DNA of 64,000 nucleotides from Microbacterium algeriense (GTDB lineage Bacteria > Actinomycetota > Actinomycetes > Actinomycetales > Microbacteriaceae). The translations under genes were made by a program, and so were the position numbers. The notes beneath the pieces are model-generated. The model was not told where the DNA came from. It did no database searches and worked only from the letters and a program-made list of their open reading frames with translations. The stretch lies in contig NZ_WAAO01000001.1 of the NCBI RefSeq assembly GCF_008868005.1, positions 434,001-498,000 on the forward strand. Direction: 5' to 3'. This document shows, piece after piece, positions 1-64,000 of this stretch (positions are counted from its first letter, which is position 1; each line of letters opens with the position of its first letter).

Positions 1-12
1 TCGGCTCGTCCG

Positions 13-33
13 GTCCGCAGACGATCTGCGGAC
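13..33. terminator. 8-bp hairpin at left edge
   Basis: A perfect inverted repeat (GTCCGCAG, loop ACGAT, CTGCGGAC) lies just inside the window. There is no U-run on either side. It could end a gene lying to the left, or be a small structured element. The rest of 1-145 shows nothing recognisable apart from the zur promoter. Confidence 0.3.
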
Positions 34-145
34 GGAAGGACGATCGACCGACGTTCTCGCGGCGGGGCGTCGGCCGTTCGTCCTCGCCTCCGCGAATCGT
101 CTGGCCGCCCTTCCACGCTCCCAGCCCCCGCTGAGCCCTGCGGCC

Positions 146-157
146 TAGACTCGTCGT
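146..157 (+). promoter_or_regulatory. zur -10 element, leaderless type
   Basis: TAGACT at 146-151 is followed by exactly 6 nt and then the ATG of zur, so transcription should start at or next to the start codon. No clear -35 is seen. No AT-rich Zur-box palindrome is visible nearby. Confidence 0.55.
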
Positions 158-574
158 ATGGTTCAGCGGAACACCTGGCAGCGCGAACGCGTGCGCGAAG
201 CACTCGCCGACGCGCGCGGATTCGTGAGCGCGCAGACGCTGCACGCCTCGCTGCGTGACGACAACACGGGCATCGGGCTCGCCACGGTCTACCGCGCCCT
301 CGCCGGTCTCGCCGCCTCGGGTGACGCCGATTCGCTGCAGAGCCCCGAGGGCGAGGCGCTGTACCGCGCCTGCACCACCCAGGGGCACCACCACCACCTC
401 ATCTGCCGCAACTGCGGCCTCACGGTCGAGATCGAGGCCAAGGACGTCGAGCAGTGGGCGCACCGCACCGCCGCTCTGCACGGTTTCACGGAGGCCGCCC
501 ACGTCGTCGACATCTTCGGACTGTGCACGCCCTGCACGAACAAGCGCGAGGCGGAGAGGGCCGCGGCCGCGTGA
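158..574 (+). CDS. zur: Fur-family regulator, Zur type
   Basis: This 138-residue protein has the Fur fold: a winged helix (about 1-80, with the LATVYRAL recognition helix at 41-48) and a dimerisation domain. It carries a run of four His at 77-80, CRNC at 83-86, His108 and CTPC at 123-126, the structural and regulatory zinc ligands of the family. The HHHHLICRNC context and the FGLCTPC ending resemble actinobacterial Zur more than Fur or PerR. Zur binds Zn(II) and represses uptake genes and zinc-free ribosomal-protein paralogs. The next gene starts on the GTGA overlapping this stop, so zur heads an operon with a permease. The zinc-free L28/L33/S14 genes lie 4.5 kb downstream, which supports the Zur assignment. 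Confidence 0.85.
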   Translation: MVQRNTWQRERVREALADARGFVSAQTLHASLRDDNTGIGLATVYRALAGLAASGDADSLQSPEGEALYRACTTQGHHHHLICRNCGLTVEIEAKDVEQWAHRTAALHGFTEAAHVVDIFGLCTPCTNKREAERAAAA

Positions 575-1611
575 GTCCCTCGGCAGCAACGGCGACCCGT
601 CACGGCCACACCCATCGCCCGACGCCCTCGCCCCGATCCGCGTGGGTCGGCGCCGGCCTCGGTGCCGCCATCATCGCCGCGCTGTTCCTGATCGACGCCT
701 TCCTGCCCACCCTGTTCCCCGCCTCGCTGCCGACCCGTGCGCAGGACGGGCTCACCCTCGCGCTCAGTGTGCTCATCGAGGCCCTGCCGTTCGTGATCCT
801 CGGCGTGCTGCTGTCGATCGTCGTGCAGGTGTGGCTCCCCGCCGACGTCATCCACCGCTGGCTCCCGAAGCGGGCGTGGGCCCGTCGTGCGGTGCTGTCC
901 CTGCTGGGGATGCTGATCCCGGTGTGCGAGTGCGGCAACGTGCCCTTCGCGCGCGGACTCATGATGCGCGGCCTCGCCCCGGCCGAGGCCATGACGTTCC
1001 TCATCGCGGCTCCGATCGTGAACCCGATCGTGATCCTCACCACGCACGCCGCGTTCGGCTGGGACGGCGGCATCCTCGTCGCCCGCCTGGTCGGCGGCTA
1101 CCTGATCGCGAACCTGATCGGCTGGATCTACAGCCGGCACCCCGACCCGGATGGCATGCTCACGCAGCGCTTCGTCGACACGTGCGAGCGCGTCACCCAC
1201 GAGCCCGGCACCCCTGTGCGCCGCAGCCTCACCCAGTTCCTCATCGAGCTGCGCGCCGTGATGCCGGCGCTCGTGATCGGCTCCGCGCTCGCCGGAGCCG
1301 TGCAGGTGCTGATCCCTCGCGACATGCTCCTGGCGATCGGGTCGAACCCGGTGCTGTCGATCGTCGCGATGATGGCCCTCGCCATGACCGTGGCCATCTG
1401 CTCGAACGTCGACGCCTTCTTCGCGCTGTCGTTCGCCTCGACGTTCTCCTCCGGCGCCATCGTCGCCTTCCTGCTTGTCGGTCCTCTCGTGGACATCAAG
1501 ATGCTCGCCCTCTTGCGCACGACCTTCACCGGCCGCACCCTCGCCGGGATCGTCGGGATCGTGGTCGCCGCCGCCTTCGCGATCGGGATCGGGGTGAACG
1601 TCTTTGCCTGA
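571..1611 (+). CDS. COG0701/UPF0718-family permease
   Basis: This is a polytopic membrane protein of about 346 residues. I place the start at the GTG overlapping the zur stop by 4 nt (GTGA), because the longer upstream reading has no membrane-like or conserved sequence. The N-terminus has a HGHTH stretch. A CEC motif at about 119-121, followed by GNVPFARGLMMRG, and the AAPIVNPIV segment are hallmarks of this family, which includes ArsP-like and YcgR/YraQ-like permeases. The substrate is not established for this branch. Translational coupling to zur on one side and to the TIGR03943 gene on the other suggests a metal-related two-component membrane system, plausibly linked to zinc homeostasis (inference). 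Confidence 0.75.
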   Translation: MSPSAATATRHGHTHRPTPSPRSAWVGAGLGAAIIAALFLIDAFLPTLFPASLPTRAQDGLTLALSVLIEALPFVILGVLLSIVVQVWLPADVIHRWLPKRAWARRAVLSLLGMLIPVCECGNVPFARGLMMRGLAPAEAMTFLIAAPIVNPIVILTTHAAFGWDGGILVARLVGGYLIANLIGWIYSRHPDPDGMLTQRFVDTCERVTHEPGTPVRRSLTQFLIELRAVMPALVIGSALAGAVQVLIPRDMLLAIGSNPVLSIVAMMALAMTVAICSNVDAFFALSFASTFSSGAIVAFLLVGPLVDIKMLALLRTTFTGRTLAGIVGIVVAAAFAIGIGVNVFA

Positions 1612-2437
1612 GCACTCCATCTCCCGGGCGCGCGCCCTCGGCACCCGCTGGCTGGGTGTGGGGCTCGCCGCCGTGATCGCGGTCGTCACGCTCGGTCTCG
1701 GCGTCACCGGTCGCCTCACCCTCTACATCAGCCCGGAATCGGTGTGGTTCGCGTGTGCGGCCGCGGTCGTCACGATCGCGGGGGCGATCTGGTCGTGCAC
1801 CCTGCCACTCGGCGCGGAGGGCGATCACGGACATGACCACGGCACCGCCGGCGATGTCAGCAGTGCTGCGTCCAGCGACCCCGGCGACCCCGCATCCGAG
1901 GGGGCCGACGCGCCGCCGCGGGCCGCACGTCCGTCTCTCGCGGGGGTGGGTGCCGTCGCCGGCGGAGTGATCGCCACGGGCGTCGTCGCCGCGGCACTGG
2001 TGCTCCCGCCCGCATCGCTCTCCGTCGAGCTCGCGATGTCGCGGGCCGGGGAGCAGACGGCGCTCTTCGCCGGATCCGACACGGTGGCGCTCGGCGTGGC
2101 CGACACCTCGACGTTCGGTGTCGGCGACTGGGCGAGCGTGTTCGCCGCCGCGACCAACACGGCCGCCTACGACGGTGCCACGGTGAAGCTCACCGGTTTC
2201 GTGACGCCCGATGCGGCGGACGACGACGGAGTGAACCTCACACGACTCGTCATCACCCACTGCGTGATCGACGCGCAGACGGCTGCCCTGCCGGTGTCGG
2301 TGGACCCGAGCGAGTACCCGACCGGGCAGTGGGTCGAGGTCACCGGGACGGTGCGCGCCGACACGGACGGCAAGCTCCGCATCGAACCGTCCGACGTCAT
2401 CGCGATCGAGGAGCCCGGGGACCCCTATGAGTACTGA
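1604..2437 (+). CDS. TIGR03943 / DUF1980-family membrane protein
   Basis: This 277-residue protein starts with TTG at 1604, overlapping the permease stop by 8 nt. Two N-terminal membrane segments (about 14-40 and 47-64) precede a His-rich loop (HGHDHG, about 75-80). A further hydrophobic segment is followed by an extracytoplasmic domain with the KLTGFVTPD and RLVITHCVIDAQ motifs. This architecture matches the TIGR03943 family (YcgQ type), which is almost always encoded next to a COG0701 permease, as here. It probably forms a complex with the upstream permease. The substrate is unknown; the linked zur suggests a metal. Confidence 0.75.
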   Translation: MPEHSISRARALGTRWLGVGLAAVIAVVTLGLGVTGRLTLYISPESVWFACAAAVVTIAGAIWSCTLPLGAEGDHGHDHGTAGDVSSAASSDPGDPASEGADAPPRAARPSLAGVGAVAGGVIATGVVAAALVLPPASLSVELAMSRAGEQTALFAGSDTVALGVADTSTFGVGDWASVFAAATNTAAYDGATVKLTGFVTPDAADDDGVNLTRLVITHCVIDAQTAALPVSVDPSEYPTGQWVEVTGTVRADTDGKLRIEPSDVIAIEEPGDPYEY

Positions 2438-4211
2438 CGACGAGCGCCCCGAGGTGCCCGCCGTTCCTCGCACGCGCGCTGAGATGCGCGCGGCCAGGGA
2501 GGCGGCGGAGGCGGCGGAGGCGGAGCGCATCGACCGCGCCGTCACGACGCCCGACCCGGAGGCGCACCCCGCGGAGGAACCCGATCCGGCCGCGGTCGAA
2601 GCCGCGATCCGCGAGGCCGGCGATCGGGAGGTCGCCGAGCAGGAGGCAGCCGCCCGCAAGATGGCCGCCTTCGAGGCCGCTGCCCGCGATGACGTCGAGG
2701 CGACCGCGCTGCCGTCCGTTCCGCTGCCCACCGAGCCCGTGTCCGTCGGCGCCGCGCCCGTCGCCGGCGCGGTGACCTTCGAGCCGTACACGCCGCCGAC
2801 GCGCGGCAACCCGGCGGAGGACGATCCGGAGCGCGAGCCTGCGCGGCCGCGCCGGTTCGGGCTCACGCTCGCCGCCGTGCTCGGCGTCCTGGTTCTCGTC
2901 GGAGCCGGACTGGGCATCGTCGGCCTCCTGCAGGGACCGCGGATCAGTGAGGTGCAGGTCGATGCCGCCCAGGCGATCGAGTCGTCCGGGAGCAGGGTGA
3001 TCCTCACCGCGAACCAGTCCCTCGCCGAGATCGATCCGGCTCAGGTGTCCGTCGAGCCCGCGGTGCCGTTCACGGTCGATGCCTCCGGCCGCGGCGTCGG
3101 CGTCCGCTTCACGGTGCCGCTCGACGACTCCACGACCTACACGGTCACGGTGGCCGACGTCGTCGGAGCGGGCGGCGGCCCCGCCGCGACCCTGACGACC
3201 AGCTTCGAGACGCCGGCGTCGAGCATCTTCCTGCTCCGACGCGACGTCGACGGCAAGGACACGATCTTCCGCACCGACCTCAGCGGGGAGAAGGCGGTCG
3301 CCGTCTTCGAGCACGACAAGATCAACGACTTCCGAGCCACCTCGACGCACCTCGTGGTCGCCGTGGAGGAGGACGAGAGCTCGCGCCTGATCGTGATGGA
3401 TCGCGACGGCGGAGACCAGCGCGACCTGAAGCTGCCCGGCGACGGCTCTGTGGGCGCGATCCAGGTCTCCGAGCGCGGCGGACTCGTCGGCTACAGCTAC
3501 TCCGACCGCAAGCTCAGCGACACCGAGGGGCGCGCGAGCGTGCTCGTGACGCAGTCGCTGAACGGCGGAGACGAACCCCAGATCATCGAGGTCGGCGGAC
3601 AGGAGGCGAGCGTCTTCGTCTGGCAGTTCGTGCCGGACAGCGCGGCCGTCCTGTTCATCGACTTCGACGGCGCGCTGTCGCTCGTGGACCGCTCCGCCGA
3701 CACGGGCGTGCAGTCCCTCGGACTCGCGGCCACGATCCAGGGCATCTCCCGCGGCACGTACACCGCGATCGTCGAACGCCTCGACGGCGCGGTGGTCGAG
3801 CTGAACCTGGCCGACGGGACAGAGCAGCCGCTCGCGGCCTCCGATCCCGACTACGGCACGGCCACGTCGATCACCCCGTTCCCCGGCGGAACCCTCCGCC
3901 ATGTGGTGGCGCGCGACGACGCCGGGCTCCCGGTCGGGCAGGCGGTCATCCGGGTGGACGACGATGGCAAGGCGACACCGCTGGTCGAGGTCGCCTCCAC
4001 CGACTCGATCCTGCAGGCGTGCGCCTCCCCGAGCGGACAGTATGCGGCGGTGGTGATCGCCCCCGACCTGGCGAACAACCCCTACGACGGGATGCTGCTG
4101 CCTCTTCCGGAGAACGTCGAGACGCACCTGATCGACATGGACTCCGGCGAGGAGATGGTCGCCCTCACCGGCTTCGACGCGTCCTGGTGCCAGACGGCGC
4201 CGCGGTTCTGA
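2427..4211 (+). CDS. membrane-anchored Ig-like/beta-propeller-like protein
   Basis: A protein of 594 residues, with no function I can name. Residues 1-143 are an Ala/Glu-rich, probably coiled or disordered cytoplasmic region. A single membrane helix follows at about 144-168, then an outside region. This begins with a bacterial Ig-like domain (about 173-262, with ESSGSRVILTANQSL and TTYTVTVADV strands). The remainder is repeated short beta-strand blocks (for example FRTDLSGEKAV, LIVMDRDGGDQ, HLIDMDSGEEM) resembling a TolB/WD-type propeller. The ATG overlaps the preceding gene by 11 nt, so it is part of the same transcript. A cell-envelope role is likely, but the ligand is unknown. Confidence 0.6.
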   Translation: MSTDDERPEVPAVPRTRAEMRAAREAAEAAEAERIDRAVTTPDPEAHPAEEPDPAAVEAAIREAGDREVAEQEAAARKMAAFEAAARDDVEATALPSVPLPTEPVSVGAAPVAGAVTFEPYTPPTRGNPAEDDPEREPARPRRFGLTLAAVLGVLVLVGAGLGIVGLLQGPRISEVQVDAAQAIESSGSRVILTANQSLAEIDPAQVSVEPAVPFTVDASGRGVGVRFTVPLDDSTTYTVTVADVVGAGGGPAATLTTSFETPASSIFLLRRDVDGKDTIFRTDLSGEKAVAVFEHDKINDFRATSTHLVVAVEEDESSRLIVMDRDGGDQRDLKLPGDGSVGAIQVSERGGLVGYSYSDRKLSDTEGRASVLVTQSLNGGDEPQIIEVGGQEASVFVWQFVPDSAAVLFIDFDGALSLVDRSADTGVQSLGLAATIQGISRGTYTAIVERLDGAVVELNLADGTEQPLAASDPDYGTATSITPFPGGTLRHVVARDDAGLPVGQAVIRVDDDGKATPLVEVASTDSILQACASPSGQYAAVVIAPDLANNPYDGMLLPLPENVETHLIDMDSGEEMVALTGFDASWCQTAPRF

Positions 4212-4212
4212 G

Positions 4213-4938
4213 ATGACGGCGTCGGGACGGCTTCGTCGGGCGACCCGCGACGACGTGCTGCGTTCAGCCGTCGAGGTGGCTCCGACCCTTCTCGGCGGGG
4301 AGCTGCGCACGGTGGTGGTCGAGGACGGCGAACCCGTGGAGGTGCGGGTGCGCATCACCGAGGTCGAGGCGTATCACGGTCAGGGCACGGGCGAGCTCGC
4401 CGATCCCGGTTCGCACGCGCGGATGGGGCGCACGGCGCGCAACGCCACGATGTGGGGAGAGCCGGGGCACCTCTACGTCTACCTGAGCCACGGCATCCAC
4501 TCCTGCATCAACGTGGCGTGCGGACCGGAGGGGCAGGGGGACGGGGTGCTGCTGCGCGCGGGAGAGATCGTGTCCGGCCTCGACGCGGCCGCCCGCCGGC
4601 GACGTGCCGCCCTGCCGCTGACCCGCACGGGGCGCCGAGACCTCGCTCGAGGGCCGGGGCGGCTCGGCCAGGCGGTCGGCCTCCGGCATCCGGTCCATGA
4701 CGGCATCGACGCGATCACGTCCCTGGAGTGGCACGGCGCCACGGCGGAGCTCTGGCTGGGGACGCCGCGGTCGGATGTGATCAGCGGTCCGCGCGTCGGA
4801 GTGGCGGGTGTGGCCGGGACCGATGCGTTCCCCTGGCGCTTCTGGATCGACGGCGACCCCACGGTGTCGGCGTTCCGCTGGGGGAGGGGCGCTGCGGAGG
4901 CGGCTGCCCTGCGCGGTGGCGACTCCGTGCTAGACTGA
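4213..4938 (+). CDS. mpg: 3-methyladenine DNA glycosylase (AAG/Mpg family)
   Basis: This 241-residue protein matches the alkyladenine DNA glycosylase fold used for excising 3-methyladenine and other alkylated purines in base-excision repair. Visible family signatures are TEVEAYHG (about 49-56, with Glu52 as the likely general base), [14 protein letters not shown], the [14 protein letters not shown] strand-helix, and [10 protein letters not shown]. The length suits bacterial members (about 200-240). It begins one base after the upstream stop. Its last codons contain a TAGACT hexamer that probably serves as the rpmB -10 element. Confidence 0.9.
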
Positions 4939-4968
4939 CTCTTCGTCTGCGCACGCTCCTGTGCGCAG
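4931..4968 (+). promoter_or_regulatory. rpmB promoter -10 and 5' hairpin
   Basis: TAGACT at 4931-4936 overlaps the mpg stop. A transcript starting about 7 nt later would begin almost directly with a perfect 8-bp hairpin (CTGCGCAC 4947-4954, loop GCTCCT, GTGCGCAG 4961-4968). The leader to the rpmB ATG would be about 150 nt. No recognisable Zur box is present between 4939 and 5092. The hairpin could instead be the weak terminator of mpg. Confidence 0.35.
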
Positions 4969-5092
4969 TTCGCATGCTTCCCCTCCTGATCGGTCCCTGA
5001 GTTCGTCTTGCGGGCGGCGAGGTGGAGTCGCGTGCAGACAAGGGATCTTGGGTGAGGCCGTCCGGTCTCACGGTATAGAAGGAGTCAACATC

Positions 5093-5329
5093 ATGGCAGC
5101 AGTGTGCCAGGTGACCGGAGCTGTTCCCGGCTTCGGTCACAACGTCTCGCACTCGCACCGCCGGACGAAGCGCCGCTTCGACCCGAACGTGCAGAAGAAG
5201 ACCTATTTCGTCCCGTCGCTCGGTCGTAAGATCACGCTGAACGTGTCCGCCAAGGGCATCAAGGTGATCGACGTGCGCGGCATCGAGAACGTCGTCAAGG
5301 ACCTCCAGGCGAAGGGTGTGAAGCTCTAA
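5093..5329 (+). CDS. rpmB: 50S ribosomal protein L28, zinc-free form
   Basis: A 78-residue L28. The N-terminus reads VCQVTG where zinc-binding (C+) L28 proteins have two CXXC pairs, and no second cysteine is present, so this is the C- form. [15 protein letters not shown] and [10 protein letters not shown] are typical L28 blocks. A good ribosome-binding site (GAAGGAG, about 5078-5084) precedes the ATG. It closely resembles mycobacterial RpmB2, which is encoded with RpmG1 and RpsN2 in a Zur-repressed operon; the same order occurs here. The stop overlaps the rpmG start. Confidence 0.95.
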
Positions 5330-5499
5330 TGGCCAAGAAGGCTCAGGACGTCCGTCCGATCATCAAGCTGCGTTCGACGGCAGGTACGGGTTACACGTAC
5401 GTGACGAAGAAGAACCGCCGCAACACCCCCGACCGCCTCGTGCTCAAGAAGTACGACCCGGTCATCCGTCAGCACGTCGAATTCCGAGAGGAGCGTTGA
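5329..5499 (+). CDS. rpmG: 50S ribosomal protein L33, zinc-free form
   Basis: A 56-residue L33 whose ATG shares one base with the rpmB stop (TAATG). The protein reads [20 protein letters not shown] and ends VEFREER, with [18 protein letters not shown] in the middle. It has no cysteine, so this is the C- (zinc-independent) type. It is the middle gene of a tightly coupled rpmB-rpmG-rpsN operon. Confidence 0.95.
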
Positions 5500-5502
5500 T
5501 CC

Positions 5503-5808
5503 ATGGCTAAGAAGAGCAAGATCGCGCGCAACGAGCAGCGCAAGGTCATCGTCGAGCGCTACGCCGAGCGTCGTGCCGAGCTGAAGAAGACCCTGATCGA
5601 CCCGAACGCCACCGACGAGGCCCGCGAGGCCGCGCGCGTCGGCCTGCAGAAGCTGCCGCGCAACGCGTCGCCGGCTCGCGTGCGTTCGCGCGACGTCATC
5701 GACGGCCGCCCCCGCGGTGTCCTCACGAAGTTCGGCATCTCGCGTGTCCGCTTCCGTGACATGGCGCACCGTGGCGAGCTGCCCGGCGTGACCAAGTCGA
5801 GCTGGTAA
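5503..5808 (+). CDS. rpsN: 30S ribosomal protein S14, long zinc-free form
   Basis: This is a 101-residue S14 of the long, C- type. It lacks the CXXC...CXXC zinc knuckle of the 61-residue form. [32 protein letters not shown] and [16 protein letters not shown] are recognisable family blocks. It follows rpmG by 3 nt, with the ribosome-binding site (GAGAGGAG) inside rpmG. It is the last gene of the zinc-free ribosomal operon. The rpsR2 gene that completes the mycobacterial version is absent here. Confidence 0.95.
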
Positions 5809-5844
5809 GCACTCCCGCTCCCTGAGCTCGTCTCGGGAACGGAC

Positions 5845-5876
5845 AAGGGGCGAGGATCTTCGGATCCTCGCCCCTT
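5845..5876 (+). terminator. Rho-independent terminator of rpmB-rpmG-rpsN
   Basis: A perfect 12-bp stem (GGGGCGAGGATC 5847-5858 with GATCCTCGCCCC 5863-5874) is closed by a stable TTCG tetraloop. Flanking AA and TT extend the stem to 14 bp. It lies 38 nt after the rpsN stop. Confidence 0.85.
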
Positions 5877-6216
5877 TCGCGTCCCCGGCCCGCTCCGCCC
5901 CTCGGCCGCTTCGCTGGGTTCAGGCGATCACGCCGGATCAGGCAGATGGGTGGCGAAAGCGCCTGTTCTCGCGTGATCGCCTGAATCGGGGAGGTGTGCG
6001 GGGACGCCACCCAGGTGCCCGAGACAGGCTTCGGGCGGGCGCGAATCTGTGACGGAAGTGACGAATGTGACGCGACACGCCCAGTAATTGCCCAAAACCC
6101 GCGAAATGACGCGGAAATGCGGGTGGTGGTTGGTACATTCGAGGCGGTCGACAGACCAGGAGCACCCGCTCCGATACCCACAACGATGCGACGGTCCTTC
6201 GTCGCTGGAGGATGAC
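5877..6216. other. 340-bp intergenic region before hup
   Basis: No gene is supported here. It holds the 67-bp palindromic element at 5919-5985, an AT-richer stretch (about 6060-6120) and the hup promoter region. TACATT at 6134-6139 is the best -10 candidate; the -35 is unclear. Confidence 0.5.
5919..5985. repeat. 67-bp palindromic element, 15-bp arms
   Basis: TTCAGGCGATCACGC (5919-5933) is perfectly inverted as GCGTGATCGCCTGAA (5971-5985). The 37-nt centre contains a smaller CAGGC/GCCTG pair (5939-5943, 5961-5965). The structure resembles a REP/MITE-like element or a long RNA hairpin. No second copy was found in this window. Confidence 0.6.
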
Positions 6217-6504
6217 ATGGCTGACAAGTCCATCACCAAGACCGAGCTCGTCGCGAGCATCGCTTCCGCCACCGGCCAGAGCCAGGCCACCGTCTCCGGT
6301 GTCCTCGACTCCCTGTTCGCCACGGTCTCCGACGCTGTTGCCAAGGGCAGCAAGGTCTCCATCCCGGGCTGGATCTCCTTCGAGCAGGTCGACACCGCTG
6401 CTCGCACGGGCCGCAACCCGCAGACCGGCGCCGAGATCAAGATCCCGGCCGGCAAGCGCGTCAAGGTGACCGCCGGTTCCAAGCTCAAGGCTGCCGTCAA
6501 GTAA
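6217..6504 (+). CDS. hup: HU-family nucleoid protein
   Basis: A 95-residue HU/IHF-type DNA-bending protein. It begins MADKSITKTELVASIA, and GRNPQTGAEIKIPAGKRVK is the classic beta-arm with the intercalating proline. The length equals a plain HU; the Lys/Ala-rich C-terminal tail found in many actinobacterial HupB proteins is absent. The ATG is chosen because GGAGG lies 5-9 nt upstream (6207-6211) and the longer reading adds nothing conserved. It is monocistronic, between the ribosomal terminator and its own. Confidence 0.95.
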   Translation: MADKSITKTELVASIASATGQSQATVSGVLDSLFATVSDAVAKGSKVSIPGWISFEQVDTAARTGRNPQTGAEIKIPAGKRVKVTAGSKLKAAVK

Positions 6505-6520
6505 GACCGCACGTCTTCGC

Positions 6521-6549
6521 AGGCCGCTCCCGCTCGTCGGGGGCGGCCT
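6521..6549 (+). terminator. terminator after hup
   Basis: A 12-bp stem with one G-T pair, AGGCCGCTCCCG (6521-6532) with CGGGGGCGGCCT (6538-6549), has the 5-nt loop CTCGT and is followed by TT. It lies 16 nt after the hup stop. Confidence 0.75.
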
Positions 6550-6576
6550 TCGTGCTTTCTCCCTGCCGGGCGCGCC

Positions 6577-6588
6577 TAGGCTGGAGGG
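6577..6588 (+). promoter_or_regulatory. -10 element of copD-ctaG, leaderless type
   Basis: TAGGCT at 6577-6582 stands exactly 6 nt before the GTG start at 6589, predicting a leaderless transcript. Confidence 0.55.
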
Positions 6589-8592
6589 GTGAGTTCCCGC
6601 AGCGAGTCGACGAGTCGCGTTTCGGCGTATCGCGTCGCCGGAGTCGTCCTCCTCCTCGCCGCGGCGCTCGTCGCCGTGATCCTGGCGCTCCTCGTCGGAG
6701 GCGGCGCCGAGCCACCGCTCCTGCAGGACCCGGGACCCTTCGTGCTCTGGGGCACGCCGATCGCGAAGCTCGTGATGAACATCGCGGCGGCGGTGATGCT
6801 CGGCTCCCTCGTGCTGGCTCTGTTCGGCCTGCGTGCGGGCGAGCGGGCGTTCGATGCGGCACTCAACATCGCCTCGGTGGGCGCCGCCGTCTTCACGATC
6901 TCCGCGGGTCTGGCGGGGTTCCTGGCCTTCATGGCGGCCTTCAACCCCCAGCTCAGCATCGAACGGGAGTTCGGCACGCAGCTCGGCCGTTTCCTGCTGG
7001 AGCTGCCGCTGGGGCAGTCCTGGCTCATCACCACGATCTTCGGCGCCGTCATCACGGTGCTCGCGTTCGCCTGGCGGTCGTGGACCCCCACCCTGATCAC
7101 GGCGCTGCTCGCCGCCGCGTCCTTCCTCCCGCTCGCGACGCAGGGGCATGCCGGCGACCTCGACGGCCACAACATGGCGGTCAACTCGATCCTGCTGCAC
7201 ACGGTCGGCGCGGCGGTGTGGCTCGGCGGTCTGCTGCTGCTCGTCCTGCTGCGCGGACGCCAGGACGTCGACACGGCGAGCCTGGTGCGCCGCTACTCCT
7301 CCCTGGCGATCGCCGCGTTCGCCGTGGTCGCCGTGTCAGGCGTCACCCGCTCGATCGTCGCGCTCGGCGGCTGGGATGCCCTCTGGGGGACGCCGTACGG
7401 CTGGATCGTGCTCGCGAAGGTGGCGCTGCTGGGCGGCATGGGGCTGCTCGGCGCGTGGTACCGCGCACGGCTGATCCCGCGGCTCGACGGTCCGCGCGCG
7501 GCCGGCTGGTTCTGGCTGCTGGTGCTGTGCGAGGTCGCCCTGATGGGGCTGGCGTCCGGTGCCGCAGCCGCCCTCGCGCGCACCCCTCCGCCCACCGGAG
7601 AGACCGCCGCGTTCGCGCAGACGCCCGCCCAGGTGCTCACCGGGTCGCCGCTGCCGCCCGAGCTCACCCTCGAGCGCTGGTTCACGCAGTGGGACATCGA
7701 CGTTCTCTGGCTCGTCGCCACCGGTTTCGGGCTGTTCCTGTACCTCGCCGGAGTGTGGCGTCTGCACCGCCGCGGCGACCGCTGGCCGATCCACCGCACC
7801 GTGTTCTGGGTGCTGGGCATGCTGATGCTCGTGTGGGTGACCGGCGGGCCGATCAACGCGTACCAGGAGTACCTGTTCAGCATCCACATGCTCGGGCACA
7901 TGATGCTGTCGATGGCCATCCCGCTGCTGCTCGTCTCCGGCGCGCCGGTCACACTCGCGCTGCGAGCCGTCCACAAGCGGGACGACGGTACCCGCGGCGG
8001 TCGCGAGTGGATCATGTGGGCCGTGCACTCGCCGTTCGCCCGCGTCGTCACGCACCCGTTCGTCGCTGCCGCGATCTTCATCCTGTCGCTGTGGGCCTTC
8101 TACTTCACCGATCTGGTGCGCTGGTCGATGTTCGAGCACCTCGGCCACGAGTGGATGGTGATCCACTTCCTCATCTCCGGCTACCTGTTCGTGATGAGCC
8201 TGATCGGCGCCGATCCCGTCCCGTACCGCCTGCCGTACCCGGGACGCCTGATCACGCTGATCGCGGTCATGGCCATGCACGCGTTCTTCGGCATCGCGAT
8301 CATGATGCAGGAGGGGCTGATGGTCGCGGACTGGTTCGGCGCGATGGGACGCGACTGGGGTGCCGACCCGATGCAGGATCAGTACGTCGGCGGTGGCATC
8401 GCCTGGTCGATCGGCGAGATCCCCACGCTGATCCTCGCGATCACGGTCGCGATCCAGTGGAGCCGCAACGACACCAAGCTGCAGAAGCGCCGCGACCGGC
8501 ACGCGGATCGCACGGGGGATGCCGAGCTCGAGGAGTACAACGCCAAGCTCGCGGCTCTCGCCGACCGCGATCGTCGCAGCGAGGGCCGCTGA
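6589..8592 (+). CDS. CopD - CtaG (caa3 assembly) fusion protein
   Basis: A large integral membrane protein of 667 residues, made of two known domains. The N-terminal half (about 1-330) is CopD-like, with several membrane helices and the conserved HTVGAAVWLGGL and SGVTRSIVALG segments that accompany copper import. The C-terminal half (about 370-640) is the CtaG/caa3_CtaG family, with the HMLGHMMLSMAIPLLLVSGAP block and several membrane His residues. It is thought to deliver copper to cytochrome c oxidase. This fusion is common in Actinobacteria. The GTG start is supported by the -10 placed 6 nt upstream. The gene is convergent with the next one. Confidence 0.85.
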   Translation: MSSRSESTSRVSAYRVAGVVLLLAAALVAVILALLVGGGAEPPLLQDPGPFVLWGTPIAKLVMNIAAAVMLGSLVLALFGLRAGERAFDAALNIASVGAAVFTISAGLAGFLAFMAAFNPQLSIEREFGTQLGRFLLELPLGQSWLITTIFGAVITVLAFAWRSWTPTLITALLAAASFLPLATQGHAGDLDGHNMAVNSILLHTVGAAVWLGGLLLLVLLRGRQDVDTASLVRRYSSLAIAAFAVVAVSGVTRSIVALGGWDALWGTPYGWIVLAKVALLGGMGLLGAWYRARLIPRLDGPRAAGWFWLLVLCEVALMGLASGAAAALARTPPPTGETAAFAQTPAQVLTGSPLPPELTLERWFTQWDIDVLWLVATGFGLFLYLAGVWRLHRRGDRWPIHRTVFWVLGMLMLVWVTGGPINAYQEYLFSIHMLGHMMLSMAIPLLLVSGAPVTLALRAVHKRDDGTRGGREWIMWAVHSPFARVVTHPFVAAAIFILSLWAFYFTDLVRWSMFEHLGHEWMVIHFLISGYLFVMSLIGADPVPYRLPYPGRLITLIAVMAMHAFFGIAIMMQEGLMVADWFGAMGRDWGADPMQDQYVGGGIAWSIGEIPTLILAITVAIQWSRNDTKLQKRRDRHADRTGDAELEEYNAKLAALADRDRRSEGR

Positions 8593-8610
8593 GGCCGCAC
8601 GCGGCTCCCG

Positions 8611-9681
8611 TCAGTCGATCGTCGGCTCGTCGGGTGACCCGACCCTGATCGACGCGGAGCCGTCGGGGAGGATCACGATCGTGCCGTTGAGGCGGAACGG
8701 CACGTCCTCGGACACGGGGTCGATCGAGCCGTCGAACAGCGACCGGATCTCGACGTCGACGTGCGCGACGGCATCCGTGGGCGGGATCTGCCACTGGGCG
8801 CCGTCCGGGACGACCGTCACCGTCGGCTGCTGGGCGATCGACCACTTCGGCGGAGAGGCGATGCGGTTCGTGACGCGCAGCCCGAACGGGCACGCGGTGG
8901 GCTGCAGCACCTCCTGCGTTGTGCACTGCGTGAGGAACTCCTCCACGCGCTGCTGCACGACCTCGACGAACTCGTCGGTCGGCGTGGTCTGCACGTCGAG
9001 CGGCGTCTCGGCGAGCGGGGTGTCGGCGAGCACGCCGTGGCCGGATGCCGTCGCGATCGGCGTCTCCACCGAAACGGAGTACAGGCCGGGGGTGAACACG
9101 AGCAGGGGCAGCGGGTCGAGCGGGGCCGCGTCGACCCCCGCCGCGGAGACCTGACGGCGGTCGACCTCGAAGCCGTTCACCGCGAACCGGTCGCTGCCGC
9201 GCACCGTGAGATCGACGACGGCCAGCGGGCTCGTGCGGAAACGCCAGTTCGGCGTGACACCCGCCCATCCGTCCTGCTCGATGAGGAAGGTGCTGGTGCC
9301 CTCGTGTCCGCTCGCCCGGTAGCTGACCGTGACGGCCGTGCCGCCCTCGGCGGGCTTCTCCGATTCCACCTCGACGTCCGTCAGCGGGGCGAGCGCCGAG
9401 CGCCGGAGCATCGCCTCGGAGGCGGTGGGTGCGATTCCGGCCTCCTCGAGGGTCTCCCGGTCGATCGCGACGCCCGGAACGCGGAGGGCATCGGCGGCGC
9501 GCCCGGACGAGAGCAGGTCGAGATAGCGCACCACGAACGCGGACGGGCCGTAGAACTGCTGATAGAGCGTGGCACCGCCGGCTCCGAGAGCGGCGACGAG
9601 CATCAGGCCCACCACCGCGAGCAACGCGAGGTCAGCGCCCAGGCGCGCGCGCCGGGACGCGCTCCTCCGGGCCCGCTCCAT
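8611..9681 (-). CDS. single-span membrane-anchored protein, unknown
   Basis: A 356-residue protein with a basic start (MERARRSASRRARLGAD) and one membrane helix (about 16-40), so most of it lies outside the membrane. The outer part has repeated beta-rich modules (ALAPLTDVEVESEK, TAVTVSYRASG, AVVDLTVRGSDRFAVNG) and two cysteines close together in the last third (TQCTTQEVLQPTAC) that could form a disulfide. I recognise no catalytic motif. ATG is favoured because TAGACT lies 6 nt before it. It is convergent with copD-ctaG and divergent from the helicase gene. A cell-envelope role is only an inference. Confidence 0.6.
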   Translation of the reverse strand: MERARRSASRRARLGADLALLAVVGLMLVAALGAGGATLYQQFYGPSAFVVRYLDLLSSGRAADALRVPGVAIDRETLEEAGIAPTASEAMLRRSALAPLTDVEVESEKPAEGGTAVTVSYRASGHEGTSTFLIEQDGWAGVTPNWRFRTSPLAVVDLTVRGSDRFAVNGFEVDRRQVSAAGVDAAPLDPLPLLVFTPGLYSVSVETPIATASGHGVLADTPLAETPLDVQTTPTDEFVEVVQQRVEEFLTQCTTQEVLQPTACPFGLRVTNRIASPPKWSIAQQPTVTVVPDGAQWQIPPTDAVAHVDVEIRSLFDGSIDPVSEDVPFRLNGTIVILPDGSASIRVGSPDEPTID

Positions 9682-9693
9682 GGCGTCAGTCTA
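9682..9693 (-). promoter_or_regulatory. -10 element of the anchored-protein gene
   Basis: On the minus strand TAGACT (9688-9693) is followed by GACGCC (6 nt) and the ATG. This is another leaderless-type start. Confidence 0.55.
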
Positions 9694-9787
9694 GGAGGGC
9701 GGCCTGAGGGGACGCCGAGCGTCGGCGTCCCGGACGGGAGGCCGGGACGTAGCATGGTGGGGCGCCCCGTGTCCGCCCTCCGCCTCT

Positions 9788-11200
9788 GTGAGAACCGTGT
9801 CCCTTCCCGCCCTCTCCGAGGAGCAGCAAGAGCTGTTCCGGCTCATCGAGGACACCAGCGAGCACGTGTTCATCACCGGTCGCGCCGGCACCGGAAAGTC
9901 CACGCTCCTCCAGCACTTCGCGTGGAACACCGAGAAGCAGATCGCGATCTGCGCGCCGACCGGTGTCGCGGCGCTGAACGTGGAGGGGCAGACCATCCAC
10001 TCCCTGTTCCGGCTGCCGATCGGCCTGATCGGGGACGCGGACATCGACCAGAACGACGCGACCCGGCGGATCCTCAACGCGATCGAGACCCTCGTGATCG
10101 ACGAGATCTCGATGGTCAATGCAGACCTGATGGACGCCATCGACCGTTCGCTGCGGCAGGCGCGGGGCCGCAGGGGTGAGCCGTTCGGCGGCGTGCAGGT
10201 CGTCATGTTCGGCGACCCGTACCAGCTCGCCCCCGTGCCGCCGCGTGGCGACGAGGCCCGCTACGTGCAGGACCACTACCGCTCCTTCTGGTTCTTCGAC
10301 GCGAAGGTCTGGGCCGGCCCCACAGGCTCGGGGGGCGATTCGGCAGGCTCGGCGAACGAGGGGCTCTTCGAGGTCGACACCCGCGCCGAGCTGCACGTGC
10401 GCGAACTGGTGCAGATCCACCGGCAGTCCGACGACGGGTTCAAGTCGATGCTGAACGCGGTGCGCTACGGCCGGGTGACCGCCGAGATCGCGGACGTCCT
10501 GAACACGCAGGGCGCGCGCACCCCGCCGGAGCCCGAGCCGGGCGAGGTGCCGATGATCACGCTCGCGACGCGCAACGACATCGTGAACGCCATCAACAGC
10601 CGGCACCTGGCCGCGCTGCCGGGCAAGGAGCAGACCGCGCGCGCCGAGATCAACGGCGACTTCGGACGCGGCGAGGCGGCCCTCCCCGCGGAATCGGAGC
10701 TCAAGCTCAAGGTCGGCGCGCAGGTGATGTTCCTCCGCAACGACACCGCCATGTCGGGGGAGCCCCCGCGGTGGGTGAACGGCACGATCGGCACCGTCAC
10801 GCGCATCCTCGGGGGAGCGGTGCGCGTCGACATCGACGGCGAGGAGGTGGATGTGGAACCCGCCGTCTGGGAGCGGTTCCGGTACGCCTACGACCCGAAC
10901 ACCAAGAAGCTGTCGCGTGACGTCGTCGCCGAGTTCACGCAGTTCCCGCTGCGGCTGGCCTGGGCCGTCACGATCCACAAGTCGCAGGGCAAGACCTATG
11001 AACGCGCGATCATCGACCTCGGCTCCGGTGCCTTCGCCCCCGGGCAGACCTATGTCGCGCTGAGTCGGCTGACCTCCCTGGACGGCCTGTACTTGTCGCG
11101 GCCGTTGCGCCCCCGGGACATCCGGGTGGATGAGGATGTGCGTCGCTTCATGCGCGACGCGTGGATCGCGCGGTCGACCCCGGAGCTGCCGAAGACCTGA
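9788..11200 (+). CDS. PIF1/RecD-like superfamily 1B DNA helicase
   Basis: This 470-residue ATPase has Walker A GRAGTGKST at 31-39, motif Ia APTGVAALN, Walker B DEIS at 104-107, FGDPYQLAPV at about 140-149, and the C-terminal WAVTIHKSQGKTYE and YVALSRLTSLDGL blocks of SF1B (Pif1/RecD2) helicases. These unwind DNA 5' to 3', often at structured or damaged sites. Residues about 178-192 are a Gly/Ser-rich insert not expected in the family, encoded by a repeat-like sequence (see the repeat at 10321-10360). The start is a GTG at 9788; a second GTG at 9797 is also possible. The gene is transcribed alone. Confidence 0.85.
   Translation: MRTVSLPALSEEQQELFRLIEDTSEHVFITGRAGTGKSTLLQHFAWNTEKQIAICAPTGVAALNVEGQTIHSLFRLPIGLIGDADIDQNDATRRILNAIETLVIDEISMVNADLMDAIDRSLRQARGRRGEPFGGVQVVMFGDPYQLAPVPPRGDEARYVQDHYRSFWFFDAKVWAGPTGSGGDSAGSANEGLFEVDTRAELHVRELVQIHRQSDDGFKSMLNAVRYGRVTAEIADVLNTQGARTPPEPEPGEVPMITLATRNDIVNAINSRHLAALPGKEQTARAEINGDFGRGEAALPAESELKLKVGAQVMFLRNDTAMSGEPPRWVNGTIGTVTRILGGAVRVDIDGEEVDVEPAVWERFRYAYDPNTKKLSRDVVAEFTQFPLRLAWAVTIHKSQGKTYERAIIDLGSGAFAPGQTYVALSRLTSLDGLYLSRPLRPRDIRVDEDVRRFMRDAWIARSTPELPKT
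10321..10360. repeat. repeat-derived insert in helicase CDS
   Basis: CAGGCTCGG occurs twice (10323-10331 and 10344-10352). The second lies in TTCGGCAGGCTCGGCGAACG, which resembles the TTCGACAGGCTCAGGGACC repeat found in dnaK at 51845. It encodes the low-complexity GSGGDSAGSANEG segment. Confidence 0.5.
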
Positions 11201-11235
11201 GCGGGACGCGCGGGCGAACCGGGGAGCGGCGGGGG

Positions 11236-11883
11236 TCAGGCGGCGACGCGGGCGCGGTCGAGGTCCTCGAACAGCTCGGTGTTGAAGCGGTAGGCGAGGA
11301 GGACCTCGTCGATAACGCGCTCGCGCTCGGCATCGTCCCACGGGGCGGCGTCGAGCTGCTCGCGGTACACGTCCTTGAACGCGGCGGGGTCGGCAATGTC
11401 GTCGAAGAGGTAGAACCCGATGCCGTTCGTCTCGAAGCCGAAGCGCCGCGCCATGACCCGACCGATGAAGATGCCGCCGGACAGGTCGCCGAGGTAGCGC
11501 GTGTAGTGGTGGGCGACGAATCCGCCGGCCCACGTCGCGCCCACCTGGTTGATCCGCTCGACGTAGCGCCGTGTGGTCGGCAGGGGGGTGATCCGTGCAC
11601 GCCAGTCCGCCCCGAGGAGGAACTCGAGGTCGGCCTCCAGCGCGGGCAGACGGGTCAGCTTGTCGCTGATGAACACGGCGGCGACGGGATCCTTGCGCAT
11701 GCGCTCGCCCGCGCTCTCGAGGGCTTCGTAGATGAAGTAGTGCTGGGCGACCAGGGAGATGTAGTCCTCGCGGGAGCCTTCGCCCTTCAGGAGGTCGGAC
11801 ATGAATCCGGCGGTCTCGCTGCGGGAGTGCGATCCGGACGAACGCTCGCGCAGGGCGGCGGAGAAGGAGAGGATCTCGGACAT
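11236..11883 (-). CDS. hmuO: biliverdin-producing heme oxygenase
   Basis: A 215-residue heme oxygenase that opens heme to biliverdin, CO and free iron, allowing heme to be used as an iron source. His19 (in SGSHSRSE) fits the proximal heme ligand. The distal-helix motif GDLSGG is at 132-137, and QHYFIYEALE and FDRVMARRFGF-type helices match HmuO/HO-1. Transcription is probably iron-controlled: a DtxR/IdeR-like box covers the -10 element. A DUF2470 gene lies just upstream on the same strand and may act in the same heme-iron pathway. Confidence 0.9.
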   Translation of the reverse strand: MSEILSFSAALRERSSGSHSRSETAGFMSDLLKGEGSREDYISLVAQHYFIYEALESAGERMRKDPVAAVFISDKLTRLPALEADLEFLLGADWRARITPLPTTRRYVERINQVGATWAGGFVAHHYTRYLGDLSGGIFIGRVMARRFGFETNGIGFYLFDDIADPAAFKDVYREQLDAAPWDDAERERVIDEVLLAYRFNTELFEDLDRARVAA

Positions 11884-11912
11884 GACCTCAGTGTAAGGGG
11901 AGCCTTACCTCA
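11884..11912 (-). promoter_or_regulatory. hmuO -10 with overlapping DtxR/IdeR-like box
   Basis: On the minus strand TACACT (11890-11895) stands 6 nt before the hmuO ATG. Positions 11894-11912 read TGAGGTAAGGCTCCCCTTA, which matches 14 of 19 positions of the iron-box consensus TTAGGTTAGGCTAACCTAA. Binding of an iron-loaded DtxR/IdeR repressor would block this promoter. Confidence 0.6.
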
Positions 11913-11960
11913 TATGGAAGTCCGACGTCGCAGACGCCCGCGACGGAGCCGCGGAGGTGG

Positions 11961-12284
11961 TCAGGCGTGCGGGCGGGGCTCGACCCCGAGGCGCGCGCAG
12001 GCGGCGTCGTAGAGGGCGACGATCTCGCGACGCACGGCGGGCCGGTCGTCGATGGGGCCTCCGGGCCAGGGGACGCGCAGCTCGGACACGGCATCCCCTC
12101 GCGTCACATCCCAGACGCCGGCCTCTCCGTCGAAACCGGTCATGATCGACGCCGTGATGGCGGCATCGGACGGCTCGGCGAACGCGCGGGCGATGAGGAG
12201 GTTGTCGTCGGTGTGGTCGCCGTTCATGTGGCGGAGGACGGCGCTGGTCACGTCGGGATCGAAGGTGTGGGGCACGCCGACCAC
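11961..12284 (-). CDS. DUF2470 domain protein
   Basis: A 107-residue protein consisting of one DUF2470 domain, the module that forms the C-terminal part of HugZ-type heme-degrading proteins. HMNGDHTDDNLLIARAF and the acidic, Trp-containing VPWPGGPIDDR are visible. The start is taken as GTG at 12284; an internal GTG about 9 nt later is possible. It is encoded upstream of hmuO on the same strand with a 77-nt gap that contains the hmuO promoter. A role in heme handling is inferred from family and position. Confidence 0.7.
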   Translation of the reverse strand: MVGVPHTFDPDVTSAVLRHMNGDHTDDNLLIARAFAEPSDAAITASIMTGFDGEAGVWDVTRGDAVSELRVPWPGGPIDDRPAVRREIVALYDAACARLGVEPRPHA

Positions 12285-12373
12285 CTTACGCGCGAGGTCG
12301 AGGGAGGGCCGCGGGGCGGGCTTTCAGCATCGGCGCTCTAGAATCGGGAGACACGTCTTCGGGGGTTCTTCAC

Positions 12374-13657
12374 ATGCAGCTTCTCTCGTCGCGCCGGTGG
12401 CGCGCCGCAACAGCGACGGCGGCCGTGCTCGCTCTGGCCCTGACCGGATGCTCGTCCGAGGAATCGTTCTCGTACACGCCGCCCGCTCAGGTCGACGGAG
12501 CGCTGCCCGACGACACCGTCGCGGCGATGCAGGCTGCCGTCGACAACGCGATCGCCGCCTCCGGGGCCTCGGGTGCGATCGTGGGCGTCTGGGTCCCGTG
12601 GAGCGGCAGCTGGGTCTCCGCGACCGGCACCCAGAGTCGCGAGGGCGGAGGGGAGCTGTCGACCGACATGTCCTTCCGCATCGCCGATGTGACCCGTCTG
12701 ATGACGTGCGACGTGCTCTACGCGCTCGCGGACGAGGGAACCGTCGAGCTCGACGCCCCCGTGCCCGAGTACGTTTCCGGCGTCGCGGACATGTCCGACA
12801 TCACGCTCCTCGACCTCTGCAACGGCACGAGCGGCATCGGGTCCTCGGAGGAGACCGTGAAGGCGGCATGGGTCAACACGCCCGAGCGCGTGTGGGCTCC
12901 CCTCGAGCTCGCCGGCTACGGCCTGGCCCGTGAGCGCGTGGCCCCGCACACCACCTACCGCGATTCCGACGCCGGATACCTGATGCTCGGCCTCGCTCTC
13001 GAGCGCGCGACCGGGATGACGGCCTCCGAGCTGATCGCCGAGTACGTCACGGAGCCCCTCGGCCTCGCGGACACCTCGCTCCCCGGTCCGCGAGCCTCCG
13101 CGCCCGAGCCGTCTCCCGCCCTCAAGGGCCATTACATGTCTCCCGTCGAGGGCGGATACAACTGCGCCGCTCCGGTCGACACCACGAAGCTGTCCTCCAC
13201 CTCCGGGTTCACCGACTCCGGCGCGGTCTCCACGATCACCGACCTCGGCCGCTACGCGCAGGCCGAGGCCACGCAGGCGCTGCGGACCAAGGATGAGCCG
13301 AACCGCTTCGGGTCGCCGCTTCCCGCGGACGACAAGGCGCCGTCCTGGTTCCAGGCGACCGGGGGTGGGTTCCTCGTCGGCTCGATGATCGGTCAGCACG
13401 GATGGACCCCCGGATACGCCACGGCGGCGTACTCCGACCCCGAGACCGGCTTCACCGTGGCGGTCGTGCTGAACGACTCGACGGGCGGCCCCGCCTTCGT
13501 CCAGCACCTCTCCTGGGAACTCGCGGCGATCGCCTCCAAGGCGCCGGCCGCGTCCGGGGAGACCGCTCCGGAGTTCGGCCTGCCCTTCACAGCCGAGCAG
13601 TACCACCAGGCGATCACCGACAGCGCGCTGCCGTGCGTCGCTCCCCCCGCGGGCTGA
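12374..13657 (+). CDS. beta-lactamase-fold lipoprotein lacking the catalytic residues
   Basis: This 427-residue lipoprotein has a signal peptide ending in LALTGC (lipid Cys26) and an overall serine beta-lactamase/PBP-like fold. The normal SXXK nucleophile motif is replaced: residues 105-108 read DVTR, following FRIA. The YSN-type motif is DSD (197-199) within YRDSDAGY, and the usual LLTHTSG is LLDLCNGTSG. Only HGW (342-344), at the third motif, is roughly preserved. Cysteines at about 112, 149 and 264 may form a disulfide. It is therefore probably a pseudoenzyme that binds peptidoglycan or another ligand. TAGAAT at about 12339-12344 is a likely -10. CorA follows after 27 nt. Confidence 0.7.
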   Translation: MQLLSSRRWRAATATAAVLALALTGCSSEESFSYTPPAQVDGALPDDTVAAMQAAVDNAIAASGASGAIVGVWVPWSGSWVSATGTQSREGGGELSTDMSFRIADVTRLMTCDVLYALADEGTVELDAPVPEYVSGVADMSDITLLDLCNGTSGIGSSEETVKAAWVNTPERVWAPLELAGYGLARERVAPHTTYRDSDAGYLMLGLALERATGMTASELIAEYVTEPLGLADTSLPGPRASAPEPSPALKGHYMSPVEGGYNCAAPVDTTKLSSTSGFTDSGAVSTITDLGRYAQAEATQALRTKDEPNRFGSPLPADDKAPSWFQATGGGFLVGSMIGQHGWTPGYATAAYSDPETGFTVAVVLNDSTGGPAFVQHLSWELAAIASKAPAASGETAPEFGLPFTAEQYHQAITDSALPCVAPPAG

Positions 13658-13684
13658 TCGCCGCCTGACCGGGCGAGGGCCACC

Positions 13685-14701
13685 ATGGCGATCATCGACA
13701 ATGCGATCTACGTGGACGGTGTCCGCACCGAGAACCCGCAGAGCCTGAGCGAGACGTTCGAGCGGATGCGGGAACGCCGGGGCATGAGCTGGATCGGCCT
13801 CTACCGCCCGAGCGAGGAGGAGATCCGCGAGGTCGCCGACGAGTTCGGCCTCCATGCCCTCGTCGTCGAAGACGCCCTCTCCGGGCACCAGCGCTCGAAG
13901 CTGGAGCGCTATGGCGACGTGCTGTTCATGGTCCTGCGGCCCGCCCGGTACCTCGACGACAGCGAGGAGGTCGAGTTCGGCGAGGTGCACGTCCTGGTCG
14001 GCCCGGACTTCGTCGTCACGATCCGCCACGCGGAGTCCCCCGATCTCGGGCGGGTGCGGCGTCGGCTGGAGAGCGACCCCGCGCTGCTCTCCCACGGGCC
14101 CGAGGCCGTGCTGTACGCGATCCTGGACGAGGTCGTCGACGAGTACGCTCCCGTCCTCGCCGGTCTCGAGAACGACATCGACGAGATCGAGAGTCAGCTG
14201 TTCGAGGAGGACACCGACGCGACGCAGCGGATCTACGACCTGGGCAGGGAGGTCATCGACTTCCAGCGGGCGACGCAGCCGCTGTCGGGCATGCTCGAGG
14301 CGCTGCTCCGCGGTTCGGACAAGTACCGGGTGAGCGAGGAGTTGCAGCGGTACCTGCGCGATGTGCTGGACCACACCCTGCGCGTCAGCGACCGGGCGAC
14401 GACCTTCCGCACCGTGCTGGACAACGCCCTCACGGTGGAGTCGACGATCGTCGCGCGGCGTCAGAACGAGGAGATGCGGCGGATGACAGAGCTCAGCATC
14501 CGTCAGAACGACGAGGTCAAGAAGATCTCGGGATGGGCGGCGATCCTGTTCGCGCCCACGCTGGTCGGCACGATCTACGGGATGAACTTCGACCACATGC
14601 CCGAACTGCACTGGCTGCTGGGCTATCCCATGGCGGTCGGCATGATGGTCGCGCTCGGCTTCGGCCTGTATGCCGCGTTCAAGCACAAGGGCTGGCTCTG
14701 A
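13685..14701 (+). CDS. corA: CorA-family magnesium/divalent cation channel
   Basis: A 338-residue CorA/Mrs2 protein. It has a long cytoplasmic N-domain with predicted coiled helices (about 140-270), then two C-terminal membrane helices. The signature YGMNFDHMPEL (GMN motif at the channel mouth) connects them. Its family forms homopentameric Mg2+ (also Co2+/Ni2+) channels. Length and topology are normal. It lies 27 nt after the lipoprotein gene and could be co-transcribed. Confidence 0.93.
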   Translation: MAIIDNAIYVDGVRTENPQSLSETFERMRERRGMSWIGLYRPSEEEIREVADEFGLHALVVEDALSGHQRSKLERYGDVLFMVLRPARYLDDSEEVEFGEVHVLVGPDFVVTIRHAESPDLGRVRRRLESDPALLSHGPEAVLYAILDEVVDEYAPVLAGLENDIDEIESQLFEEDTDATQRIYDLGREVIDFQRATQPLSGMLEALLRGSDKYRVSEELQRYLRDVLDHTLRVSDRATTFRTVLDNALTVESTIVARRQNEEMRRMTELSIRQNDEVKKISGWAAILFAPTLVGTIYGMNFDHMPELHWLLGYPMAVGMMVALGFGLYAAFKHKGWL

Positions 14702-14776
14702 GGCCTGTCCGGATCCCTGCGATCTTCGACCGGGAACCGTCTTGTCGCCGGCGACGGTGCCGGGAAGGATGAGCGC

Positions 14777-15349
14777 ATGACCACTTCCTCCACGGCCCTG
14801 CTCGTGATCGACGCGCAGGAGTCGTTCCGCAGGCGCGACGACTGGTCGACCACCGCGAATCCGGCCGTGCTCGACAACATCGCCCTTCTCGTCGATCGCG
14901 CGCGCGCGTCCGGGGACGTGGTGGTGTGGATCACGCATGCCGACCCGGGCAGCGGAGGAGTGTTCGACCCGCAGAACGGCCAGGTGCGGGTGATGGCCCA
15001 GCTCGGCCAGGACGACGCGGAGACCGCGCTCACGAAGACGACCATCAACGCGTTCGCGTCGACGGACCTCCACGAGCGGCTGGAGAGCCAGGGCATCCGT
15101 CGGCTCGTCGTCTGCGGCATCCGCACCGAGCAGTGCTGCGAGACCACGACCCGCGCGGCGGCGGATCTGGGCTACGAGGTCGAGTTCGTCACGGATGCGA
15201 CGACGACCTCGGACATCGCGGCTTCCGGCGCGCTCGCCGCCGTCTCGGGCGCGGACATCATGCGTCGCACCGAGAGCGTCCTCGCCGCACGCGGGTTCGC
15301 CACGGTCACGACCACGCGCGAGCGGGTCGGCGCGGCGACCGCCATCTGA
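14777..15349 (+). CDS. isochorismatase-family cysteine hydrolase
   Basis: A 190-residue hydrolase of the isochorismatase/nicotinamidase superfamily. The triad can be placed at Asp12 (LLVIDAQESF), Lys87 (LTKTTINAF) and Cys120 (GIRTEQC), with the usual cis-peptide neighbourhood before the cysteine. The substrate cannot be read from sequence; members cut amides such as nicotinamide, N-carbamoyl compounds or ureidoacrylate. It stands alone and is convergent with the next gene. Confidence 0.82.
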   Translation: MTTSSTALLVIDAQESFRRRDDWSTTANPAVLDNIALLVDRARASGDVVVWITHADPGSGGVFDPQNGQVRVMAQLGQDDAETALTKTTINAFASTDLHERLESQGIRRLVVCGIRTEQCCETTTRAAADLGYEVEFVTDATTTSDIAASGALAAVSGADIMRRTESVLAARGFATVTTTRERVGAATAI

Positions 15350-15358
15350 GCGCTCGGC

Positions 15359-15574
15359 TCAGTCGGATTCCTCGTCGATCTCGACGCCGGGGCCGGGGCC
15401 GGGGCGCACGGGGGCATCGGGGGCGATGTCGATCCGGGTGTTCCCGTCGTGCTCGCTGACCTCGATGCGCGGGGCCGCGTCGGCCTCCGTGGCATCCGGC
15501 GCGGACGTCAGCTGGTCGTGACGCTTCTCCTCGCTGGTCATCTCGTCTGCGGCGTCGCGGTCAGGCGTGCTCAT
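15359..15574 (-). CDS. small acidic protein, unknown
   Basis: A 71-residue acidic, hydrophilic protein (MSTPDRDAADEMTSEEKRHD at the start, VEIDEESD at the end) with a Pro/Gly-rich stretch before the C-terminus. It has no membrane segment and no motif I recognise. Its ATG lies 14 nt inside the end of the APC permease gene upstream, so translation is likely coupled. The longer upstream reading is only the permease tail out of frame. Confidence that it is real comes from the coupling and typical codon use. Confidence 0.55.
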   Translation of the reverse strand: MSTPDRDAADEMTSEEKRHDQLTSAPDATEADAAPRIEVSEHDGNTRIDIAPDAPVRPGPGPGVEIDEESD

Positions 15575-16946
15575 GGTTCTCCTCGGTGTCGGTGTCGGTG
15601 TCGGTGTGGGTCTCGGTCGTCTTCGCGGTGGCGCGCTTGCGGCTCCAGCGTGCCAGCACGTACAGGATGCCACCCACAGCCAGCAGGATGGCGCCGAAGA
15701 GCCAGACCACGGGCCGCTGCTGGGTGAGCAGCAGGATGCAGGATGCGACCCCGAGCACCGGCACGAAGGTCCAGACCCGGAAGTGGTCGTGCTCGACGTG
15801 GTCGCGCCGCAGCACGAGGACGGAGATGTTCACGCTCAGGAACACGACGAGCAGCAGCAGGACCACCGTCTCGGCGAGCGTGGCGAGGTCCCCGACGAGC
15901 GTGAGACCCATCGCGACGAGAGTGGTCGTGAGGATCGCGACCCACGGCGTCTTCCGCTTCGGCAGCACCCGGCCGAGCGTCGCGGGGAGCAGACCCTGCT
16001 CCGCCATCCCGTAGGTCAGGCGGCTGACCATGATCATGGTCAGCAGGGCGCCGTTGGCGACGGCGATCAGGGCGATCAGGCTGAACAGCCAGGAGGGGAT
16101 GTCGACCCCGGTCGCCTCGACGACCGCGAGCAGCGGGCCGCTGGATTCCTGCAGCTCTTCCGAGGGGAGGGCGATGGAGCTGGCCAGACCGACCAGGACG
16201 TACACGGCGCCCGCGGTGAAGAGCGCGCCGAACAGGGCGCGCGGATAGGTGCGCCGGGGGTCCTTCACCTCTTCGATCATGTTCGCGGAGGTCTCGAAAC
16301 CGACGAACGAGTAGTAGGCGATGACCGCGCCGGAGAGGACCGCGATGGCGACGCTCGTCCCCTCGGGGGCTTCGGCGACGCGCGAGAGGTCGCCGCCTCC
16401 GCCGCCGACGAACACCGCCACGACGGCGACGACGATCACCAGGCCACTGAGCTCGATCGCGGTCATCACGAGGTTGGCGCCCATCGACTCGCGGATGCCG
16501 CGCGCGTTCAGCAGGCCGACGACGGCGAGGAAGACGATCGCGACGGGGATCGTCGGCAGATCGAAGAAGGTGCTCAGGTAGTCGCCGGAGAACGCGATCG
16601 CGAGGCCGGCGGCGCTGGTCACACCGGCGGCGAGCATGCTGAACCCGACGAGGAACGACACGAGCGGGCTGTGGAAGGCACGCTCGGCGAAGACGGCTGC
16701 GCCCCCGGCGCGAGGGTACTTCGTGACGAGCTCGGCGTAGGAACCCGCGGTGAGCAGGGCGAGCAGCAGTGCCAGCAGCAGGGGCGCCCAGAGCATCCCG
16801 CCGACCTTCTCGGAGAGCACGCCCATCAGCGCGTAGATGCCGGCTCCCAGGACGTCGCCCAGGATGAAGGCGAACAGGAGCGGGCCGGTGATCGCGCGCC
16901 GCAGCCGCGTGGGAGTCTCGGCGCGGGGCGCAGTCTCGGTCGTCAT
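15561..16946 (-). CDS. APC-superfamily amino acid permease
   Basis: A 461-residue transporter with about 12 membrane helices. The first helix carries the unwound GDVLGAGIYALMG motif typical of APC-family permeases, and YYSFVGFETSANMIEEVKDPRRTYPRA is the conserved region around helix 6. The substrate is unknown; amino acids are expected. The C-terminus is a hydrophilic Thr/Asp tail (THTDTDTDTEENHEHA) encoded by a 6-nt repeat, and ends with His-rich residues. The ATG is 6 nt after a TACCGT -10 hexamer. A small acidic-protein gene overlaps its end. Confidence 0.88.
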   Translation of the reverse strand: MTTETAPRAETPTRLRRAITGPLLFAFILGDVLGAGIYALMGVLSEKVGGMLWAPLLLALLLALLTAGSYAELVTKYPRAGGAAVFAERAFHSPLVSFLVGFSMLAAGVTSAAGLAIAFSGDYLSTFFDLPTIPVAIVFLAVVGLLNARGIRESMGANLVMTAIELSGLVIVVAVVAVFVGGGGGDLSRVAEAPEGTSVAIAVLSGAVIAYYSFVGFETSANMIEEVKDPRRTYPRALFGALFTAGAVYVLVGLASSIALPSEELQESSGPLLAVVEATGVDIPSWLFSLIALIAVANGALLTMIMVSRLTYGMAEQGLLPATLGRVLPKRKTPWVAILTTTLVAMGLTLVGDLATLAETVVLLLLVVFLSVNISVLVLRRDHVEHDHFRVWTFVPVLGVASCILLLTQQRPVVWLFGAILLAVGGILYVLARWSRKRATAKTTETHTDTDTDTEENHEHA

Positions 16947-16958
16947 CCTTGCACGGTA
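16947..16958 (-). promoter_or_regulatory. -10 element of the APC permease gene
   Basis: On the minus strand TACCGT (16953-16958), then 6 nt (GCAAGG), then the ATG. This is a leaderless-type start. Confidence 0.5.
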
Positions 16959-17178
16959 GGAGCAACCACGGGAGGGCCGCCACGGGGTTGACAGCGCGGC
17001 GACGGATCCGCATCGGTCGGTTCGTGTTCAGCGGATTCACAGCTTCACCGCGCGGCATCCGGAGCCGCCGAGATCGTCCCGCTACTGTCGGTGCCGCAAG
17101 ACGGGTGCGTCGGCCCGGAGATCGCGGGTGGAACGGGCAGCGCTTCCTTTCTCGATTCCCACAGAAAAGGGCATTCTC

Positions 17179-17829
17179 ATGACCGGAACGGTACGTACGG
17201 CGCTCGCAGAGGCGATCGCCACCTTCCTCTTCGTCCTCGCGATCATCGCGGCGGTGAACAGCGACAGCCCGCTGACGCCGCTCGCGATCGGCTTCACCCT
17301 GATGGTGCTCGTCTATTCGACGGGCCACATCTCGGGGGCCCACCTCAACCCGGCCGTCTCGGTCGGCGTGTTCCTGCGCGGCGGCCTGAGCGTCGTCGAC
17401 TTCATCGCCTATGTGGTCGCCCAGTTCGTGGGTGGAGCGGTGGCGGCGCTCGTCTCGCTCTCGGTCTGGCCGGTGGGCGAGAAGGCCATGGTCATCGAGG
17501 TGGGACCGGCGTTCCTCGTCGAGGCGCTGTTCACGCTCATCCTCGTCTGGGTCGTGCTGAACACGGCCACGTCGAAGGACACCGCGGGCAACTCGTTCTA
17601 CGGTCTCGCGATCGGTGCGACCGTGTTCGTCGGCGCGGCGACCGTCGGCTCGATCTCGGGCGGCGGCTTCAACCCGGCGGTGGCGCTGGGGCTGTCGGTC
17701 AGCGGTCACTTCGCCTGGAGCTCGCTGTGGCTCTACATCGTGGCCCCGGTCGTCGGCGCCGTGATCGCGGCGCTCCTGTTCCGTCTGCTCAACACGGACG
17801 ACGCCAAGAAGATCGCCGCGGCGGAGTAG
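17179..17829 (+). CDS. MIP-family aquaporin
   Basis: This 216-residue protein has six membrane helices and the two NPA half-helix boxes (HLNPAVS and GFNPAVA) of the aquaporin/glycerol facilitator family. The first box is followed by V/S rather than the acidic residue common in glycerol facilitators, which favours a water or small-solute channel (inference). The start is put at ATG 17179, after a GAAAAGGG ribosome-binding site; the upstream in-frame extension is not membrane-like. It is divergent from the APC permease and ends at a terminator. Confidence 0.85.
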   Translation: MTGTVRTALAEAIATFLFVLAIIAAVNSDSPLTPLAIGFTLMVLVYSTGHISGAHLNPAVSVGVFLRGGLSVVDFIAYVVAQFVGGAVAALVSLSVWPVGEKAMVIEVGPAFLVEALFTLILVWVVLNTATSKDTAGNSFYGLAIGATVFVGAATVGSISGGGFNPAVALGLSVSGHFAWSSLWLYIVAPVVGAVIAALLFRLLNTDDAKKIAAAE

Positions 17830-17846
17830 CGCCCCTCGACCTGCGC

Positions 17847-17879
17847 GAGCGCCGCATCCCCTCGGAGGGTGCGGCGCTC
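17847..17879 (+). terminator. hairpin after the aquaporin gene
   Basis: A 13-bp stem, GAGCGCCGCATCC (17847-17859) with GGGTGCGGCGCTC (17867-17879), includes one G-T pair. The loop is 7 nt. It is followed by TCATCGTC rather than a strong U-run. Confidence 0.65.
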
Positions 17880-17905
17880 TCATCGTCTGTGGGACATTGG
17901 GAGCG

Positions 17906-18730
17906 ATGGATCACATGCCGGCGCCTCGTCGCACCCTTCTCGTCGGATTCGGCAAGCTCGGCGCGCGCCTCGCCCCGCGGCTCCTCGCTGCGGGCGGCGA
18001 GGTCTTCGCCCTGCGGCGCGGGGACGGCGCGCTGCCCGCCGGTGTCACCGGGGTCCGCGGAGACCTGTCCGCCCCCCTGCCGTCGCCGCTGCCAGAGGTC
18101 GATGCCGTGCTCGTCACGCTGCCGCCGGGAGAGGGGCCGACCGCCTACCGCACAGCGTTGACGCATCTCGGGGACGCCCTGCCCCGCGTCCCTGCCCGGA
18201 CGGTCTTCGTCTCGTCGACCGGGGTGTTCGAGGGGACGACGGCCGAGCGCCCGATCACCGAGCGGGACGAGCCCGTGGCGGAGAGCGGACGCTCTGCGGC
18301 GATCCGCGACGGCGAGCGGGCCGCGGCCGACCTGTTCGATGCGGTGGTCGTCCGCCCGGCCGGGATCTACGGTCCCGGTCGCGAGTTCCTGCTGCGGAGG
18401 GTGCGCGCCGGGGAGGGCGTCGATCACGCTCGACGCACGAACCGGATCCACGAGTCCGACCTGGTGCGCGCACTCGACCTGATGCTGCGGATGGACGACC
18501 CGCCCGCGCTCCTGCACGCCGTCGACCGGAAGCCCGCCCCGCTCGGGGACGTCGTGCGGTTCCTCGCCGCGCAGCTCGGCGTCGATGTGCCGCCGGACAG
18601 CGGATCGGGGGTGCCGAGTGGTCTGGTGCACGACGGCTCGCTGCTGCTCTCGCTCCTGGGAACGCTCGAGCATCCGACGTACGAGTCGGGATATGCGGAC
18701 ATGATCGCGTCCTCCCGGATCGCCCCGTAG
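17906..18730 (+). CDS. NAD(P)-dependent epimerase/dehydratase-like protein
   Basis: A short-chain dehydrogenase-type Rossmann protein of 274 residues. LLVGFGKLGARLA near the N-terminus is a GXGXXG-type nucleotide-binding loop. VFVSSTGVFEG and VVVRPAGIYGPGREF correspond to the conserved strands of atypical SDRs. A Tyr-X-X-X-Lys pair is not obvious, so catalysis is uncertain. ATG at 17906 follows GGGAGC; a TTG three codons upstream is possible. It is followed after 9 nt by the DUF1684 gene. Confidence 0.7.
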   Translation: MDHMPAPRRTLLVGFGKLGARLAPRLLAAGGEVFALRRGDGALPAGVTGVRGDLSAPLPSPLPEVDAVLVTLPPGEGPTAYRTALTHLGDALPRVPARTVFVSSTGVFEGTTAERPITERDEPVAESGRSAAIRDGERAAADLFDAVVVRPAGIYGPGREFLLRRVRAGEGVDHARRTNRIHESDLVRALDLMLRMDDPPALLHAVDRKPAPLGDVVRFLAAQLGVDVPPDSGSGVPSGLVHDGSLLLSLLGTLEHPTYESGYADMIASSRIAP

Positions 18731-18739
18731 CCTGGGGCG
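18728..18739 (+). promoter_or_regulatory. -10 element of the DUF1684 gene
   Basis: TAGCCT (18728-18733) overlaps the previous stop codon and lies exactly 6 nt before the ATG at 18740. This is a leaderless-type start. Confidence 0.5.
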
Positions 18740-19369
18740 ATGACGACCACTCCTGCACGTACGGCGCTCGAGGTCGTGGACTGGCGACGCCGCGTGTTCG
18801 CGCTCTACGACGCTGTCCGCCGTGCCGAGTCGCCGGAGGACGCGCATGAGCTCTGGCGGATCGAGCGCGACGACCTGATGCGTCGCCATCCGGCGACGCC
18901 GCTGCTGCCGGAGGACCGCGTGCTGTTCGAGGGGCTGCCCATCGCCTCGTACGATCCGCAGTGGCGCTTCGAGCTGCCGATCCTTCCGGCCGATCCCGGT
19001 GGCTTCGAGTTCCCGACCGGGACCGACGGCGTCGTGCCGTTCGAGCGCATCGGGCGGGTGGAGGTCCCGGACGTCGGGTCGCTCGACGTCTGGCGACTGA
19101 TGTCGTACGGCGGCGGCCTCTTCATCCCCGTGCGGGACGCGCTGGCCGGGCGCCCCGGCGGCACGTACGGCGGTGGCCGCTACCTGATTGACACGATCAA
19201 GGGTGCGGACCTCGGGTCCGATCCGGCTCGCGGGACCATCGTGCTCGACTTCAATTTCGCGTACAACCCCTCGTGCGCGTACGACCCGGCGTGGGCGTGT
19301 CCGCTCGCGCAGCCGGGCAACGTCCTCCCCGTGGCCGTTCCCGTGGGAGAGGTGTACGACGTATCCTGA
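18740..19369 (+). CDS. DUF1684 family protein
   Basis: This 209-residue protein matches the DUF1684 family, widespread in Actinobacteria and of unestablished function. Its marks are GLPIASYDPQWRFELP near the middle, GGGRYLIDTIKGADLG, and a C-terminal block with the conserved FNFAYNPSCAY and WACPLA, which places two cysteines near a Phe/Asn core. It is soluble, with no signal peptide. It has its own leaderless-type promoter although the upstream gene ends only 9 nt before. Confidence 0.75.
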   Translation: MTTTPARTALEVVDWRRRVFALYDAVRRAESPEDAHELWRIERDDLMRRHPATPLLPEDRVLFEGLPIASYDPQWRFELPILPADPGGFEFPTGTDGVVPFERIGRVEVPDVGSLDVWRLMSYGGGLFIPVRDALAGRPGGTYGGGRYLIDTIKGADLGSDPARGTIVLDFNFAYNPSCAYDPAWACPLAQPGNVLPVAVPVGEVYDVS

Positions 19370-19414
19370 GCCGAACCGAGGGAACCGCGCGGCGCATCGA
19401 AGGAGAGCGACGAG

Positions 19415-20005
19415 ATGAGACCACTTCGCTATGCGATCAACGTCACCCTCGACGGCTGCTGTCACCACGAAGCCGGCCTCCCGCCGGATGAGGAGTCGAT
19501 GCGCTTCTGGACGGCCGAGATGGAGCGCTCCGATGCGCTCCTCTACGGTCGGGTGACCTACGAGATGATGGACTCCGCGTGGCGCCGGCCCGCCTCGGGC
19601 GTCTGGCCGGACTGGATGGACGAGTGGGAGATCCCGTTCGCCGAGGCCATCGACCGGACCAAGAAGCATGTCGTGTCGAGCACGCTGAAGAGGGTCGATT
19701 GGAACGCTGAGCTGGTCGTGGGAGACCTGGCCGCGACCGTCGAGCGGCTGAAGCAGCAACCCGGCGAAGGACTCTCCGTCGGAGGCGTCCGACTCCCGCT
19801 GACGCTCGCCGAGCGGGGACTCATCGACGAGTACGTGTTCGTCGTGCACCCGGTCGTCGCGGGCCACGGGCCGCGGCTGCTCGACGGCCTGCCCGAGCGC
19901 CTGGAACTCGACCTCGTGGACCGCCATGAGTTCCGCTCGGGAGTATCCGTGCAGCGCTACCGTCCGATCGATGCAGACAAGGAAGAAAGGCGTTCGCATG
20001 AGTGA
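19415..20005 (+). CDS. dihydrofolate reductase-like (RibD C-terminal family) protein
   Basis: This 196-residue protein belongs to the RibD_C/DHFR-like reductase superfamily. The N-terminal strand RYAINVTLDGC, LLYGRVTYEMM, GLSVGGVRLPLTLAERGLIDEYV and VVAGHGPRLLDG are typical. Members use NAD(P)H, but most stand-alone copies have no known substrate. An ATG with a GAAGGAGAGCGACGAG ribosome-binding region is used. The last codons overlap the next gene by 8 nt. Confidence 0.8.
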   Translation: MRPLRYAINVTLDGCCHHEAGLPPDEESMRFWTAEMERSDALLYGRVTYEMMDSAWRRPASGVWPDWMDEWEIPFAEAIDRTKKHVVSSTLKRVDWNAELVVGDLAATVERLKQQPGEGLSVGGVRLPLTLAERGLIDEYVFVVHPVVAGHGPRLLDGLPERLELDLVDRHEFRSGVSVQRYRPIDADKEERRSHE

Positions 20006-20327
20006 CCTCGTCGTCGAGATCCACGTTCCGCTGACTCCCACCGAAGGGCTCGCCGAAGGGGACTACCCCTTCCCCTGGATCGAGACCATCGAGGAGGGCT
20101 TCCTCTTCCAGCTGGAGGAGGGCTCCGGGTCGGGGGAGGTGTTCGACGATGGGGAGGAACTCGGCGACGAGTATCTCTTCTTCGTCTGGAACGCCCCCGA
20201 GGACGCCCTCATCGAGCTGGCCCGCCAGGTGGCGAATCTGCCAGGGGTGCCGCACGGGGTCTACGCCGTCGTGACCAGCAGCGACGCGGAAGAGATGGGC
20301 ACGGGGCGGCGCGTCGAACTCGGTTGA
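19998..20327 (+). CDS. acidic conserved-type protein, unknown
   Basis: A 109-residue acidic protein (MSDLVVEIHVPL at the start, ending GTGRRVELG) with many Glu/Asp and no cysteine. I do not recognise a family. It is predicted to be a small alpha/beta domain with no membrane segment. The ATG is chosen because it follows GAAAGGCGTTCGC and overlaps the end of the DHFR-like gene, suggesting translational coupling. Confidence 0.6.
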   Translation: MSDLVVEIHVPLTPTEGLAEGDYPFPWIETIEEGFLFQLEEGSGSGEVFDDGEELGDEYLFFVWNAPEDALIELARQVANLPGVPHGVYAVVTSSDAEEMGTGRRVELG

Positions 20328-20332
20328 CCTTG

Positions 20333-20406
20333 TGGAGGGGCTGACGGGAATCGAACCCGCGCTGTCTGCTTGGGAAGCAGAAGTTCTACCATTGAACTAC
20401 AGCCCC
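20333..20406 (-). tRNA. tRNA-Gly (anticodon CCC)
   Basis: Read on the minus strand, a full cloverleaf is present. The acceptor pairs GGGGCTG with CAGCCCC. The D-arm region is TAGTTCAATGGTAGA. The anticodon arm TCTGC/GCAGA carries loop TTCCCAA, giving anticodon CCC. The T-arm has TTCGATT. The discriminator is T, and CCA is encoded. Confidence 0.93.
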
Positions 20407-20491
20407 GAACCCGCTCGAGAGCAGGTGAGGGAAAGCCTACCCGTCGCGGGGGCGATGGCCAAAGCGCATCGCCGGATGCGCCGGGCGCCGA

Positions 20492-20881
20492 TCAGGCGAC
20501 GGCTTCGTTTTCGTCGGTCTTCGCGGCGGACGCCTCGCGCTGCGTCCCGGCGTAGAGCGTGCCCCACGTCGTCAGCTCGGCGAGCAGGGGAGCGGCACTC
20601 GCGCCCAGTTCGCTGAGCCGGTACTCGACCTTGGGCGGAACCTGCCGGTACACGGTGCGGATGATGAGCCCGTCGTCTTCGAGCTCCCGCAGCTGGCGGG
20701 TGAGCACCCGGGCGGTGGGGTCCTTCAGGAGTCGTCCGAGCTCGCCGAAGCGCAGCACCCCGTGCTCGCCGAGCAGGGTCAGGATGCTGGGTTTCCAGGC
20801 GCCGCCGAGGACGGCGATCGACACCTCGGCGTCGCAGGAGTCGGTCCATTCGTGGATGATCCGCTCGGTCTTCTCGCGCAT
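20492..20881 (-). CDS. HxlR-family transcriptional regulator
   Basis: This 129-residue winged-helix protein of the HxlR (DUF24) family starts MREKTERIIHEWTDSCD with a conserved N-terminal cysteine. AVLGGAWKPSILTLLGE and FGELGRLLKDPTARVLTRQLRELEDDGLI are the family HTH. HxlR proteins with this cysteine often sense reactive electrophiles. ATG at 20881 follows a GAGGAGG ribosome-binding site. An upstream in-frame TTG would add seven residues but lies on the wrong side of that site. It is divergent from an MFS exporter gene with operator-like repeats between them. Confidence 0.85.
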   Translation of the reverse strand: MREKTERIIHEWTDSCDAEVSIAVLGGAWKPSILTLLGEHGVLRFGELGRLLKDPTARVLTRQLRELEDDGLIIRTVYRQVPPKVEYRLSELGASAAPLLAELTTWGTLYAGTQREASAAKTDENEAVA

Positions 20882-20907
20882 CGGAGCCTCCTCGGTATCC
20901 AAACGGT

Positions 20908-20958
20908 AAGTACGTGTCAGAAATGACCGTACTTGTCGCTCCTGCCTGTACTTTACAG
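20908..20958. promoter_or_regulatory. operator region between hxlR and MFS genes
   Basis: AAGTACG (20908-20914) is perfectly inverted as CGTACTT (20928-20934), and CTGTACTTTACAG (20946-20958) is a second interrupted palindrome. Both share a GTACTT core and lie in the only AT-rich stretch between the divergent genes. They are likely HxlR binding sites. Confidence 0.5.
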
Positions 20959-20967
20959 AATGAGATC

Positions 20968-22323
20968 GTGACCTCGACCCCCTCTCTTCTCGGACAGCGC
21001 TCGACCCTTCGGCTGTGGTTCGCCATGGTCCCCCTTCTGCTCGGAATCCTCGTCGGGGCGCTCGCGATCAGCAGCGTCTCCACCGCCCTCCCGGCGATCC
21101 GCGCCGAGCTGCACCTGAGCGACATCGAGGGGCTCTGGCTCGTGGACGTGTACGCGCTGTCGCTCGCCGCGACGCTGATCGTGGCGGCGCGGATCGGGGA
21201 TGCGTTCGGCCGGAAGACGATCGTGCTGATCGGGCTGGCGGGGTTCGCGGTGCTCAACGTGGTGGGTGGTCTGGCCACGAGCGGTCTGCTGCTGATCGTG
21301 GTCCGTGCGCTGCTCGGCGTCGCGGAGGCGTTCGTGGTCGCGGGAGTCGTCGCCACCATCGGAGCGAAGTTCCACGCCAGGGAGCGCGTGCTCGCCTACG
21401 GGTTGTGGACCGCGACGTTCGGCACCGGAAGCGCACTCGGGCCCGTGCTCGGCGGCATCCTGGCAGAGGGCCCCGGCTGGCGCTGGCTGCTCCTGGGCAG
21501 CGTGCCGCTCGCGGTGCTGGCCGGAGCGCTCGCGATCTGGCTCGTGCCGGATTCGCGCAGCTCCCAGCGGCCGTCCTGGGACGTGCTCAGCATCCTCTCC
21601 TCGATCGTGGCGCTCGGCGCCCTCGTCTTCGCGCTGCACGAGATCCTCGCAGCGCCCGCGTCCGCGGCGGTGGCGGCCGTCATCGCCGTGGTGAGTCTGG
21701 TGTTCTTCGTGCGCAGGCAACGTCGCCTCCGCGACCCGCTGATCGACATGAGCGTGTTCCGGGTGCCGGGCTTCAGCCCCGCCGTGATCCGGATCATCGT
21801 CGCCAGCGGTGCCTCAGCGGCCTCGGTCCTGCTGGTCAGTCTGCACCTGCAGGACACGCGGGGCCAGAGTGCTGCGGAGGCGGGCATCGCACTGCTGCCG
21901 CAGGCCGTCGCGATCGCGCTCGGCGGCGTCCTCGCACCCGTCGCGCTCCGGTGGCTCTCGGCGAACCGGCTCACCGTGCTGGTCCTGCTGCTGCAGGCCG
22001 CCGGACTCGGATGGCTCGCGCTCGATCCCGCTCTCGTCGCCCTTCCGCTGGTGCTGGTCGGGCTCGGCTTCGGCGTCGGCGGGACCCTCGCCGCGACCGC
22101 TCTGTTCGAGGTGACGACGGAGGACCACGCCGGGCAGGTCGGCGCGATCCAGGAGGTGAGCTTCGCGCTCGGCGGCGGACTCGGGATCGCGGTCTTCGGC
22201 ACGATCGCGGCCGTCCTGGCGACGGGCGGGTTCGTGGCTGCCGTGCTCACCGCGGCCGCAGTGGTGACGGCGGCGGCACTGCTTCCCCTCCTCCGCGGCG
22301 GAGCGGTGCGCGCCGAGATCTGA
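20968..22323 (+). CDS. MFS drug-resistance-type transporter (DHA2-like)
   Basis: A major facilitator of about 451 residues with roughly 14 membrane helices. Visible motifs are ARIGDAFGRKTIVL (motif A between helices 2 and 3) and GPVLGGILAEGPGWRW (motif C, typical of proton-coupled exporters). The start is placed at GTG 20968 (MTSTPSLLGQRSTLRLW); an earlier GTG at 20914 would put the operator inside the gene. It probably exports the compound sensed by the divergent HxlR regulator. Confidence 0.85.
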   Translation: MTSTPSLLGQRSTLRLWFAMVPLLLGILVGALAISSVSTALPAIRAELHLSDIEGLWLVDVYALSLAATLIVAARIGDAFGRKTIVLIGLAGFAVLNVVGGLATSGLLLIVVRALLGVAEAFVVAGVVATIGAKFHARERVLAYGLWTATFGTGSALGPVLGGILAEGPGWRWLLLGSVPLAVLAGALAIWLVPDSRSSQRPSWDVLSILSSIVALGALVFALHEILAAPASAAVAAVIAVVSLVFFVRRQRRLRDPLIDMSVFRVPGFSPAVIRIIVASGASAASVLLVSLHLQDTRGQSAAEAGIALLPQAVAIALGGVLAPVALRWLSANRLTVLVLLLQAAGLGWLALDPALVALPLVLVGLGFGVGGTLAATALFEVTTEDHAGQVGAIQEVSFALGGGLGIAVFGTIAAVLATGGFVAAVLTAAAVVTAAALLPLLRGGAVRAEI

Positions 22324-22337
22324 GGCACCGGGGTGAC

Positions 22338-22349
22338 TAGGCTGGTGCC
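22338..22349 (+). promoter_or_regulatory. dcd -10 element
   Basis: TAGGCT (22338-22343) lies exactly 6 nt before the dcd GTG. This is a leaderless-type start. Confidence 0.55.
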
Positions 22350-22955
22350 GTGCTTCTCAGCGACCGCGACATCAAGGCAGAACTCGCATCCGGACGCATC
22401 GGCCTGGAGCCGCACGAGCGGGAGATGGTCCAGCCGTCGAGCGTCGACGTGCGCCTGGACCGGTACTTCCGCCTGTTCGACAACCACAAGTACCCGTTCA
22501 TCGACCCGTCGGTCGACCAGCCGGAGCTGACGCGTCTGATCGAGGTCGCCCCCGATGAGCCGTTCATCCTGCATCCGGGAGAGTTCGCCCTCGGCGCCAC
22601 TTTCGAGCAGGTCACGCTCCCCGACGACATCGCCGCGCGCCTCGAGGGAAAGTCGTCGCTCGGCCGGCTCGGTCTCATCACGCATTCCACGGCCGGCTTC
22701 ATCGACCCCGGCTTCACCGGTCACGTGACGCTGGAGCTCGCCAACGTCGCCACCCTGCCGATCAAGCTGTGGCCGGGGATGAAGATCGGGCAGCTGTGCT
22801 TCTTCCGCCTGACCTCGCCCGCCGAGAACCCGTACGGCTCCGGCCCCTACGGCAACCGGTACCAGGGGCAGCGCGGACCCACGGCCTCCCGGTCGTTCCA
22901 GAACTTCCATCGGACGGACGTCGGCGTCACCGACGTCGGAGCAGTCGGAGGCTGA
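22350..22955 (+). CDS. dcd: dCTP deaminase
   Basis: A 201-residue dCTP deaminase. [33 protein letters not shown] and [18 protein letters not shown] match the Dcd/dUTPase trimer fold. The catalytic glutamate lies in HVTLELANV. Actinobacterial enzymes of this type make dUMP directly from dCTP (bifunctional Dcd-Dut), which is likely here, but deaminase-only activity cannot be excluded from sequence. Start GTG is supported by the spacing to the -10. A single-span membrane-protein gene follows 1 nt later. Confidence 0.92.
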
Positions 22956-22956
22956 C

Positions 22957-23424
22957 ATGAGCGACGACGACGGCAGGATCCCGGACGACGCCGCGGTTCC
23001 GGAGGAGCCGGTGATCCCGCCCGCCGACGTCGTCATCCCACCGCCCCCGCCCGAGATCCCGATCCCGGAGGGACTGCTCTCCGAACCTCCGGACGACGCC
23101 TCCGCGGACGACGCGCTGATCCCGCCGCCACCCGCAGAGCGGCGCCGTCGATCCGCCGACCGGTCTCGACCGACTCCGGCCATCCTCGACGGAGAGCCCC
23201 CTGCTGCCGCCGCCGACGACTGGTCGCAGCCGTCCGTCGCGCCGGAAGTGCCCACGTCGGGCGGCTATCGAGGGCTCACGGTGGCGATCTTCGCGTTCCT
23301 GCTCCTGCTCGCGGTCGCCGCGATCGGAGTCATCGTCTTCCTGCTGAACACCTCGGGGCTGCCGTTCCTCTCCAGCGCGGACGGCGCCGAGCAGTTCCGG
23401 CTCCTCCTCAGCCCGGCACTCTGA
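22957..23424 (+). CDS. Pro-rich single-span membrane protein, unknown
   Basis: This 155-residue protein has a long Pro/Asp-rich N-terminus (about 1-105) with PPADVVIPPPPPEIPIP and basic RRRRSADRSR stretches, then one membrane helix (about 107-131), then a short tail. No domain is recognised. ATG is one base after the dcd stop, so it is translated from the same mRNA. The last 17 nt overlap the convergent hydrolase gene. Confidence 0.6.
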   Translation: MSDDDGRIPDDAAVPEEPVIPPADVVIPPPPPEIPIPEGLLSEPPDDASADDALIPPPPAERRRRSADRSRPTPAILDGEPPAAAADDWSQPSVAPEVPTSGGYRGLTVAIFAFLLLLAVAAIGVIVFLLNTSGLPFLSSADGAEQFRLLLSPAL

Positions 23425-24340
23425 CGCCGGGCGGCCGCGTCGCCGTCGAGGTCTCATCGCCCGCGGTCGTCCCGAGTCCGTCGACCGCGTCGAACCCGCC
23501 CGTCGCGAGGGCCACGACGGCGTCCAGCGTCGGATCGGCGGACAGGATCCGCGCATGGCCGAGCCCGTCGGTGCGCAGCAGGCGGGACCGCGCGCCGTGG
23601 GCCGCATGCAGGAGGAGCGAGCTGTCGTCGGGCATGCGCCGGTCGTCCCGGTCGTGCACCACGAGGAGCCGCGTTCCCTCGGGCAGCGGATGAGCCACGG
23701 CGTCGTACCGAGCCGAGACGGTCGTCTCGTCGAGATCGAGTCGACGACGGAAGCGCTCGGCGAGGCGCGCGGCGGTCCGATCGTCGAGGTCGAGGTCCCG
23801 CGCGAACTGCGCGAGGAACGCGTCGGGACTCGCCGCCCCCGCGATCGTGACGACCGCGGGAGTCGGAACGCCGGCGCGAGCGATCGTCAACGCGGCCAGG
23901 GCGCCGAAGGAGTGCCCGACGATCAGGTCGAACGGCCCGTGCGTCGTGTGCAGCTGCTCGGCGGCGTCGATCCAGTCGCGGATGTCCGTGCGCCGCCCGC
24001 GCGAGGATCCGTGCGCCGGCGCGTCGAACGACACCACGCGGAACCGCTCGGCGACGAGTTCGCGCACGAGCGGAGCGAAAGGCGATGTGCGTCCGCGCCA
24101 CCCGTGCAGGAGCAGGGCTGTGCGCGGGCCGGTGCCCCAGACGTAGGTGGTGATCTCTGCACCGCGCACGCGCAGGCTGCCACGGCGGGCATCCGCATGG
24201 GTGGGCGCATCCGGCGTCCGGACCGGCATCCGCGGAGAGGTCGTGAAGAAGAGGCGGTAGGCGAGGTCGCCGGCGAGCGTCGGCGAGACTCGGGCGATCG
24301 AGGGGATGCTGCGGGCCAGCAGCAGGGGAGCGGATGGCAT
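23408..24340 (-). CDS. alpha/beta-hydrolase
   Basis: A 310-residue alpha/beta-hydrolase. LLLHGWRG is the oxyanion-hole strand, and VGHSFGALAALT carries the GHSFG nucleophile elbow (Ser in GXSXG). Asp and His positions lie in LLVVHDRDD and the DGLGHARIL region. Substrate unknown; esterase-type activity expected. ATG at 24340 follows GGAGTCCC. It is divergent from a TetR gene, and the two probably share an operator region. The 3' end overlaps the convergent gene. Confidence 0.8.
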   Translation of the reverse strand: MPSAPLLLARSIPSIARVSPTLAGDLAYRLFFTTSPRMPVRTPDAPTHADARRGSLRVRGAEITTYVWGTGPRTALLLHGWRGRTSPFAPLVRELVAERFRVVSFDAPAHGSSRGRRTDIRDWIDAAEQLHTTHGPFDLIVGHSFGALAALTIARAGVPTPAVVTIAGAASPDAFLAQFARDLDLDDRTAARLAERFRRRLDLDETTVSARYDAVAHPLPEGTRLLVVHDRDDRRMPDDSSLLLHAAHGARSRLLRTDGLGHARILSADPTLDAVVALATGGFDAVDGLGTTAGDETSTATRPPGVRVPG

Positions 24341-24360
24341 GGGACTCCTTCGCCAGAACA

Positions 24361-24412
24361 ATACGAACGATCATACGTATAGTAGGCGAACGATCGTTCG
24401 TATACTAGGGGC
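24361..24412. promoter_or_regulatory. TetR operator and tetR leaderless promoter
   Basis: CGAACGATCGTTCG (24387-24400) is a perfect 14-bp palindrome, and a partial copy (ATACGAACGATCATACGTAT) lies at 24361-24380. TATACT (24401-24406) follows directly and is 6 nt before the tetR ATG. Binding here would control both tetR and the divergent hydrolase. Confidence 0.7.
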
Positions 24413-25057
24413 ATGGCCAGCGGAACGGTTCTGGACGGGCGGAGGGCCCGGGGCGACGCCTCGCGTCGCATCGTGCTGCAGAGCGCGACGGATCTCGCCT
24501 CGGTGGAGGGACTCGACGGGCTGACGATCGGCCGTCTCGCCGACGCCTCGGGCTCCAGCAAGAGCAGCATCGCGACGCTGTTCCAGAGCAAGGAGGGGCT
24601 GCAGCTGGCCACGGTCGCCGCCGCGCGGGAGATCTTCGTGGCCCGGATCGTGGAGCCGGCGCGCGCGCAGCCCCGAGGGGTGCGACGAGTGGCCGCGCTG
24701 CTGCACAACGCCCTGAGCTACTCAAAGGATCGGGTCTTCACGGGTGGTTGCTTCTTCGCGGCGACGGCGGCGGACGTCGACTCCAAAGCGGGGCCGGTGC
24801 GCGACGCCGTGCGCGAGGCTCTGACCGACTGGTACGGCTACGTCGAGGCCCAGTTGCGGCATGCGGTGGCTGCGGGCGAGATCGATGCGGATGCCGAGGT
24901 CCTCGCGTTCGAGCTCATCGCCCTGAACGAGGAGGCCAACTCCCGGTCACTGCTGCTGGCGGACGAGCGTCCCTACGCCGTGGCCGCTGCTGCGATGCGG
25001 GAGCGTCTGCGCTCCGCCGGCGCATCCGAGGCGGCGCTCGCTCTCCTCGCGCTCTGA
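24413..25057 (+). CDS. TetR/AcrR-family regulator
   Basis: A 214-residue TetR-type repressor. The N-terminal HTH (about 15-62) contains GLDGLTIGRLADASGSSKSSIATLFQSKEGL. The C-terminal ligand-binding part has RVFTGGCFFAATAADVDS, a family block found in TetR proteins next to alpha/beta-hydrolases. The ATG is fixed by the leaderless -10 spacing. It most likely autoregulates and controls the divergent hydrolase through the palindrome at 24387. The ligand is unknown. Confidence 0.88.
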   Translation: MASGTVLDGRRARGDASRRIVLQSATDLASVEGLDGLTIGRLADASGSSKSSIATLFQSKEGLQLATVAAAREIFVARIVEPARAQPRGVRRVAALLHNALSYSKDRVFTGGCFFAATAADVDSKAGPVRDAVREALTDWYGYVEAQLRHAVAAGEIDADAEVLAFELIALNEEANSRSLLLADERPYAVAAAAMRERLRSAGASEAALALLAL

Positions 25058-25114
25058 CGTCGGTCGCGGAGCGAACGGAGCGAGCCGAAGCCCGTCCCGC
25101 TCACTCCGGGGAGT

Positions 25115-25780
25115 TCAGGCGTCGCGACCGCGGCTGAAGCCGGCGTCGAAGCCACGCTCGAATGCGTGCTGGGCCAACCGCTCGGCGCGGTGGTGCCCGC
25201 CGTGGGGCCCGTGTCCCCGGCCGTGCTCGCAGCCGTGCCCGTGACCGAAGCCGCGTCCGTGATCGAAGCCGCGTCCGTGACCGAAGTCGCGTCCGTGTCC
25301 GAAGCCGCCCGGGAAGCCGTGGCCGTGCTCGTGTCCGCTTCCGTGTCCGCCGAAACGGTGTCCGCGTCCGCGGGGGAGCGGCGTCTCTTCGTCCCACCCG
25401 AAGGCGCGAGCGATCTTCTCGAGCGACGCGAGCGTGGTGGCCATGTCCTCGTCGGAGACGGCGTCGGACACCTTCGCGCGGATGCCGTCGACCAGGGCGC
25501 CGAGGCGCTCCTTGGCCGAGCGGCCTTCGTCGGTCAGGGTCCACCCCTCCGCGCCCGCGACGATCCAGCCGCGTTCGATCAGGCGATGCAGCTTGTGCTC
25601 GGGAAGGGGGCGGTCGGCGGCCGTCGTGCCGTCGACGATGTTGAGGATGCGCCAGTCGCGGCGGCTGAGGTGCTCGCCCTCGAACGCGGCGGCGAACTCG
25701 GCTGCCATGAGCCGATCCGCGGCCTTGAGCCAGTAGCCGAAGGGGCGGGAAGAAGTGTTCTGTGATTCAGGGGTGTTCAT
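25115..25780 (-). CDS. MarR-like regulator with a His/Gly-rich repeat tail
   Basis: A 221-residue protein. Residues about 12-130 form a MarR-type winged helix (LSRRDWRILNIVDG, LPEHKLHRLIERGWIV, WTLTDEGRSAKERLGALVDGI). Residues about 137-198 are a long His/Gly/Arg tail built from near-identical hexapeptides (FGHGRD, FGHGRG, FDHGRG, FGHGHG) encoded by an 18-bp DNA repeat. It includes one cysteine (HGCEHG). Such a tail is expected to bind Ni, Zn or Cu (inference). ATG at 25780 is used because it opens the MarR domain and the longer reading runs through the intergenic DNA. It is divergent from another His-rich MarR gene. Confidence 0.7.
   Translation of the reverse strand: MNTPESQNTSSRPFGYWLKAADRLMAAEFAAAFEGEHLSRRDWRILNIVDGTTAADRPLPEHKLHRLIERGWIVAGAEGWTLTDEGRSAKERLGALVDGIRAKVSDAVSDEDMATTLASLEKIARAFGWDEETPLPRGRGHRFGGHGSGHEHGHGFPGGFGHGRDFGHGRGFDHGRGFGHGHGCEHGRGHGPHGGHHRAERLAQHAFERGFDAGFSRGRDA
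25241..25305. repeat. 18-bp tandem repeat inside the MarR-like CDS
   Basis: About 3.5 copies of an 18-bp unit, GAAGCCGCGTCCGTGANC on the plus strand, with small changes. Each encodes a His/Gly hexapeptide on the minus strand. It is a candidate for length variation. Confidence 0.65.
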
Positions 25781-25803
25781 GGGAAGTCCTTTTGTTGTCG
25801 ATG

Positions 25804-25884
25804 TGCATGTGGATGTCACAGTGCATGTACATGTATGGTGACATGGAGTCGGAGTGCATGTCAAGTCGCATGTAAAATCAGGGC
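25804..25884. promoter_or_regulatory. palindromic operator cluster between two MarR genes
   Basis: GCATGT recurs at 25805-25810, 25823-25828, 25856-25861 and 25868-25873. A 32-bp interrupted palindrome is centred at 25828/25829: ATGTCAC (25813-25819), CATGTACATG (25824-25833) and GTGACAT (25838-25844). TAAAAT (25873-25878) lies 6 nt before the ATG at 25885. The region is AT-rich for this genome and separates two divergent MarR genes. Confidence 0.7.
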
Positions 25885-26475
25885 ATGACCACCGAACCCG
25901 CAGACCCCGCCCAGCCGGATCCCGCCGAAGCCATCGCGCAGGCGCTGTCCCGCCTCCGTGGTCGTCGACCGGGCGACCGTGCTCCCGGACGACGGGGTCC
26001 GTCGGAGCGGGGGCATGGCCATGGGGGTCCGCACGGGTGGCACGGCGGCCCGCTCGGCGACGACGCCCACGATCACCTCGAGCATCATCACGGCCACCCC
26101 GGCATGCCGCCATGGATGGCCGACCCCTCCGGACGGCTCGGAGGCCCGGCACGCATGCGGATGCTGGAAGCGCTCGCCGCGGCATCCGCCCCTCTGAGCG
26201 TCAGCGACCTCGGCGTCGCCATCGGCGTGGACCAGCCGCGCGCCTCCCGCCTCGTGCAGCAGGGGGTGGACCGCGGCTACGTGCGGCGCGAGGCGGATCC
26301 CGACGACGCGCGACGCACGCGCATCGCCCTCACCGACGAGGGTCGTCGGCTCGCCCGGGGCGTGCGGGGGGAGCGGCGACAGCTGCTGACCAACGCCCTC
26401 TCCTCGTTCACCGACGCGGAGCGCACGGAACTCGCCCGCCTGCTGAACAAGCTCGCCGACAACTGGCAGCGCTGA
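25885..26475 (+). CDS. MarR-family regulator with a His-rich N-terminus
   Basis: A 196-residue protein. Residues about 43-71 are His-rich (RGHGHGGPHGWHGG and AHDHLEHHHGHPG). The MarR winged helix follows from about 88 to 195, with LSVSDLGVAIGVDQPRASRLVQQGVDRGYVRRE and the wing ALTDEGRRLARGV. The His-rich segment may sense a metal. The ATG is supported by the TAAAAT spacing. It ends one base before the stop of the convergent CDF transporter gene, suggesting a metal-handling neighbourhood. Confidence 0.8.
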   Translation: MTTEPADPAQPDPAEAIAQALSRLRGRRPGDRAPGRRGPSERGHGHGGPHGWHGGPLGDDAHDHLEHHHGHPGMPPWMADPSGRLGGPARMRMLEALAAASAPLSVSDLGVAIGVDQPRASRLVQQGVDRGYVRREADPDDARRTRIALTDEGRRLARGVRGERRQLLTNALSSFTDAERTELARLLNKLADNWQR

Positions 26476-26476
26476 A

Positions 26477-27394
26477 TCAGGCGGGCGCGAACTCCAGCGA
26501 CGGCTCGTCGTCCACCGACAGCGACAGCACGACCGTCTCGACGGCCTCGTGCGCCTCGATCCGCTGCTCGACGTCGCGCAGCCGCCGCGCGACGTCGTGC
26601 TCCCTGGCGTCCCCGGCCAGGTCGACCTCCGCGACGATGAACAGCCGGTTCGGTCCGACGTACTCGATGTGCAGGTAGGTGACCCGTTCGATCTGGTCCA
26701 GCCCGAGCAGGGCCCTGCCCACCCGCGCCCGCAGCTTCGGCGCCGCCGTCGCTCCGACGAGGAAGGCGATGTTGCGGCCGATGAGGATCACGGCGACGAC
26801 GCCGAGCAGGATGCCGACGAGGATCGAGCCGATCGCATCCCAGGCTGCGACGCCGGTCAGCTGGTGCAGGAGGATGGACCCGCCCGCGAGCGCGAGGCCG
26901 ATGAGGGCCGCCGAGTCCTCGAAGAAGACGGCCCGCAGCGTGGTGTCGCTCGTGTCGAGCACGAAGTCCCACGTCGAGGTGCCGCCCTGCCGCGCCAGCC
27001 GTCGCGACTTCACCATCGCCTGCGTGAAGGACGCTCCCTCCAGCACGAACGCGATGCCGAGAACCACGTACGCCACGACGGGGCTCTCCACGGGCCCCGT
27101 GTCCGACAGCTCCTGGATGCCGTGCATGATCGACACGATCGAGCCGGCGGTGAAGATGCCGAACGCCGCGATGAGCGACCACACGAACGCATTGCGTCCG
27201 TAGCCGAGCGGATGCCGGGCATCCTTGGTCTTCGCCCCGCGGCGGTCGGCGATCAGCAAGAACACCTCGTTGCCGGCATCCGCCCATGAATGCGCCGCCT
27301 CGGCGACCATCGATGCGGATGACGTGATCACGGCCGCGACCGTCTTCGCGATCGCGACGAGGATGTTGGCCAGGAAGGCGAGCAGCACGGTCAC
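26477..27394 (-). CDS. cation diffusion facilitator (CDF) transporter
   Basis: A 305-residue CDF protein with about six membrane helices and a C-terminal cytoplasmic domain. HSWADAGNEV (helix 2 metal site, HXXXD) and DSAALIGL (helix 5 side of the site) are present; the loop between carries SRRLARQGGTSTWDF. CDF proteins usually export Zn, Co, Fe or Mn. The GTG start is supported by TAGCCT 6 nt upstream. Its nearest neighbours are two His-rich MarR genes, so metal control is likely. Confidence 0.85.
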   Translation of the reverse strand: MTVLLAFLANILVAIAKTVAAVITSSASMVAEAAHSWADAGNEVFLLIADRRGAKTKDARHPLGYGRNAFVWSLIAAFGIFTAGSIVSIMHGIQELSDTGPVESPVVAYVVLGIAFVLEGASFTQAMVKSRRLARQGGTSTWDFVLDTSDTTLRAVFFEDSAALIGLALAGGSILLHQLTGVAAWDAIGSILVGILLGVVAVILIGRNIAFLVGATAAPKLRARVGRALLGLDQIERVTYLHIEYVGPNRLFIVAEVDLAGDAREHDVARRLRDVEQRIEAHEAVETVVLSLSVDDEPSLEFAPA

Positions 27395-27406
27395 CGGGTC
27401 AGGCTA
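27395..27406 (-). promoter_or_regulatory. -10 element of the CDF gene
   Basis: On the minus strand TAGCCT (27401-27406), then GACCCG, then the GTG. This is a leaderless-type start. Confidence 0.5.
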
Positions 27407-27461
27407 CTCCCACCCCCACCCCGCCGTCCCCGCCCCGTCCCCGGCCCCGCCTCGTCCGCCC

Positions 27462-27585
27462 GCACAACTTCGGAGACCTGCCCCTGTCCCGCCCCGTCCA
27501 TCCGCACAACTTCGGAGATTCGCCGCGACACGCCGCGGATTCGGCCGCCGCGTCGGCGTGTCGCCTTGGATCTCCGAAGTTGTGC
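27462..27585. repeat. nested palindromic repeat, copy A
   Basis: GCACAACTTCGGAGA occurs at 27462-27476 and 27504-27518, and its complement TCTCCGAAGTTGTGC at 27571-27585. Inside the last pair, GCGACACGCCG (27525-27535) is inverted as CGGCGTGTCGC (27554-27564). The result is an 82-bp doubly nested palindrome. The same outer and inner arms occur at 45396-45514. It lies between two minus-strand genes; the 27395-27656 gap has no other content that I can name. Confidence 0.8.
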
Positions 27586-27656
27586 AGCAGGAGCAGGGGC
27601 GGGGCGGGGCGGGGCGGGGCAGGAGCGGCAGAGCAGGAGCAGCGGCGGGGAGGGGG

Positions 27657-29063
27657 TCAGCGGGGGGACTTGACGGGGAGGAGGAGCAGGAATCCGAGGA
27701 TCAGGACCAGGACGATGCCGAGGATGCCGAAGGCGGTCTGCGCGGTCAGCACGATCAGCACCGTCCACGCGCCGGAGGCCATCCAGCTCGCGGCGCGACC
27801 GGTCGTGGCGTAGAGGCCGAAGATCTCGCCCTCGCGCCCGGCGGGAGTGACCCGCGCCAGGAACGACCGCGCCGCTGCCTGAGCCGGACCGACGAAGGCG
27901 CACAGGATGAGACCGCCGATCCAGAACACCAGCGAGCCGCCATCCCGGAGGAAGAACACGGCGAGGCCGGCGACGATCATCGAGCCGATCGACACGAGGA
28001 TGATCCGCTTCGGGCCGAGGTAGTCGTCGAGGCGGCCGGCCGCGATCGTCGAGACGCCGGCGATGAGGTTCGCGGCGATCCCGAAGATGATGATGTCCTG
28101 CGTGCCGAAGTGGAACACCGCGGTGCCGATGATCGCTCCGAACGCGAACACGCCCCCCAGTCCGTCGCGGAAGACGGCGCTGGCCAGCAGGTACCAGAAG
28201 GTGGGACGGGTCTCGGTGTCGCGGTAGAGGCCGATGACGTCCTTCACCAGCAGCGGGTACGACGCGAAGAAGCCCACCTTGCGCTCGGGGCGGCCGAGGG
28301 ACGGCTCCGGCACGTTCAGGAAGATCGGGATGCTGAAGACGATGGCCCACACCGCGCAGCCGACCGCGATGAGACGGTAGGCGAGCCCGCCGTCGGTGGG
28401 CATGCCGAACCAGTCGAACGTGTCGAGCACGACCACGATCACCAGGGCGATGATGCCGCCGAGGTAGCCGAATCCCCAGCCGAGACCCGAGATCCGGCCG
28501 ACGTTCTTGGGGGTGGCGATGCCGATCAGCATGGCGTTCGAGTTCACGGCCGCGATCTCCTGGAACACCGTGGCGGCGGAGATCAGCGCGACGCCCAACC
28601 AGAACAGGCTCGGAGCGGGTTCCACGAACCAGAGGCCGAGCATGCAGAGGATCAGGGCGCCGGTGCCGATCCCGAGCCACAGCTTCTGTCGTCCGGCCGC
28701 ATCCGCCCGCTGGCCCAGCACGGGAGCGAGCAGCAGGATGCCGAAGGCCGCGATCGTCGACCCCAGCCCCAGGCCGGAGGCGAGGTCGGCCTCCGCGGCG
28801 AGCCGCACGGGGTCGCTCTCCGCGAGGGCGGCGACGTCGGCGGGGAGGAAGGATTCGCTCACGAGGTAGAGCGCCGTGAACACGAACGTCAGGATGACGG
28901 TGTTGAACGGCTGTGTCGCCCAATCCCACAGGGCCCACGAGTAGACCTGCTTCTTCGGTGCCGGGGTCTCGCCGCGCAGGTCGAGGCCGACGACGGCCAC
29001 AGCCCCGCTGTTCGCGGTGGCCACGGGCTCGGGCACGGCGCCGTGTCCCTCGGTTTCGCTCAT
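27657..29063 (-). CDS. UMF1/Atg22-like MFS transporter
   Basis: A 468-residue major facilitator with about 12 helices. YSWALWDWATQPFNTVILTFVF at the N-terminus and NVGRISGLGWGFGYLGGI in the middle are typical of the UMF1 (unidentified major facilitator) family related to yeast vacuolar Atg22. The substrate is not established. CAGACT lies 6 nt before the ATG, a weaker version of the leaderless promoter pattern. It is probably monocistronic. Confidence 0.82.
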   Translation of the reverse strand: MSETEGHGAVPEPVATANSGAVAVVGLDLRGETPAPKKQVYSWALWDWATQPFNTVILTFVFTALYLVSESFLPADVAALAESDPVRLAAEADLASGLGLGSTIAAFGILLLAPVLGQRADAAGRQKLWLGIGTGALILCMLGLWFVEPAPSLFWLGVALISAATVFQEIAAVNSNAMLIGIATPKNVGRISGLGWGFGYLGGIIALVIVVVLDTFDWFGMPTDGGLAYRLIAVGCAVWAIVFSIPIFLNVPEPSLGRPERKVGFFASYPLLVKDVIGLYRDTETRPTFWYLLASAVFRDGLGGVFAFGAIIGTAVFHFGTQDIIIFGIAANLIAGVSTIAAGRLDDYLGPKRIILVSIGSMIVAGLAVFFLRDGGSLVFWIGGLILCAFVGPAQAAARSFLARVTPAGREGEIFGLYATTGRAASWMASGAWTVLIVLTAQTAFGILGIVLVLILGFLLLLPVKSPR

Positions 29064-29121
29064 GCTCGAAGTCTGGCGGCGTCGGGTGAACGGCCGGTGA
29101 CGGCGCGCCGTGCCGTGCGGG

Positions 29122-29631
29122 TCAGAGCGCGGGGCCCCGGCGGATGCGCACCGGGCCCTTGGCGTCGTCGATCCGGACGGTCTCGCCCTTCTGTGTGACG
29201 ACGACCTCGCCGCTGTCGGCCAGGCTCGCGGCGACCCGTCGCACGTCGGGCATCCGGGCGCGCCAGGACTCGCCGCCGACGGCGCGGGCGACGTCGCTCG
29301 GACAGATCGACGACTCCGACCGCTTGCGGGTGAGCGCGCGGATGGTCGCGGCGATGCGCGCGTCCGCCTCGTCGGCCGAAGACTCCTCCCACCACGGCGC
29401 TCCGCGTTCTCCGAGCGCGGTCTTGGCGTCGTGCACCCGTCGCCGGGCGTCGGCGTCCGCGCTCTTCACCGCACGGCGCGCCGACATGAGCTCGTCGACC
29501 AGCTCCTGGCGCAGGGTCTCCGGGATGGAGGGATCCGTCGCTCGCCACCGCCGTCCGTCGACGAGGATGTGCCGCCCGTCGGGGGTGCGCGGCGGTCCGT
29601 CCGCGGTCGCGCGGGATTCCGGGCTGCTCAT
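29122..29631 (-). CDS. DUF3253 domain protein
   Basis: A 169-residue soluble protein whose last half is a DUF3253-like winged-helix domain (ESSICPSDVARAVGGESWRA, VRRVAASLADSGEVVVTQKGE). The first half has a short beta-rich PDGRHILVDGRRWRATDP segment and a helical Arg/Ala-rich middle. DNA binding is suggested only by the fold. ATG at 29631 is chosen; a much longer reading upstream has no conserved features. Confidence 0.65.
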   Translation of the reverse strand: MSSPESRATADGPPRTPDGRHILVDGRRWRATDPSIPETLRQELVDELMSARRAVKSADADARRRVHDAKTALGERGAPWWEESSADEADARIAATIRALTRKRSESSICPSDVARAVGGESWRARMPDVRRVAASLADSGEVVVTQKGETVRIDDAKGPVRIRRGPAL

Positions 29632-29702
29632 GCGGGCGAGTCTGCCCGCCGCGGTCGCGGGCCTCGACCCCCTTGACGCGGTCGCGGGGCCTCCGTACAG
29701 GC

Positions 29703-30878
29703 TCAGGCGTAGATCAGGTCCGCCTCGACGGCTGCCGCCCACCGCGGCACCGCGAGAGAGGCGGGATCGTTCCACTGCCCGGCTGCGATCTGCGCGAACG
29801 CGCCGTGCACGCCGAAGAGCTTCTCGAGAGGCGACCAGTCCGACTCCCCTGGCATCGGCACGAGCGAGCGCTCGACGAGCGAATCCGGGTACAGCTCCGC
29901 GAGCAGCGAGAGAAGGCGGACGCCGGTGTGCACGGGACGCAAGGCCTCGGCGTCGGTCACATGAAGGATCACGCCCTCGCAGGCCTGACCGGCGTGGTCG
30001 CGCACGAGCGGCGTGAACCCGTACGGCGAGGCGGCGAGGCCGGGCAGCTCCAGCGCGTTCACCGCCTGGGCGTAGTCCTCGGCGTCGATGAACGGCGCCC
30101 CGATCACGCGGAACGGCACGGCGGTGCTGCGCCCCTCCGACACGTTCACGCCCTCCGCGAGGCAGGTGCCGGGGTAGAGGAGCGTGGTCGCCGCGCTCGG
30201 CAGGTTCAGCGACGGCGGCATCCAGGTCAGCTCCTGGCGGCCGATCGCCGTCTGCGTGCGCTCCCAGCCGTCGACGGCGACCACGTCGAGCTCGACGTCG
30301 ATGCCGCGCGTGCGCACCCAGTGCCTGGCGAGTTCCCCGATGGTGAGACCGTGGCGGATGGGCATGCTCCAGCGCCCGACGAGCGACTGCGCCGCCTCGT
30401 CGAGCATCGGTCCCTCGGCCTGGTCGAGCCGTCCGCCCAGCGGGTTGGGGCGGTCGAGCACGACGACGGACACCCCCGCGTCCGCGCAGGCCTCGAGCAG
30501 GTGGCTCATCGTCCAGATGTACGTGTAGAAGCGGGCGCCGACGTCGGGAAGGTCGACGAGCACGACATCCAGTCCGGACAGGTCCTCGGGAGCGGGGCGC
30601 ACGTCGGCGCCGTACAGGCTGCGCACGGGGATGCCGGTGACACGGTCGACGCCGCCGCTGACGAGCTCGCCCTCCCGCGCGCGTCCGTCCAGTCCGTGCT
30701 CCGGGCCGAAGAGGAGGTCGAGCGACCAGCCGGCGTCGGCCAGCGAGGCGCGTCCGCGTGTGAGCTGCGAGGTGAGCGCCAGGTCGTTCGTGAGCATCCC
30801 GATCCGGCTGCGCCGGAGCTTCGCGGCGAGCGGTTCCGGGAGGTCATGCTGGAGGAGTCGGTCGATTCCGAGTTTCAT
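29703..30878 (-). CDS. namZ: NamZ-type exo-N-acetylmuramidase (DUF1343, GH171)
   Basis: A 391-residue protein of the DUF1343/NamZ family. NamZ of Bacillus subtilis (YbbC) releases MurNAc from the non-reducing ends of peptidoglycan glycans. Family marks are IGMLTNDLALTSQ, LFGPEHGLDG, VDLPDVGARFYTYIWTMSHLLE, VVVLDRPNPLGG, LLYPGTCLAEGVNVSEGRST and the TPL...GQACEGV region. No signal peptide is visible, unlike many secreted homologues. It begins 4 nt after the stop of the MurR-like gene, so it is in the same operon. It faces an ABC importer and an AmlB-like hydrolase, matching a wall-fragment recycling role. Confidence 0.85.
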   Translation of the reverse strand: MKLGIDRLLQHDLPEPLAAKLRRSRIGMLTNDLALTSQLTRGRASLADAGWSLDLLFGPEHGLDGRAREGELVSGGVDRVTGIPVRSLYGADVRPAPEDLSGLDVVLVDLPDVGARFYTYIWTMSHLLEACADAGVSVVVLDRPNPLGGRLDQAEGPMLDEAAQSLVGRWSMPIRHGLTIGELARHWVRTRGIDVELDVVAVDGWERTQTAIGRQELTWMPPSLNLPSAATTLLYPGTCLAEGVNVSEGRSTAVPFRVIGAPFIDAEDYAQAVNALELPGLAASPYGFTPLVRDHAGQACEGVILHVTDAEALRPVHTGVRLLSLLAELYPDSLVERSLVPMPGESDWSPLEKLFGVHGAFAQIAAGQWNDPASLAVPRWAAAVEADLIYA

Positions 30879-30882
30879 GGGT

Positions 30883-31749
30883 TCAGTCGATTCTGTGTGT
30901 GGTGACGGCGTCGAGCGTGCGCTGCAGATTGTCGGAGATGGTGTCGTAGTCGGCCTGCGCGATGCGCGTGTAGAGGAAGTCGAGGAGCGCGAGCTGGGCG
31001 ATCCGGCTGGCCATGGCGCCGGAGCGGAACGTCGACTCCGACACGGCCGTCACGAGCACGAGCTCGCACGCGCGCGCGAGCGGCGATCGCGGGTTGTTGG
31101 TGATCGCGATCGTCGTCGCCCCGGCGCTCGCCGCGACCTGCGCGGCCTGCACGATCTCGAGCGTGCGACCGGAGTGCGAGATGGCGATCGCGACGTCCCG
31201 GGCGTCCAGCAGCGCCGCCCCGGTGAGGGCGAGGTGATGGTCGGTGCGCGCCTGGGCGACGAGGCCGGCGCGGTGCAGCTTCTGCTCGAGGTCCTGCGCG
31301 GCGAGGCCGCTGGAGGCGGCGCCGTAGATGTCGATGCGGCGGGCGCCCCGGAGCTCGGCGACGCAGCGTTCGAGTTCGTCGATGTCGAGCTGTCGGGCGG
31401 TGCGCTCGATGGCGGCGGCCTCGGCGAACGCGATCTTGCGGACGGTTGTGGCGGCGTCGTCGTAACGGCTCACATCCCCGGCCGACACCTGGAAACGTTC
31501 GCGATCGGAGGCGGTGCGCGTCAGCTCGGTCGCGAGGGCGAGGCGGATGTCGGGGAATCCGGCGAACCCGACGCTGCGGGTGAATCGCGCGACGCTCGCC
31601 ACCGACACGGAGCAGTCGTCGGCCAGTCGGGTGATGGAGCCCTCCACCACGGCCTGCGGGTCGGCGAGGACGTGCTCGGCGATGCGGCGCTCCGTCGGGG
31701 TCAACTCCGAGATGCGCTGGTGGATGGCTGTCACGACACTGTTCGGCAC
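30883..31749 (-). CDS. RpiR-family (MurR-like) regulator
   Basis: A regulator of about 288 residues, with an N-terminal HTH_6 domain (LTPTERRIAEHVLADPQAV, DCSVSVASVARFTRSVGFAGFPDIR) and a C-terminal SIS sugar-phosphate-binding domain (IDIYGAASSGLAAQDLEQKLHRAG, AIAISHSGRTLEIVQAAQVA). This is the architecture of MurR, which responds to MurNAc-6-phosphate. The GTG at 31749 is favoured (CATCAT stands 6 nt before it). It is translated just before namZ and divergent from the transporter operon. The sugar-phosphate specificity is inferred from context. Confidence 0.82.
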   Translation of the reverse strand: MPNSVVTAIHQRISELTPTERRIAEHVLADPQAVVEGSITRLADDCSVSVASVARFTRSVGFAGFPDIRLALATELTRTASDRERFQVSAGDVSRYDDAATTVRKIAFAEAAAIERTARQLDIDELERCVAELRGARRIDIYGAASSGLAAQDLEQKLHRAGLVAQARTDHHLALTGAALLDARDVAIAISHSGRTLEIVQAAQVAASAGATTIAITNNPRSPLARACELVLVTAVSESTFRSGAMASRIAQLALLDFLYTRIAQADYDTISDNLQRTLDAVTTHRID

Positions 31750-31783
31750 GAGGCCATGATGGCAGGCTTCGGTCACACTTCGG

Positions 31784-31830
31784 AAGGAATTTTCAGATTT
31801 GCTTGCATTTCTGTAAGAGATTGCCCAAAG
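31784..31830. promoter_or_regulatory. AT-rich divergent control region of the MurNAc-type cluster
   Basis: An AT-rich island between the MurR-like gene and the solute-binding-protein gene includes GGAAGGAATTTTC and the quasi-palindrome CAGATTTGCTTGCATTTCTG (31794-31813). It is the best candidate for the RpiR operator and divergent promoters. The rest of 31831-31987 shows no further structure. Confidence 0.45.
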
Positions 31831-31987
31831 TGGGCTTGTCGGCATCTCCCCGGACCGTGGCGGTGCTGCACGACACCGACGTCGCCCGACGCGTCTTCAG
31901 CACAGAGGCCGCACCGAACGACGACTCTTCCCGCAATCTCGGCAGCCACGACGTGCCCGGTGGCTGTCACCGTCCGAGAGGAACACC

Positions 31988-33271
31988 ATGCGAAACCGCC
32001 CCGTCCGCCTCGCGTCCACCGCAGGCCTTCTCGTCGCAGGGCTCGCCGTCGCGGGCTGCGCACCGGCCGCATCCAGCGGTGATGGCGCCGAAGACGTCAC
32101 CCTCACCGTCTGGTCCTGGCAGGCATCGTCCTCTCCGAAGTGGGAGGCCGTCTTCGACAAGTACGAGGAGTCCCACCCCGGGGTGACCGTCGAGTTCGAG
32201 GGCTTCCAGCCCACCGAGTACAACCAGATCCTCGCGACGGGCCTCGAGGGCAGCGACGGACCGGACATCGCGATGCTGCGCGCCTACGGCGGCATCCAGT
32301 CCGCGATCCAGTCCGAGCAGATCGTCCCGATCGACGACCTCGTCGACGGCCTCGACCAGTTCGACCCGACGGTGCTGCGCGCGGCCCAGGGCAAGGACGA
32401 CGGCAAGACCTACGGCGTCCCCTTCGCCTACCAGACCATGCAGATGTTCTACAACAAGACCATGTTCGACGAGATGGGCCTCGAGGAGCCCACGGACTGG
32501 GACGAGTTCATCGAGCTGCAGGAGACCCTGCTCGGCGAGGGCGTCACCCCGATGGCACTCGGCGCCCGCGAGGACTGGGTCCTGCCGATGTTCCACGACA
32601 TCGTGGGATCGGCGAACTACGGCGGATCCGAGTTCGAGGAGAAGGTGCTCGCCGGCGACGTCGACTTCACCGACCCCGCCTACGTCTCCTCGCTGCAGAT
32701 CGTCAAGGACATGCAGAAGTACCTCGACAAGAACGTGAACGCGATCGCCGTCGCCGACGCCGTGCTGCAGTTCACCTCGGGGCAGGCCGCGCAGTGGCCC
32801 GGCGGATCCTTCGACCTGCCGACGTTCCAGAACTCCGCCCCGGACACCGAGTGGGGCGTGTACGAGGTGCCGCCGGCCCCCGGCAGTGCGCTCGACCACG
32901 CGGTGACCCCCGGCTACGCCGACGGCAGCTTCGGCATCAACGCCGCGAGCGAGAAGCAGGAGGCCGCGACCGAGCTGCTCAACTGGATGACCACGAAGGA
33001 GTTCGGCCAGCTCGTCGCCGACGAGGTAGACCAGTTCTCGGCCCTGCCCGGCGTGGAGTACTCCGACCCGCTGATGCAGGAGATGAACGAGCAGTACACC
33101 GCCAACCCGGCACCGTACCTGCTGCTCGTCGACTTCCGCTACGGAGACCCGACCGGCACGGCCGTCCTCGGCCCGGACATCCAGGCGATGTTCCTCGGCG
33201 ACAAGACCCCCGAGCAGCTCGGCGCCGACCTGCAGTCCGGGATCTCCACCTGGTTCACCCCCGCATCCTGA
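31988..33271 (+). CDS. ABC sugar-type solute-binding lipoprotein
   Basis: A 427-residue extracellular binding protein of the carbohydrate family (SBP_bac type). The signal peptide ends VAGC with lipid Cys24. VTLTVWSWQ, LATGLEGSDGPDIAML, VPFAYQTMQMFYNKTMFDE and FTSGQAAQWPGGSFD are typical. It binds the substrate for the two permeases downstream. The substrate is likely a cell-wall-derived amino sugar such as MurNAc or a muropeptide saccharide, inferred from namZ and the MurR-like gene across the shared promoter. Confidence 0.85.
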   Translation: MRNRPVRLASTAGLLVAGLAVAGCAPAASSGDGAEDVTLTVWSWQASSSPKWEAVFDKYEESHPGVTVEFEGFQPTEYNQILATGLEGSDGPDIAMLRAYGGIQSAIQSEQIVPIDDLVDGLDQFDPTVLRAAQGKDDGKTYGVPFAYQTMQMFYNKTMFDEMGLEEPTDWDEFIELQETLLGEGVTPMALGAREDWVLPMFHDIVGSANYGGSEFEEKVLAGDVDFTDPAYVSSLQIVKDMQKYLDKNVNAIAVADAVLQFTSGQAAQWPGGSFDLPTFQNSAPDTEWGVYEVPPAPGSALDHAVTPGYADGSFGINAASEKQEAATELLNWMTTKEFGQLVADEVDQFSALPGVEYSDPLMQEMNEQYTANPAPYLLLVDFRYGDPTGTAVLGPDIQAMFLGDKTPEQLGADLQSGISTWFTPAS

Positions 33272-33276
33272 TCCGA

Positions 33277-33316
33277 CCGCGGTGGTGAGCGCCCGACCCG
33301 GCGCTCACCACCGCGG
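33277..33316 (+). promoter_or_regulatory. 17-bp hairpin between binding-protein and permease genes
   Basis: A perfect 17-bp stem, CCGCGGTGGTGAGCGCC (33277-33293) with GGCGCTCACCACCGCGG (33300-33316), has loop CGACCC. It lacks a U-run. Its place after the binding-protein gene fits an RNA-processing or stability element that keeps that gene more highly expressed than the permeases. Confidence 0.7.
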
Positions 33317-33334
33317 AGCGAAGGACTCACACCC

Positions 33335-34291
33335 ATGGCTCTGACCCTCCCCGTCCGGCGGCCGAAGGCCCGCCGCACCCGCACCGGCATCGCGCTCTCC
33401 ACCCCGACCGCCGCACTCTTCGTCCTGCCGGCGGCGGTGCTCTTCGCCGTCCTGATCCTGTACCCCATGCTCGCCGCGCTCAGCTACTCGTTCTTCGACT
33501 GGCAGGGCACGAAGCAGGGCGGCTTCGCCGGCGTCGCGAACTACATCACGCTCCTCACCAAGGAGCCCTACGCCTCCGAGCTGTGGAACGCCTTCGGCCA
33601 CAACCTGCTGCTGTTCGCCGGCGCCCTGGTGTTCCAGAACTCCCTGGGTCTCGGCATCGCCACCCTGCTGCACCGGCGCAAGCGCACGAAGCGCTTCTTC
33701 CAGACGATCTTCGCGCTGCCCTACCTCGTGAGCCCGATGGTGATCGGCTACCTCTGGTCGCTCATGCTGTCGCCGCTGTTCGGACCCGTGAACGCGATCC
33801 TCCGCGGGGTCGGCCTGGAGAGCCTGGCCCTTCCCTGGCTCGGCGACCCGCAGCTCGCGATCTGGGTGATCGTGCTGGTCAGCGCCTGGCAGTGGATCGG
33901 CTTCCCCATCCTGCTCTACGGTGCGGCCCTCGGCGGCATCCCCGAGGAGATCGAGGAGGCCGCCTCGCTCGACGGCGCGACCGCCGCCAAGCGCTTCCGC
34001 TACATCACGCTGCCCATGCTCACCCCGACGATCGGCATCATCACGGTGCTCACCTTCATCGGCAGCATGGAGGCGATGGCGATCCCGTTCGCGCTCGCCG
34101 GCTCGAACGGCGCACCCGCCGGTTCCACCGACGTGATGATGCTCCTCTTCTACCGCACCGCCTTCGAGTCCGGGAACCCGAACTCGATCGGCGTCTCCTC
34201 CGCGCTCGCGACGGTCCTGTTCCTCTTCATCATGGTGATCTCGGTCGTGATCACCTCCACGATGCGTCGCGCCGAACGAAAGCTGTTCTGA
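33335..34291 (+). CDS. ABC sugar permease (MalF/UgpA type)
   Basis: A 318-residue membrane permease with six or more helices. The cytoplasmic EAA loop EEIEEAASLDGATAAKRF, which contacts the ATPase, is intact. It forms the translocation pore with the next gene product. No ATPase gene is nearby, so a shared MsiK-type ATPase encoded elsewhere is expected. ATG follows GGAG by a normal distance and the hairpin by 18 nt. Confidence 0.88.
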   Translation: MALTLPVRRPKARRTRTGIALSTPTAALFVLPAAVLFAVLILYPMLAALSYSFFDWQGTKQGGFAGVANYITLLTKEPYASELWNAFGHNLLLFAGALVFQNSLGLGIATLLHRRKRTKRFFQTIFALPYLVSPMVIGYLWSLMLSPLFGPVNAILRGVGLESLALPWLGDPQLAIWVIVLVSAWQWIGFPILLYGAALGGIPEEIEEAASLDGATAAKRFRYITLPMLTPTIGIITVLTFIGSMEAMAIPFALAGSNGAPAGSTDVMMLLFYRTAFESGNPNSIGVSSALATVLFLFIMVISVVITSTMRRAERKLF

Positions 34292-35208
34292 TGAGCACCG
34301 CCATCGACACCCGTCAGGAGTCCACCACCGAGGCGATCGTCTCCGGGCGGCCGACCGCCCCGCGTCGCCGATCGCGCCGCACATCCGACACGCCCTTCAT
34401 CGGGCGCCTGCTCGCGAACGTGTTCCTCTGGGGATACGCGCTCATCGCGATCGGTCCGCTGCTGCTCATGGTCAACAACTCGCTGCGCACCCAGCAGCAG
34501 ATCGCGACGGAGCCGCTCGGTCTCCCCGTGCCGCCGACGTTCACGAGCTTCCAGAACGCCTGGATCACCGCGTCCTTCGACACGTACTTCATCAACTCGA
34601 TCACGGTCACGGTCGGGTCGGTCATCGTCACGACCGTCGTCTCGGTGCTCGCGGCCTATGCCTTCGCCCGGGCCAGGGCGAAGTTCTTCCGCGGGATCGA
34701 GGCCGTCTTCCTCTCGGGCCTCATGCTGCCGGTGCACCTCGCGATCCTGCCGCTGTTCTACCTGCTCGACTCCCTCAAGATGACGAGCAACGTGTTCAGT
34801 CTGATCCTCGTGTACGGCGCCCTCGGCATCCCGTTCACGACGTTCGTGCTCACGGTGTTCTTCCGGGCGCTGCCGATCGAGCTCGAGGAGGCGGCGCGCA
34901 TCGACGGCGCCGGTCCGCTGCGCACGTTCCTGCAGATCCTGCTGCCGCTGGTGCGACCGGCGCTCGCGACCGTGATCGTATTCCGGTTCGTGCCGGTGTG
35001 GAACGACTTCTTCTACCCGCTGATCCTGCTCCGCGACCGCGACTCCTACACGCTGCCCGTCGGTCTGACGCGCTTCTTCGGCGAGTACTCGACCGACTGG
35101 CCGCAGCTGTTCGCCGGACTCACGATCGCGACGATCCCGCTGGTGGTGCTGTTCCTGCTCGCGACCAAGCAGATCATCAACGGGCTGACCTCCGGCATGA
35201 GCAAGTGA
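34291..35208 (+). CDS. ABC sugar permease (MalG/UgpE type)
   Basis: A 305-residue partner permease whose ATG overlaps the previous stop by one base. The basic N-terminus (RRRSRRTSDT) precedes six membrane helices. The EAA loop PIELEEAARIDGAGPLRTF is present. It completes the permease dimer. The next gene, a serine hydrolase, starts 14 nt downstream. Confidence 0.88.
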   Translation: MSTAIDTRQESTTEAIVSGRPTAPRRRSRRTSDTPFIGRLLANVFLWGYALIAIGPLLLMVNNSLRTQQQIATEPLGLPVPPTFTSFQNAWITASFDTYFINSITVTVGSVIVTTVVSVLAAYAFARARAKFFRGIEAVFLSGLMLPVHLAILPLFYLLDSLKMTSNVFSLILVYGALGIPFTTFVLTVFFRALPIELEEAARIDGAGPLRTFLQILLPLVRPALATVIVFRFVPVWNDFFYPLILLRDRDSYTLPVGLTRFFGEYSTDWPQLFAGLTIATIPLVVLFLLATKQIINGLTSGMSK

Positions 35209-35221
35209 CGGGACCGTCGCG

Positions 35222-36202
35222 GTGGTGAACGGGGCGCCCGGTTCGGCCTGGGCCTCGCTGCGGGTCGTGCCCGGAGGGGAGGAGGAGCTGCAGCTGCTCG
35301 GAACCCCGGCGCACGACGACCCGTCGCCGCTGACCGCGCGACACCTGTTCGACCTCGCCTCCCTCACCAAGGTCTTCACGGCCGTGGCGGCCCTCCGGCT
35401 CGTCGACGACGGGCGCATCGACCTCGACGAACCCGTCGAGGCGGTCCTGCCGGTCGGCACGGGGGAAGCCGCGCACCGCATCACCCTGCGGCACCTCCTC
35501 ACCCACAGTTCGGGGCTCCCTGCGGAGGGGCGCGAGTGGCGGGAGGGGCTGCGCGGTGCGGAGCTGCGCCGACGGGTTCTGCAGCGTCCGCTCGGATTCG
35601 AGCCGGGTGCCGGACACCTCTATTCCGACGTGGGATACATCGCCGCGGGGGAGTACCTGGAGCGCGTCTCGGGTCGACCGCTCGCCGAACTGTGGGCGGA
35701 GGTGTCGGGCGCGATCGGCGCGGAGTCCCTGACCGCGGTACCGGAGCCGTCCCTCGCGGTGGCGACCGAGACGCAGCCGCACCGTGGTCCCGTGCGCGGG
35801 GCGGTGCACGACGAGCTGGCGCACGCGCTGGACCGTCCCGCCGGGCACGCGGGTCTGTTCGGCTCGGTGCACGACGTGGCCGCCCTCGCGCGGATGGTCC
35901 GTGACGGGGGAGACGGCCCGCACGGCCGGGTGCTCTCGGTCGCGTCCGTGCGGGACCTGACGACGGCGGCCGTGCGTGCGGACGACGGATACGGTCAGGC
36001 GATCGGGCTGCGGGTGCGTGACGAGTCCTGGATGGGGGACATCGACGCCGTGGGGCACACCGGGTTCACCGGGACCTGCTTCGCCGTGCATCCCGGCTCC
36101 GGCGCGTTCGGCGTCCTCCTCCTCAACCGCGTGCATCCCACCCGCGAGCACGCCGACATCGCCGCCGTCCGCCGCGCCTTCCTCTCTCCCCTCGCCCCCT
36201 GA
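35222..36202 (+). CDS. AmlB/YbbE-like serine hydrolase (beta-lactamase fold)
   Basis: A 326-residue serine hydrolase with all catalytic motifs: SLTK at 47-50, YSD at 134-136 and HTG at 279-281. VHDELAHALDRPAGHAGLFGSVHDVA is a block shared with YbbE (AmlB) and with proteins linked to DUF1343 genes. No signal peptide is seen, so it is probably cytoplasmic. In Bacillus an amlB gene lies in the murQRP-nagZ-namZ cluster. Here it ends the ABC operon and may act on imported peptide- or acyl-bearing saccharides. The GTG start at 35222 could instead be 35225. Confidence 0.8.
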   Translation: MVNGAPGSAWASLRVVPGGEEELQLLGTPAHDDPSPLTARHLFDLASLTKVFTAVAALRLVDDGRIDLDEPVEAVLPVGTGEAAHRITLRHLLTHSSGLPAEGREWREGLRGAELRRRVLQRPLGFEPGAGHLYSDVGYIAAGEYLERVSGRPLAELWAEVSGAIGAESLTAVPEPSLAVATETQPHRGPVRGAVHDELAHALDRPAGHAGLFGSVHDVAALARMVRDGGDGPHGRVLSVASVRDLTTAAVRADDGYGQAIGLRVRDESWMGDIDAVGHTGFTGTCFAVHPGSGAFGVLLLNRVHPTREHADIAAVRRAFLSPLAP

Positions 36203-36222
36203 TCGCCTGACTGCGCGGTGGG

Positions 36223-37119
36223 TCAGTCCGTGCGGAGGGGGCGGAGGGTGCGGGCGTAGTCCTCCTTGAGGACCGCGAGGTGCAGCCAGGCCTCGATGCG
36301 GGTCACGCCCGGGAGCGCCCGCAGCCGCTCGAGGCTCGCGTACAGCGCACCGGCGGAGGGCTCCACCAGCGTCGCGACCGCGTCGAACCGGCCCAGGGTC
36401 CGCGCGGCGAAGTCCACGCCCCGGCCGCGGCGCAGCTCCTCGATCACGGCTTCGTCGTCGTCGCCGAGTGTCATCCCCACGCCCATGGACAGCTGCCGGT
36501 GCGCGAGACCGCGGGCCTCGACCGCGCTGATCTTGATGACGCCGGCGTCGATGAGCCGCTGCACCCTGGTCGCGACGGCGGAGGGGGAGAGTCGGACCTC
36601 TTCGCCGAGCGCGCGGAAGCTCTTGCGGCCGTCGGCCTGCAACTGCTCGATCAGAGCCTCGTCGATCGCGTCCAGTGTCACGCCGCCGTGGTACTCGGAG
36701 ACGAAGAAGCCCTTGACGACGGTCGAGTAGATGATCGTGCTGATGTCGAGTACTCCGGCGCTTCCGCGGATCCGGGCGAGCAGCTCGTGCAGCTCCGACA
36801 TCGAGCCGACACGCACCTCCGTGACGATGTCGTGCGCGCCGCCGACCGCCGACACGAGCACGGTCTCGCTCATGTCGCGCAGGTGCTCGGCCACGAGCTC
36901 GACGGCCCCGTCGGTGCGGATGGAGACGTGGGCGAGCACGTGCTGACCGAGGAACACCGGATCGACCGCGGCCACCACGCGCACCGTGCGGTCGGCGAGC
37001 ATGCTCCGCAGGCGGGCGGCGACCGCGGCGCGGGACTGTCCGAGGCGCTGGGAGAGGGAGAGGATGCTGGCGCGCCCGTCCTCCTGCAGCGCTCGGATGA
37101 GTTCGGCGTCGAAGTCCAT
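36223..37119 (-). CDS. double-module Lrp/AsnC-type regulator
   Basis: About 298 residues. Two Lrp/AsnC units are present in tandem: the first HTH (DAELIRALQEDGRASILSLS) with a RAM-like sensor domain, then a second HTH from about residue 150 (DEALIEQLQADGRKSFRALG) with a second sensor domain. Single Lrp proteins have about 150 residues. It is divergent from a transporter-catabolic operon with guanidino-compound enzymes and probably controls it in response to an amino acid. ATG at 37119 is chosen; the longer reading lacks conservation. Confidence 0.82.
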   Translation of the reverse strand: MDFDAELIRALQEDGRASILSLSQRLGQSRAAVAARLRSMLADRTVRVVAAVDPVFLGQHVLAHVSIRTDGAVELVAEHLRDMSETVLVSAVGGAHDIVTEVRVGSMSELHELLARIRGSAGVLDISTIIYSTVVKGFFVSEYHGGVTLDAIDEALIEQLQADGRKSFRALGEEVRLSPSAVATRVQRLIDAGVIKISAVEARGLAHRQLSMGVGMTLGDDDEAVIEELRRGRGVDFAARTLGRFDAVATLVEPSAGALYASLERLRALPGVTRIEAWLHLAVLKEDYARTLRPLRTD

Positions 37120-37269
37120 GGTCCCGGCTGCTTTCGTCAGATTCCCGCGTTCGCACGGTCGGCCGTGCATAGCAACAGTGTAGAAGCCTCTGCGACCGCG
37201 AGGAAGGCCCGGAATGAGTGATGACTACGACAGAAAACCAGTGAATGACCCTTCTCGCTGGAGTTCTGC

Positions 37270-37298
37270 GCTTGCCCCGTCTGTCGACTGTCCGTAGC
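37270..37298 (+). promoter_or_regulatory. promoter of the guanidino-compound operon
   Basis: TTGCCC (37270-37275), a 17-nt spacer and TAGCAT (37293-37298). The transcript would begin about 36 nt before the transporter ATG. Confidence 0.5.
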
Positions 37299-37340
37299 AT
37301 CCTTCGCTATCCGACATCTTCCGCAAAGGAGCGGGCTCCC

Positions 37341-38678
37341 ATGACCTCTACCCCCACCAGTGCCGTGCACAGCCGCGCACGCCGCGCCGGCTTCGCCGCC
37401 TTCGTCGGCACCACCATCGAGTGGTACGACTTCTACGTCTACGCCACCGCTGCCGCCCTCGTCTTCGGCCCGCTGTTCTTCCCGAGCGGCGACCGTCTGG
37501 CCGAGACCGCCGCGGCCTTCGCGACGTTCGCCGTCGCCTTCCTCGTCCGTCCCCTCGGCGGCATCGTGTTCGGCCACATCGGCGACAAGCTCGGCCGTCG
37601 CGTCTCTCTCGTCATCACGCTGCTGCTGATGGGCGCGGCGACCGTCCTCGTCGGCTGCCTCCCCACGTACGAGAACATCGGCATCTTCGCGCCGATCCTC
37701 CTCATCCTGCTCCGTGCCATCCAGGGGCTCGCGGTCGGCGGCGAATGGGGCGGCGCGGTGCTCATGAGCGTCGAGCACGCTCCCGAGAAGTCGAAGACGT
37801 TCTACGGCGGCTTCACCCAGCTCGGCAACCCGGCCGGTGCCCTGCTCGCCTCCGGCATCTTCGCGATCATGTCCCGCGGGGGCGAGAACTTCATCATGGA
37901 CGGCGGATGGCGCATCCCGTTCCTGCTGTCGATCGTGCTGATCGGCGTGGGCCTGTGGGTGCGGTTCCGCGTGGAGGAGTCGCCGGTCTTCGAGGAGAAG
38001 ATCGAGGGGCGCAAGCAGTCCATGCCGCTGGCCTTCGCCCTCCGCGTCAACTGGAAGCCGATCCTCCTCGGCATCGGCATCCTGCCCATCTCGACCGGCG
38101 GCTACTACCTGGCCACCACCTTCGCCACCGCCTATGCGACGGGCGAGCCCATCGCGATCAGCGAGCAGGTCATCCTCGACGCGATGACCCTGGCCTCGTT
38201 CGTGGAGTTCGTCGTGACCCTGCCGGTCGCGTGGCTCGGTGACAAGTGGGGCCGGAAGAACGTGATGTACATCGGTCTGATCACCTCGGTGCTGACCTTC
38301 GCCCCGTTCCTGCTGCTGATGCCGGGCCGGGTCGAGCCGCTGATCTTCCTGTTCGCCTCGCTGGTGCGCATCGCGATGAGCGCGACCTATGCTCCGATCG
38401 CCGCGATCCTCGCGCAGATGTTCCGCCCGCAGGCCCGCTACACGTCGATCGCCCTGTCGTACGGCGTCGGCGCCGCGATCTGGGCCGGGTTCTCGCCCTG
38501 GTTCGCGACCCAGCTCATCGCCTGGACCGGCAGCGTCTGGTCGGTCATCGCGATGTTCGTCGGCATGGCCGTCATCGCCGGGATCTGCACGCGTCTCGCG
38601 CCGCAGCACTCCGACGAGGCCCCGGTCACCGCGTCGTTCACCGCCCGGACCGACACCACGGCGAACCGTCTCCCCTGA
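37341..38678 (+). CDS. MFS metabolite:H+ symporter (MHS family)
   Basis: A 445-residue transporter with 12 helices. AGFAAFVGTTIEWYDFYVYATAA is the MHS N-terminal signature, and FGHIGDKLGRR and LGDKWGRKNVMY are MFS motif A copies. The family carries small organic acids and amino-acid-like compounds inward (ShiA, ProP, KgtP type). An AAAGGA sequence precedes the ATG. Here it probably imports the substrate of the downstream amidohydrolase, decarboxylase and ureohydrolase. Confidence 0.85.
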   Translation: MTSTPTSAVHSRARRAGFAAFVGTTIEWYDFYVYATAAALVFGPLFFPSGDRLAETAAAFATFAVAFLVRPLGGIVFGHIGDKLGRRVSLVITLLLMGAATVLVGCLPTYENIGIFAPILLILLRAIQGLAVGGEWGGAVLMSVEHAPEKSKTFYGGFTQLGNPAGALLASGIFAIMSRGGENFIMDGGWRIPFLLSIVLIGVGLWVRFRVEESPVFEEKIEGRKQSMPLAFALRVNWKPILLGIGILPISTGGYYLATTFATAYATGEPIAISEQVILDAMTLASFVEFVVTLPVAWLGDKWGRKNVMYIGLITSVLTFAPFLLLMPGRVEPLIFLFASLVRIAMSATYAPIAAILAQMFRPQARYTSIALSYGVGAAIWAGFSPWFATQLIAWTGSVWSVIAMFVGMAVIAGICTRLAPQHSDEAPVTASFTARTDTTANRLP

Positions 38679-38724
38679 CCGGTTCCGCCACCACCCGCAC
38701 GACCCCGATCGCGAACAGGCTCCC

Positions 38725-40392
38725 ATGAGAAAGCTCACCCCCTTCGACCGCTCGGCCCAGGCCGTCCCCGCGCTGATCACCGCTCGGGCGATCCACACGG
38801 CCGACGCCTCCGACACGACCGTCACCGCGATGCTGACCGACCGGGGGCGCATCGTCGCCCTCGGCACGGCGGCGGAGTGCGAGGACGTGGCGGCGCGAGC
38901 CGGAGTCACCCCGGAGCGTGTCGATCTGGGCGAGGCGGTCATCGTCCCCGGCTTCGTGGACGCGCACGCGCATCCGCTGATGTTCGGGCAGATGATGACC
39001 TGGGTGGACTGCGGGCCCGAGAAGGCGGGGAGCATCCCGGAGATCGTGGCGCTGCTGAAGGCCGCCGCGGCGGATCTCCCCGCCGGGCGCCCGGTGCGCG
39101 GCTACGGCTACGAGCAGCGGAACCTCGCCGAGAAGCGGCACCCCACGCGGTTCGAGCTCGACGAGGTCGCCGCCGACCGCGAGGTGTACCTCATGAACGC
39201 CTCCGGCCACGGCGGGGTGGTGAACTCGTACACGCTCGAGCTCAACGGCGTGGACCGGGACACCCCGAACCCGGACGGCGGCGAGTTCTTCCGGGACGCC
39301 GACGGCGAGCTCACCGGCGAGCTGTCCGACGCGGCGTGCAACATCCTCACCGGCGTGCACGGGGTGAAGATCGGCCACCACGGTCCGAACTTCCACCTCG
39401 CGGACGAGCCGGAGGAGCACCTGCGGCAGCTCGACGCGGCGACGCAGCGGTTCCTCGCGGGCGGGGTCACCTCGATCGGCGACTGCCAGGTCACGAGGCG
39501 CGAGTTCGACATGTACCTGCGGCTGGCGGAGGCGGGACGGCTGGAACTGCGCGTGTCGATGTACCTGCTGTCGCACCTGCTCGACGAGGCGCTGGAGATG
39601 GGGCTGGTCGGCCAGTTCGGCAACGCGCACCTGAGCTTCGCCGGCATCAAGTTCTACGCCGACGGCACCCTCGGCGGCTGGACGGCGTACTTCCCGGACG
39701 GCTACGTCGGCGACCCCTGTCGCACCGGCCAGCTCTACCACGAGCCCGTCGACTACGCCGAGCTCATCCGCAAGGCGCACGCCGCCGGACTCCAGACCGC
39801 GACCCACGCCCAGTCGCCCACCGCGATCGAGATGGTCGTGTCGGCGATCGAGGCCGCCCTGGCGGAGCGTCCGGATGCGGACGCCCGGCACCGCATCGAG
39901 CACTGCGGTCTGCCGACGCCGGCGCAGATCGAGCGGATGGCGGCCGCCGGCATCCGTCCCGTGAACCAGACGCAGCACTACTTCAACTGGGGCGAAGGCG
40001 TGGAGGAGGCCATCGGCACGCCCGGTGAGCGCTTCAACCCGCTGGGGGAGTTCGAGCGTGCGGGCGTACCCATCACGATCTCCTCGGACGCCCCGGTCGC
40101 CGAGCCGATCCCGCTGGAGGCGATCCAGACCGCGGTCACCCGCGTCACCCGTCGCGGGCACAAGCTGGGCCCGGACGACCTGCGCATCTCCGCGACCGCA
40201 GCGCTGCGGGCGCACACGATCGAGGGCGCGGTCTCGATCGGCCGGGAGGACGACCTCGGCTCCCTGGAGCCGGGCAAGTACGCCGACTTCGCGGTGCTCT
40301 CCGCGGATCCGCTCGCGGTGCCGGCCGAGGAGATCGCGGCGATCGAGGTCCGTGAGACCTGGGTCGACGGCGTCCGTCGCCACGCGATGTGA
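38725..40392 (+). CDS. YtcJ-type amidohydrolase
   Basis: A 555-residue amidohydrolase-superfamily enzyme (Amidohydro_3/YtcJ). VIVPGFVDAHAHP carries the first metal-binding HXH; HAQSPTAIEMVVSAIEAAL, RHRIEHCG and ISSDAPV carry the later His and Asp ligands. Such enzymes hydrolyse amide or formamide bonds; the exact substrate is unknown. It lies between a transporter and a TPP decarboxylase, so it probably cleaves an N-substituted precursor before the guanidino steps. Confidence 0.82.
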   Translation: MRKLTPFDRSAQAVPALITARAIHTADASDTTVTAMLTDRGRIVALGTAAECEDVAARAGVTPERVDLGEAVIVPGFVDAHAHPLMFGQMMTWVDCGPEKAGSIPEIVALLKAAAADLPAGRPVRGYGYEQRNLAEKRHPTRFELDEVAADREVYLMNASGHGGVVNSYTLELNGVDRDTPNPDGGEFFRDADGELTGELSDAACNILTGVHGVKIGHHGPNFHLADEPEEHLRQLDAATQRFLAGGVTSIGDCQVTRREFDMYLRLAEAGRLELRVSMYLLSHLLDEALEMGLVGQFGNAHLSFAGIKFYADGTLGGWTAYFPDGYVGDPCRTGQLYHEPVDYAELIRKAHAAGLQTATHAQSPTAIEMVVSAIEAALAERPDADARHRIEHCGLPTPAQIERMAAAGIRPVNQTQHYFNWGEGVEEAIGTPGERFNPLGEFERAGVPITISSDAPVAEPIPLEAIQTAVTRVTRRGHKLGPDDLRISATAALRAHTIEGAVSIGREDDLGSLEPGKYADFAVLSADPLAVPAEEIAAIEVRETWVDGVRRHAM

Positions 40393-40402
40393 GGATGACA
40401 CG

Positions 40403-42028
40403 ATGAGCACCGAGAGCACCGACACGACCGGGGACGACCGGTACGCCGACACGGCGGGCCGCGCGGTCCTGGAGACCATCCGCGGCTACGGGGTCACCGC
40501 GATCTTCGGCATCCCCGGCACGCACAACCTGGAGTTCTACCGGCCCCTCGCCGACCTCGGCATCCGCGCCGTGACGAACCGGCACGAGCAGGGGTCCGGC
40601 TACGGGGCAGACGGCTGGGCTCAGCAGACCGGGCTTCCCGGCGTCGTCATCACCACGTCAGGCCCAGGCCTGCAGAACGCCATGAGCGCGATCGGCACCG
40701 CGTTCTGCGAGTCGCGACCGCTCATCGTCCTGTCCCCGGGGGTGCCGCTCGGAGCGGAGTTCGCCGACGTCGGCACGCTGCACGAGACCAAGGACGCCGC
40801 GGCCATGGTCGGTGCGATCGCGGAGTGGTCGCGACGGGTGTCGACCGCGGCGGAGGCCGTGGAGGCTGTGCACGATGCGTTCCATCTGTTCCGCACCGGC
40901 CGTCCGCGTCCCGTGCACATCGAGATCCCGCTCGACGTGCTGGAGGCGTCCGCCGCCGTGCCCGCGGAGGACCGGAGGCCGCGGCCGATGCCCGACCGCG
41001 TCTCCGGGGATCCGATCGCGCTCGCCGAGGCCGCCCGGCTGCTGTCCGCCGCCCGCCGCCCGGTGATCGTGGCGGGCGGGGGCGCGGCGGACGCCGCCCA
41101 CCAGATCGCCGCGGTGGCCGAGCGGCTCGGCGCCCCTGTGCTCACGACCCTGAACGGCAAGGCGGTGCTGGACGAGAGGCACCCGCTGTCGCTCGGCTCG
41201 AACCTGCGCCTGGCCGCCGCCCGCGTCGTGGCCGAAGACGCGGATGTGCTCCTCGTCGTGGGCTCGAAGCTGGGCGAGGCGGAGCTCTGGGCGCCGCGGC
41301 TCGAGGCGCGCGGTGCCGTGATCCGCATCGACATCTCCCCGGAGCAGCGCGACAAGAACCTCGCGGCGACCGTCGGCCTCACTGGAGACGCGGCCGCGGT
41401 GACCGACGCCCTTCTCCCGCTGCTGCCCGACGCCGCCCACCCCGCCCGTGACCTCACGGCCGAGCGGGCCGCGATCGAGGCCGAGTCCCGAGAGACGGCG
41501 CCGGACACCGTCGCGCTCGCCGAGGTCATCGCCGCCGCCCTTCCGGCCGAGGCGATCGTCGCGGGCGACTCCTCCCAGATCGTGTACCTGGCGCTCGGCA
41601 GCGTGCTGCGGCAGGAGCATCCGCACTCCCTTCTCTACACGCCGACCTACGCCACGCTCGGCTACGGCCTCCCCGCCGCGATCGGTGCGGCGGTCGCGCA
41701 GACGGAACGCCCGGTCGTCACCGTGATCGGCGACGGCGCCCTGATGTTCTGCGTGAACGAGCTCGCCACCGCCGTCGAGCAGCGCCTCGACGTCACCGTG
41801 GTGTGTGTCGACAACGGCGGATACGCGGAGATCCGGCAGAACGAGCTCGACCGCGGCATGGCGCCCGTCGGCGTCGACCTCGTGCAGCCCGACTGGGCCG
41901 CCCTGGCCACGGCCTTCGGGGCGACCGGGCGACGGGTGGCATCGCGCGCCGACATCGCCCCGAGCATTCGCGCGGCCATCGCCGATGGCGGGGTGCAGCT
42001 CGTGCACATCCCGCAGCACGCCCTCTGA
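40403..42028 (+). CDS. TPP-dependent decarboxylase, AruI-like
   Basis: A 541-residue TPP enzyme of the acetolactate synthase/decarboxylase superfamily. FGIPGTHNLEFYR and NRHEQGSGYGADG hold the activating Glu. The TPP-Mg motif GDGALMFCVNELATAV and VDNGGY are intact. The nearest functional match by neighbourhood is AruI, 5-guanidino-2-oxopentanoate (2-ketoarginine) decarboxylase, because the next gene is an agmatinase-family ureohydrolase. A biosynthetic acetolactate synthase is less likely: no small subunit gene is adjacent. Its ATG is 10 nt after the amidohydrolase stop. Confidence 0.72.
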   Translation: MSTESTDTTGDDRYADTAGRAVLETIRGYGVTAIFGIPGTHNLEFYRPLADLGIRAVTNRHEQGSGYGADGWAQQTGLPGVVITTSGPGLQNAMSAIGTAFCESRPLIVLSPGVPLGAEFADVGTLHETKDAAAMVGAIAEWSRRVSTAAEAVEAVHDAFHLFRTGRPRPVHIEIPLDVLEASAAVPAEDRRPRPMPDRVSGDPIALAEAARLLSAARRPVIVAGGGAADAAHQIAAVAERLGAPVLTTLNGKAVLDERHPLSLGSNLRLAAARVVAEDADVLLVVGSKLGEAELWAPRLEARGAVIRIDISPEQRDKNLAATVGLTGDAAAVTDALLPLLPDAAHPARDLTAERAAIEAESRETAPDTVALAEVIAAALPAEAIVAGDSSQIVYLALGSVLRQEHPHSLLYTPTYATLGYGLPAAIGAAVAQTERPVVTVIGDGALMFCVNELATAVEQRLDVTVVCVDNGGYAEIRQNELDRGMAPVGVDLVQPDWAALATAFGATGRRVASRADIAPSIRAAIADGGVQLVHIPQHAL

Positions 42029-42058
42029 GACCCACCTCCCGACGAACAGGAACGAGAA

Positions 42059-43006
42059 ATGACCGACAACATCGGCCCCGTCGACGCCTCCGTGAACCCG
42101 CGATACTCCGGCATCGCCACCTTCGCCCGCCTGCCCCGCATCGAGGATGTGCCTCGCGCCGACATCGCCGTGGTCGGCATCCCGTTCGACTCCGGCGTGA
42201 GCTACCGCCCCGGCACCCGTTTCGGCCCGTCGCACGTGCGGGAGTCGTCACGGCTGCTCCGCCCCTACAACCCCGCGCAGGATGTGTCGCCGTTCCAGCT
42301 GGCGCAGGTGGTGGACGCGGGGGACATCCCCGTGAACCCCTTCGACCTCACGGAGGCCGTCACCGAGGTCGAGCGTGCAGCGCTGGCGCTGGGCGAGCGG
42401 GTGCAGCGCATCGTCACGATCGGCGGCGACCACACGGTGGCCCTGCCCCTGCTGCGTGCCGTCGCCGCGAAGCACGGTCCCGTCGCGGTCCTGCACTTCG
42501 ACGCGCATCTCGACACGTGGGACACCTACTTCGGGGCGCCCATCACGCACGGCACCCCCTTCCGGCGCGCGAGCGAGGAGGGGCTGATCGACCTCACGGC
42601 GAGCTGCCACGTCGGCACCCGCGGCCCCCTGTACTCCAAGCAGGATCTCGAGGACGACGAGCGCCTCGGCTTCTCCATCGTGTCCAGCGAGTACATCGAG
42701 GAACACGGGGTGGAGGCGGCGATCGACCGCATCCTCACCCGCATCGGCGACAAGCCGCTGTACGTCTCGATCGACATCGACGTGCTCGACCCCGCGCACG
42801 CGCCCGGCACCGGGACCCCCGAGGCGGGAGGGCTCACGAGCCGCGAGCTGCTGCGCATCCTGCGGGCCCTGCGCGACCGGGACATCGTCGGCGCCGACGT
42901 CGTGGAGGTGTCGCCCGCCTACGACCACGCCCAGATGACCGGGATCGCCGCGAGCCATGTCGTCTACGAGCTGGTGACCCTTCTCGCCGCCCGACTCGCC
43001 TCCTGA
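42059..43006 (+). CDS. agmatinase/guanidinobutyrase-family ureohydrolase
   Basis: A 315-residue Mn-dependent ureohydrolase. The metal-binding signatures [16 protein letters not shown] and [19 protein letters not shown] are complete. These enzymes release urea from agmatine, guanidinobutyrate or similar compounds. With an AruI-like decarboxylase, guanidinobutyrate (to GABA and urea) is a good guess; agmatine is the alternative. It is the last gene of the operon and convergent with the RIO kinase gene. Confidence 0.85.
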
Positions 43007-43015
43007 CCCCGGGAG

Positions 43016-43888
43016 TCAGAACAGGGTCCCGAGGAGGTCGGCGAACAGGGCCTCGGGGTCGCAGTCGACCCGGCGGCGGGTGAACCAGTCGCAGATGTTG
43101 ACGCAGTCCCGATGCAGGAGGTCGAGGCCCTGGGGATTGGCGATCACATCCACGATCTGCGGGAGGTCGATCACCCGCACCCGTCCTTCGTGCACGAGCA
43201 GGTTGTATGCGGACAGGTCGCCGTGGGCGAATCCGGCGGCGGCGAAGATTCGCATCAGGTCGACCACCTGCGCGTAGTACTCCTGCAGCTCGGCGCGGTC
43301 GCCCCGCACCTGCCCGAGTCGTGGCGCGGCGATGCCGTCCGCATCGCCGAGGAACTCCATCAGCACCTCGGTCCCGTTCACCTGCACGGGGTAGGGGACG
43401 GGGGCGCCGAGCTCCCACATCCGGCACAGCGCCTCGAACTCGGCGAACGACCACTGCGCCGCGGCGACCTCGCGGCCGTGCTCCGACTTCCTGGCGAGCG
43501 CCCTGGTGTCACGGGTGTTCCGGGTGCTGCGTCCTTCCGTGTACATCGACGACCGGTGGAAGCTGCGGTGCTCGGCGCTGCGGTAGCGCTTGGCGGCGAG
43601 GAGGGTCCGCTGTGCGGGGTCGCCGGGCACGGCCCGTTCGAGCAGGAACACGTCCGCTTCCTTGCCGGTCTTGAGGATGCCGCGCTCCGTGTCGAGCGCG
43701 CCGGCCGAGGTCACGACCCACGCCGGCCAGGGCTCCGGCCCGCGTTCGGATGGGGTGATCGCGGGCCAGGTCGACCAGCGCTGGTCTTCGCCGGGTTCGA
43801 CGTCGGCGAAGGAGAGTTCGGTTTCGAGGGATTCGAAGGGAGAGGCGTCGAAGGACGCGGCTTCCGAGGAAGCGAAGAGATCAGACAC
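43016..43888 (-). CDS. RIO1-type protein kinase
   Basis: A 290-residue RIO-family kinase. After a disordered acidic N-terminus, ILKTGKEADVFLLE is the P-loop-like strand. KRYRSAEHRSFHRSSMY follows, and GDLSAYNLLVH (catalytic loop with Asp and Asn) and VIDLPQIVD (metal-binding DFG equivalent) are clear. Bacterial RIO1 proteins phosphorylate themselves; targets are unknown. GTG at 43888 is used. A 20-codon ORF ends 31 nt upstream. Confidence 0.85.
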   Translation of the reverse strand: MSDLFASSEAASFDASPFESLETELSFADVEPGEDQRWSTWPAITPSERGPEPWPAWVVTSAGALDTERGILKTGKEADVFLLERAVPGDPAQRTLLAAKRYRSAEHRSFHRSSMYTEGRSTRNTRDTRALARKSEHGREVAAAQWSFAEFEALCRMWELGAPVPYPVQVNGTEVLMEFLGDADGIAAPRLGQVRGDRAELQEYYAQVVDLMRIFAAAGFAHGDLSAYNLLVHEGRVRVIDLPQIVDVIANPQGLDLLHRDCVNICDWFTRRRVDCDPEALFADLLGTLF

Positions 43889-43919
43889 GATGTGGCTCCG
43901 GGAGGGGAGGCCACGGCGA

Positions 43920-43982
43920 TCAGGAGCGGGTGGCCTCGAAGGGGAAGTGGTCGGCGGAGAGCGCGACGAAGACGGTGTTCAT
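43920..43982 (-). CDS. 20-codon small ORF upstream of RIO kinase
   Basis: The 20-residue peptide begins MNTVFVALSADHFPF and ends EATRS. It is preceded by a strong ribosome-binding site (GGAAGGAG about 7 nt before the ATG). It is too short to judge by codon use alone. It could be a leader peptide controlling the kinase gene 31 nt downstream, or a small protein. The stop codon is TGA. Confidence 0.45.
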   Translation of the reverse strand: MNTVFVALSADHFPFEATRS

Positions 43983-44175
43983 GTCGTGGGCTCCTTCCGC
44001 TCGGGCTTCCCGGGCGATTCCCGGTGCGTCGTCGAGCCTAGGGGTGCGCGGCAGGGTTGTCCAGAGTTCCTCGCCGCGCCGCTGCTGACGAAGGCGCGCG
44101 CGTCTTCGGACGATCGGTCGGGTGCGGCGGACGACCGGTCGGGCGTGGGGTCCGCCGTGGTGGGAGCGTGGAACC

Positions 44176-45375
44176 ATGACGACGACCGCCCCTGTCCCGA
44201 CGACATCGACCTCCCGCGCCGCGCGCATCCGCTACGGCGGGCTCATCGCCCTGATGATGATGGGCTTCCTGCTGGTCACAGCGGAGTTCCTGCCCAACGG
44301 CGTGCTCACCGAGATGGCCGATGGGCTCGGGGTCACCCCGGGGCAGGCGGGTCAGACGGTCACGGTGACCGCGCTGGTCGGTCTCGTCGTCGCCCCCACG
44401 GTGGGCCTGATCTTCCCGCGCCTCGACCGCCGGTCGCTGCTGATCTGGATGGCGCTCGCCGCCGCGGTGTCGAACCTGATCGTCGCGATCTCACCGAACC
44501 TCATCATCGTCCTGCTGGCGCGGTTCCTGCTGGGGGCGGCGATCAGCGCGTTCTGGGCGATGTCGATCACGGTCGCCGCTCGGCTCGCCGGGCCGGAGCA
44601 TCTCGGCCGCGGAGTGATGTTCACCTCGGCCGGCGTCTCCCTCGCCACCGTCGCCGGGGTCCCCCTCGGCGTCATGCTCAGCGAGCTGGTCGACTGGCGC
44701 ATGGTGTTCGCGATCGCGGGCGTGCTCATGGTGGTGCTGGCCGCGGTGCTGCGTGTGGCGCTCCCCTCGGTCCCGGCGGAGCGGGCGTCGAGCCTGCGTC
44801 TCCTGGTCGACACCCTCCGCCGTCCCGGTATCGGGCTCGGCATGGTCGGGCATGTGCTCGTGGTGCTCGGGCACTTCCTCGCCTACACCTACGTCCGTCT
44901 CGCGCTGGAGCGGATCCCGGATGTCGACGCGTCGACCATCGTCGTGCTGCTGGCGCTGTTCGGGGTCGGCGGCCTGCTCGGCAACATCTCGATCGGGCTG
45001 GTGATCGACCGGACGTTCGCGTTCTTCGCCGTGTTCGCTCCCCTGGTGATCGCGGTGTCGGTCCTGTCGATGATCCTGTTCTCGGGGTCGATCATCGGGG
45101 TGGGCGTCGTCGTGCTGGTGTGGGGCTTCTTCTTCTCGTCCTGGCTGATCGTGGTGAACACGTGGGTCGGGCACCGGATGCCGGATCGGCTGGAGGCCGG
45201 TGGCAGCCTGGTCGTGGTCGGCTTCCAGGGCGCGATCACACTCGCGGCCGGCGTCGGCGGCCTCCTGGTCGACACCCTGAGCGTCGAGCTCGTGTACCTG
45301 GTCGGCGCGATCGCCCTCCTCGCCGGAGCCCTGCTCTTCGGAGCCTCGAACCGGGTCAGCTCCCGGGCCGCCTGA
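44176..45375 (+). CDS. MFS transporter (DHA1-like)
   Basis: A 399-residue transporter with about 12 helices. IALMMMGFLLVTAEFLPNGVLTEMA is the first helix and loop, typical of the arabinose/AraJ-like and drug-efflux DHA1 group. VTALVGLVVAPTVGLIFPRLDRRSLL is a motif-A region. ATG at 44176 is selected; the reading upstream of it is not membrane-like. The substrate is unknown. It is convergent with the AraC gene and separated from it by palindromic repeats. Confidence 0.83.
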   Translation: MTTTAPVPTTSTSRAARIRYGGLIALMMMGFLLVTAEFLPNGVLTEMADGLGVTPGQAGQTVTVTALVGLVVAPTVGLIFPRLDRRSLLIWMALAAAVSNLIVAISPNLIIVLLARFLLGAAISAFWAMSITVAARLAGPEHLGRGVMFTSAGVSLATVAGVPLGVMLSELVDWRMVFAIAGVLMVVLAAVLRVALPSVPAERASSLRLLVDTLRRPGIGLGMVGHVLVVLGHFLAYTYVRLALERIPDVDASTIVVLLALFGVGGLLGNISIGLVIDRTFAFFAVFAPLVIAVSVLSMILFSGSIIGVGVVVLVWGFFFSSWLIVVNTWVGHRMPDRLEAGGSLVVVGFQGAITLAAGVGGLLVDTLSVELVYLVGAIALLAGALLFGASNRVSSRAA

Positions 45376-45395
45376 CCCGGCCCCGCTCCGCGCGC

Positions 45396-45514
45396 GCACA
45401 ACTTCGGAGATCCCAGGCGACACGCCGTCGATCCGGCTGCACTCACGGCGTGTCGCGCCTAAGTCTCCGAAGTTGTGCAGGTCTCCGAAGTTGTGCAGGT
45501 CTCCGAAGTTGTGC
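45396..45514. repeat. nested palindromic repeat, copy B, with tandem arm
   Basis: GCACAACTTCGGAGA (45396-45410) pairs with TCTCCGAAGTTGTGC at 45464-45478. The latter is repeated twice more (45482-45496 and 45500-45514) with an 18-bp period. Inside, GCGACACGCCG (45417-45427) is inverted as CGGCGTGTCGC (45446-45456). These are the same outer and inner arms as copy A, 18 kb away. It occupies the gap between convergent genes. Confidence 0.8.
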
Positions 45515-45534
45515 AGGCGGAGGGGCGGGCGGGG

Positions 45535-46452
45535 TCAGGCGGGGACGGGGATCCGGTGGGCGAGGCGCCAGGAGGACGGAGTCATGCCGGTGCGGCGGCG
45601 GAACGCCCGGCTGAAGCCCTCGTCGGAGGCGTAGCCCAGCTCCCGCGAGATGTCGGACACGGATCGTCCGGCGTCCAGCATCCGCTTGGCCGCGTCGATG
45701 CGCACCTCGGTGACGTAGTCCGCGGGGGAGCGGCCGACGGCGGTGCGGAAGCGCTCCGCGAAGGTCGACCGTGACATGGCGCCGATCCCCGCGAGGCGTT
45801 CGACCGTCCAGTCCCGGCCCGGCTCCTCGCGGATGGCGTCCAGCACGCGGTCGAGGAACGGGTCGTTCGACAGCGACGGCCAACCCGCGGGGGCGCAGCC
45901 GTTCGCTGCCCAAGCGCGGATGACCGACAGCAGCACGGTCTGAGCCATCATGCGGCAGATGATGGGATCGCCCTGCCGTACGGGGCAGGAGGCCGGGTCG
46001 ACCAGCCCCATGTTCTCAGCAAGGGCGGCGGCGGCCGGTTCGAGCGCATCGAACCCGGTCACGGTGAGGAACGGCGGGAGCAGCGCACGCAGGGGTGAGG
46101 TCGCATCCGCGAGTTCGAGGTCGACGACCATCAGGCTCGTGTCGCCCTCGGCCTCGAGGGCGAACGGCGACCCACCGAGAGACAGGAGGGCGTCTCCGGC
46201 GACGAGGAGGTCGCGACGGATCGGCGAGTCGACCGTGATGCGCTGCGATCCGGGGTCCACGTCGAGTCGGCATCCCTCGCCGAGAGGTGGATGGCCGTGC
46301 ACGCCGCCGGCTGCCACGTAGACGAGCGTGATCCGGTCGGTCGGGACCGGCAGCAGTGCGCCCTCGTCCAGGGACACGCGCCGGGCGATGCCGATGCGCA
46401 GGTCGACGGCGCCGAGCACCTGCGAGAGCGCGTCCGCATCCACTGTCACCAT
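45535..46452 (-). CDS. AraC-family regulator with cupin-type N-terminus
   Basis: A 305-residue protein. The last 100 residues hold two HTH units (WTVERLAGIGAMSRSTFAERFRTAVG and RSVSDISRELGYASDEGFSRAFRRRTG), the standard AraC DNA-binding domain. The N-terminal half is a cupin-like (AraC_binding) ligand domain. ATG at 46452. It is convergent with the DHA1 transporter gene and divergent from the DUF3817 gene. The ligand is unknown. Confidence 0.85.
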   Translation of the reverse strand: MVTVDADALSQVLGAVDLRIGIARRVSLDEGALLPVPTDRITLVYVAAGGVHGHPPLGEGCRLDVDPGSQRITVDSPIRRDLLVAGDALLSLGGSPFALEAEGDTSLMVVDLELADATSPLRALLPPFLTVTGFDALEPAAAALAENMGLVDPASCPVRQGDPIICRMMAQTVLLSVIRAWAANGCAPAGWPSLSNDPFLDRVLDAIREEPGRDWTVERLAGIGAMSRSTFAERFRTAVGRSPADYVTEVRIDAAKRMLDAGRSVSDISRELGYASDEGFSRAFRRRTGMTPSSWRLAHRIPVPA

Positions 46453-46545
46453 GCCTTCGGCAACGTCGTCCTCCGTCGTGGTATTCCGCGAGGTCGTCCA
46501 TAGGGTCGCCGGATACGGTGGAGACACCCCCACCCGAGGAGTTCT

Positions 46546-47007
46546 GTGTTCCGCTCGCCCGACCGTCTGTTCCGAGTCCTCGCGATCGCGGAGGCGATCA
46601 CCTGGACGATCCTCATCGCCGCGATGATCGCGCGCGCGGTCGGTGCGCCCGGCGTGGTGGTGACGGTCGGCGGTGGCATCCACGGTTTCGTCTTCCTCGC
46701 CTATGCCGCCACGGCGATCCTGGTCGCACTGAACCAGCGCTGGCACATCGGGGTCGGGGCGCTCGCGGTGGTCAGCGCGGTGATCCCGTACGCCACCATC
46801 CCGACGGAGATCTGGCTGCACCGCACGGGACGACTCGCCGGCGCCTGGCGGCTCGACGCGACCGAAGACCCGCGGGACCGCCGCTGGTACGACCGACTGA
46901 TGCGATGGTTCCTGCGGCGGCCCTGGGTGCTCGCTCTGCTCCTCGCGGTCGGGATCGTCGCCCTCTACGTCATCCTGCTTCTGATCGGACCTCCCGGCGG
47001 GAAGTGA
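46546..47007 (+). CDS. DUF3817 membrane protein
   Basis: A 153-residue membrane protein with three or four helices. FRVLAIAEAITWTILIAAMI and GGIHGFVFLAYA match the DUF3817 family found across Actinobacteria, function not known. The C-terminal half ends in a positively charged loop and one more helix. Start GTG at 46546 follows GAGGAG. Its last 43 nt overlap the convergent HAD gene. Confidence 0.75.
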   Translation: MFRSPDRLFRVLAIAEAITWTILIAAMIARAVGAPGVVVTVGGGIHGFVFLAYAATAILVALNQRWHIGVGALAVVSAVIPYATIPTEIWLHRTGRLAGAWRLDATEDPRDRRWYDRLMRWFLRRPWVLALLLAVGIVALYVILLLIGPPGGK

Positions 47008-47603
47008 CCCCGGTCCCAGCGCTCAGCGACGCCGGCCGTGCTGAGCGCGGTTCGGAGCTCGGAGACACCGGTGAAGTGGTGCGTGCTCATGCCGAGCTCC
47101 CGTGCACCGCGCAGCTTGCCCGGAGAGTCGTCGAGAAAGAAGATCTCCTCCGGGGGGAGAGCCAGCGCGGTCGCCACGTGGCGGAACGCCCGGACGTCGG
47201 GTTTGGCATGTCCGATGTCCGCCGAGTTGAACACTCGGTCGAAGTGCGTCCCGATGCCGCTGTCGCGGAGCTCCGCGGCGATGGTGTCGGTGCCGTTCGT
47301 GAGGATGGCGCACATCGTTCCGCGAGAGCGCAGCTCGTCCACGAGTGCGATCAGCTCGGGGTCGGTGTCGAACGGGGTGCGGCCCCACTCCCGGGCCGCG
47401 TCCGCGGACCCGGCGGCCGCCCCGACCCTGGCGATCCACTCCTCGCGCGTGAGGCGCCCCGTGGTCACAGCATCGAGCAGCGGCGGCGCGAAGGCGATGC
47501 GGGCGATCGTGCCGGCCGGGAGGCCGTGCCGCGACTCCAGGTCGGGATCGTGGCGGAAGTGACGGATCACCCCGTCGAGGTCGAAGAGCACGGCACGGAT
47601 CAT
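46965..47603 (-). CDS. HAD-superfamily hydrolase
   Basis: A 212-residue HAD phosphatase-like protein. VLFDLDGVI holds the nucleophile Asp, ILTNGTD is motif II (Thr), and KPDVRAFRHV (motif III Lys) with FFLDDSPGKLRGA (motif IV acid pair) complete the site. A small cap of about 60 residues is inserted after motif I. The substrate is unknown; phosphoglycolate-like or sugar phosphates are common. A GAGGAG sequence abuts the ATG, and CAGGAT lies 6 nt before it. Confidence 0.82.
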   Translation of the reverse strand: MIRAVLFDLDGVIRHFRHDPDLESRHGLPAGTIARIAFAPPLLDAVTTGRLTREEWIARVGAAAGSADAAREWGRTPFDTDPELIALVDELRSRGTMCAILTNGTDTIAAELRDSGIGTHFDRVFNSADIGHAKPDVRAFRHVATALALPPEEIFFLDDSPGKLRGARELGMSTHHFTGVSELRTALSTAGVAERWDRGHFPPGGPIRSRMT

Positions 47604-47722
47604 CTCCTCATCCTGCCTGGCCGATCTGCGCGAACGCTCCGATGGACAACATGTCTCTGTTCTCCCGTCTGCCACAGTGTCAGGGTCAAGTATCGCTTCA
47701 AGATGACCTCTCATCGGGGCGG

Positions 47723-47734
47723 TAGCGTCGAGGC
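47723..47734 (+). promoter_or_regulatory. -10 element of the APH-type gene
   Basis: TAGCGT (47723-47728) lies exactly 6 nt before the GTG at 47735. This is a leaderless-type start. Confidence 0.45.
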
Positions 47735-48481
47735 GTGGGCGAAGAGGAGCTGACGGGCGGCAACGCGAGCGGGACCGTCGTGCGGGTCGGCGACTCCGTG
47801 CGGAAGCCGTGGTCGGCGTCCACTCCCAGCGTCCAGCACTTCCTGCGCGCACTCCGATCGGCCGGTGTCGACGTGCCAGAGCCGCGCGGACGGGACGAGC
47901 AGGGTCGCCAGGTCGTCGAGTTCGTGCCGGGCACCCTGGCGATCGGGGCGGATCCGCTGACTCCGGCCGAACTGGGACGCGTCGGGTCGATGGTCCGTGA
48001 GATCCACGATGTGAGCGCTCGCTACGTCCCCCCGATCGATGCCGTGTGGGAGACGGCGATACCCGCCCCGACCGGCGAGATCATCTGTCACAACGATCTC
48101 GCGCCCTGGAACCTCATCATCGGCGACCGCTGGGCGTTCATCGACTGGGATGCGGCGGCTCCGAGCACGCGCCTCTGGGACCTCGCCTATGCGGCGCAGG
48201 CGTTCGCGCTGTCCGACGATGCCCGGTCTCCCGAGGCTGCGGGGCGGGATCTCGCTGCGCTCGTCGACGGATACGGGGCGGATCGCGCGCTGCGTCGGGC
48301 TCTGCCCCGCGCGATGGAGGAGCGGACGGCCGCGATGCTGGCTCTTCTGGAGGACGCCCGGTCGGCGGGGAAGGAGCCGTGGGCATCGATGCACGCGAAC
48401 GGCCACGGCGAGCACTGGTCGAGGGCGCTGCGCTACGTCCGCGACAACAGTTCCGTGTGGTCGTGCCTGCTCGTCGGCTGA
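47735..48481 (+). CDS. aminoglycoside-phosphotransferase-type kinase
   Basis: A 248-residue kinase-fold protein of the APH/choline kinase group. ICHNDLAPWNLII is the catalytic HXDXXXXN loop and AFIDWDAA the metal-binding DXD-like strand. The N-lobe is short, and a glycine-rich loop is not evident. The family includes antibiotic-modifying enzymes, but most members are metabolic kinases of unknown substrate, so resistance should not be assumed. Confidence 0.75.
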   Translation: MGEEELTGGNASGTVVRVGDSVRKPWSASTPSVQHFLRALRSAGVDVPEPRGRDEQGRQVVEFVPGTLAIGADPLTPAELGRVGSMVREIHDVSARYVPPIDAVWETAIPAPTGEIICHNDLAPWNLIIGDRWAFIDWDAAAPSTRLWDLAYAAQAFALSDDARSPEAAGRDLAALVDGYGADRALRRALPRAMEERTAAMLALLEDARSAGKEPWASMHANGHGEHWSRALRYVRDNSSVWSCLLVG

Positions 48482-48560
48482 TCCTGCGCTATTCCGATAT
48501 ACCGTTTTCTGGCCCTGATCAGGGGATCTCAATGTCGGAGGCCCCTGGTTCACTGAAGGT

Positions 48561-49931
<1,371 letters not shown>

Positions 49932-49956
49932 CACCTGCCGCGCGGTTCCCGGCAAA

Positions 49957-50030
49957 GTTGAGTCAGTTCATATCAAGTTCATTTGACAGGGTTGTGGGCC
50001 CGGCGTACACTTGAGCCATCGCGACTCAGG
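49957..50030 (+). promoter_or_regulatory. dnaK promoter with two HspR HAIR-like boxes
   Basis: TTGACA (49983-49988), a 17-nt spacer and TACACT (50006-50011) form a near-ideal promoter. Two HAIR-like sites (consensus CTTGAGT-N7-ACTCAAG) flank it. Site 1 is GTTGAGT...TATCAAG (49957-49977, 11 of 14). Site 2 is CTTGAGC...ACTCAGG (50010-50030, 12 of 14), overlapping the -10 end. HspR from this operon should repress here. Confidence 0.8.
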
Positions 50031-50039
50031 TTTCCCTGA

Positions 50040-51971
<1,932 letters not shown>

Positions 51972-51973
51972 CC

Positions 51974-52630
51974 ATGACCGACAAGAACTTCGACGAGAAC
52001 CAGTTTCCTGAGTCCGCCGAAGGTCGCAGCGAGGGGTCGGATGCTCAGGCATCCGGCCCCGCGCCGCAGAACCCGGACTCCACCGAGGCGAAGGCTGCCG
52101 AGGGGGCGGACGAGACTCCTGTCGACGGCGCCCCGGATGACCTGACGGTCGACGACATCCTCGGTGCGACGCAGACCGGCGAGGCCGCGGCGGAGGACGC
52201 CGTGCTCGCCGACCTCGAGTCCACTCTGCTGAACGACCTCAAGCGTCTGCAGGCCGAGTACGCCAACTACCGTCGCCGCACCGAAGAGCAGCGCCAGGTC
52301 GAGATTGAGCGGGCGAAGGGCGAGGCCGCCAAGGGCCTGGTCCCCGTGCTCGACGACCTCGATCGCGCGGCCCAGCACGGTGATCTGGTGGAAGGTACGC
52401 CCTTCGCCGTGATCGCCGAGAAGGTGCGCGCGGTCGTCGAGCGCCTCGGAGTGGTCGCATACGGCGAGAAGGGCGAGGAGTTCGACCCCCAGCGCCATGA
52501 GGCCATCTTCCAGCAGCCGACCCCCGGCGCCGAGAAGACCACGATCCTCGAGGTCGTCGAGGTGGGCTACCGCCTCGGTGATGTCGAGCTGCGCCCTGCG
52601 AAGGTCGTCGTCGCCGTTCCTGCGGAGTAG
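51974..52630 (+). CDS. grpE: nucleotide exchange factor GrpE
   Basis: A 218-residue GrpE that exchanges ADP for ATP on DnaK. The acidic N-terminus (about 1-75) is disordered. A long helix follows (LLNDLKRLQAEYANYRRRTEEQ), and VLDDLDRAAQHGD, FDPQRHEAIFQQPTPG and VGYRLGDVELRPAKVVVA form the C-terminal beta domain. It starts 2 nt after the dnaK stop. Confidence 0.95.
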   Translation: MTDKNFDENQFPESAEGRSEGSDAQASGPAPQNPDSTEAKAAEGADETPVDGAPDDLTVDDILGATQTGEAAAEDAVLADLESTLLNDLKRLQAEYANYRRRTEEQRQVEIERAKGEAAKGLVPVLDDLDRAAQHGDLVEGTPFAVIAEKVRAVVERLGVVAYGEKGEEFDPQRHEAIFQQPTPGAEKTTILEVVEVGYRLGDVELRPAKVVVAVPAE

Positions 52631-52637
52631 GTGATCG

Positions 52638-53621
52638 ATGGCCAGCCAGGATTGGTTCGACAAGGACTTCTACAAGACCCTCGGGGTCTCCAAGGACGTC
52701 AGCGATGCGGATCTGAAGAAGACGTATCGCAAGCTCGCGCGGAAGTACCACCCGGACTCCAATCAGGGTGATGCCAAGGCGGAGGCGAAGTTCAAGGAGA
52801 TCAGCGAGGCCTACTCGGTTCTCTCCGACGCCGAACAGCGCAAGGAGTACGACGAGATCCGCGCGATGGGCTCGGGCGCCCGCTTCACGGCGAGCGGCCA
52901 GGGCGCAGGCGGCTTCGAAGACGTCTTCAGCCGTTTCGGTCAGCAGGGCCGAGGGCAGACCGCGGACTTCGAGGACATCTTCGCGATGTTCAATCAGGGG
53001 CAGGGTGCCAGCTTCGGCGGCGGTCGCTTCGGACAGCCGAGCGGCGGTTATCGCGGCTTCGGCGGTCCGCAGCGCGGCGCCGACGTGACCGCCCGCACCA
53101 CGCTGGACTTCGCGACCGCCGTGCAGGGGGAGACGATCTCGCTGCAGGGCGAGGACGGCAAGCCGTTCAAGGTGAAGATCCCTGCGGGTGTGGCGGACGG
53201 GCAGAAGATCCGTCTGCGCGGCCGCGGTCGTCCCTCGCCGGACGGCGGGGAGAGCGGTGACATCGTGGTGCAGATCACGGTCCGCCCGCACCCCGTCTTC
53301 ACGCGCGACGGCCTCAACCTGCGCGTCGTCGTCCCGGTGACGTTCACCGAGGCGACCCTCGGTGCGACGATCGAGGTCCCGACGCTCAGCGGCGACGTGG
53401 TCAAGCTCCGGGTCGCCCCTGGCACCCCCTCCGGGCGGGTGCTGCGCGTCAAGGGCCGCGGAGTCAAGACCTCGAAGGGGACCGGAGACCTCCTCGCCGA
53501 GCTCCAGGTCGCGGTGCCGACGCACCTCGACGACGCCGCTCGTGCCGCACTGGAGAAGTTCCAGGAACTCGAGCCCAAGGAGAACCCGCGGGCCGAGCTG
53601 ATGGCGAAGGCGCGCCGATGA
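52638..53621 (+). CDS. dnaJ: J-domain co-chaperone lacking the zinc domain
   Basis: A 327-residue J protein. J domain at about 10-75 with HPD at 38-40; Gly/Phe-rich linker follows (GGFEDVFSRFGQQGRGQ, GQGASFGGGRFG). Then the C-terminal peptide-binding domains (VKIPAGVADGQKIRLRGRG and VAPGTPSGRVLRVKGRGV). The four CXXCXGXG zinc repeats of classical DnaJ are absent; the protein has no cysteine. It is therefore a type II J protein in the position of dnaJ in the operon. A classical DnaJ is probably encoded elsewhere. Confidence 0.9.
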   Translation: MASQDWFDKDFYKTLGVSKDVSDADLKKTYRKLARKYHPDSNQGDAKAEAKFKEISEAYSVLSDAEQRKEYDEIRAMGSGARFTASGQGAGGFEDVFSRFGQQGRGQTADFEDIFAMFNQGQGASFGGGRFGQPSGGYRGFGGPQRGADVTARTTLDFATAVQGETISLQGEDGKPFKVKIPAGVADGQKIRLRGRGRPSPDGGESGDIVVQITVRPHPVFTRDGLNLRVVVPVTFTEATLGATIEVPTLSGDVVKLRVAPGTPSGRVLRVKGRGVKTSKGTGDLLAELQVAVPTHLDDAARAALEKFQELEPKENPRAELMAKARR

Positions 53622-53664
53622 CGCGCCTCCGCCGGCGTCGAGAGGAAGGAGAGAGGAGCACGTG

Positions 53665-54078
53665 ATGAACGCCGACACTCCGGTGTTCGCGATCGCCGCC
53701 GCTGCCGAGCTCTCCGGTCTGCACCCTCAGACCCTCCGGCAGTACGACCGCATCGGTCTGGTCGTGCCCGGCCGGACGCCCGGCGGTTCGCGGCGCTACT
53801 CCACGCGCAACATCGAACAGCTGCGCGAGGTCGCCCAGCTCTCCTCGGAGGGGATGAGCCTCCCCGCGATCGCCCGCCTGCTCGACCTCGAAGACGAGAA
53901 CAGGGCGCTGCGCGACCGCATCGCGGTGCTCGAGAGCGCTCTGCGCGCCGAGCGGGAGAACCGCCCGGGTGTGCGCGTGTTCGCCGCGGGCTCGGCCGGC
54001 GTGGTGCCCATGCCGACCGGGCGGCGTCTGCGCCGCTCGACTGACGTCGTGCTCTGGGACCCGCGAGGGAGCGCCTAG
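53665..54078 (+). CDS. hspR: heat-shock repressor HspR (MerR family)
   Basis: A 137-residue MerR-type protein with an N-terminal winged helix (FAIAAAAELSGLHPQTLRQYDRIGLVVPGRTPGGSRRYS) and a following coiled helix (LARLLDLEDENRALRDRIAVLES). This matches HspR, which with DnaK as co-repressor binds HAIR boxes. ATG at 53665 is preferred to the GTG at 53662 because AGGAG is 7 nt before it. It ends the operon it probably represses. Confidence 0.9.
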   Translation: MNADTPVFAIAAAAELSGLHPQTLRQYDRIGLVVPGRTPGGSRRYSTRNIEQLREVAQLSSEGMSLPAIARLLDLEDENRALRDRIAVLESALRAERENRPGVRVFAAGSAGVVPMPTGRRLRRSTDVVLWDPRGSA

Positions 54079-54100
54079 CGGCCGAACCACGTCCGGTGTG

Positions 54101-54122
54101 TATCCTGTCAACTGTTAACAGG
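54101..54122 (+). promoter_or_regulatory. gntR promoter with operator core
   Basis: TATCCT (54101-54106) is a good -10. CCTGT (54104-54108) and ACAGG (54118-54122) flank CAACTGTTA, making an operator-like inverted repeat over the expected start. The CTGTTAACAG core reappears in the palindrome at 58311-58348. Confidence 0.55.
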
Positions 54123-54129
54123 AGGTTGC

Positions 54130-54786
54130 ATGACGCAGACCGTGAAGCGCGAATCACTGGGCGAACAGGTCGCGCGGGTTCTGCGGCAGCGCATCGTGCG
54201 GGGCGAGCTCGCCCCCGGTGCCCGCATCACCGAAGAAGCCCTCGCCGAAGAGTTCTCCGTCAGTCGCGGACCCGTCCGCGACGCTCTCACCCAGCTCAGC
54301 TTCGAGAAGCTCGTCGAAGTGCAGCGTCCGCGCGGCGTCTACATCGTCGGGCTCACCCAGGACGACGTCGACCAGCTGTACAGCCTCCGCGGCGCCCTCG
54401 AGCAGCTCGCCCTGTCCCGCGCCATGCGGGTCGACGAGGAGGCGCGCTGGTCAGCGATCACGGCCTCGGTCGAGCGGATGGCAGAGGCCGCTGACGCCGG
54501 CGACCACGCCGCCTTCGTCACGGCCGACCTCGAGTTCCACTCGCAGATCTACGCCCTCGCCGACCATCCGCGGCTGGAAGGCGCGTGGAATCAGTACCTC
54601 CCCACCTTCACGGCGCTCCTCGAGGTCACGATCAATCACGACGAGGACCTGCACGAATCGTCCGCCGACCACGTCAAGCTGCTCCAGGTGATGCGCACCG
54701 GAACGGCGTCCGAGGCGGCAGCAGTGCTGTCCGCGCACCTCGACGGCGCCAGGGAGCGGATGCTGCACGAGGTCGGCGCGCGCTGA
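54130..54786 (+). CDS. GntR-family regulator (FadR/FCD type)
   Basis: A 218-residue regulator. The N-terminal winged helix (LGEQVARVLRQRIVRGELAPGARITEEALAEEFSVSRGPVRDALTQL) is followed by an FCD domain with the helical YSLRGALEQLALSRA and LEFHSQIYALADH metal-binding positions. FCD proteins often sense organic acids or sugar acids bound through a metal. It probably controls its own gene and the tctC promoter (shared CTGTTAACAG core), which fits the DapA-family aldolase at the end of the Tct operon. Confidence 0.85.
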   Translation: MTQTVKRESLGEQVARVLRQRIVRGELAPGARITEEALAEEFSVSRGPVRDALTQLSFEKLVEVQRPRGVYIVGLTQDDVDQLYSLRGALEQLALSRAMRVDEEARWSAITASVERMAEAADAGDHAAFVTADLEFHSQIYALADHPRLEGAWNQYLPTFTALLEVTINHDEDLHESSADHVKLLQVMRTGTASEAAAVLSAHLDGARERMLHEVGAR

Positions 54787-54800
54787 CCCCGCGGCACCCC

Positions 54801-54875
54801 GAAACGCGTTCAGGCGAAACACAGGAAACGGTTCTGCGCAAGCCCTGTGCCGAAACGGTTCGCCGGATCTAGCAT
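54801..54875 (+). promoter_or_regulatory. LacI-type operator repeats and -10 of ABC operon
   Basis: GAAACGCGTT (54801-54810), GAAACGGTT (54825-54833) and GAAACGGTT (54852-54860) are iterated at 24 and 27 nt. A LacI-family repressor site is likely, but no LacI gene is in the window. TAGCAT (54870-54875) is a possible -10. From there to 55024 no gene is seen. Confidence 0.5.
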
Positions 54876-55024
54876 CCCTCTCAAGGACCGGACCGGCTTC
54901 TGAGCCTCCCCCATTCGCGCAGCAGGGCGTCCGGGACCGACACTCCGCGTGTCCGCCGACGGCGGTCACCACGGTCTCTTCGGCGTGCCCCGGCGCGCCC
55001 GGATTCAGCAGGAAGGAGGCGGGG

Positions 55025-55945
55025 ATGCCTCTCCGATCACGCACGAGGGACCGCTACAACCGCCGCGAGGCCATCGCGGGCTACCTCTTCATCTCGCCCT
55101 GGATCATCGGGTTCCTCGTCTTCACCGCCGGCGCCATGGTCTACAGCCTGTACATCTCGTTCAGCAGCTACAACCTGGCAACCAACAGTGCGCGTCCGGT
55201 CGGCATCGACAACTACGCGAACCTCTTCGAGGACCCCCGTGTCGGCGTCTCCCTCGCCAACACCCTGTTCTTCGTGGTCATGGCCGTGCCGTTGGAGATC
55301 GTCTTCGCGCTGGTGCTCGCTCTCCTGCTGAACAGGGTCGGCCGCGGAGCCGGGTTCTTCCGCGTGCTCTACTACCTGCCGAAGATGACGCCGGCCGTCG
55401 CCACGGCCGCGGTCTTCTTCCTCCTGCTCAACGGCAACTCCGGCGCGGTGAACCAGTTCCTGCGCCTGTTCGGCATCGAGGGTCCGCAGTGGCTGGTGGA
55501 CCCGGCATGGGTCAAGCCGAGCATCGTCCTGATGACGCTGTGGACAGTGGCCGGCACCATGGTGATCTTCCTCGCCGCGCTCAAGAACGTCCCTGTCGAG
55601 CTCTACGAGGTCGCGTCGCTCGACGGGGCGGGGCCGATCCGGAAGTTCTTCTCGATCACCCTGCCGATGATCTCCGGGGCGATGTTCTTCAACGTGATCG
55701 TCCTGTCGATCGCGGCGTTCCAGATCTTCGACCAGGCGTATCTGCTGTTCTGGCGAGATCAGAGCAACTCCTCGCCGGAGGCGTCGCTCTTCTACGCGAT
55801 CTACCTGTTCCAGCAGGCGTTCCGGCAGTTCAACTTCGGGTTCGCGGCCGCGATGGCCTGGCTGCTGTTCGTGATCATCATGCTCATCACCCTGATCCAG
55901 GTGAAAGTCGGCAACCGCTTCGTCTACTACGAGGGAGACCGCTGA
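55025..55945 (+). CDS. ABC sugar permease (MalF/UgpA type)
   Basis: A 306-residue permease with six helices after a basic N-terminus. The EAA loop is VPVELYEVASLDGAGPIRKF. AIAGYLFISPWIIGFLVF is the first helix. It pairs with the next gene. No ATPase gene is linked, so a shared one is likely. ATG is preceded by AAGGAGG. Confidence 0.88.
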   Translation: MPLRSRTRDRYNRREAIAGYLFISPWIIGFLVFTAGAMVYSLYISFSSYNLATNSARPVGIDNYANLFEDPRVGVSLANTLFFVVMAVPLEIVFALVLALLLNRVGRGAGFFRVLYYLPKMTPAVATAAVFFLLLNGNSGAVNQFLRLFGIEGPQWLVDPAWVKPSIVLMTLWTVAGTMVIFLAALKNVPVELYEVASLDGAGPIRKFFSITLPMISGAMFFNVIVLSIAAFQIFDQAYLLFWRDQSNSSPEASLFYAIYLFQQAFRQFNFGFAAAMAWLLFVIIMLITLIQVKVGNRFVYYEGDR

Positions 55946-56898
55946 TGTCCCAGACGCTGCGCCAGGTCCCGATCGACGCCGAGCCGGAGGGCGCACCCGG
56001 CACCTTCACGACCACGGTCCCGCAGCGCGCACGGTGGCGTCGCCGGCTCGGACAGCCGACCTCGCTGGCGGGGCGCATCGTGCTGAACGTCATCCTCGTG
56101 CTGTTCGCGCTGCTCTTCCTGTATCCGTTCGTCTGGCTGGTCGCGGCGAGCCTGAAGCCCCGCGGCGAGGTCTTCGACAACGCCCTCATCCCGAAGACCC
56201 TCGTGCCGGAGAACTACGTCGAGGTGTGGAATCAGCTGCCGTTGCTGAGCTGGATGGGCAACAGCATCGCGATCGCGCTGCTCGCGGCGGGAGCCGTGGC
56301 GATCTCGAGCTCGATCGTCGCGTTCGGCTTCGCGTACTTCCGCTTCCCCGGGCGGGGTCTGCTTTTCGGACTGGTGCTCGCGACAATGATGCTGCCGGGC
56401 GCCGTCACGATGATCCCGATCTACCTGATCTGGAAGGAGACCGGTCTGCTGGGCACGTGGGTGCCGCTGTGGGGGATGAACCTCTTCGGCTCGGCGTTCT
56501 ACATCTTCCTGCAGCGCCAGTTCTTCCTCGGCCTGCCGCGCGAGCTCTTCGAAGCTGCCCGGCTCGACGGCGCCAGCTCCTGGGGGCTGTTCTGGCGCAT
56601 CGCGATGCCGCTGTCGATCCCCTCGTTCGTGATCGTGTTCCTGTTCGAGTTCCAGGCCAGCTGGAACAACCTGCAGGCGGCGCTGATCTACCTGAACGCG
56701 GGGTCGGTCGATGAATTCACCGCACCGCTGGGAATCGCCTACGCCATGACGAAGTACAGCCCCACGGCCGGTGGGCACGGCGACTACCAGTACGTCATGG
56801 TCGCATCGCTGATCGTGACCCTGCCGATGCTGATCCTCTTCGCCTTCGGGCAGCGCTCCTTCATCGAGGGCGTCGCGACGCAGGGGCGCAAGGGATGA
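55945..56898 (+). CDS. ABC sugar permease (MalG/UgpE type)
   Basis: A 317-residue permease whose ATG overlaps the previous stop by one base. EAA loop LPRELFEAARLDGASSWGLF. A hydrophilic N-terminus of about 50 residues precedes the first helix. It forms the importer pore with the gene before it. Confidence 0.88.
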   Translation: MSQTLRQVPIDAEPEGAPGTFTTTVPQRARWRRRLGQPTSLAGRIVLNVILVLFALLFLYPFVWLVAASLKPRGEVFDNALIPKTLVPENYVEVWNQLPLLSWMGNSIAIALLAAGAVAISSSIVAFGFAYFRFPGRGLLFGLVLATMMLPGAVTMIPIYLIWKETGLLGTWVPLWGMNLFGSAFYIFLQRQFFLGLPRELFEAARLDGASSWGLFWRIAMPLSIPSFVIVFLFEFQASWNNLQAALIYLNAGSVDEFTAPLGIAYAMTKYSPTAGGHGDYQYVMVASLIVTLPMLILFAFGQRSFIEGVATQGRKG

Positions 56899-56927
56899 CA
56901 CCGAACCACCCATCGAAAGGAGCAGAC

Positions 56928-58292
56928 ATGCGCACTCGCATTCTGGGAATCACGGCGGTCGCCGCGGCGACGGTCCTCGTCCTGGCCGGCTGCGGCGGCG
57001 GAGGGGGCGGCGACGAGGCCGCCGATGCGGACTTCGCGTCGGAGCCGAGCGGCACGCTCAAGGCGTGGGGATTCGAGAACGCCGACGACGTCGGCACCTC
57101 GCGCATGGACTATGCCGCCGCGCAGCTGAAGGACGTCGACGTCGACCTCGACGCGACCGCCTTCGACGCGCAGAAGTTCACCACGCGCATCGCCAGCGGC
57201 GACGTGCCCGATGTCGTGCAGATGGATCGCCGTTACGTGACCACCTACGCGGCGCAGGACCTGATCATGCCGCTCGACGAGTGCTTCGCCGCGCAGGACG
57301 TGTCGCCACGCGATCACTGGTATCCGTTCGTGGTCGACGACGTCGCCTACGAGGACGCGACGTGGGCGGTGCCGCAGTTCTACCAGCCGCCGGCGATCCT
57401 GCTGAACAAGGCCGTGCTGGATGAGGCGGGCGTGACGGCGGAGGAGATCGACACCTCGAAGCCCGATGTGCTGCTCGGCGCCGTGGAGAAGATGTACCAG
57501 GAGTCCGGCGGCGTGCCGTCGCGGCTGGGCTTCGACCCCGTCGCGACGGGCCAGGCGGGGCTGTGGATCCTCGGCATGGGCGGGCAGCTCAACGACGACA
57601 AGGGCGCGCCGACTCTGGATGATCCGAGCAACGTGGCCGGCATCGAGATGCTCAAGCAGATCACGGATGCGCAGGGCGGATTCGCGGCCGTGAAGAGCTT
57701 CACCGACTCGTTCGACTCCTTCGGAGACCAGAACCAGTTCGTGGCGGAGCAGGTCGGAGCACAGGTGAACGCGCAGTGGTATCCGAACGTGCTGGGTCCG
57801 TACGCCGACCAGATCCAGCTCGAAGCGGTGCCGTTCCGCAATGCCGACGGAGAGCCGTTCTCCGTGGCCTCCGGCACGGCGTTCGTGATCCCGGTCGGGG
57901 CGAAGAACCCGGCCGCGGCGTGCGCCTGGATGGTGGAGCTCACCTCCGACGACGCCTGGATGGCTGCGGGAGAGGCGCGCGCGAAGACGCTCGAGACCGA
58001 TGGCGGCATCAACACCGGCCTGTTCACGGGGTCGCCCGCGTCGGATCAGGCGATCCGCGAGAAGTTCGTCACGGACAGCGGCAACGCCGGGTTCGACCAG
58101 GTCATCTCCACGTACTACGACGTGGTCGACTACGGGCAGTCGTTCGGATCCTCTCCTGCCGGCCAGGAGATCCAGAACGAGCTCAACAACGCGGTCACAG
58201 CCGCGCTCCTCGGCGACAAGTCGCCGGAAGAGGCGCTGGCCGATGCACAGGATGCGGCGATGCGGGCGTTCGAGAACGCCACGGCCGGCTAG
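56928..58292 (+). CDS. ABC solute-binding lipoprotein
   Basis: A 454-residue binding lipoprotein. The signal ends LAGC (lipid Cys22) followed by a Gly run. GDVPDVVQMDRRYVTTYAA and VPQFYQPPAILLNKAVLDEAG are typical of sugar-binding proteins. ATG at 56928 is used because AAAGGAG lies 6-12 nt before it and the signal peptide begins there; a reading starting 11 codons earlier overlaps the permease. The substrate is not known, possibly an oligosaccharide or uronate. Confidence 0.85.
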   Translation: MRTRILGITAVAAATVLVLAGCGGGGGGDEAADADFASEPSGTLKAWGFENADDVGTSRMDYAAAQLKDVDVDLDATAFDAQKFTTRIASGDVPDVVQMDRRYVTTYAAQDLIMPLDECFAAQDVSPRDHWYPFVVDDVAYEDATWAVPQFYQPPAILLNKAVLDEAGVTAEEIDTSKPDVLLGAVEKMYQESGGVPSRLGFDPVATGQAGLWILGMGGQLNDDKGAPTLDDPSNVAGIEMLKQITDAQGGFAAVKSFTDSFDSFGDQNQFVAEQVGAQVNAQWYPNVLGPYADQIQLEAVPFRNADGEPFSVASGTAFVIPVGAKNPAAACAWMVELTSDDAWMAAGEARAKTLETDGGINTGLFTGSPASDQAIREKFVTDSGNAGFDQVISTYYDVVDYGQSFGSSPAGQEIQNELNNAVTAALLGDKSPEEALADAQDAAMRAFENATAG

Positions 58293-58310
58293 ACCCCGGA
58301 GGGGCAGAGT

Positions 58311-58350
58311 GCTACCAGTGTTGACTGTTAACAGTCAACACTGGTAGCCT
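58311..58350 (+). promoter_or_regulatory. 38-bp perfect palindrome over the tctC promoter
   Basis: A perfect palindrome spans 58311-58348. Its left half is GCTACCAGTGTTGACTGTT, and the centre reads GACTGTTAACAGTC. TTGACT (58321-58326), an 18-nt spacer and TAGCCT (58345-58350) make a promoter inside it. The core matches the operator of the GntR gene at 54101-54122. As RNA it could also end the ABC transcript. Confidence 0.75.
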
Positions 58351-58392
58351 CGGTGAGTCGACAACAAGGTCGACCCACGTAGAGGAGCAAAG

Positions 58393-59361
58393 ATGCCCCG
58401 CAAGCGCATCACCAGGGCGGCCGCCGCGATCGCCGCCCTCGCCGCCACCGCTCTCATCGTCTCGGCCTGCACCAAGGTCGAAGAGGGCGAAGACGCCGCG
58501 TCGGCCTTTCCCGAGAAGGACATCCGGCTGATCATCCAGGCCAACCCCGGCGGAGGATCCGACCTCTCGTCGCGCGCGCTCGCCACGGAGCTGGAGAAGA
58601 TCCTCGGTGTCAGCGTGATCCCGGAGAACATGCCCGGCGCGGCAGGAGCGCTCGCGATGGAGTACGTCGGCTCGCAGGACCCGGACGGCTACGTCATCGG
58701 GTTCGCGCCGGTCGAGATCGCGATGCTGAACACCACGCAGAGCGCGGACGTGCTGCCGGAGGACTTCGATCTGCTCGGCCAGATCATGCTCGCACCCGGT
58801 GTCATCACGGTCGGCGCGAACAGCGGCATCGAGACTCTCGACGACCTCGTGACCCAGGCCAAGGCCGGCGCCGCCACGGTCGCCAACTCCGGCGCCGGCT
58901 CCATCTGGGAGGCAGCGACGCTGGGCCTCGGGGAGGCGACCGACGCCGAATTCACCCCGGTGCCCTACGACGGCGGCGCCACGGCGGTCGCCGCGGCAGC
59001 CTCCGGTGAGACCGTCGCGGCCGTCTCCGGACTCGGCGAGGCGCTCGCGCAGGGCGACGCCGTCCGCATCCTCGCGGTCATGAACGACGAGCGTCACCCC
59101 GACGCGGAAGACGTCGAGACCGTCGAGGAGGCCATCGGCGAGGAGGTCGTGTTCGGCGGCTGGGGTGGTATCTACGCACCCGCCGGTCTGCCCGACGACG
59201 TGAAGTCCACGCTGGAGGACGCGGTCAAGGAGGCCGTCGAGTCCGACAGCTACCAGAAGTTCCAGGCGGATGCCGGGAACCTGGTCGTCTACCGCGACTC
59301 CGCCGAATGGACCGGCTACGTCGAGGACCAGTTCGCGCTGTTCCAGGACCTCCTGGGCTGA
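58393..59361 (+). CDS. tctC: tripartite tricarboxylate transporter binding protein (TctC family)
   Basis: A 322-residue lipoprotein with signal ending VSAC (lipid Cys26). FPEKDIRLIIQANPGGGSDLSSRALA and ENMPGAAGALAMEYV are the TctC/Bug signatures for binding organic acids. VPYDGGATAVAAAASG and GWGGIYAPAGLPDDV follow. It hands the ligand to the TctB-TctA membrane pair. Expressed from the palindromic promoter just upstream. Confidence 0.88.
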   Translation: MPRKRITRAAAAIAALAATALIVSACTKVEEGEDAASAFPEKDIRLIIQANPGGGSDLSSRALATELEKILGVSVIPENMPGAAGALAMEYVGSQDPDGYVIGFAPVEIAMLNTTQSADVLPEDFDLLGQIMLAPGVITVGANSGIETLDDLVTQAKAGAATVANSGAGSIWEAATLGLGEATDAEFTPVPYDGGATAVAAAASGETVAAVSGLGEALAQGDAVRILAVMNDERHPDAEDVETVEEAIGEEVVFGGWGGIYAPAGLPDDVKSTLEDAVKEAVESDSYQKFQADAGNLVVYRDSAEWTGYVEDQFALFQDLLG

Positions 59362-59418
59362 GAACTCCGGTGGGGCCGGCCACCCGGCCCCACCGCGCAC
59401 CTCCGACGAAGGAGCACC

Positions 59419-59958
59419 ATGACCACTCCCGACACCGCCGGCGAGTCGGCTGCCCAGGCCGAGTACCAGGGCGCACGCGCCTCCCGGCCCCTCGAGATCG
59501 CGTTCGCCGTCGTGGCCCTCGCGTTCACCGCGGGCTACCTCTTCCTCGCCACGCAGATCCCGCTGCGCCGCGAAGCAGCTCCCGGCCAGATCGACGCCCG
59601 CTTCTGGCCGCTCGTGATCGGCGTGACCGGCGTCGTGATCGCGATCGCGCTGCTCGCCGTGGCGATCACGCGTCCCGCGCCCACCCGTGAGGACCTCGAG
59701 CGCATCCAGCCCGGTGGCGTCCTCCGCGTGATCGCGACACTCGCGATCGCCGGCGCGTTCATCGCCCTCTGGTCGCTCGGCTCGGTCATCCTGTTCGGCT
59801 ACCGGATCGAGGTCTTCCCGGTCGCCTGCGCCCTGCTCATGGCAGCGCTCATGCTCCTCTACGGCCACCGCCGCTGGCTCAGCCTCGTCATCTACTCCGT
59901 CTCCGTCACGGCGTTCGTCTACGTCGTGTTCGGCATGCTCCTGAGGATCCCCCTGTGA
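59419..59958 (+). CDS. tctB: TctB-family small membrane subunit
   Basis: A 179-residue membrane protein with four helices, the small subunit of TTT transporters. IDARFWPLVIGVTGVVIAIA matches the conserved ARXWP region of TctB. The stop overlaps the tctA start by 4 nt. Confidence 0.82.
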   Translation: MTTPDTAGESAAQAEYQGARASRPLEIAFAVVALAFTAGYLFLATQIPLRREAAPGQIDARFWPLVIGVTGVVIAIALLAVAITRPAPTREDLERIQPGGVLRVIATLAIAGAFIALWSLGSVILFGYRIEVFPVACALLMAALMLLYGHRRWLSLVIYSVSVTAFVYVVFGMLLRIPL

Positions 59959-61625
59959 ACGCGCTCCTGGAGGGGCTGAACTCGCTCCTCGACATCTCGA
60001 TCCTGCTGTACATGCTCGTGGGTCTCGTGCTCGGCTTCATGGTCGGCGCCTTCCCCGGCATCACGGCGACCATGGCCGTCGCGCTCGCCGCCGGCTTCAC
60101 CATGACCCTCGAGCCCGTGCAGGGCCTCGCCGTGCTGCTGACGATCTACGTCGCGGCGAACTTCGGCGACCGGGTGCCGTCCATCCTGATCAACACCCCG
60201 GGAACGCCGGCATCCATCGCGACCACCCTGGACGGCTACCCGATGGCCAAGCAGGGCAGGGCTGGTCTCGCGCTCACGATCTCCGCGATCGTCTCGGCGG
60301 TCGGAATCCTCGCCTCGCTCGTGCTGTTCTCGGTCGCCGCCGTGCCGATCGCCAGCTTCGCCCGCGACTACTTCAAGTCTCCCGAGCTGTTCGCCCTCGT
60401 CGTCTTCGGCATCGCGATCATGATCGGCATCTCGTCCAAGTCGATGCTCAAGGGCATCCTCGCCGGCCTCTTCGGGCTGATGCTCGGCAGCGTCGGAACC
60501 TACGCGGCCACCGCCGACCAGCGCTTCACGTTCGGCGTGCTGGAACTCGTCGAGGGCGTGAACTTCATCGCCGTGATCATCGGCCTTTTCGGCATCGCCG
60601 AGCTGTTCGACCAGCTGCTCACGCACCGCACGTCGCACGTCCGGCCGATCTCGAGCCTCGGCCGGTGGTGGCCGAACCGCGCGGAGCTGAAGCAGAGCGG
60701 GCGCGCGACCGCGGTCGGCGGTGCTGTCGGACTCGGCGTCGGGCTCATCCCCGCAGCCGGCGGTGACATCGCCGGGCTCATCGGCTGGGAGCGGGCGCGC
60801 AAAGCCTCCAAGCACCCCGAGATGTTCGGCAAGGGCTCGATCGAGGGCGTCGCCGCCAGTGACACCGCCTCCAGCGCCACGCTCGGTGGCTCGCTCACCA
60901 CGACGATGGCACTCGGCATCCCCGGCGACTCCGTCATGGCGGTCATGATCGGGTCGATGATCATCTGGGGCATCACGCCCGGTCCGACACTCTTCACCAA
61001 CCGTCCCGACCTCGTCGTCTCGATCGTCGGCATCATGCTCGTCGCGACGATCCTGTCGCTCGCGCTGAGCCTGGTGCGCATGAAGGGCATGGTGAAGCTG
61101 CTCGACGTGCCGCAGCCGTACCTGTGGAGCGGCATCCTGATCTTCTGCATCATCGGCACGTATGCCACGTCCAACAGTCTCTCCACTGTGGTGACGATGC
61201 TCGTCTTCGGCGTCATCGGCGTGCTGCTCAAGCGCATGCAGGTTCCGGCCGGTCCCGTGGTGCTCGGTCTGCTGCTCGGGCCGCTCGCCGAGGAGAACCT
61301 CGCCCGCACGCTGGCGATCCTCCCGACGCGCCCCTTCTTCGAGGTCGTCAGCCCGATCGCGCTCGTGCTGCTCGCGCTGGCCGTGCTCTCGATCGTGATG
61401 CCGGCGATCCGGGCCGCCCGCAAGCCCCGCGGGGAGCGCGCGTCGCTGGAGGACTCGATCCTCCACACCGACAGCATCGTGCAGATCGAGAAGGCGCACG
61501 ACGAGCTCGCCGCGCAGCCCGATCTGCTCACCTCCACCGTGCGGAACGTCGACGCTCCCACGCGCCGTGAGGCCAAGACCCGCAAGAACCGCACGAGCAC
61601 GACCTCCGAGGAGACCGAGAAGTGA
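59955..61625 (+). CDS. tctA: TctA-family large membrane subunit
   Basis: A 556-residue protein with about 12 helices. VGAFPGITATMAVALAAGFT, GDRVPSILINTPGTPASIATTLDGYPMAKQG and LGIPGDSVMAVMIG are TctA signatures. The last 60 residues are hydrophilic and Arg/Thr-rich, longer than in many homologues. GTG start at 59955 overlaps tctB, and its end overlaps the aldolase gene by 4 nt. Confidence 0.88.
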   Translation: MNALLEGLNSLLDISILLYMLVGLVLGFMVGAFPGITATMAVALAAGFTMTLEPVQGLAVLLTIYVAANFGDRVPSILINTPGTPASIATTLDGYPMAKQGRAGLALTISAIVSAVGILASLVLFSVAAVPIASFARDYFKSPELFALVVFGIAIMIGISSKSMLKGILAGLFGLMLGSVGTYAATADQRFTFGVLELVEGVNFIAVIIGLFGIAELFDQLLTHRTSHVRPISSLGRWWPNRAELKQSGRATAVGGAVGLGVGLIPAAGGDIAGLIGWERARKASKHPEMFGKGSIEGVAASDTASSATLGGSLTTTMALGIPGDSVMAVMIGSMIIWGITPGPTLFTNRPDLVVSIVGIMLVATILSLALSLVRMKGMVKLLDVPQPYLWSGILIFCIIGTYATSNSLSTVVTMLVFGVIGVLLKRMQVPAGPVVLGLLLGPLAEENLARTLAILPTRPFFEVVSPIALVLLALAVLSIVMPAIRAARKPRGERASLEDSILHTDSIVQIEKAHDELAAQPDLLTSTVRNVDAPTRREAKTRKNRTSTTSEETEK

Positions 61626-62491
61626 CCCGCTACGACATCCTGACCGCCGTTCCCACCGCGTTCCATCGCGACGGAACCCTCGACCTCGAGGGATCGCGTG
61701 CGATCTTCCGGTTCGTGGCCGACTCGGGCAACGAGGGTGCCTTCATCCTCGGCACCACCGGCGAGTTCCCCGCCGTGGACGCCGCGGAATTCGAGGCGCT
61801 CGTGCAGGCCGCCCTCGCCGAGCTCGATGACCGGATGCGGGTCATCGTGCACGTGGGCCGTCCGAGCACCTACGAGGCCGTGCGGCTGACACGTGTCGCG
61901 CGCGCTCTCGGTGCGACCGAGTTCGCCGCCCTCACCCCGTACTACCTGCCGGCGACGGACGACGAGATCTTCGCCTACTACCGGGCGGTGTCCGAGGCCG
62001 TGGAGGACGGCCGCCTCTACGTGTACATCTATCCCGCCCGCAGCGGCAACAGCGTCACGCCCGAGCTGCTGGTCCGTCTGGCCGCACTGCCGAACGTCGT
62101 CGGCGCGAAGATCAGCGAACTCTCCCTGGACGACATCGCCGCGTACCGCGCCGCGGTGCCGGAGGACTTCGACCTCTACACCGGCGCCGACCGCGACCTC
62201 ATCGCCGCCGTCGGCGTGGGTGCGCAGGGTGTCGTCTCCGGGGTGTCGTCCGTCACTCCCAAGCCGTTCCGTGCCCTCGCTGACGCCGGGCGCTCCGGCG
62301 ATGCCGCCGCCATCAGCGCCGCCCAGGCAGCCGTCGACGACGTGGTCGCCCTCATCGGAGGGGACATGGCCCGCATGAAGGAGGCCTACCGCGTGCTCGA
62401 CGTGGTCGACACGCACTGCCGGATGGCCATCGCCGAACCGAGCGACGCAGAGCGGGCGGCTGTCGCGCAGGTGGTGACCGCGCACCGCTGA
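61622..62491 (+). CDS. DapA/NanA-family aldolase
   Basis: A 289-residue aldolase of the dihydrodipicolinate synthase/N-acetylneuraminate lyase family. GTTGEFPAV carries the Thr pair, YIYPARSGN the Tyr with the substrate-binding Arg, and VGAKISE the Schiff-base Lys. The stand-alone position after a TTT transporter suggests a sugar-acid aldolase rather than lysine biosynthesis. The GTG overlaps tctA by 4 nt. Confidence 0.85.
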   Translation: MTRYDILTAVPTAFHRDGTLDLEGSRAIFRFVADSGNEGAFILGTTGEFPAVDAAEFEALVQAALAELDDRMRVIVHVGRPSTYEAVRLTRVARALGATEFAALTPYYLPATDDEIFAYYRAVSEAVEDGRLYVYIYPARSGNSVTPELLVRLAALPNVVGAKISELSLDDIAAYRAAVPEDFDLYTGADRDLIAAVGVGAQGVVSGVSSVTPKPFRALADAGRSGDAAAISAAQAAVDDVVALIGGDMARMKEAYRVLDVVDTHCRMAIAEPSDAERAAVAQVVTAHR

Positions 62492-62525
62492 CCGCCGTCG
62501 CGGAGGTGTTCGAATCCTCACGGCT

Positions 62526-63472
62526 TCAAGAGTCTTCGGTCTCGAGCGGCTCGACGGAGAACCGGTACGCGGCTCCATCGCGGAACGGCTCGATGATCTC
62601 GAAGTTCTCGTACGCGGGCCCGCCCGGGATCGGAGAGGCGCTCGCCCAGTACGCCCAGCGAGCGTTGACCGCGGCCTCGAGTGCGGGGTGCGGGTCATCG
62701 ACGCGCCAGGTCTGCGAGGCGCGAAGCCCGAGAAAGCGCCAGTGATCCGCGGTGTCGGCGGAGTAGTCGGCCGACCAGGGGTCGTCTTCGTCCCCGGTCG
62801 CGCTCACGACCACCGCTGAGCCGTCGCGAGCGAGCTCGGCCAGGGGAAGCGTCCGTGCGCGGTGAATGCAGTACCGGAGAAGTCGGGCCAGAGCTCCCGG
62901 GGCATCACGGTGCGGTCGGCGAGGTGCAGCCGACGCAGCCGAGCCCAGTTGCCCATGGTCGCCGTGAGGATCAGGTTCGACAACGCCACGGAACGCGCAT
63001 TCGCGAAGCCGGCAACCTCCACCTCATGGGGTCGGTCGGCGAAGAAGCGCACTCGGACGCGGACATCGGCGCCATTGTCGAAGCGTTCGACACCGATCCA
63101 TACGGTGAGGGTCTCCACGCCTCCCGCCGTCTCGATCACACCCCGAGCCACCGTCGATGACGACGCATCTTCCGCAGCCTCGACGTCGTCGGACGACCAG
63201 AGCCGCTTGCCCTGCGCACCGGGATCGAGGGTGCTCTGCTCCATCTCCGAGTATCCGCGCTCGTCGACGCCCTGAGGGATCGGTTCGACGGCGATGAAGT
63301 TCACCAGCCGCTCGCGGTGATGCTCGAGATAGGGGGTGAAGACGCGAAGAAGTCCGCGGGGTCCGGGAATCGGTGGGATGCCGATCTGCATCCCGGCGTG
63401 ATGGCCCCAGCGAGGTTCGGAGGCCGGGTCGGTGGACGGCCTGAGCCACCGGACGGCGGAGGAGTGGGACAT
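62526..63472 (-). pseudogene. frameshifted gene of unknown function
   Basis: Two overlapping minus-strand frames join into one protein of about 314 residues. The first frame (63472 down to 62804) has a plausible start MSHSSAVRWLRPSTDP and continues through TATMGNWARLRRLHL. It runs out at a C4 tract (62843-62846 on the plus strand), after FTAHGRF. The second frame continues with LAELARDGSAVVVSATGDED and ends in EPLETEDS. Adding one C to the C4 tract would rejoin them. I do not recognise the family. The cause may be a real mutation or a sequencing error. Confidence 0.6.
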
Positions 63473-63492
63473 GACGAGAACCCTAGTGTCTT

Positions 63493-63512
63493 GAAATCGA
63501 TTTCGCTAGATT
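63493..63512 (+). promoter_or_regulatory. palindromic operator before DUF4185 gene
   Basis: GAAATCGATTTC (63493-63504) is a perfect palindrome centred on CG, as in LacI-family operators. TAGATT (63507-63512) follows as a possible -10. Confidence 0.5.
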
Positions 63513-63541
63513 CGGTTCACCAGCGTCGATCGAGGAGGATC

Positions 63542-64000
63542 ATGCCCCGTGTCAGCACCCCATTCCGCCGCACCGCAGTCGCGGTATCCGTCATCCTGGC
63601 TCTCGGTCTCGCCGGGTGCGCCGCCGGGGCTGACGGCGTGAGCGTCGACGCGGACCAGGACAAGCCCTTCGTCCTCGACGGGGTGAGCGACCTCACCGAG
63701 ATAGCCCAATTGACCGGGCCCGGGGCCATGAACGACACCGCAGCGGTCTCGGTCGCCGGCACGGACCTCGGCTCGATGACCAATGTCGGCGACCGGACGT
63801 TCTTCTTCTTCGGCGACACCTTCGGCGAGCGCGACCCCGAATCGATCGGGGGTCAGGGCGGGTTCTGGCGATCGAACGTCGCGGCCTGGACGACCGACGA
63901 CGACCCTTCGGACGGCATCGGGTTCGAAGGGTGGGTGGCAGACGACATCGGCCTCGCTGCCGCGCTCATCGAAGGAGATCATGATGCGAACGGGGCGGGC
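63542..64000 (+). CDS. DUF4185 lipoprotein, truncated by the window end
   Basis: At least 153 codons; the end is outside the window. The signal peptide ends LGLAGC (lipid Cys26). TDLGSMTNVGDRTFFFFGDTFGE is the first repeat of the DUF4185 beta-propeller-like family, secreted proteins thought to act on carbohydrates. ATG has a GAGGAGG ribosome-binding site 4-10 nt upstream. Confidence 0.75.
   Translation, partial: MPRVSTPFRRTAVAVSVILALGLAGCAAGADGVSVDADQDKPFVLDGVSDLTEIAQLTGPGAMNDTAAVSVAGTDLGSMTNVGDRTFFFFGDTFGERDPESIGGQGGFWRSNVAAWTTDDDPSDGIGFEGWVADDIGLAAALIEGDHDANGAG

Follow-up and report, generated by a model that had tools for sequence, protein, structure and literature searches.

The window, a 64,000-nucleotide stretch of the Microbacterium algeriense genome, harbours a cluster of six genes that fills positions 29703-36202 and encodes NamZ, an RpiR-type regulator, a solute-binding protein (SBP), two permeases and a serine hydrolase. 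The genes namZ and rpiR (both on the minus strand, with 4 nt between the end of rpiR and the start of NamZ) are divergent from the SBP, permease 1, permease 2 and hydrolase genes (all on the plus strand), which confirms the layout given for all six genes in the initial annotation:

29703..30878, minus strand: NamZ, exo-beta-N-acetylmuramidase family, no signal peptide (PF07075, 219.6 bits; PF20732, 120 bits)
30883..31845, minus strand: RpiR/MurR-type regulator (HTH_6 and SIS domains), likely start at 31749
31750..31987, no strand: promoter/operator region between the divergent genes, holding an AT-rich block of ~45 bp that is conserved in part (alignment of 13 Microbacterium-type rpiR-SBP intergenic regions)
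31988..33271, plus strand: lipoprotein SBP of the CUT1/SBP_bac_1 type (PF01547), proposed MurNAc-saccharide binder; orthologues adjoin murQ
33335..34291, plus strand: ABC permease 1 (PF00528; EEAASLDG)
34291..35208, plus strand: ABC permease 2 (PF00528; EEAARIDG), ATGA overlap with permease 1
35222..36202, plus strand: AmiE/AmlB-type serine hydrolase (PF00144, 173.6 bits), without signal peptide, proposed to act in the cytosol as a MurNAc-L-Ala amidase

As these genes occupy the segment fully, it contains no ATPase, MurQ, MurK, NagZ or MurP gene, in agreement with the earlier statement that kinase and etherase are absent from the cluster; in place of the PTS importer MurP, it encodes the SBP and two BPD_transp_1 permeases. 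NamZ is assigned to its family by both Pfam domains (gathering thresholds 26.9 for PF07075 and 25 for PF20732), and is predicted to release non-reducing terminal MurNAc by exo-hydrolysis. A sequence search returned 4k05 and 4jja as PDB relatives, and the protein is the sole NamZ match in the genome at E <= 1e-20. It lacks the signal peptide that marks the exported B. subtilis type. The hydrolase had been annotated as AmlB-like, a name which we take to denote the protein named AmiE (ybbE) in PMC5061867, and the active-site motifs reported for it were indeed found (S47LTK, Y134SD, and H279TG, i. e., the SxxK, Tyr and HxG-type motifs of PF00144 enzymes); AmiE-like muramyl-peptide amidase activity is putative. 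Only seven open codons precede its GTG start. Its best NCBIfam model is PBP4B (88 bits, below cut-off), which in E. coli belongs to the murQ operon according to the consulted part of PMC5061867.

The SBP carries a lipobox (VAGC, residues 21-24) and each permease an EEAAxxDG stretch, and a stand-alone UgpC/MsiK-type ATPase is encoded elsewhere in the genome (470 bits, C1:1183992-1185068), as had been anticipated by the suggestion to look for a shared ATPase. With an SBP_bac_1 lipoprotein, two BPD_transp_1 permeases and an ATPase encoded elsewhere, the system qualifies as a CUT1 sugar ABC importer, which the MsiK-like ATPase would power. PDB sequence searches with the SBP for a hint of the ligand gave distant sugar binders only (14 sequences matched by the profile), the best match being 4g68, which is titled 'ABC transporter' without a ligand name. 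An AlphaFold model built from 9 alignment rows reached a pLDDT of 64.6, too poor for reading the pocket. Arg98 is nearly invariant among 19 orthologues, while His203 and Arg384 are invariant in 9 aligned orthologues, not in all 19.

Translation of the regulator probably starts with the GTG at 31749, since in the longest ORF the HTH_6 domain does not set in before residue 38. MurR/RpiR-type NCBIfam models match it below their cut-offs throughout (MurR model, 119 bits versus a cut-off of 408); its domains and its divergence from the transporter fit a MurR-type repressor with a putative response to MurNAc-6-P. One related locus (L196) contains the palindrome CTGTAAATAATTTACAG. A common operator was looked for in the rpiR-SBP regions and the murK-murQ promoters and none was found, the ~45-bp block being missing from the latter; co-regulation of murK-murQ with the transporter cluster is not supported by this comparison.

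The rest of the pathway lies elsewhere in the genome, where the recommended search for MurK, MurQ and NagZ yielded a murK-murQ pair as well as a NagZ-like GH3 protein that apparently carries a signal peptide. MurQ (363 bits, above cut-off) is encoded on contig C2, where murK and murQ overlap by 11 nt (longest ORFs) beside a divergent second RpiR gene; kinase and etherase are hence unlinked to the transporter in this genome and stand under a second RpiR. The MurK-like kinase (PF01869, 63.7 bits, BadF/BadG-type) gives a profile match of 1e-28 to the solved MurNAc/GlcNAc kinase 8zo3, with hexokinase 2e2n scoring higher, reaches 77 bits with the NCBIfam NagK model (under cut-off) and is also close to hexokinase and GlcNAc kinases. 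NagA, NagB and AnmK are present as well.

All 12 Microbacterium-type loci examined (L004-L015) share the six-gene order, although the contig ends within the hydrolase gene in L008 and the hydrolase match is split in two pieces in L010. In other relatives, murQ and sometimes murK lie inside the cluster. For example, both genes have a place in this divergon in L193, where they stand after the regulator and before AmiE, and murQ alone is added in L194 and L196. Another Microbacteriaceae genus has NamZ-RpiR divergent from MurQ-SBP-P1-P2-MurK-AmiE, and Janibacter, Intrasporangium, and Knoellia share the order NagZ-NamZ-AmiE-RpiR-MurQ-SBP-P1-P2-MurK. The whole pathway surrounds an orthologous transporter in one locus in Janibacter (L082/L158), Intrasporangium (L080), Knoellia (L075), and L163. 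A separation of namZ-murR from the transporter in relatives, which was named as a result that would refute the initial reading, was not seen in L004-L015 and L193-L196. NamZ itself can be missing, the transporter occurring without it in L161 and L162, while MurQ is the constant partner among strong SBP matches. Conversely, another Knoellia locus (L061) comprises NamZ, AmiE, RpiR, MurQ, and MurK without the transporter.

In a class sample of 296 genomes, the SBP occurs in 24 and MurQ in 106, with an overlap of 24/24 (Fisher p 3e-12; by genus 14/14, p 1e-7); NamZ and MurQ overlap in 55/56. Strong SBP matches (380 bits or more) were obtained in 22 genomes of two samples, all of which have MurQ, at a distance of <=300 bp in 11 and not adjacent in the other 11; among weaker matches, 2 of 11 are without MurQ. 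Chance clustering was rejected on the conserved order in the Microbacterium-type loci and the SBP-murQ linkage in the strong genomes. Nevertheless, the MurNAc enzymes do not generally go together with this transporter: in the class sample, 82 of the 106 genomes with MurQ are without this SBP. Of 25 NamZ loci for which the examined DNA includes a MurQ match, only 5 have the SBP, L061 being among the other 20, and only two of eight sampled members of the host genus possess it.

The claim that NamZ is without a signal peptide was upheld and extends to all 17 ABC-linked NamZ proteins of Microbacteriaceae, whereas 6/6 NamZ proteins of ABC loci elsewhere carry one (ABC loci being defined by an SBP match >150 bits and omitting L157 and L158, which duplicate L008 and L082, as well as L199). 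The latter, a Microbacteriaceae locus with a distant SBP (30 %), likewise has a NamZ without signal. The signal heuristic flagged 49/50 SBP, 26/33 NagZ, 45/92 NamZ, 2/53 MurQ, 1/10 MurK, 2/61 RpiR, and 6/61 AmiE. As its scan reaches no further than 80 codons upstream of a match, it misses exported AmiE proteins with long N-termini, which were judged by eye (L075, L080); L194, flagged among the AmiE proteins of Microbacteriaceae, is taken for a false positive. On a NamZ tree (quick method, midpoint root; L157, L158, and L063 dropped, L074 unlabelled; export labels from the heuristic), the 17 Microbacteriaceae proteins group on a single branch (99*), nested in a set of 26 signal-less rows in which other phyla are represented too. 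A second branch holds 18 further signal-less NamZ, many beside murQ, including L188, whose label was manually changed to no signal on account of a hydrophobic stretch that falls inside the domain. Export state requires only three changes on this tree, the family splitting into a few blocks. A recent signal loss by Microbacterium NamZ was rejected on this topology, which places the protein in an old signal-less lineage. As NamZ is signal-less in all 17 Microbacteriaceae loci, wall fragments are probably imported first and then cut inside.

From the genes, their order, co-occurrence, linkage, and the missing signals, we infer ligand, enzyme activities, ATPase pairing, and regulation as follows. 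With a probability of roughly 0.78, the cluster accounts for half of a MurNAc salvage pathway, namely uptake and the first cuts, and operates via an ABC importer, for which a MurNAc saccharide as cargo is the best reading. Outside the cell, the GH3 NagZ-like protein and other wall hydrolases would free MurNAc-ended fragments, from which the lipoprotein SBP would catch a MurNAc saccharide (MurNAc-GlcNAc, MurNAc-peptide, or MurNAc). The two permeases would bring it in unphosphorylated at the expense of the shared ATPase, whereupon the AmiE-type hydrolase would strip any stem peptide and NamZ would cleave MurNAc from GlcNAc, both in the cytosol. The MurK-like kinase would then phosphorylate MurNAc, and probably GlcNAc too, MurQ would take off D-lactate, and NagA and NagB would lead to fructose-6-phosphate. 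The divergent RpiR would keep the cluster repressed as long as the level of MurNAc-6-P or a related phosphosugar is low. Summed up, the initially proposed ABC version of a MurNAc cluster, with NamZ inside and with a need for MurK and then MurQ, passes the main computational tests.

A possible but rather unlikely variant, which overlaps with this explanation, is that the importer takes free MurNAc only and that NamZ and AmiE act on fragments entering the cytosol otherwise. Free MurNAc would be a natural cargo in the exported-enzyme loci (L059, L065, L075, L080, L082, and L163), where signals are present on NamZ and, as judged by eye, on NagZ, and where SBP identity is 47-52 %; however, the Microbacteriaceae NamZ and AmiE adjoin the transporter without a convincing signal, and, as the genome holds no other NamZ match, free MurNAc would need another enzyme outside. 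An importer of the GlcNAc/chitobiose type, with murQ nearby only since GlcNAc-6-P is a common intermediate, appears improbable. The chitin-oligosaccharide binders 7eho and 7ehp are among the PDB matches of the SBP profile but say little, as the remaining ones have different sugars as ligands or bear no telling name, and while NgcE of S. coelicolor has a higher affinity for GlcNAc than for MurNAc (consulted part of PMC6167110), GlcNAc uptake needs no MurQ, AmiE, or NamZ, and yet these are constant or frequent partners. Even a transporter for a different acidic or peptide-bearing sugar, loosely associated with wall-sugar genes, could be invoked, given that half of the strong orthologues are not beside murQ and that one of them (L169) neighbours what resembles, by eye, a GntR-type regulator; the presence of MurQ in every strong genome versus 106/296 in the class sample makes this very improbable.

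Taking the MurNAc-saccharide importer as the preferred reading, we hold it evenly balanced whether actinobacteria possess a dedicated CUT1-type importer in two forms on one core (RpiR, MurQ, transporter, often MurK), with the NamZ slot filled by two distant lineages. In one form, wall fragments would be digested outside by exported NagZ and NamZ; in the other, that of Microbacteriaceae, MurNAc-GlcNAc or muropeptides would be imported whole and cut in the cytosol by the old signal-less NamZ lineage and AmiE.

The proposed kinase step resembles the route of Clostridium acetobutylicum, in which MurK is followed by MurQ; the likeness lies in a putative MurNAc/GlcNAc kinase that would act ahead of the etherase. 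The Clostridium MurK is named a MurNAc/GlcNAc kinase (PMC10465942, in the part consulted). According to the available sections of PMC5061867, Streptomyces coelicolor, a recycler of MurNAc, possesses MurQ but lacks a MurP orthologue, and a 2026 mycobacterial preprint calls the MurNAc importer of mycobacteria unknown (PMC13041923, in part). In their consulted sections, two 2026 reviews name MurP, MurT, AmpG, Opp-MppA, Dpp, and YejBEF-YepA as importers and no sugar-type ABC system for MurNAc (PMC13209645, PMC13204101), and our search of the literature, as far as its texts were accessible, found no MurNAc-specific sugar-type ABC importer described, though an earlier mention is possible. The locus is therefore a concrete, testable candidate for an actinobacterial MurNAc importer, with a set of orthologues and partner enzymes, but gives no direct answer for Streptomyces or mycobacteria, as the SBP occurs in so few genomes of the class.

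YejBEF-YepA of Agrobacterium and OppBCDF-MppA are likewise ABC importers for peptidoglycan fragments, but of the peptide type for muropeptides or peptides (PMC9790009, PMC13204101, in the parts consulted), whereas the system here is of the CUT1 sugar type and tied to MurQ and partly to MurK. DasABC-MsiK and NgcEFG-MsiK of Streptomyces similarly lack their own ATPase gene and share MsiK; these are, however, chitobiose systems for which the consulted part of PMC6167110 describes no tie to MurQ, NamZ, or AmiE. The Bacillus subtilis cluster murQ-murR-murP-amiE-nagZ-ybbC(namZ) has MurQ, NamZ, and proteins of the MurR and AmiE types in common with the actinobacterial loci, and NagZ with their full versions, but its PTS transporter MurP both imports and phosphorylates, tasks that would here fall to an ABC importer and a separate kinase. 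Moreover, NagZ and AmiE of Bacillus act outside (PMC5061867, in part), whereas NamZ and AmiE here are without signals, so that a cytosolic job is predicted for enzymes that one of the reviews, in its consulted part, places outside the cell (PMC13204101). Closest in logic is mupG-murQ-murP-murR of Staphylococcus aureus, in which MurNAc-GlcNAc is also imported first and cut inside (consulted part of PMC6262408), albeit by a PTS and the 6-phospho-muramidase MupG (DUF871), while NamZ would cut the unphosphorylated disaccharide; the Microbacterium locus would thus be a PTS-free counterpart of the MurP/MupG import-then-cut route.

The six genes of the initial annotation were all found as stated in the genome of M. 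algeriense (G000; 3.63 Mb, 9 contigs), of which C1:434001-498000 is the window: NamZ and an RpiR regulator, divergent from a lipoprotein solute-binding protein (SBP), two permeases (P1 and P2) and an AmiE-type serine hydrolase. They have the following neighbours:

upstream; DUF3253 protein
36223-37170, other strand, downstream; Lrp/AsnC-type regulator

For the conservation test, the window proteins served as tblastn queries against 79 NamZ loci (from the best 80 of 397 candidates), and within these best 80 of 397 the closest named NamZ relatives were from Microbacterium species (75-78 % identity). The gene order of the cluster was recovered, with all six genes, in 12/12 Microbacterium-type loci (L004-L015), the AmiE match being in two pieces in L010 and cut by the contig end in L008. 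Across these loci the transporter is more conserved (SBP 89-95 %, permeases 89-98 %) than the enzymes (NamZ 75-78 %, AmiE 64-72 %), with RpiR at 77-81 %. An AT-rich block at 31750-31860, containing stretches like AATTTTC and TGTAA and partly conserved in 13 Microbacterium-type divergons, is a candidate RpiR operator; a related locus, L196, has a full palindrome, CTGTAAATAATTTACAG.

More distant relatives place the pathway enzymes beside the orthologous transporter. In another genus of Microbacteriaceae (G301), NamZ-RpiR is divergent from MurQ-SBP-P1-P2-MurK-AmiE; G312 and G483 share this arrangement without MurK, G392 has AmiE on the NamZ side, and in G213 and G094 RpiR-AmiE faces MurQ-SBP-P1-P2 without NamZ. 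The order is co-directional in three Intrasporangiaceae (L075, L080, L082) and G028 (L163), namely NagZ-NamZ-AmiE-RpiR-MurQ-SBP-P1-P2-MurK, and two Streptosporangiaceae have NagZ-NamZ-MurQ-SBP-P1-P2-RpiR (AmiE also in L065). These arrangements suggest that the window cluster is a version of one common system from which murQ and murK were relocated or lost.

A genome search for the missing steps located MurQ on contig C2 (TIGR00274, 363.2 bits; cut-off 302), directly preceded by a BadF/BadG-type kinase of 298 aa (11-nt overlap of the longest ORFs), with another RpiR gene divergent from the pair. This second divergon (L083:7503-10319, about 21.5-24.3 kb on C2), in which RpiR faces overlapping murK-murQ, likewise occurs in G106 (L180) and G168 (L182). 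Because a profile of the kinase and seven relatives, compared with solved structures, matched the MurNAc/GlcNAc kinase 8zo3 (1e-28) alongside hexokinase 2e2n (1e-31) and human NAGK (2e-16), the enzyme would fit a MurK, though these matches do not prove it to be one. AnmK is well over its cut-off, NagA and NagB each just over theirs. A candidate for the shared ATPase that had been postulated is a UgpC/MsiK-type protein (470 bits) with no adjoining SBP or permease (neighbours judged by eye), and one of six GH3 matches, the one inspected, is NagZ-like (394 aa, KHFPGHG motif, apparent signal peptide).

Co-occurrence was counted first in 296 genomes of the class (SBP profile A1 E <= 1e-60, MurQ 1e-50, NamZ 1e-20): SBP was present in 24, MurQ in 106 and NamZ in 56 genomes of this class sample, with MurQ in 24/24 SBP genomes (Fisher p 3.1e-12) and 55/56 NamZ genomes. 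The genus-level count is fairer, because genome relatedness inflates p-values: 14/14 SBP genera have MurQ, against 41/114 overall (p 1.1e-7). A family sample (249 genomes; SBP 12, MurQ 51, NamZ 7) gave MurQ in 10/12 SBP genomes. Pooling both samples yielded 33 genomes with an SBP match; those with at least 380 bits had MurQ in 22/22 and murQ within 300 bp in 11/22 (19/19 and 10/19 without G000, G168 and G178, strong hits from which A1 was partly built), those with weaker matches MurQ in 9/11 and murQ within 12 kb in four, including one adjacent.

We infer the ligand of the SBP, a MurNAc saccharide, from gene company only; the predicted SBP structure model was of poor quality. Several findings speak against this ligand. 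murQ does not adjoin the transporter in half of the strong SBP genomes, and the SBP orthologue of L169 (G174; 46 %), which lacks a nearby MurQ, is flanked by an apparent GntR-type regulator (8113-8880, by eye). Some weaker SBP homologues occur in genomes without MurQ (G334, G480), so related transporters probably carry other cargo. The enzymes, moreover, have several partners besides this transporter: SBP is absent from 82/106 MurQ genomes of the class sample, and of the NamZ loci whose DNA also gave a MurQ match (25), SBP was found in 5 and not in 20. One of the 20 is L061 of Knoellia sp. Soil729 (NamZ-AmiE-RpiR-MurQ-MurK), a natural transporter-less comparison to Knoellia flava (L075), where the transporter lies between MurQ and MurK. 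Of eight sampled genomes of the window's genus, two have SBP and NamZ (G000, G168), three MurQ without either (G106, G138, G187) and three none of the three (G148, G239, G265). Elsewhere, L198 (G350:C1) combines a 40 % SBP relative and permeases with RpiR, an apparent SIS-domain protein and an apparent sugar kinase, murQ lying 490 kb away; this transporter may take another amino sugar. In L199 (G326:C45), murQ-murK faces RpiR-NamZ-AmiE, and the next genes encode a distantly related SBP (30 %) and permeases; here an ABC importer may have become paired with these enzymes independently.

NamZ had been described as lacking a signal peptide, which holds, by a simple signal heuristic, throughout the Microbacteriaceae ABC loci (0/17 with signal; window, L004-L015, L193-L196). 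In window-type loci NamZ starts straight at its domain, and the window AmiE has only 7 open codons ahead of its GTG start; both enzymes appear to be cytosolic, the most unusual feature of the cluster. The six NamZ of the other ABC loci with NamZ (L059, L065, L075, L080, L082, L163) all carry a signal by this heuristic and have NagZ in the locus; a NagZ match was found in the locus DNA of 0/17 signal-less loci. A NamZ tree of 89 rows unites the 17 signal-less NamZ in a single branch (99*), nested among 26 signal-less rows to which Chloroflexota, Myxococcota, Planctomycetota, Bacteroidota and Elusimicrobiota also contribute. The six exported NamZ lie across the midpoint root from them, and three changes of export state are needed on the tree. 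Two distant lineages of NamZ thus accompany the core of RpiR, MurQ and transporter. Outside Actinomycetota, three Anaerolineae loci (L017, L021, L028) contain signal-less NamZ and MurQ, L017 also MurK and AmiE matches.

Summed up, the facts of the initial annotation are right and its main idea, an ABC version of a MurNAc cluster, is very probably right too; the cluster is best called a putative actinobacterial ABC-type MurNAc-saccharide salvage cluster, in which NamZ would cut the imported saccharide first and the kinase would then handle the products. Our literature search found no published description of such a system, although an earlier mention is possible. MurNAc is recycled by S. coelicolor, in which MurQ and a MurR-like gene are present and a MurP orthologue is absent (PMC5061867); the Discussion of a preprint calls the mycobacterial MurNAc importer unknown (PMC13041923), and the importer lists in PMC13209645 and PMC13204101 contain no sugar-type ABC system for MurNAc. 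YejBEF-YepA is a peptide-type ABC importer for muropeptides (PMC9790009). The natural cargo of S. aureus MurP is MurNAc-GlcNAc, which MupG cleaves in the cytosol once it has been phosphorylated (PMC6262408). Set against MurP/MupG, the cluster in the window would achieve import followed by cutting inside without a PTS, and it is best described as a variant of the known MurQ/NamZ/AmiE systems.
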